A stretch of 18,513 nt of DNA. Source: Blastocladiella britannica (lineage: Eukaryota; Blastocladiomycota; Blastocladiomycetes; Blastocladiales; Blastocladiaceae). The notes under the pieces are model-generated. The model searched no databases. It had not been told where the DNA came from and was given only the letters and a program-made list of their open reading frames with translations. The DNA lies in NCBI GenBank assembly GCA_025349905.2, contig MU624760.1:6891-25403 (forward strand), given 5' to 3'. Shown one piece after another: positions 1 to 18,513 of the stretch; the stretch's first letter is position 1, and every line of letters starts with the position of its first letter. The position numbers and the translations under genes are program-made.

Positions 1-426
1 TGCTACAAGTGCGGCCAGGAGGGCCACATGTCGCGCGAGTGCCCCCAGGGCGGCGGTGCCTCGTCCGGCGGCTCCCGCGCGTGCTACAAGTGCGGTGAGG
101 AGGGTCACATCTCTCGCGACTGCCCGACTGCCGGCGGCTCGGCCTCGTACGGCGGTGCTCCCCGCGCGTGCTACAAGTGCGGTGAGGAGGGTCACATGTC
201 GCGCGAATGCCCCCAGAACGGCGGTGCGCGTGACGGCGGCAACGGTCCCAAGTGCTACTCGTGCGGTGGTTTCGGCCACATGTCGCGCGACTGCACTGAG
301 GGTCAGAAGTGCTACAACTGCGGCGGTAACGACCACATCTCCCGCGACTGCTCGGCTCCCCGCAAGGCCCGCACCTGCAACAACTGCCAGCAGGAGGGTC
401 ACCTTGCCCGCGAGTGCCCCAACTAA
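1..426 (+). CDS. CCHC zinc-knuckle nucleic-acid-binding protein, CNBP/Gis2-like (5' partial)
   Basis: The reading frame is open from the first base and ends at TAA 424-426, so the start lies outside the window. The visible 141 residues hold six zinc knuckles of the form C-x2-C-x4-H-x4-C (for example CYKCGEEGHISRDC), the first starting at residue 1 of the window. They are joined by Gly/Ser/Ala-rich linkers. Repeats 1-4 and 6 carry the G-H core of the family and repeat 5 has NDH instead. CNBP, yeast Gis2 and fission yeast Byr3 normally have about seven knuckles, so probably only one knuckle plus the N-terminus is missing. Family members bind single-stranded G-rich RNA or DNA and act in mRNA translation and stress granules. 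The knuckle type also occurs in retroviral Gag, but the uninterrupted tandem array without other domains fits the cellular family. No intron is visible in this part. Confidence 0.93.
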   Translation, partial: CYKCGQEGHMSRECPQGGGASSGGSRACYKCGEEGHISRDCPTAGGSASYGGAPRACYKCGEEGHMSRECPQNGGARDGGNGPKCYSCGGFGHMSRDCTEGQKCYNCGGNDHISRDCSAPRKARTCNNCQQEGHLARECPN

Positions 427-506
427 GTGGGTCGTTCCTTGCGAGTGTTGAGCGTTTTCAAAATACATCATTTTTTAGTACATTACTTTTTCTTGCGCTG
501 CACGAA

Positions 507-1313
507 ATGAATCACGACCACAATGGAGGCAGGCCAACTGCTGCACGCGAGCGATGGCGATCCCTGTCGTTTGTGGTCCTAGCCCTCTCGGCGCTCCGCC
601 AAACAACGTCCCTGACGCGTCGTCGCCGTGGTACTACGACTGGCCGACAACAGCCGGAAGAATCGAATCTCGAAGCGCCCACTGCCATCCCCCGCAGCGT
701 GCGAACAACCACGCGGTCGCGGTCGCGATCTCGCGCCGGGTCGTACGCGTCGTCTTATGGCAGCAGCAACAGCAGCAGCCAAATGTCAACGGCACGGCCC
801 GTCTCGCCCGCGATCGCACACTTGATTGGTAACAGCACGTCGGCAGCGACGCACCCGATGCTGCTGCCCGACGCGCCCGAAGACCACGAGTACCGCGCAT
901 GGCAGGAGGCGCGCGCCGCGCACGCGTGGGTCGACGCGGCTTTGAGCGCGTTGGGAGCTGACACTGGTGCACACGTGGCCGTTTTTTCGGTTGATGCATC
1001 CCTGCAGCTGCATGAGCCCACGCCATCAACTCCTTCGACACTGTCGTCGTGGACATTGTTGGACGCGGTGGCGGGAGTCGCAGCCGCTGCGGCCGCGGGA
1101 CGCGTTCCCTTTGACACATCCCACGTAAATGAGGATCCCGTCATACGGCTCCAAGCGCTCGTCGACGCGTTTCTGGATCCGGATGGGCAATGGATAACAA
1201 CCACCGAGATCCGAGGTCTCCCTCCATTACCGATCGCGATCGCTGCGCTACGCCAGTGCCGGCGACAGTGCATGCTCATATGCGACCCACCACCACAATA
1301 TTCGGCCAACTGA
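507..1313 (+). CDS. hypothetical protein, family not recognised
   Basis: I do not recognise this protein. The frame from ATG 507 to TGA 1311-1313 gives 268 residues. The frame is open further upstream to 414, but that would overlap the end of the zinc-knuckle gene, so 507 is preferred. The second half has the strong third-position G/C bias of neighbouring genes (runs of codons such as GAC GCG CCC), which supports real coding; the first 70 residues are less convincing and could hide an intron or another start. Visible parts are an Arg/Ser-rich stretch with TRSRSRSRAGS near residues 67-80, Ser/Ala low complexity, and a more ordered alpha-helical-looking C-terminal half (about residues 125-268) with an Ala run near residue 200. 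No membrane segment or catalytic motif is evident. It converges on SEC24 with 33 nt between stop codons. Confidence 0.5.
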   Translation: MNHDHNGGRPTAARERWRSLSFVVLALSALRQTTSLTRRRRGTTTGRQQPEESNLEAPTAIPRSVRTTTRSRSRSRAGSYASSYGSSNSSSQMSTARPVSPAIAHLIGNSTSAATHPMLLPDAPEDHEYRAWQEARAAHAWVDAALSALGADTGAHVAVFSVDASLQLHEPTPSTPSTLSSWTLLDAVAGVAAAAAAGRVPFDTSHVNEDPVIRLQALVDAFLDPDGQWITTTEIRGLPPLPIAIAALRQCRRQCMLICDPPPQYSAN

Positions 1314-1346
1314 AATGTAAAAACCATTATATTAAAATAACATAAA

Positions 1347-4300
1347 TCAACCCGAGTACGACGCGACCTTTTCGCGCAGCGTGGTCAGGAACTGCGGGTA
1401 CGAGGGACCGTACTCGTGGCGGTCCTCGACCAGCATTCCGAGCGCCCACATGCGCAACGCCGGGTCGCCGTCCTCCTTGACAACAAACACGGTCGGGTAC
1501 ACGGACGCGATCTGGGTTGCGCGCTGCCGCAGCTTGCCAATGATGTTGGCCAGTCGCTCCGAGTACGGGTGGCCCGTGACCGGCAAGCATGTGGCGCCCG
1601 ACGCCAAGCTGTCGTACGAGCTGACGGAAAACAGCGCCTGCAGCAAGCTCGGGTCGGCCGCCCGCGACACCCACAGGTAAATGGCGATGCCGTCGGTGAG
1701 CAAGAACACGCCGTTGCGTTCGAGTCGTTCGGACGACACGGGCAGCGGGTAGGGGGGCATGCGCACGGTGCCGTCGACAATAGTGCCCAGGTCGGCCGTG
1801 TCCACCAGGATCCGGTGAATCGGGTAGAACGTCGGGTGCGCGCCCATCAGCGTGCCCTCTACCGACGCCACCCGCAGCACGTTCATGTAGTACGCGCGCA
1901 CGTCGGTCGGCACCGCCGGGTGCACGCGCAGCGCCGGGTGTTTGGACAGGCCTAGCGCCAGGACCGGAAGCAGCTTGAGGTTCTCGGGCGCCGTCAACTG
2001 CGCGGCCGAGTGCGAGCTGTTCCCGCTAACGCCGGACTTATACGTGCCCAGGATATCCACCACCTTGTTGATGATGGCGTCGCGCGCGTCCTCAAATTTG
2101 GACTCGAGCACGCGCTCCTGCGCTTTGCGGGCCAAGATGTTGATGATGGCGCCCGGGTCCGCCGCGTGCATCATGTCGGTGAGGCTGGTGGTCACGGGCA
2201 GCGCCAGGGTCACCACGCGAATCCGCCGCTCGCCGTACGCGGTAGTGTGCAGCAGCGCCGTCTGGAAGCACACCACGGACCCTTGGATGGTCTCGTCGAT
2301 CGCCAGCTCCACCGCGTACGTGTTGCTGGGGTTGACGTTGGGCAGCGACAGCAAGTCGGTCGAACGCACGAAAAAGTTGCCGTGGTAGGCGGCCATGCGG
2401 ATCCCGCGCGACGCGCGCACTCGCAGCACCGCCTCCAAACCTAACGGGCGGGTGAGCACGTGCGTGAGCTCGGCCGCAAACTTGTCCACGTCGCACTTGC
2501 GCGACGCGTGGAACGCCGGGTACATGTACACGTTCCCGCCCGTGTACTGTGGGGCCGCCGCCAGCGTCGCCACGTCAATAGGCCCGCCATTGTTTTGCGG
2601 GAACAAGAACAAGTCCACCGACACTTGCGACCGCGAGCAGTCGACCGCAAACTGCTTGTAGAACGGGTCAGACGCCTTGAACGCCGCCGGGTCCAGTTTC
2701 CCGGGCTTTTCCTCGCGCGGCTTAAGCGCGCCCTCGCGCTCGTTCGGCAGCTGCGACTGCAGCACCACAATCTTGCCGCCGTACGCCGCCACCAGCTTGT
2801 CGGCGGCCAGCAGTGCCGGGCCGAGCGCGTTGCGCGAGTTGGTGGTCCCCGCGTGCAATCCGGGCAGTCGGTCCAGCAGCGCCATGATCTGGTCCTTGCA
2901 GTCGGTCAAATTCGCCAGCAAGTCGGTCGGGAGCGGCAAAAACACGTCCTCGAGGTCGCCGACCACCAGCATCTGGGGCTCGGCCTGCTGCGCGCTCAGG
3001 TTGTAGAAATGCAGCGCCGAGTCAACGGTAAGAAACCCGACCATGGCGCGGTTATCCGAGTTGGGCAGCGCCTCGAGCGCGTCCTTGATGATTTGCGCGG
3101 CCATGTGCACCATCCCGGACTGCACCGCCACGTACGACACGTCAATCACAAACAGGTACACCGCCGGCTGCGGCGGGCGCAGCATGTACTCGGAGGGGGC
3201 AATGAACTCCACCACCGCGTGGTTGAGCTCGGGCCGCTGCCACCGGTCAATGTACGACTGCGACGTCACGTCGAAATCAAACGCCTCGGGCACGTCGTTC
3301 GGGTAGTAGCACATGTTGCATTTCCAGCGCTGGCCGCGGTCCAGGAACTGCACGTACGGATTGATGTAGGTGCGGCACCGGCGGCACCGGACGATCGTGT
3401 TGGTGTTGATGATGGGAATTTCGGGCTGTTCAATTTTTTTTTTTTTTTTTTGAAGTGGTCAGAGCCAAAACATCACCGCAAAAACAGTAAAAAATATAAG
3501 AGGATACCTCTCCCGGCTCAGGATCCCGGTACGGCGCAATGTAGAGCGCGAGCGGGATCTTGGACTTGGCCTGCAACGCCGATGTCTGCGGGAACACGTT
3601 GACGGTACAGCGCTTGAATGTGGGCGAGCAGTTGGAGTTGGGCGACAACGTGCACGCGGCCTGCGGTGACAAGCGAATAGCCGGCGGGGGAGCGTGCACC
3701 TCGTGGGGCGCCGGCGGAGCGCCAATCAGCGCAATGGCCTGGGTGCTCGCCGGCTGCATGATCGGCTGGTTCATGCCCAAGTGCGAGAACGAGTTGGCCA
3801 TGGCGTCGACCGACCCGCCCATCGACATGGTCGATCCGTACGTGGCCTTTGGGTACAGCGGCATCGGCACATTGGGCTGCGGCATCGTGGCATCGAACGA
3901 CGCCATCGACGTCTGCGACGGGTCCTGCGACGCAGTGCCGAACGCGGGCGTCGGGTGGTGCGGGCCCGGAGTCAGTCCGGGACCTGGGGGTCCCGGCGCT
4001 CCTGAGGGGGCACTGCCGTATGGAGCCGATGAAGGCTGCGGCGCGGCACCGTATCCCGCCGAAGGGAAAGGGCCACCACTACTACCGGGGGCATCGTGCG
4101 GCGCGGCCAGCGGCTGCGTGTACGCGTGCGCCATCGCCTCCGGGTACATGCGACGGCGGCCACCAGCACCGCCGAGCGGCTGGCTCGCGTTCGCCGGCGA
4201 TCCGGTCGTCTGCGGTGGTGGCACTGGCGATCCTAGGCCGCTGCCGCCCGGAGGAGGAGGAGCAGCCGACGGACCGCCATACGGCGCCGGAGACAGTGCG

Positions 4301-4847
4301 CCGTACCCTTGCGGCGGCTGCGGTGTTCCGTAACCAGACGACGGGGGAGGAGCCGCCGATCCATAAGGCGACGGTGCTCCGTAGCCGGTCGGGGTCGGCG
4401 GCGCGCCGTACCCGGGAGGGGCGGCATCGTAGCCATTGGTGCCCGGTTGGCCTCCAGGAGGAGCAGGGCCGTATCCAGGTGCAGCGGGAGCACCGTAGCC
4501 GGACGAGTAGCCCGGCTGGGGCGTGGTGCCAGGTGGCGGCTGCTGTGGGTAGCCTGTCGATTAAAAAAATGTCAGTCATCTCGATTTCGTAATGTCCGTG
4601 CGGTAGAAGGGTTGAAGCAATGTGGACGCGTGTGCATGCATTGGTGGTGGGCGAGCGAGGTGTGGGCGAGTGGCGGAGTACGACGATTAGAGAAAAAAAT
4701 TGATTAAAACGAACCGGACGCGGAGGTCGTGGGAAGCGACTGCGGGGGCTGCGGGGTAGGGATCGGGCCGTAGCCGGCGGCCGCGACGGGTCGCGTGCCG
4801 CCAAACTGAGGCGCGCCCGGTGGTGCCGAGCCGTAGGCGTGCTGCAT
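1347..4847 (-). CDS. SEC24: COPII coat protein Sec24 (three exons)
   Basis: Exons on the minus strand are 4847-4715, 4553-3508 and 3425-1347, giving about 1085 residues, within the range of known Sec24 proteins. Both introns (161 and 82 nt) are GT-AG, keep frame, and have CTGAC-like branch sites. Sec24 pairs with Sec23 in the inner COPII coat and selects cargo at ER exit sites. Residues 1 to about 300 are a disordered Gly/Tyr/Pro/Gln-rich region with many GYG repeats. The zinc finger follows: C407, C410, C429 and C432, in VRCRRCRTYINPYVQF then RWKCNMC. Then come the trunk domain (starting near PAVYLFVIDVS), beta-sandwich and helical domains, and the C-terminal gelsolin-like domain (GVFLLTDGIAIYLWVSR). 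The second intron falls just before the zinc finger, and residues run PYRDPEPGE then PEIPIINTNTIVRC across it. The start ATG at 4847 is the first in the first exon. The paralogue Sec23 is excluded by the cargo-adaptor-type trunk and long N-terminal extension. Confidence 0.95.
3434..3451. repeat. 18-nt poly(T) tract in SEC24 intron 2
   Basis: Eighteen consecutive T on the plus strand, read as poly(A) on the SEC24 strand. It sits 8 nt upstream of the acceptor AG, between the likely branch site (CTGAC) and the splice site, where a pyrimidine tract would be expected. The acceptor is therefore preceded by purines. Homopolymer length may vary between strains or be misread in assembly. Confidence 0.8.
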
Positions 4848-5086
4848 GTTTATTTATTACTTTTTTGGGCGACTGAAGAGAGAGTGCGGTTTTTCGTCGT
4901 TCTCTCGCCGATCTTGTACTATGTTTATGTTATCAGAGAGCGGGGAGGAGAGTGTGTCTATTGTGGTCGGCGTCGACATGGACCGACGCGTCCGTCTAAC
5001 GTTTATACGTGGCGATGATCGCTGGTGCCACCTCGCTTGCGTTGACACTGAACAAATTGGATTTTTGCGAAAATGGAAGTACATCT
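4848..5086. promoter_or_regulatory. intergenic region: SEC24 upstream region and 3' flank of the seven-segment protein gene
   Basis: This 239-nt gap follows the stop codon of the upstream minus-strand gene and precedes the SEC24 ATG, so it must carry the 3' flank of one gene and the promoter of the other. The stretch next to SEC24 is AT-rich (AATAAATAAAC just before the ATG on the minus strand). No convincing TATA box, RNA gene or long repeat is seen. Open frames crossing it lack coding-like composition. Confidence 0.4.
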
Positions 5087-7015
5087 TCAAACCTCCTCGC
5101 GCTTGCCGGGTAGCGGCGAGAGAGCAGCGGCAGCTGCAGCGGTGCCGGACCCATCAAATACGGACGCTGCCGTCAGTTGCTCGTCGTCACTCACGTCTAT
5201 TACTGCTTGGGTGGGTCGCTCTGCGTTGAGGTCGGCCAGCAACGTGATCGACATGGCGCTGCCGCACCGGGAATAGTCTGCTGCTGGTGAAGAGGATGGG
5301 GGAGCGGTCGCCGCGACCATAGGCACTGTCGTCTCGTAGATACCGTCCAGCCCATACGTCCGCGCCATGTACTCGGCCAGCTCGGCTGCCACCGCTGACG
5401 GTGATGCGGGCGCGCCAGGTGCAATCGGGCTCAGGGCAATGTCGTGGTCCGGGCTGAAGCCGCCACCACCACCTCCGGGGACAGCAGGCGTGAGAAGTGG
5501 AGTCTTGGAGATGGAGCTGGTGCGCGCATATCCGAGCGGCGCCATGGGCCGTGGGATGGACAGATCGGACGCGTCGGCGGCGTCAACATTTACGTCAAGG
5601 TCGTCGCCACCATCGGCCATCGCCATGGCGGCGGTTATGGTGGACGCTGCCTCCCGTTCCAGCTTGGCGATACGGTGGGCGCGGAACTCGTCGCGGAACT
5701 CAAAGATACGGCACAGCGCCAGCGTCCACGCGGCGCCCCAGAACCGAGGGGTGGCCATGAGCGCGCGCGAACCGGACCCCTGGATGGACTTGACGGTGCG
5801 TTCCAGCAAATGGGCGGCAAACAGCAACACAATCAGCACCGCGTAAACCCACCGGAACCGAACAATGGCCCTTGTGGTCTTGCTGCGCTTGTCGGGGGCG
5901 GGTTGTCCCGTCCGCCGCTGGCGCCGAGGATGCGTACGTCCGCCAGCGACGGAGGCAGAGCGGCCGCCACCACCACCCCGCGCCGATGGCACGGAGGATC
6001 CGAGCCGTGACGCGGTCGGCATGGCCAGGGCCCGGCCAAAGGACATGGTCGAGCTGATCGGGACGGGAGTCGCAGCGTCGTCGCGGTCCGACTCGGATTC
6101 CGACTCGGACTCTTCGGTATTGGCACCAGCACCGCCATCAATCGGTTCCGCGGACGAGGTGCGGTCCTCGTCCTCGCCAGCACCACCCGTGTCGCCGCTA
6201 CTCACCACCGTCATTCCGGGCGTGGTATCGGCTACCAGCACCGCGTTGACCCGCACCTCGAAAAACAGCATGCACACCAGCACCACCGAGGCCACCACCA
6301 GCTCCCAGGCGCCAAAGAGGGCATTGGACACGGACCCGGCGTCAGGCCAGCGCGCGGCCTGGGGCAGCAGGCTCACAATGGTGAACCCAAGCAGCGATGC
6401 GAGCGCTACCAGCTGGATGGCGGCCAAAATGTAGGCTGCGAGCGGCGAGAATGGCGCGGGCGCGCTCGGGTCGCACTTGGCGCTGGTAGGTAAAGGTGCA
6501 GCGGTAGCAGAGACGGTGGTCGAGCGGCTACCAGTACCTGCACCCGCACCCCCGCTTCCGCTGTTGCTGTTGCTGTTGGAGGCGATGCCTGCATCGACCA
6601 AAGCCTGCTGCTGCTCGGCCGTGACGGCATAGGCAATGGCGGCGGCGCGGGACGCGACCAGCAGCGTGATGCCGCACGACGCCAGCGTGCGCAGCACGCT
6701 CGAAATCAGCGCGCACAGCACGTCCGGGTAGTGTCCGGCGGCCGGGTCCGGGAACAGCAACGAGATGCCAAACGAGTCCAAGCACAGCGAGACCAGAAGG
6801 AGGAGTGCTGATGCGACGGCCACGTTCGAAGGCCAGCCCGGGGACGGCGAGTAGGACGACAGGTTCTCCTTCCCGGCGGCAGATTTGCGGGAGGCGCGGT
6901 GGGCGGCCGCTTTCCCGAGGGCCAGGATCAGAGCGCCGGCAAAGACGGACGAGGCGGCGATGCGGTCCACAAAGCGAGCCGGGACCGGCGTTGTGCGCTG
7001 CAGGTCCGAGGACAT
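5087..7015 (-). CDS. multi-pass membrane protein with seven hydrophobic segments, family not recognised
   Basis: A single open frame of 642 residues with no evident intron. Hydrophobic segments are at about residues 19-35, 63-88, 98-131, 189-217, 232-261, 385-405 and 420-440. The first is the weakest and the third is long enough to be irregular. The loop between segments 5 and 6 is about 120 residues and contains an acidic Ser/Glu block (ESESESESD) followed by Arg-rich sequence. The C-terminal tail of about 200 residues is Ser/Pro/Gly/Ala-rich. A short N-terminus, long third inner loop and long tail resemble the layout of a G-protein-coupled receptor, but I see no DRY, NPxxY or other family motif, so receptor identity is only a possibility. 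No signal peptide is obvious. It shares a divergent promoter with the TBC gene. The start ATG at 7015 is followed by MSSDLQRTTP and no better upstream start is seen. Confidence 0.75.
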   Translation of the reverse strand: MSSDLQRTTPVPARFVDRIAASSVFAGALILALGKAAAHRASRKSAAGKENLSSYSPSPGWPSNVAVASALLLLVSLCLDSFGISLLFPDPAAGHYPDVLCALISSVLRTLASCGITLLVASRAAAIAYAVTAEQQQALVDAGIASNSNSNSGSGGAGAGTGSRSTTVSATAAPLPTSAKCDPSAPAPFSPLAAYILAAIQLVALASLLGFTIVSLLPQAARWPDAGSVSNALFGAWELVVASVVLVCMLFFEVRVNAVLVADTTPGMTVVSSGDTGGAGEDEDRTSSAEPIDGGAGANTEESESESESDRDDAATPVPISSTMSFGRALAMPTASRLGSSVPSARGGGGGRSASVAGGRTHPRRQRRTGQPAPDKRSKTTRAIVRFRWVYAVLIVLLFAAHLLERTVKSIQGSGSRALMATPRFWGAAWTLALCRIFEFRDEFRAHRIAKLEREAASTITAAMAMADGGDDLDVNVDAADASDLSIPRPMAPLGYARTSSISKTPLLTPAVPGGGGGGFSPDHDIALSPIAPGAPASPSAVAAELAEYMARTYGLDGIYETTVPMVAATAPPSSSPAADYSRCGSAMSITLLADLNAERPTQAVIDVSDDEQLTAASVFDGSGTAAAAAALSPLPGKREEV

Positions 7016-7150
7016 TTGCTTTTTTCTCTCTTTTCTTTGGTTGGTTCTGAATTGGGAAAGGCGCCATTTTCTTCGTACTCTTTAAACGAGTACCCGTACC
7101 TGTACCTGTACAGCAACCGACATATCACATGGCCACGTACCGCGAGCGGT
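7016..7150. promoter_or_regulatory. divergent promoter between the seven-segment protein gene and the TBC gene
   Basis: Only 135 nt separate the two start codons, so the promoters must overlap. The stretch contains a direct repeat of TACCTGTACCTGTAC type (about 7090-7111). An in-frame alternative TBC start lies at 7129, followed by a possible intron starting GTATGT at 7149. No clear TATA box is seen. Confidence 0.45.
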
Positions 7151-9524
7151 ATGTCTAAATGTATTTATCCTGTCGCCAGAATCAACGATATTGACATTGC
7201 AACACAATACAGCGTCGCCCTCTTTGAACACGTCCTGGCTGCCAAGGCTGGCAGTATCGACTTTGAGCGCCTGCGCCGCCTGTGCTATCGTGGCATCCCG
7301 GACACCAAGGGCATTCGACAGCGCTGCTGGAAACTGCTGCTCAACTACCTGCCCTCCGATCGCAGCGAATGGCCTGCCACCCTCCGCACGCGACGTGCTG
7401 CTTACCATGGCTTCGTGTGCGACTTTTGCTCGGTGCCTTCGCCACCACCACCACTAGCACCACCAAATCATTCGGTAGCCAACACTTTGGGATCGCAGTC
7501 GTCGTTGACTGACCCACCCGAAGGAGTAGTCGACAATCCGCTGGTTGGTTCATATTGCTTTTATTACTTTGCACCGCCGGTATCGAGAGTCTCTTGACTG
7601 AGTCATGGATGCATATTGTTGATTCACAACCAGGCACCGCCGCCACCACCGTCGAAGTCGCCCCCGATCCCGCCCATGTCTGCCCTTGATCACGAACTCC
7701 TCGACACCATTGACAAGGATGTGCGACGAACTCTACCTTCCATGTACGCGCGTACTGCATTCATTGGATACTTGGAGAATGCTCAACCTTTAAGTACAGG
7801 GCTTTTTTCCATAACCAAATCTTCGAGCTCCCCAACAACCCACTGCCGCCTTGCCGTACCTTCTTCCGATCTACCGACGCGTACGACAAGAATTACATGG
7901 CCGTCGAGCGGATCCTCTACATTTTCTCCAAGTTGAACCCTGGTATCGGTTACATTCAGGTATTTTCTTTTTCTTTTCTGTTAATATGGATCGACTGACT
8001 TACCCTTCTTCGCGACTTCAACAGGGCATGAACCATGGTACGTACTCGTATTTTTGCATGCGTTTTTGGATCCAGTAAACTCAGGGACAAAATTGTGCAG
8101 TCGTATTCCCGATTTTTTATCTGCTTGCCAGCGACGAGGATTTCGACAGCAAAGCCAACGCCGAGGCCGACGCATTTTATCTGTTCCACGAAGTTATGAC
8201 CGATTATCGGGTAGCATTTTCTATTTTGGAGCCAAAGATGTTCTCATTTCTCATGAGGAGAGAACAATAGGACTACTTTATTGAAAACATGGACGGCGAT
8301 GCAACGGGCATCAACAATGCCATGGATCGGCTTTCGCAGCGCCTTCGCACCGTGGACAAGGATGTGTGGAGGAATCTGGTACTGTCATTGTTTTCCAATT
8401 TCTGACCAGGACATTCAAAACAAATGATTTAAATGCAGGAATCGCAAGGCCTGGCACCCGCGTTCTACTCGTTCAAATGGTACACGTGCCTGTGCGCACA
8501 GGAATTCACAGTCCCCGATCTGCTGCGACTCTGGGACTCGCTGTTTGCAGACCGTGCGGCGGCTCGCAACCGCGGCGCCAGCGAAGCGCACGCGCTGCGC
8601 CGCCTGATCCACCATAACAGCCAGCTCCAACCATGGCAGACACCCACGCCTCCCGGATCAACTTTGTTATCCATGGCGGACGACGCAACTGACCCCATGA
8701 GTGGTGGTGGAGAGGTATTGCCAGTCGCCGACACGGCCGACGATCTGGTGCACGCGTCCCGGCGCGGCTCCTTCCTGGCGGACTTTGCGGCAGTGCTGGT
8801 CCTGCATCGGCGGTCGATCTTGGTCTCGGCGCCGTTCGACGACGCGCTCCTACTCCTGCAGCAACCGCCGACCGCCGAGCTCGACGCGTTGCTGGCAGAC
8901 GCGTACGCGTTGATGCGCATTCCGGAGCCTGACGGAGCGGCCGCGGCGATGGCCGCGCTCACGGGCGGTGCCGCTGCTGCCAGCCGCAACTCTGGTGTGG
9001 ACGTGGACGATGAGGACGACGATGCGGGCGCAAGAGCACTTGCGGCCGCGGTCCCCGGCGCCGCGTGGATGTCGGCCGCGTTCAAACGCATGAGTGGGGC
9101 CATGGCCATGGCGGGGTCCGGGACGCCCTCGACCTCGGCATCGCAGTCCGGGATCTGGGGGGACGTGGTTTCGCACGCGTCGTTGTCGCGCCAGGCCTCG
9201 TCCGAGAGTATAGGCCACGGCCGGAGCCGGAGTTTTGGGACTTGGTCCTTTGGCGGTGCTGATTCGGCCCAGGCTCCATCCGCACCTGCTGCTGCTGCTC
9301 CACCAACCGCGGCCGAAACGCCAGCACCGACCACCATCACCTCGGATGCGGCGCCCGGCGCATCGGTTCGACGGCTCATGCATCGGCAATCGCAGAGTTT
9401 TAGCGCCATGTCGGGCATGATGTGGAGCCGACTCCGTGGACCAATGCTGCAACAAGGGAATCCTGGTGGTGGTGTTCCCAGCCGATCGCACCACGACGAC
9501 GAAGACGATGACGACGACCAATAG
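7151..9524 (+). CDS. TBC1D13: TBC-domain Rab GTPase-activating protein, TBC1D13-like (seven exons)
   Basis: Exons: 7151-7543, 7634-7743, 7800-7959, 8025-8037, 8101-8210, 8271-8378 and 8439-9524, giving about 659 residues. All six introns (56-90 nt) are GT-AG, and frame is kept throughout. The spliced protein follows TBC1D13: LRRLCYRGIPD and WKLLLNYLP near the N-terminus, then the arginine-finger motif IDKDVRR (R163), ERILYIFSKLNPG, the glutamine-finger motif GYIQGMNH (Q221), the FYLFHEVM helix, and LLRLWDSLFAD. Both catalytic fingers needed for GTP hydrolysis on Rab proteins are present; animal TBC1D13 acts on Rab35. Two features are unusual. About 73 residues (337-409) are inserted between LWDSLFAD and the last conserved helix (FLADFAAVLVLHRRSILV). 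A low-complexity tail of about 190 residues ends in an acidic run. An alternative start at 7129 with a 31-nt intron 7149-7179 would give MATYRERINDID at the N-terminus. It converges on GluRS with a 36-nt gap. Confidence 0.9.
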
Positions 9525-9560
9525 ATATATAATTCTACGACAAAAAAAAAATTCATATTT

Positions 9561-12262
9561 TTAAACCTCGTAAGCGCTCTTCATGGCGTACATAATGTGC
9601 GACACGTCCGGATCGGGGAAGCCCTTGCCGTACACGTTCACAATTGGGTACATGATGGGCTTGGCGGGGCCCTTGCTCGGTGACTTGGACCGCGAGCGCG
9701 ACCGTGCGGCGGCGGCGACAGGCGCAGCAGGGGCGGGGGCAGAAGCCTTTGGGAGAACAGCCGCGGCAGCAGCCTTGGCCGGCGACGACGACGACGACGG
9801 GGCATTATTCTTCTTGGTAGCGGCACGCTCGGCGGCTGGCTTTTTGGGAGTCGCCGCCTTGGACGAAGCACCAGATGCAGGCGCAGCAGCAGCAGCAGCA
9901 GCAACAGCAGCCGCAGCCGCAGTCGAGGTGGCATGCTTGGACGCCAGCGACGCGGCCTTGCCGTCGGGAATGGCAATAAGCACCACGGCATCGAGCGGCG
10001 ACTGGGCGGCGTGGTCGCAAATAAAGTACCCGCGGCGCTCGAGCTGGATAATGTCGCCCTTGCGCAGCGCCAGCACGTTGGCGTCGGCAATCGCGTGGGT
10101 GGTGAACTCGGTCTCCGGAGTCAGCACTGACTGGAAGTCGTCGTCCTCCTCGAGCTTCTTCTTGGTGATCAGGTAGTCAAAGTCCTTGAGCACCGCCGAC
10201 ACCGACACGCGAGCGCCGCCAGCGGCCGGAAGCTTGCCGTCGGGACCGTGCACAGCCGCGTCCACCAGCCACGTCAGCTTCTTGCGCGTCGACTTGACGT
10301 CGCCCGCCAGGTGCAGGTGCGCGTCAGCCTTAACCACTTTGCCCGACGCGGCATCGCGGTACAGCTTGTCAATCACCACGTTTCCCCAGTCCATGAGCGT
10401 CACCTCCTCGCCATCGGCCGCGTCGGCCAGATCGGTGCTGGACAGCAGCACGTGCTTGGCAAACGCCGTGCGCTTGGTGCCCACCTCCGGGTTCTTCTTG
10501 TGCTTGGGCAGGTCCGTAAACTCCACCTGGGCGGGTCCATTGGCCAGCGCCACGGGAACCACGTCGTGGGTGTCGAGGGCCACGAGGCGCGGGGCGATCG
10601 GGTCAATCAGCTTCTTGTTGATGGCCCAGAACTTGTCCCACTCGAGCAGCAGCGTGTTGGTGGACGCGCCCTGCATCAAAATGTACTGGCGCAGCGCGTC
10701 AATGGTCATTCCGCGGCGGCGAATGCCACGGACCGTCGGGAACCGCGGGTCGTCCCATCCACCGACGTGGCCATTGTCGACGAACCACTGCAGCTTGCGC
10801 TTGGACAGCAGCGTGTACACAAAGTTGATGCGCGAAAAGTCCCAAATGTGCACCTTGCGCAGCTTGAGCTTCTTGATGACCCACTCGTACTGCGGGTTGC
10901 GGTCGCGGTACTCGTTGGTGCGCAGCGCGTGCGTCACGCCCTCGAGCGAGTCCACCACGGGGCACGCAAAGTCGTATGTCGGGTACACCTTGTACTTGGA
11001 CCCGACCTTGTGGTGCGGGGTCAGGTTGGTGCGGAAAAACACCGGGTCGCGCAGCGCCTTGTTCTTGTCGTCGACCGACATTTTGGCGCGCACACAGTTG
11101 CGGAGCCCTTCCTCGCTACCCTTTTGCATCTCGCGCCAGAGACGCAAGTTCTCGTCCACCGACTGGTCGCGGCGCACCGACGCGATTCCGTGCATGCGGT
11201 TGTGGCGCATCGTCTCCTGGTCCGTGTCGTCCACGTACGCGTCGCCCTGGCGGATCAACTGGTCGCACAGCTGCAGGAGCTTCGGGAAATGGTCCGACGT
11301 GTGGGTGATCACGTCCGGCTTGATGCCCAGCAGCTGCAGGTCCTCCAAGATCGACTGCTCAAACTCCATCTTCTCCTTGTCCGGGTTAGTGTCGTCAAAC
11401 CGCACAATCATCTTGCCGCCGTACTGGCGGGCGAAATGCTCGTTGAGGAGCGCGGCCTTGGCGTGGCCAATGTGGAGGTACCCGGACGGCTCGGGCGGGA
11501 ACCGCGTCACCACGCCGCCCATGTGCGCTCCCGGCAGCGCAATGTCAAACGATCCTTGGTCCTTCTTGGCCTTGTTGGAGACCGACACGCGCGCGGTCCA
11601 TGCCGCCAGTGCCGCCGCGGTTCCGGGTTGGTCCTCGACCGCGCGGTACCAGCGCATGAGGTGCGGAAAGGGGCTAGTCGCAGCGGTGCCAGTGGCGGCG
11701 GCCTTGGCGTAGCGCGACACAAACAGCGGCGACGCGCGCAGCTGGTGCCACAGGTACATATCGGCCAGCGACAGGTGGTACCCGACCAGGTACGACCGCA
11801 TGGCCAGGAACGCGTCCACGTTGGTGAGCTTGTCCTTGAGCGCGACCGGGTCGGCGGCCGGGATCGCCTCGTCCATGAAGTTGTCGATGGTGGTGGCCTT
11901 GTCGGGCGACGGCTTGCCAAAGTGCGCCTCGTATAGATCGGCCAGGTACACGCGGCACAGGTACCGCATGATGCCCTTGGGCTTGGAGTACTTGAGGCCA
12001 ATGGCCGACACTAGCAGCGCGGCGGGCGCGGTGGCGTCCTCGGTGGTGGACACGGCAATGGCTCCCGGGCGCACTTCATTGACGAGGTGGGCAAGGACCA
12101 GCGGGCCTGTGTTTGTATTTTATCTGTCAGTTTGTTTATCTGACATTGATAGTCAAAGGCCAGACCATGGGCAACGTCCTTGACGGACAGGGTCAGAGAG
12201 CATGGGGACGACGACGACGCCGCCGTCGACGTCGGTGGGGCGGCAGCTGCGGCCGGGGTCAT
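9561..12262 (-). CDS. GUS1: cytosolic glutamyl-tRNA synthetase (two exons)
   Basis: Class I synthetase that charges tRNA-Glu with glutamate in the cytosol. Exons are 12262-12145 and 12106-9561, about 887 residues. The proposed 38-nt intron (12107-12144) starts GTCAGA, holds a CTGAC branch site and ends ACACAG; it joins FDYQ to CPLVLAHLVNEV in frame. Residues 1 to about 220 are a GST-like domain as in yeast Gus1 and animal EPRS (SYLVGYHLSLADMYLWHQL). The catalytic core has RFPPEPSGYLHIGHAKAALL (HIGH at 251-254) and the KMSKS-equivalent SKRKL (474-478). YPTYDFACPVVDSLEGVTHALRT and EWDKFWAINKKLIDPIAPR mark the eukaryotic/archaeal GluRS type rather than GlnRS. The anticodon-binding barrel ends near residue 756. 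A tail of about 130 residues follows: Ala/Lys-rich, then SRSRSKSPSKG, then a conserved-looking end with VNVYGKGFPDPDVSHIMYA. No prolyl-tRNA synthetase is fused. Confidence 0.94.
9881..9922. repeat. GCA/CAG trinucleotide repeat inside GluRS
   Basis: A run of mostly GCA units, read on the coding strand as GCT/GCG-type alanine codons, encodes the Ala run in the C-terminal tail of GluRS. It is imperfect (interrupted by CAA and CCG units). It is a candidate length-variable microsatellite with no other sign of function. Confidence 0.75.
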
Positions 12263-12431
12263 TTTTTCGTTGATATTGGTGGTGGAGAGAAAAAAAATAG
12301 ATGATCACAGACGTGATGTTGGCGCCCTCGGATGACGACGTGCGTCGTGACACCTGAGGGAGTCGCGAATTTTTTTTATTTTTTATCTCTGCGAAATTAT
12401 TGACGCGTACCAAATCGAATTAATTAAATAA
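12263..12431. promoter_or_regulatory. divergent promoter between GluRS and UTP15
   Basis: The 169-nt gap between two start codons holds a G/C inverted repeat (ACGACG-tg-CGTCGT, 12335-12348) with outer complementary arms CCCTCGG (12325-12331) and CCTGAGGG (12353-12360). An ACGCGT hexamer, the core of the MluI cell-cycle box of yeasts, lies near 12403. The 20 nt before the UTP15 ATG are AT-rich (AATTAATTAAATAA). These could serve both genes, which act in translation and ribosome assembly. The functional reading is inference. Confidence 0.5.
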
Positions 12432-15039
12432 ATGGCCACCGCACTGCAGATTCGGCCCGGCGGCCCAAAGCTCCACGATCGCATCACGCCCGATGTGCGC
12501 TACTGGTCAAAATACCGCAAGCCGACGCTCCTGAAAGAGACGGCCGCATTCGTGTCGCTACACTTTGCCGAGGCATCGCCCAACTTGCTGGCCGCGACCC
12601 TGGGCTCCAAAGTGCAAATCTACCACCCGTCGACGCACGAGGTGGCAAAAACCATCACGCGATTCTCGGACTTGGCGTTTTCGGGTAATTTGCGCTCCGA
12701 CGGCAAGCTGATGGTGGCCGGCGACGAGGCCGGCGGCGTCAGTGTCTTTGAGATGGGCTCGCGCTCTGTGCTGCGTCAGTTTACGGGCCATTCCAGGTAG
12801 CTCTTTTTATTACTGCCTTCGTTTCCTTTGGTATTCCACTAACCAAAAGAATAAAGCCCGGTCCACTTGACGCGCTTCTCGCCCAACAAGACCCAGGTCA
12901 TTTCGGGCTCGGACGACAACACGGTTCGCGTGTGGGACATTCCATCCAACGCCTGCATCAACGAGTTTGCGGATCACACTGTACGCAGACAACACATACT
13001 TAACGCGTCCTTCTACCATCACTGACAGCAAAATCTCAAACAGGATTATGTCCGTGCCGGCGCAACGTCGCGTGAGAACCACAACCTCATTGCCACGGGC
13101 TCGTATGACCACACGGTCAAGCTGTGGGACCTGCGCACCAACTCGGCCGTCATGACACTGGATCACGGAGCGCCAGTCGAGTCGACGCTGTTTTACCGGG
13201 GATCGAATGCCCTTGTGTCTTCTGGTACCGTTTTATTTTTGTAAGGTCCAAACCTCGACTCCATTCTAATGATTGAAGTATACAGGTGGACCGTACTTCA
13301 AGGTCTTTGACATTGTCGCGGGCGGCCGCGTGTTGCACCACGTCTCCAACCACCAAAAGACCATCATGTCGATGGCGTTTGACCACTCGGGCTCGCGGCT
13401 GCTCACGGGCTCGCTTGACCAGTCGGTCAAGATCTACAATGTGGCCACTTTCAAGGTGGTGCACACGCTCAAATACCCATCGCCGGTGCTGGCTCTTGCC
13501 GTTTCGCCCAACGACACGCATATGGCGGTGGGCATGCTGGACGGCACGTTGTCGCTGCGATCGCGCGATGTCAAGGCCACGGACGTGCGCCAGGAGGACG
13601 CGCTAGCCAAGAGCTACCGCACCGGATCGTACAAGTACTTTATGCGCGGCGAGGGGTACCAGCCGACTGCGGTATGTTTTCTTTTATTTTATCCGTGACG
13701 GCAGAGGACTGACATATGACTATAGAGCGACTTCCAAGTCGAGCGCGTGTCCCGGCCAAAAATGAACCCATACGACGTGTACCTGCGCAAGTTCGAGTAT
13801 GCCAGCGCGCTGGACGTTGTGTTTGTCACTGTACGTATTTTCCATCTTCGATAAAGGAATGCCATAACTCACATCAACAAAATAAATAAGGGCCAACCCC
13901 CAATCGTGGTCGTGACCGTCTTGGAGGAACTCATGGACCGCGGCGGCCTCGAGCGCGCGGTCTCTGGCCGCACCGAAGAGTCCCTGGGCCCCTTACTGCA
14001 GTTCCTGATGCGCAACATCACGCACCCGCACTTTTCGTCCACGCTGGCCGAAGTGACGCACGTGGTGCTGGACATTTACGCGGCCGCCGCCGCGCACTCG
14101 GAGCTGCTGCAAACGCAGCTGAGCAAGATTGCCGACAAGTTGCAAGAGGAACGGCGGGTGGTTCAGGGGCTTGCCAAGCTGGTGGGCGCGGTGGACTTGC
14201 TGCTGGCGTCATCGTCCATGACCTCTGAGCTGCAGGTCACATGGAAGGAGTCGGACGAGGAGATCATTCGCCGCGTGGTCGACCAGCAGACCGAGCAGTC
14301 GCTGCGGGCCGCCGAGGAGCGCATGCGGTTGATGGACTCGCAGCGGTCGCAGGTGGACGGCGGCGGCGACGATGCCATGGACGTGGACGGACCTTCCGAA
14401 GTGGACGAGTTTGCTGTTGCCACCTCCGAGCCACAAGCTGATACCGACAACGGCATGATGGCCGAGGCAGCAGTGTCGGCGACGGCGGGCGACGACGATC
14501 GGGCCCGTGCCTCTCGCGGCAGCACTACCACTCTCGCCGGCATCGCATCGACCGACCATTCGTCGGGCGAGGGCGACGAGGACGACGACTACCACGGGCT
14601 GCTGGCGCGGATCGAGCGCGGCGAGACTCTGGACGTGTCGTTTGGCGGCGAGTGGTCGACTGAGCAGGCGCGCGATGCTGCGGCTGCGGCTGCGGCGGCC
14701 TCGGTCCCCGGATCGGCTGGCCCTGCGTCGCCCACGAGCAAGGGAAGCAGCAGTGGCACCAATGACCGGTCTGCCCTCGAACTGCCAACTGCGGCAGCAG
14801 CTGTGGCTGCGGCTCTGCGCTCGTCCTCGTCATCCGTCAACGCGACCGAGACTCCCGTTTCGGGTGATGACCAAGGTGCCTACCAAATGGCCATCAATCC
14901 GTCGGCGATCGCAGACTCTTCTTCTCGGGCGGCCGCCGCCGTTGCACCAGGAAGCGGCGTCGGCAGTGCTTCCGGCTCCAAGAAGAGCAGCGGCGGTGGT
15001 GCCAAGAAGACCAAGAAGAAGAAGCCCGCGCAAAAATAA
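12432..15039 (+). CDS. UTP15: U3 snoRNA-associated WD40 protein Utp15 (six exons)
   Basis: Exons: 12432-12796, 12857-12980, 13044-13224, 13286-13671, 13726-13830 and 13891-15039, about 769 residues. All five introns (54-63 nt) are GT-AG and keep frame. Utp15 is part of the t-UTP/UtpA subcomplex of the small-subunit processome in the nucleolus, needed for pre-18S rRNA transcription and processing. Matches to the family include DVRYWSKYRKP, KTITRFSDLAFSGNLRSDG, VAGDEAGGVSVFE, LRQFTGHS, VISGSDDNTVRVWDIP, ATGSYDHTVKLWDLR and LLTGSLDQSVKIYN, which are WD40 blades over about residues 35-340. The C-terminal Utp15 domain follows at about 390-480 (ELMDRGGLERAVSGR, LLQFLMRN). Animal and yeast proteins end near residue 515; here about 290 extra residues follow, rich in Asp/Glu, Ala and Ser and ending in a Lys-rich segment (KKTKKKKPAQK) that may help nucleolar targeting. 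It converges on UBR7 with 26 nt between stop codons. Confidence 0.94.
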
Positions 15040-15065
15040 AAGTAACAAAATCTATACTCGTCTTA

Positions 15066-16305
15066 TTACGTTCGTTTCTTCTGCTTGAGCGCCTCAAAGA
15101 AATCGGTAATGTCTTGCTCGCCGACCGTCTTGCCCGCTTCTGCAAACGCGCGCAGATGATCCTTGAGGCTGGCGGCCAGCGTGTCCATGGCGTGCATGCC
15201 CTCGATGGCCGCGACCCGATCGACGCGGTGCAGCATCTCGATGCCCGCGTCGTACAGGGACTTGCCCGCGTCAGGGTCGTCTTCGGGCGTCCACACCGAC
15301 TCGGGGGCGTGCAACCAGGGGAGCGACGTGGCTGCCCGCTGGGTGCACTCGGTGCACCGGCAGACGTGATCGCGCCAGTCCTCGGGGAGAAAGAGCCATG
15401 CAGTTGCGGCCGTGTCTAGCCGCGCGCGTTTGCGATCGGGCATGCTGTTGCCCGTGTCGTCGGTCGGAGATCGTGGACGTTTGGACCCAAGTGAAGCGGT
15501 CGGTCCCGTTAGTTGTTGTTGGGGCGACGGTGGTGGTGGCAGTGCGACGCAAATGGGCTGCTCTCGCGACGCTTCCCCGTCAACCTGCAGCACGGACAGT
15601 GCGGCGAGGGGTTCGAGATGGAGCTGTGCATCAAATGGTTTGCATTTTTGCAATGCAAAGAAAAAAAAGGGTCGTACCGAGGTGACGCATGCGCGGCAAA
15701 TCAGGTCGTCGTACGTATCCTTCTCGGGCAGTGTGCCGTCCTGCCAATACAAAAGAGTGAGTAACAACACAAAAAGAAAGAAAACAAGAAAAACAAACCA
15801 AAGAAATACATCGATCGTGGAACCAGTCCTGGCAGGCGATGCACTGCAGCATGGTGCCCGTCTCGGTCGCAGGGTCATAGCGTGAGTCACACACGCAGTA
15901 CCGGGCGGAAAAATTGTGGTTGTAACGGTTGTCGTGGTTGACTTCGCGCTGGACGACATGATGATCGTGGTCGTGAGTCGTGAGAGCGCATGGGGACATG
16001 CGCGGCGTGCCGCAGTCGCAGCGAAAGGCGCGCTTGACAAAGAGCTCCTCGACCTCGTGGTTGGTGTGGCATTCAATCACGCACGCATAGCACACGCCCG
16101 TGGGCTGGCGGAGGTCGCTGCCACCATCGCCGGTATGTAGCGGGTTGCACGTCAGGCAGACAAAGACATTCTGGTTCAGGTGGCCGAGGTCGTACGAGCA
16201 CTTGTCCGTGCGGAATGCGTACTTGGCGGCCGCTTCCGACTCGAGCTCGAGCTCTCGCGCCAACATGTCCTCGGCGGTCACCGTTCCATTATTAATGTCG
16301 GTCAT
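15066..16305 (-). CDS. UBR7: UBR-box and PHD-finger protein, UBR7-like (three exons)
   Basis: Exons: 16305-15799, 15740-15678 and 15623-15066, about 375 residues. UBR7 (Mlo2 in fission yeast) is a chromatin-linked protein; the human PHD finger has been reported as a histone H2B ubiquitin ligase. Residues 36-102 form the UBR box with its Cys/His zinc ligands (KCSYDLGHLNQNVFVCLTC, CYACVIECHTNHEVEELF, RAFRCDCG). Residues about 136-187 form the PHD finger (YCVCDSRYDP, LQCIACQDWFHDRC, then across intron 1 LICRAC). The C-terminal conserved part has WLFLPEDWRDHVCRCTEC and a final ITDFFEALKQKKR, as in the family. Intron 1 (58 nt, GTTTGT...GGCAG) restores PHD continuity. Intron 2 (54 nt, 15624-15677) is a multiple of three without a stop, so retention would add 18 residues. 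The ATG at 16305 lies only 32 nt after the H2B stem-loop. Its neighbour is H2B, the proposed substrate family of human UBR7; this may be chance. Confidence 0.92.
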
Positions 16306-16337
16306 ATAATAATTCAAGAAAAAGGCGTCTTTATTGT

Positions 16338-16353
16338 GGTTTTTAAAAAAACC
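16338..16353 (-). promoter_or_regulatory. H2B 3' stem-loop matching the histone mRNA 3'-end consensus
   Basis: On the H2B strand this reads GGTTTTTTTAAAAACC, matching all 16 positions of the animal histone stem-loop consensus GGYYYUUHUHARRRCC: a six-pair stem GGTTTT/AAAACC and tetraloop TTTA. It starts 76 nt after the H2B stop codon, is preceded by a pyrimidine tract (TTTCTCTTCTACC) and followed by ACAATAAAG. The same 16 nt plus 4 nt before and 4 nt after of the shared block recur after H2A. In animals SLBP binds this hairpin to direct non-polyadenylated 3'-end formation. An AATAAA overlaps the downstream side (plus coordinates 16330-16335), so polyadenylation is an alternative. Confidence 0.7.
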
Positions 16354-16429
16354 GGTAGAAGAGAAAGGAAAAAAAATAATTACAGGGGCCGGACAGGGAT
16401 GGTGGTGGTCGTGAAGAGGGGGAAAAAAA

Positions 16430-16899
16430 TTACTGCTTAGTGGTCGACGTGTACTTGGCCACGGCCTTGGTGCCCTCCGAGACGGCATGCTTGGCCAGCT
16501 CACCGGGGAGCAAGAGGCGGACGGCGGTCTGAATTTCGCGCGACGAGATGGTCGACTTCTTGTTGTAAGCCGACAGCTTGGACGCCTCCTCGGCAATGCG
16601 CTCGAAGATATCGCGCACAAACGAGTCCATGATCGACATGGCCTTGTTGGACACGCCCACGTCGGGGTGGACCTGCTTGAGGACCTTGTAAATGTACGTG
16701 TTGAACGTCTCCTTGCGCGACACCTTACGCTTTCCGGCCTTCTTCTCGCCGGCGGGCGCGGACGACTTGACGGGGGCTGTTGGTTTTAAGGGCGATCGAG
16801 TCAGTATTAATTTATTTAATTAATTTAGAAAATTATTGTATGCGCACCCTTGCCCGCGGGCTTCTTGGTGGCAACGGCTTCGGTGGACTTGGGGGGCAT
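16430..16899 (-). CDS. H2B: core histone H2B (two exons)
   Basis: Exons are 16899-16848 and 16776-16430, about 132 residues, usual for H2B. The 71-nt intron (GTGCGC...CCAACAG) lies in the basic N-terminal tail, joining KKPAGK to [10 protein letters not shown]. The histone fold is complete: [79 protein letters not shown]. The C-terminal lysine equivalent to the ubiquitinated K120/K123 is present in AVAKYTS. It is transcribed divergently from H2A across a 485-nt promoter. Its leader on the coding strand is rich in CCACC repeats, like that of H2A. A histone-type stem-loop follows the stop codon. Animal replication-dependent histone genes lack introns, so intron plus stem-loop is an unusual pairing. 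Confidence 0.97.
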
Positions 16900-17054
16900 C
16901 GTGGTGGTGATAAAAGTGGTGGGGGGTGGTGGTTGGGTGGTCGAGAAAAATAGAACCGATGTGGTGGATGGCGAAAGAGAAAAGAGGTTGGGTTGAGCGT
17001 GGTGCTCAGCAGCCTTTATCAATTTTTTTGTGCTGAACAAGACACGCAAACAGT

Positions 17055-17079
17055 GAAATTTCGGCAGAGTCCGAGAAAA
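17055..17079 (+). repeat. 25-nt promoter element, copy 1 (direct)
   Basis: Begins GAAATTTCGGCAGAGTCCGA and ends GAAAA. Copy 2 lies 28 nt downstream with one C-to-T difference, and an exact inverted copy lies at 17174-17198. The start GAAATTTC is itself a palindrome. Confidence 0.85.
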
Positions 17080-17082
17080 TGC

Positions 17083-17107
17083 GAAATTTCGGTAGAGTCC
17101 GAGAAAA
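17083..17107 (+). repeat. 25-nt promoter element, copy 2 (direct)
   Basis: Same as copy 1 except GGTAG in place of GGCAG. Spacing of 28 nt places the two copies a little under three helical turns apart. Confidence 0.85.
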
Positions 17108-17119
17108 AACGCAAGAAAA

Positions 17120-17141
17120 AGTTCAGTCAGGTGACTGAACT
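17120..17141. repeat. 22-nt palindrome AGTTCAGTCA-GG-TGACTGAACT
   Basis: Perfect ten-nt arms around a GG centre. It contains the hexamer CAGGTG (E-box type) across its centre. It sits near the middle between the direct and inverted 25-nt elements. The right part (GTCAGGTGACTGAACTT, 17126-17142) is repeated at 17146-17162. Confidence 0.85.
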
Positions 17142-17145
17142 TAGG

Positions 17146-17162
17146 GTCAGGTGACTGAACTT
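17146..17162 (+). repeat. second copy of the 17-nt GTCAGGTGACTGAACTT unit
   Basis: Identical to 17126-17142 at a 20-nt offset, about two helical turns. It includes a second CAGGTG. The left palindrome arm is absent here, so selection on a bound site rather than hairpin formation alone is plausible. Confidence 0.8.
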
Positions 17163-17173
17163 TCAAAACGCGA

Positions 17174-17198
17174 TTTTCTCGGACTCTGCCGAAATTTC
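17174..17198 (-). repeat. 25-nt promoter element, inverted copy
   Basis: Exact reverse complement of 17055-17079; one further base pair (17080 with 17173) extends the match to 26 nt. With copy 1 it defines a 144-nt inverted repeat with the palindrome in its loop. Confidence 0.88.
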
Positions 17199-17384
17199 GT
17201 GAAACCTGAACATACGGCACACGAGTTCAGAGTTCATAACGCAGCTCAAGTCCCCGTCGCTCTCTCCCAAATCATCGAATCATACCACCTCTTTTAACGC
17301 TCGCTTTTTGTTCTCGAAGCGACCACCACCCACCAACCACCACCACCCACCACCTACCCCCCCCCCACCCACTCTTAAACCAAA

Positions 17385-17786
17385 ATGGCCGGCAAAGGAG
17401 GCAAGAAGACCGTCGAGGCCGTCAAGACCGGCAAGTCGCGCTCGGCCAAGGCCGGCCTGCAGTTCCCCGTGGGCCGCATCCACCGTCTGCTGCGCAAGGG
17501 CAACTACGCCACCCGCATTGGTGCCGGCGCGCCCGTGTACCTGGCCGCCGTGCTCGAGTACCTGTCGGCCGAGATTCTCGAGCTGGCCGGCAACGCTGCC
17601 CGCGACAACAAGAAGACGCGCGTGATCCCCCGCCACCTCCAGCTTGCCATCCGCAACGACGAGGAGCTCAACAAGCTGCTCGGCAACGTCACGATCGCCC
17701 AGGGCGGTGTCATCCCGACCATCAACCCCGCGCTCCTGCCCCCCTCCAAGAAGGGTGAGAAGGGCTCGCAGTCGGACAACGAGTAA
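17385..17786 (+). CDS. H2A: core histone H2A (single exon)
   Basis: An intronless frame of 133 residues, normal for H2A. The histone fold and acidic-patch sequence are canonical: [90 protein letters not shown]. It is a major-type H2A, not H2A.Z (no Z-specific docking sequence). The tail is unusual: it ends [11 protein letters not shown], with an SQ dipeptide followed by SDNE instead of the terminal SQ-acidic-hydrophobic motif typical of fungal H2A and animal H2A.X. The start is fixed by MAGKGGKK and the AAACCAAAATGG context. It is divergent from H2B and followed by a histone-type stem-loop 79 nt after the stop. Confidence 0.97.
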
Positions 17787-17865
17787 TTTTTTTTGTGTTC
17801 CATATTTCCCCCGTCCTCGTACCCGTCGTCGCCGTCCTGTTTTTTTTTTTTCTTCTCTTTATCCC

Positions 17866-17881
17866 GGTTTTTTTAAAAACC
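17866..17881 (+). promoter_or_regulatory. H2A 3' stem-loop matching the histone mRNA 3'-end consensus
   Basis: GGTTTTTTTAAAAACC, identical to the element behind H2B and matching GGYYYUUHUHARRRCC at all 16 positions. A pyrimidine tract (TTCTTCTCTTTATCCC) precedes it and ACAATA follows. About 12 nt beyond the stem comes a purine-rich stretch (CAGGAGAGGTGATGG), placed where animal genes have the U7-pairing downstream element. An AATAAA at 17922-17927 could give an alternative polyadenylated end. Confidence 0.7.
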
Positions 17882-17887
17882 ACAATA

Positions 17888-18513
17888 TACGGCTCAGGAG
17901 AGGTGATGGTGTTTTAGGAGAAATAAAATCTCATTCTTGCGAATTATATGCCGTTTTCCGATATTTACCACTCTTTCCAGAAAAAGACCTCATATTTCCC
18001 AGTGAAATCCGACATGTGGTGACATGTCGGTTGGACCCGTTTCCTCATGAAATCGCACATCCAAAACCGTCAGAAAACCGGCCAACCTCGCAATTCTGAG
18101 TATCCCTGATCCCGTTTCCAGCAGAAACCGCATTCCATTTCCATCCAAAATCCAGCCAAAGCTGAACCCAATTCCTATTCATCATATAAAACTTTCTTAA
18201 ATTCACTCTTACCCCAAATACACACGCTCAATCAGATCCAAAACCCGCTCGACCTTGATCGCACACGAAAGAACCTATACAAAAGAAATAAACATGTTAT
18301 GCTCGAGACTGAATGTCAAATAAACCAGAAAAGGCCACACCCGCAGCAAGCTTCTCGACTGCACCTGATGCACTTGACTGGACCCGACACGGCAAACATA
18401 AAGAAAAACAAGAGGCAGAATGAGACAACGCTCAAGCCGTTTGGGTGTTGACAAATAAAAGGCCGCGCACACAAAAGAAACAAGACGAAGAGTAAAAGTA
18501 AATAATATGGATG
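17888..18513. other. AT-richer gene-free tail with a short palindrome
   Basis: No supported gene is seen in these 626 nt. Composition shifts from the GC-rich coding style to AT-rich. The only ORF of note (18275-18472, minus, 65 codons) has no coding-like bias. AATAAA at 17922-17927 is a possible poly(A) signal for H2A. A perfect inverted repeat CCGACATGT-ggtg-ACATGTCGG lies at 18009-18030. No tRNA, terminal repeat of a mobile element or tandem array is visible. It may hold the upstream region of a gene beyond the window. Confidence 0.5.

Follow-up and report, generated by a model that had tools for sequence, protein, structure and literature searches.

Gene organization of the histone locus

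The window, i.e. the whole analysed stretch of DNA with a length of 18,513 nucleotides, contains two canonical core histone genes. H2A is encoded on the plus strand and H2B on the minus strand, and the two genes are transcribed divergently. The following features were annotated at and around this gene pair (coordinates refer to the window).

16027–16305, minus strand: beginning of the gene that follows H2B on its strand, a UBR-box zinc finger (PF02207, 2.6e-7)
16330–16335, minus strand: AATAAA overlapping the end of the shared block, 2 nt past the H2B hairpin
16353–16338, minus strand: H2B hairpin, lying within the 24-nt block 16332–16355 that is common to the H2A flank (RF00032, 25.7 bits)
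16430–16776, minus strand: exon 2 of histone H2B including the stop codon; the spliced protein has 132 aa (PF00125, 7e-21)
16777–16847, minus strand: H2B intron of 71 nt, GT-AG, deduced from the reading frame and the splice sites
16848–16899, minus strand: exon 1 of histone H2B
16900–17384, no strand: region of 485 bp between the divergent start codons of H2B and H2A
17385–17786, plus strand: coding sequence of histone H2A, one open frame of 133 aa (PF16211, 5e-17; PF00125, 1e-13)
17840–17863, plus strand: U/C-rich tract before the H2A hairpin, resembling the tract before the H2B hairpin (inverted repeat I1)
17866–17881, plus strand: H2A hairpin GGTTTTTTTAAAAACC, followed by ACAATA and lying within the 24-nt block 17864–17887 that is common to the H2B flank (RF00032, 22.7 bits)
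17922–17927, plus strand: AATAAA, 40 nt past the H2A hairpin, a possible poly(A) signal

H2B and the UBR-box gene are arranged in tandem, and the distance from the H2B stop codon to the likely ATG of the neighbour is 124 nt (16306–16429). The H2B 3' UTR and the promoter of the UBR-box gene must therefore overlap or abut. Because this likely ATG is located only 32 nt past the hairpin, the 3' end of H2B must be compact. In the region between H2B and H2A, positions 17048–17199 contain two direct repeats of 28 nt with 86% similarity and, in inverted orientation, a perfect copy of 26 nt (GAAATTTCGGCAGAGTCCGAGAAAAT). Two TCAGGTGACTGAACTT repeats are located between them. It is possible that these repeats constitute a histone promoter element. 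Elsewhere in the window, a tRNA synthetase of the GluRS/GlnRS type is encoded at 9561–12074 on the minus strand, whose best two matches among solved structures are named glutamyl-tRNA synthetase.

A hairpin common to the 3' flanks of H2A and H2B

The 24-nt block at positions 17864–17887 of the plus strand is identical, letter for letter, to positions 16355–16332 read on the minus strand. The stem begins 79 nt after the stop codon in H2A and 76 nt after it in H2B. An earlier note on this DNA had reported an identical block at these distances, and both its coordinates and its identity proved to be exact. The note had further stated that the core of the block agrees with the histone stem-loop consensus at every position. 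This was also found to be correct: when the consensus supplied there (GGYYYUUHUHARRRCC) was used for testing, GGYYYTTHTHARRRCC was matched by both hairpin cores without a single mismatch on the sense strand of the respective gene. A sense-strand match to the consensus, a short distance past the stop codon, is consequently present in two of the two canonical core histone genes that were found.

The hairpin possesses a 6-bp stem consisting mostly of A-U pairs (a T4/A4 run and two G-C pairs) and a UUUA loop. The folding energy of the 16-mer is -2.8 kcal/mol, which corresponds to a weak stem. If the hairpin is read in antisense direction, the loop does not fit the consensus. The stem is preceded by CC in both genes, i.e. 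the usual 5' adenines are missing, and it is followed in both by a 3' A that is part of an ACA. According to the accessible part of a study on animal SLBP, the minimal ligand comprises two adenines 5' and one adenine 3' of the stem (PMC10388802); the H2A and H2B hairpins contain only the 3' A.

The similarity of the two flanks reaches beyond the hairpin. Inverted repeat I1 extends over 48 nt (83%) and includes the U/C-rich tract. Downstream of ACAATA, no sequence is common to H2A and H2B and no shared HDE is visible in this comparison of two genes only, between which HDEs may differ.

Rarity of the hairpin in the window and in the assembly

The two consensus matches in the window compare with a mean of 0.01 in shuffled sequences, and at least two matches occurred in one of 200 shuffles. 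On both strands of the 15.26-Mb assembly (624 contigs), the exact 16-mer GGTTTTTTTAAAAACC occurs twice, at the H2A and the H2B site. The degenerate consensus GGYYYTTHTHARRRCC is found at three sites, versus one site for the reversed control pattern. Its third site, C499:9013, falls within a 344-codon frame of the strand it is on, an 840-codon frame of the opposite strand has its edge there, and the site looks like a chance match. It was rejected as a further member on the grounds of these overlapping long frames and of one stem pair that is mismatched by reading. At the genome-wide rate, the probability of a match in both 100-nt sense flanks is approximately 1e-10, under the assumption of random placement and of two independent flanks.

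In the window, RF00032 aligns with both hairpins over the full model length and without a broken pair, and neither score reaches the gathering cut-off, which is 34 bits. Four U-A pairs in the stem, together with the lack of 5' adenines, probably account for the low scores. Because the hairpin fails the Rfam cut-off and lacks these adenines, it was classified as a variant and not as a plain RF00032 member. The genome-wide search scored 75 of its 1446 first-look candidates and reported five matches, of which the two strongest, with E-values of 3.4e-4 and 4.6e-3, are the sites behind the two histone genes. The weaker sites on C489, C594 and C401 have E-values of 1.7, 2.8 and 9.2, respectively. 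RF00032 matches with E up to 10 were also obtained in all 14 prokaryote control genomes, none of them over the cut-off and none with an individual E-value given.

An SLBP gene in the same assembly

The earlier note had proposed a search for the SLBP RNA-binding domain, and this search was positive. PF15247 matched two exons on contig C611, each above the cut-off, and had no match in the 14 control genomes. In the corresponding gene model (L013, minus strand), three exons are joined over two GT-AG introns of 75 and 73 nt to an open frame of 583 aa; the 3' end of this model is uncertain and further exons are possible. The spliced protein contains a single Pfam domain, SLBP_RNA_bind, with 99.1 bits compared to a cut-off of 27 (E 1.4e-28). 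Among solved chains, all four distinct sequences that were matched are histone RNA hairpin-binding proteins (best E 7.5e-14). The identity to the best chain, 4tux, amounts to 30 of 65 aligned residues, and that to 4l8r to 33 of 72. We take 4tux to be a chain of Drosophila SLBP and 4l8r to be the human one.

The protein keeps Arg181 (R224) and the phosphorylatable threonine of the TPNK motif (T214), which reads TPTK here. At the positions of human Tyr144, Asn173, Tyr178 and Arg180, it contains Phe, Thr, Cys and Thr, respectively. The protein is long (583 aa or more) and has low-complexity arms that are rich in Q, H and P.

U7 snRNA and Lsm proteins

For U7 snRNA, no RF00066 match was found in the assembly at E up to 10, with 65 of 928 candidates scored. 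Weak RF00066 matches at E up to 10 were present in 12 of the 14 prokaryote control genomes; none exceeded the cut-off, and this count comes without individual E-values. The LSM family (PF01423) yielded 16 matches at 13 genes in the assembly. By reading their translations, these genes were assigned to SmB, SmD1, SmD2, SmD3, SmE, SmF, LSM1, LSM3, LSM4, LSM5, LSM7, LSM8 and NAA38. The assignment was checked against named chains for three of the 13 genes (SmD2, SmD1 and NAA38), and the match of NAA38 was weak (E 7.5e-6). Neither Lsm10 nor Lsm11 was recognized by reading among the 13 LSM genes. Since SmG, LSM2 and LSM6 are likewise missing from the recognized set, Lsm10 and Lsm11 may nevertheless exist.

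Other histone genes in the assembly

In the whole assembly, PF00125 has seven matches at six genes, including the H2A and H2B genes of the window. The match on C109 was rejected as a core histone, as it belongs to a protein of the CBF/NF-Y type, and so was the match on C589, which is a TAF. Two genes were rejected as canonical core histones by reading: C266 (L014), which is represented by two PF00125 pieces and is CENP-A-like, and C135 (L015), which is a divergent H3-like gene. The latter is located on the minus strand at about 2650–3110 and consists of several exons.

The earlier note had also proposed to inspect the 3' flanks of all histone genes. The hairpin is present behind H2A and H2B, and it was found behind neither of the two divergent H3-type genes when about 385 nt past the stop codon were searched with a relaxed pattern. 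In animals, where the hairpin takes the place of a poly(A) tail on histone mRNAs, it is carried only by replication histones; its occurrence here on two of two canonical genes and on none of the two H3-type variants fits this rule. No canonical H3 was found in the assembly, and a query with the human H4 protein, made with no positive control, gave no match. The assembly is therefore judged to be probably incomplete, and the missing H3 and H4 genes probably represent an assembly gap. The search for a linker histone had no match in the assembly and none in the controls either, and is hence uninformative.

The host organism

Fungal_trans has five matches in the assembly and none in the 14 control genomes. 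Three of these five were scanned with Pfam: one contains a Zn(2)-Cys(6) cluster over the cut-off, one reaches 20.1 compared to a cut-off of 21, and one shows no such cluster in the given frame. The five matches, and the one cluster over the cut-off, support the proviso of the earlier note that the organism is a fungus. Furthermore, a radial spoke gene (PF04712) was found as two adjoining matches with E-values of 4e-77 and 1e-38, the second frame containing two stops and perhaps an intron. This gene indicates a flagellum. Given what these marker families are known for, the host is likely to be an early-branching fungus with zoospores or an organism very closely related to one.

The G+C content is 57% for the SLBP stretch, 57–63% for five other stretches and 60% for the window. 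The introns seen on the histone contig C221 and on C611 are short GT-AG introns of 71–75 nt. C611 additionally bears an Lsm gene, which is LSM8 by reading.

Interpretation of the hairpin and alternative explanations

Judged from the sequences, it is highly probable that the hairpin is a variant of the histone mRNA 3' stem-loop on H2A and H2B, and that the C611 SLBP is its binding partner. A quite different origin would be a low-complexity palindrome of a T-run and an A-run that arose by chance and was perhaps copied between the divergent genes by gene conversion. The T4/A4 stem with two G-C pairs only, the T-rich 3' UTRs and the extension of the similarity over 48 nt (83%) are in line with such an origin. 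However, the exact 16-mer exists nowhere else in the 15.26 Mb, a consensus loop and a 3' ACA are present on the sense strand of both genes, and the same assembly contains an SLBP gene. A palindrome of this kind was rejected on the basis of the genome-wide counts (two for the 16-mer, three versus one for the consensus and its reversal; about 1e-10), and we consider it very improbable. Little credence is also given to the assumption that one of the two contigs, either the one with the SLBP gene or the one with the histone genes, is an animal or protist contamination, such that the two halves of the system do not stem from one fungus. It is true that the fungal and flagellar markers are located on contigs other than C221 and C611, and that the assembly consists of 624 contigs and may be incomplete. 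On the other hand, the G+C content of the SLBP stretch is similar to that of the window (57% versus 60%), short GT-AG introns of similar length are found on both contigs, and C611 also carries the Lsm gene.

An explanation that has the SLBP-binding half in common with the preferred one concerns the fate of the transcript. The H2A and H2B mRNAs might be polyadenylated in the ordinary way and carry the hairpin as a real SLBP site within their 3' UTRs. SLBP would then influence their translation or stability, and the normal machinery would form the 3' end at AATAAA. The AATAAA motifs 2 nt (H2B) and 40 nt (H2A) past the hairpin are consistent with this, and so is the outcome of the assembly searches, in which no U7, shared HDE or Lsm10/11 was found. 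Moreover, SLBP2 of Trypanosoma brucei interacts with eIF4E2, which suggests a role in translation, according to the accessible part of that report (PMC7139794). However, a conserved AATAAA follows the hairpin in C. elegans as well, and most histone mRNAs nevertheless end just past the hairpin and lack poly(A), as described in the available sections of the corresponding study (PMC1924863). Its authors, in the same sections, leave room for cleavage at the poly(A) signal and subsequent trimming back to the hairpin (PMC1924863). In addition, the 32 nt between the H2B hairpin and the next likely ATG leave little room for a poly(A) site. We regard polyadenylated mRNAs of this kind as rather unlikely. 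Because the combination of a hairpin and a close AATAAA still gives ends without poly(A) in C. elegans, it is fairly likely that the H2A and H2B mRNAs end without poly(A) here, provided that the hairpin indeed serves as an SLBP site.

For a variant histone stem-loop bound by SLBP, the following sequence of events can be envisaged. The C611 SLBP would bind the hairpin RNA GGUUUUUUUAAAAACC in the 3' UTR of H2A and H2B; by analogy with animals, binding would occur in the nucleus. The CPSF73 core, which is common to polyadenylation, would then cut a few bases past the stem with the help of SLBP, and the mRNA would end at this position without a long poly(A) tail. As in animals, SLBP might remain attached to the mRNA during its export, its translation and its S-phase-linked decay, and hairpin and SLBP may thus couple histone mRNA to S phase. 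U7 could have been replaced by something else, could be missing from the assembly, or could have diverged too far for detection. The animal route, which is also established knowledge, is outlined in the accessible parts of two publications as binding of SLBP to the stem-loop, cleavage by CPSF73, and export, translation and decay (PMC7614891, PMC12441778). We tentatively suggest, as one possible scenario and with less than even confidence, that an early-branching flagellated fungus has kept the ancestral SLBP route for its core histones in a reduced version. This version would comprise a hairpin that is A/U-rich and lacks 5' adenines, an H2B gene with an intron, and a 3' end determined by SLBP together with AATAAA and the CPSF core, and it would do without a U7 snRNP. 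The Dikarya would then have lost SLBP after U7, and separately from it.

If the hairpin is a true SLBP site and the SLBP gene was vertically inherited, the system was already present in the ancestor that animals and fungi share, and its loss took place among the fungi. It would then be possible to date the loss and, from a comparison between zoosporic fungi and Dikarya, to test what caused it. In addition, SLBP function could be studied in zoosporic fungi as a simple model, perhaps one without U7.

Comparison with known systems

No report of SLBP in a fungus was found in the literature searched, the coverage of which was limited and comprised few subscription papers. Proteins of chytrids with an SLBP domain may be present in protein databases, and a paper by Davila Lopez and Samuelsson from 2008 is said to deal with the early evolution of histone 3' processing. 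Among protists, SLBP systems exist in Dictyostelium and in alveolates. In the accessible part of one article, the non-polyadenylated stem-loop form of histone mRNA is described as not found in plants and fungi (PMC6723414). Similarly, the available text of a 2019 review states that such histone mRNAs are lacking in fungi.

The system described here resembles the metazoan one (RF00032, SLBP and U7) in the 6-bp stem, the 4-nt loop, the fit to the consensus, the short distance from the stop codon and the 3' ACA, and an SLBP RNA-binding domain is encoded in the same assembly. In contrast to the metazoan system, the stem is A/U-rich, the 5' flank is CC instead of adenines, the Rfam score is under the cut-off, H2B contains an intron, and no U7, shared HDE, Lsm10 or Lsm11 was detected in the assembly. 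With the histone 3' ends of C. elegans, it shares an AATAAA close behind the hairpin. According to the accessible sections on C. elegans, however, a conserved AATCC element, at the putative U7 site, is located between hairpin and AATAAA (PMC1924863), whereas no such element is shared by H2A and H2B past ACAATA. As in protists, SLBP or the hairpin occurs here outside animals; the accessible parts of the respective papers describe SLBP2 of Trypanosoma brucei (PMC7139794) and the hairpins of Perkinsus (PMC6723414). Unlike the protist systems, the one reported here is found in an assembly that carries regulators of fungal type. The novelty lies in the lineage, in the A/U-rich stem and in the intron of H2B; as a whole, this is regarded as a variant of a known system, occurring in a lineage that is said to lack it.
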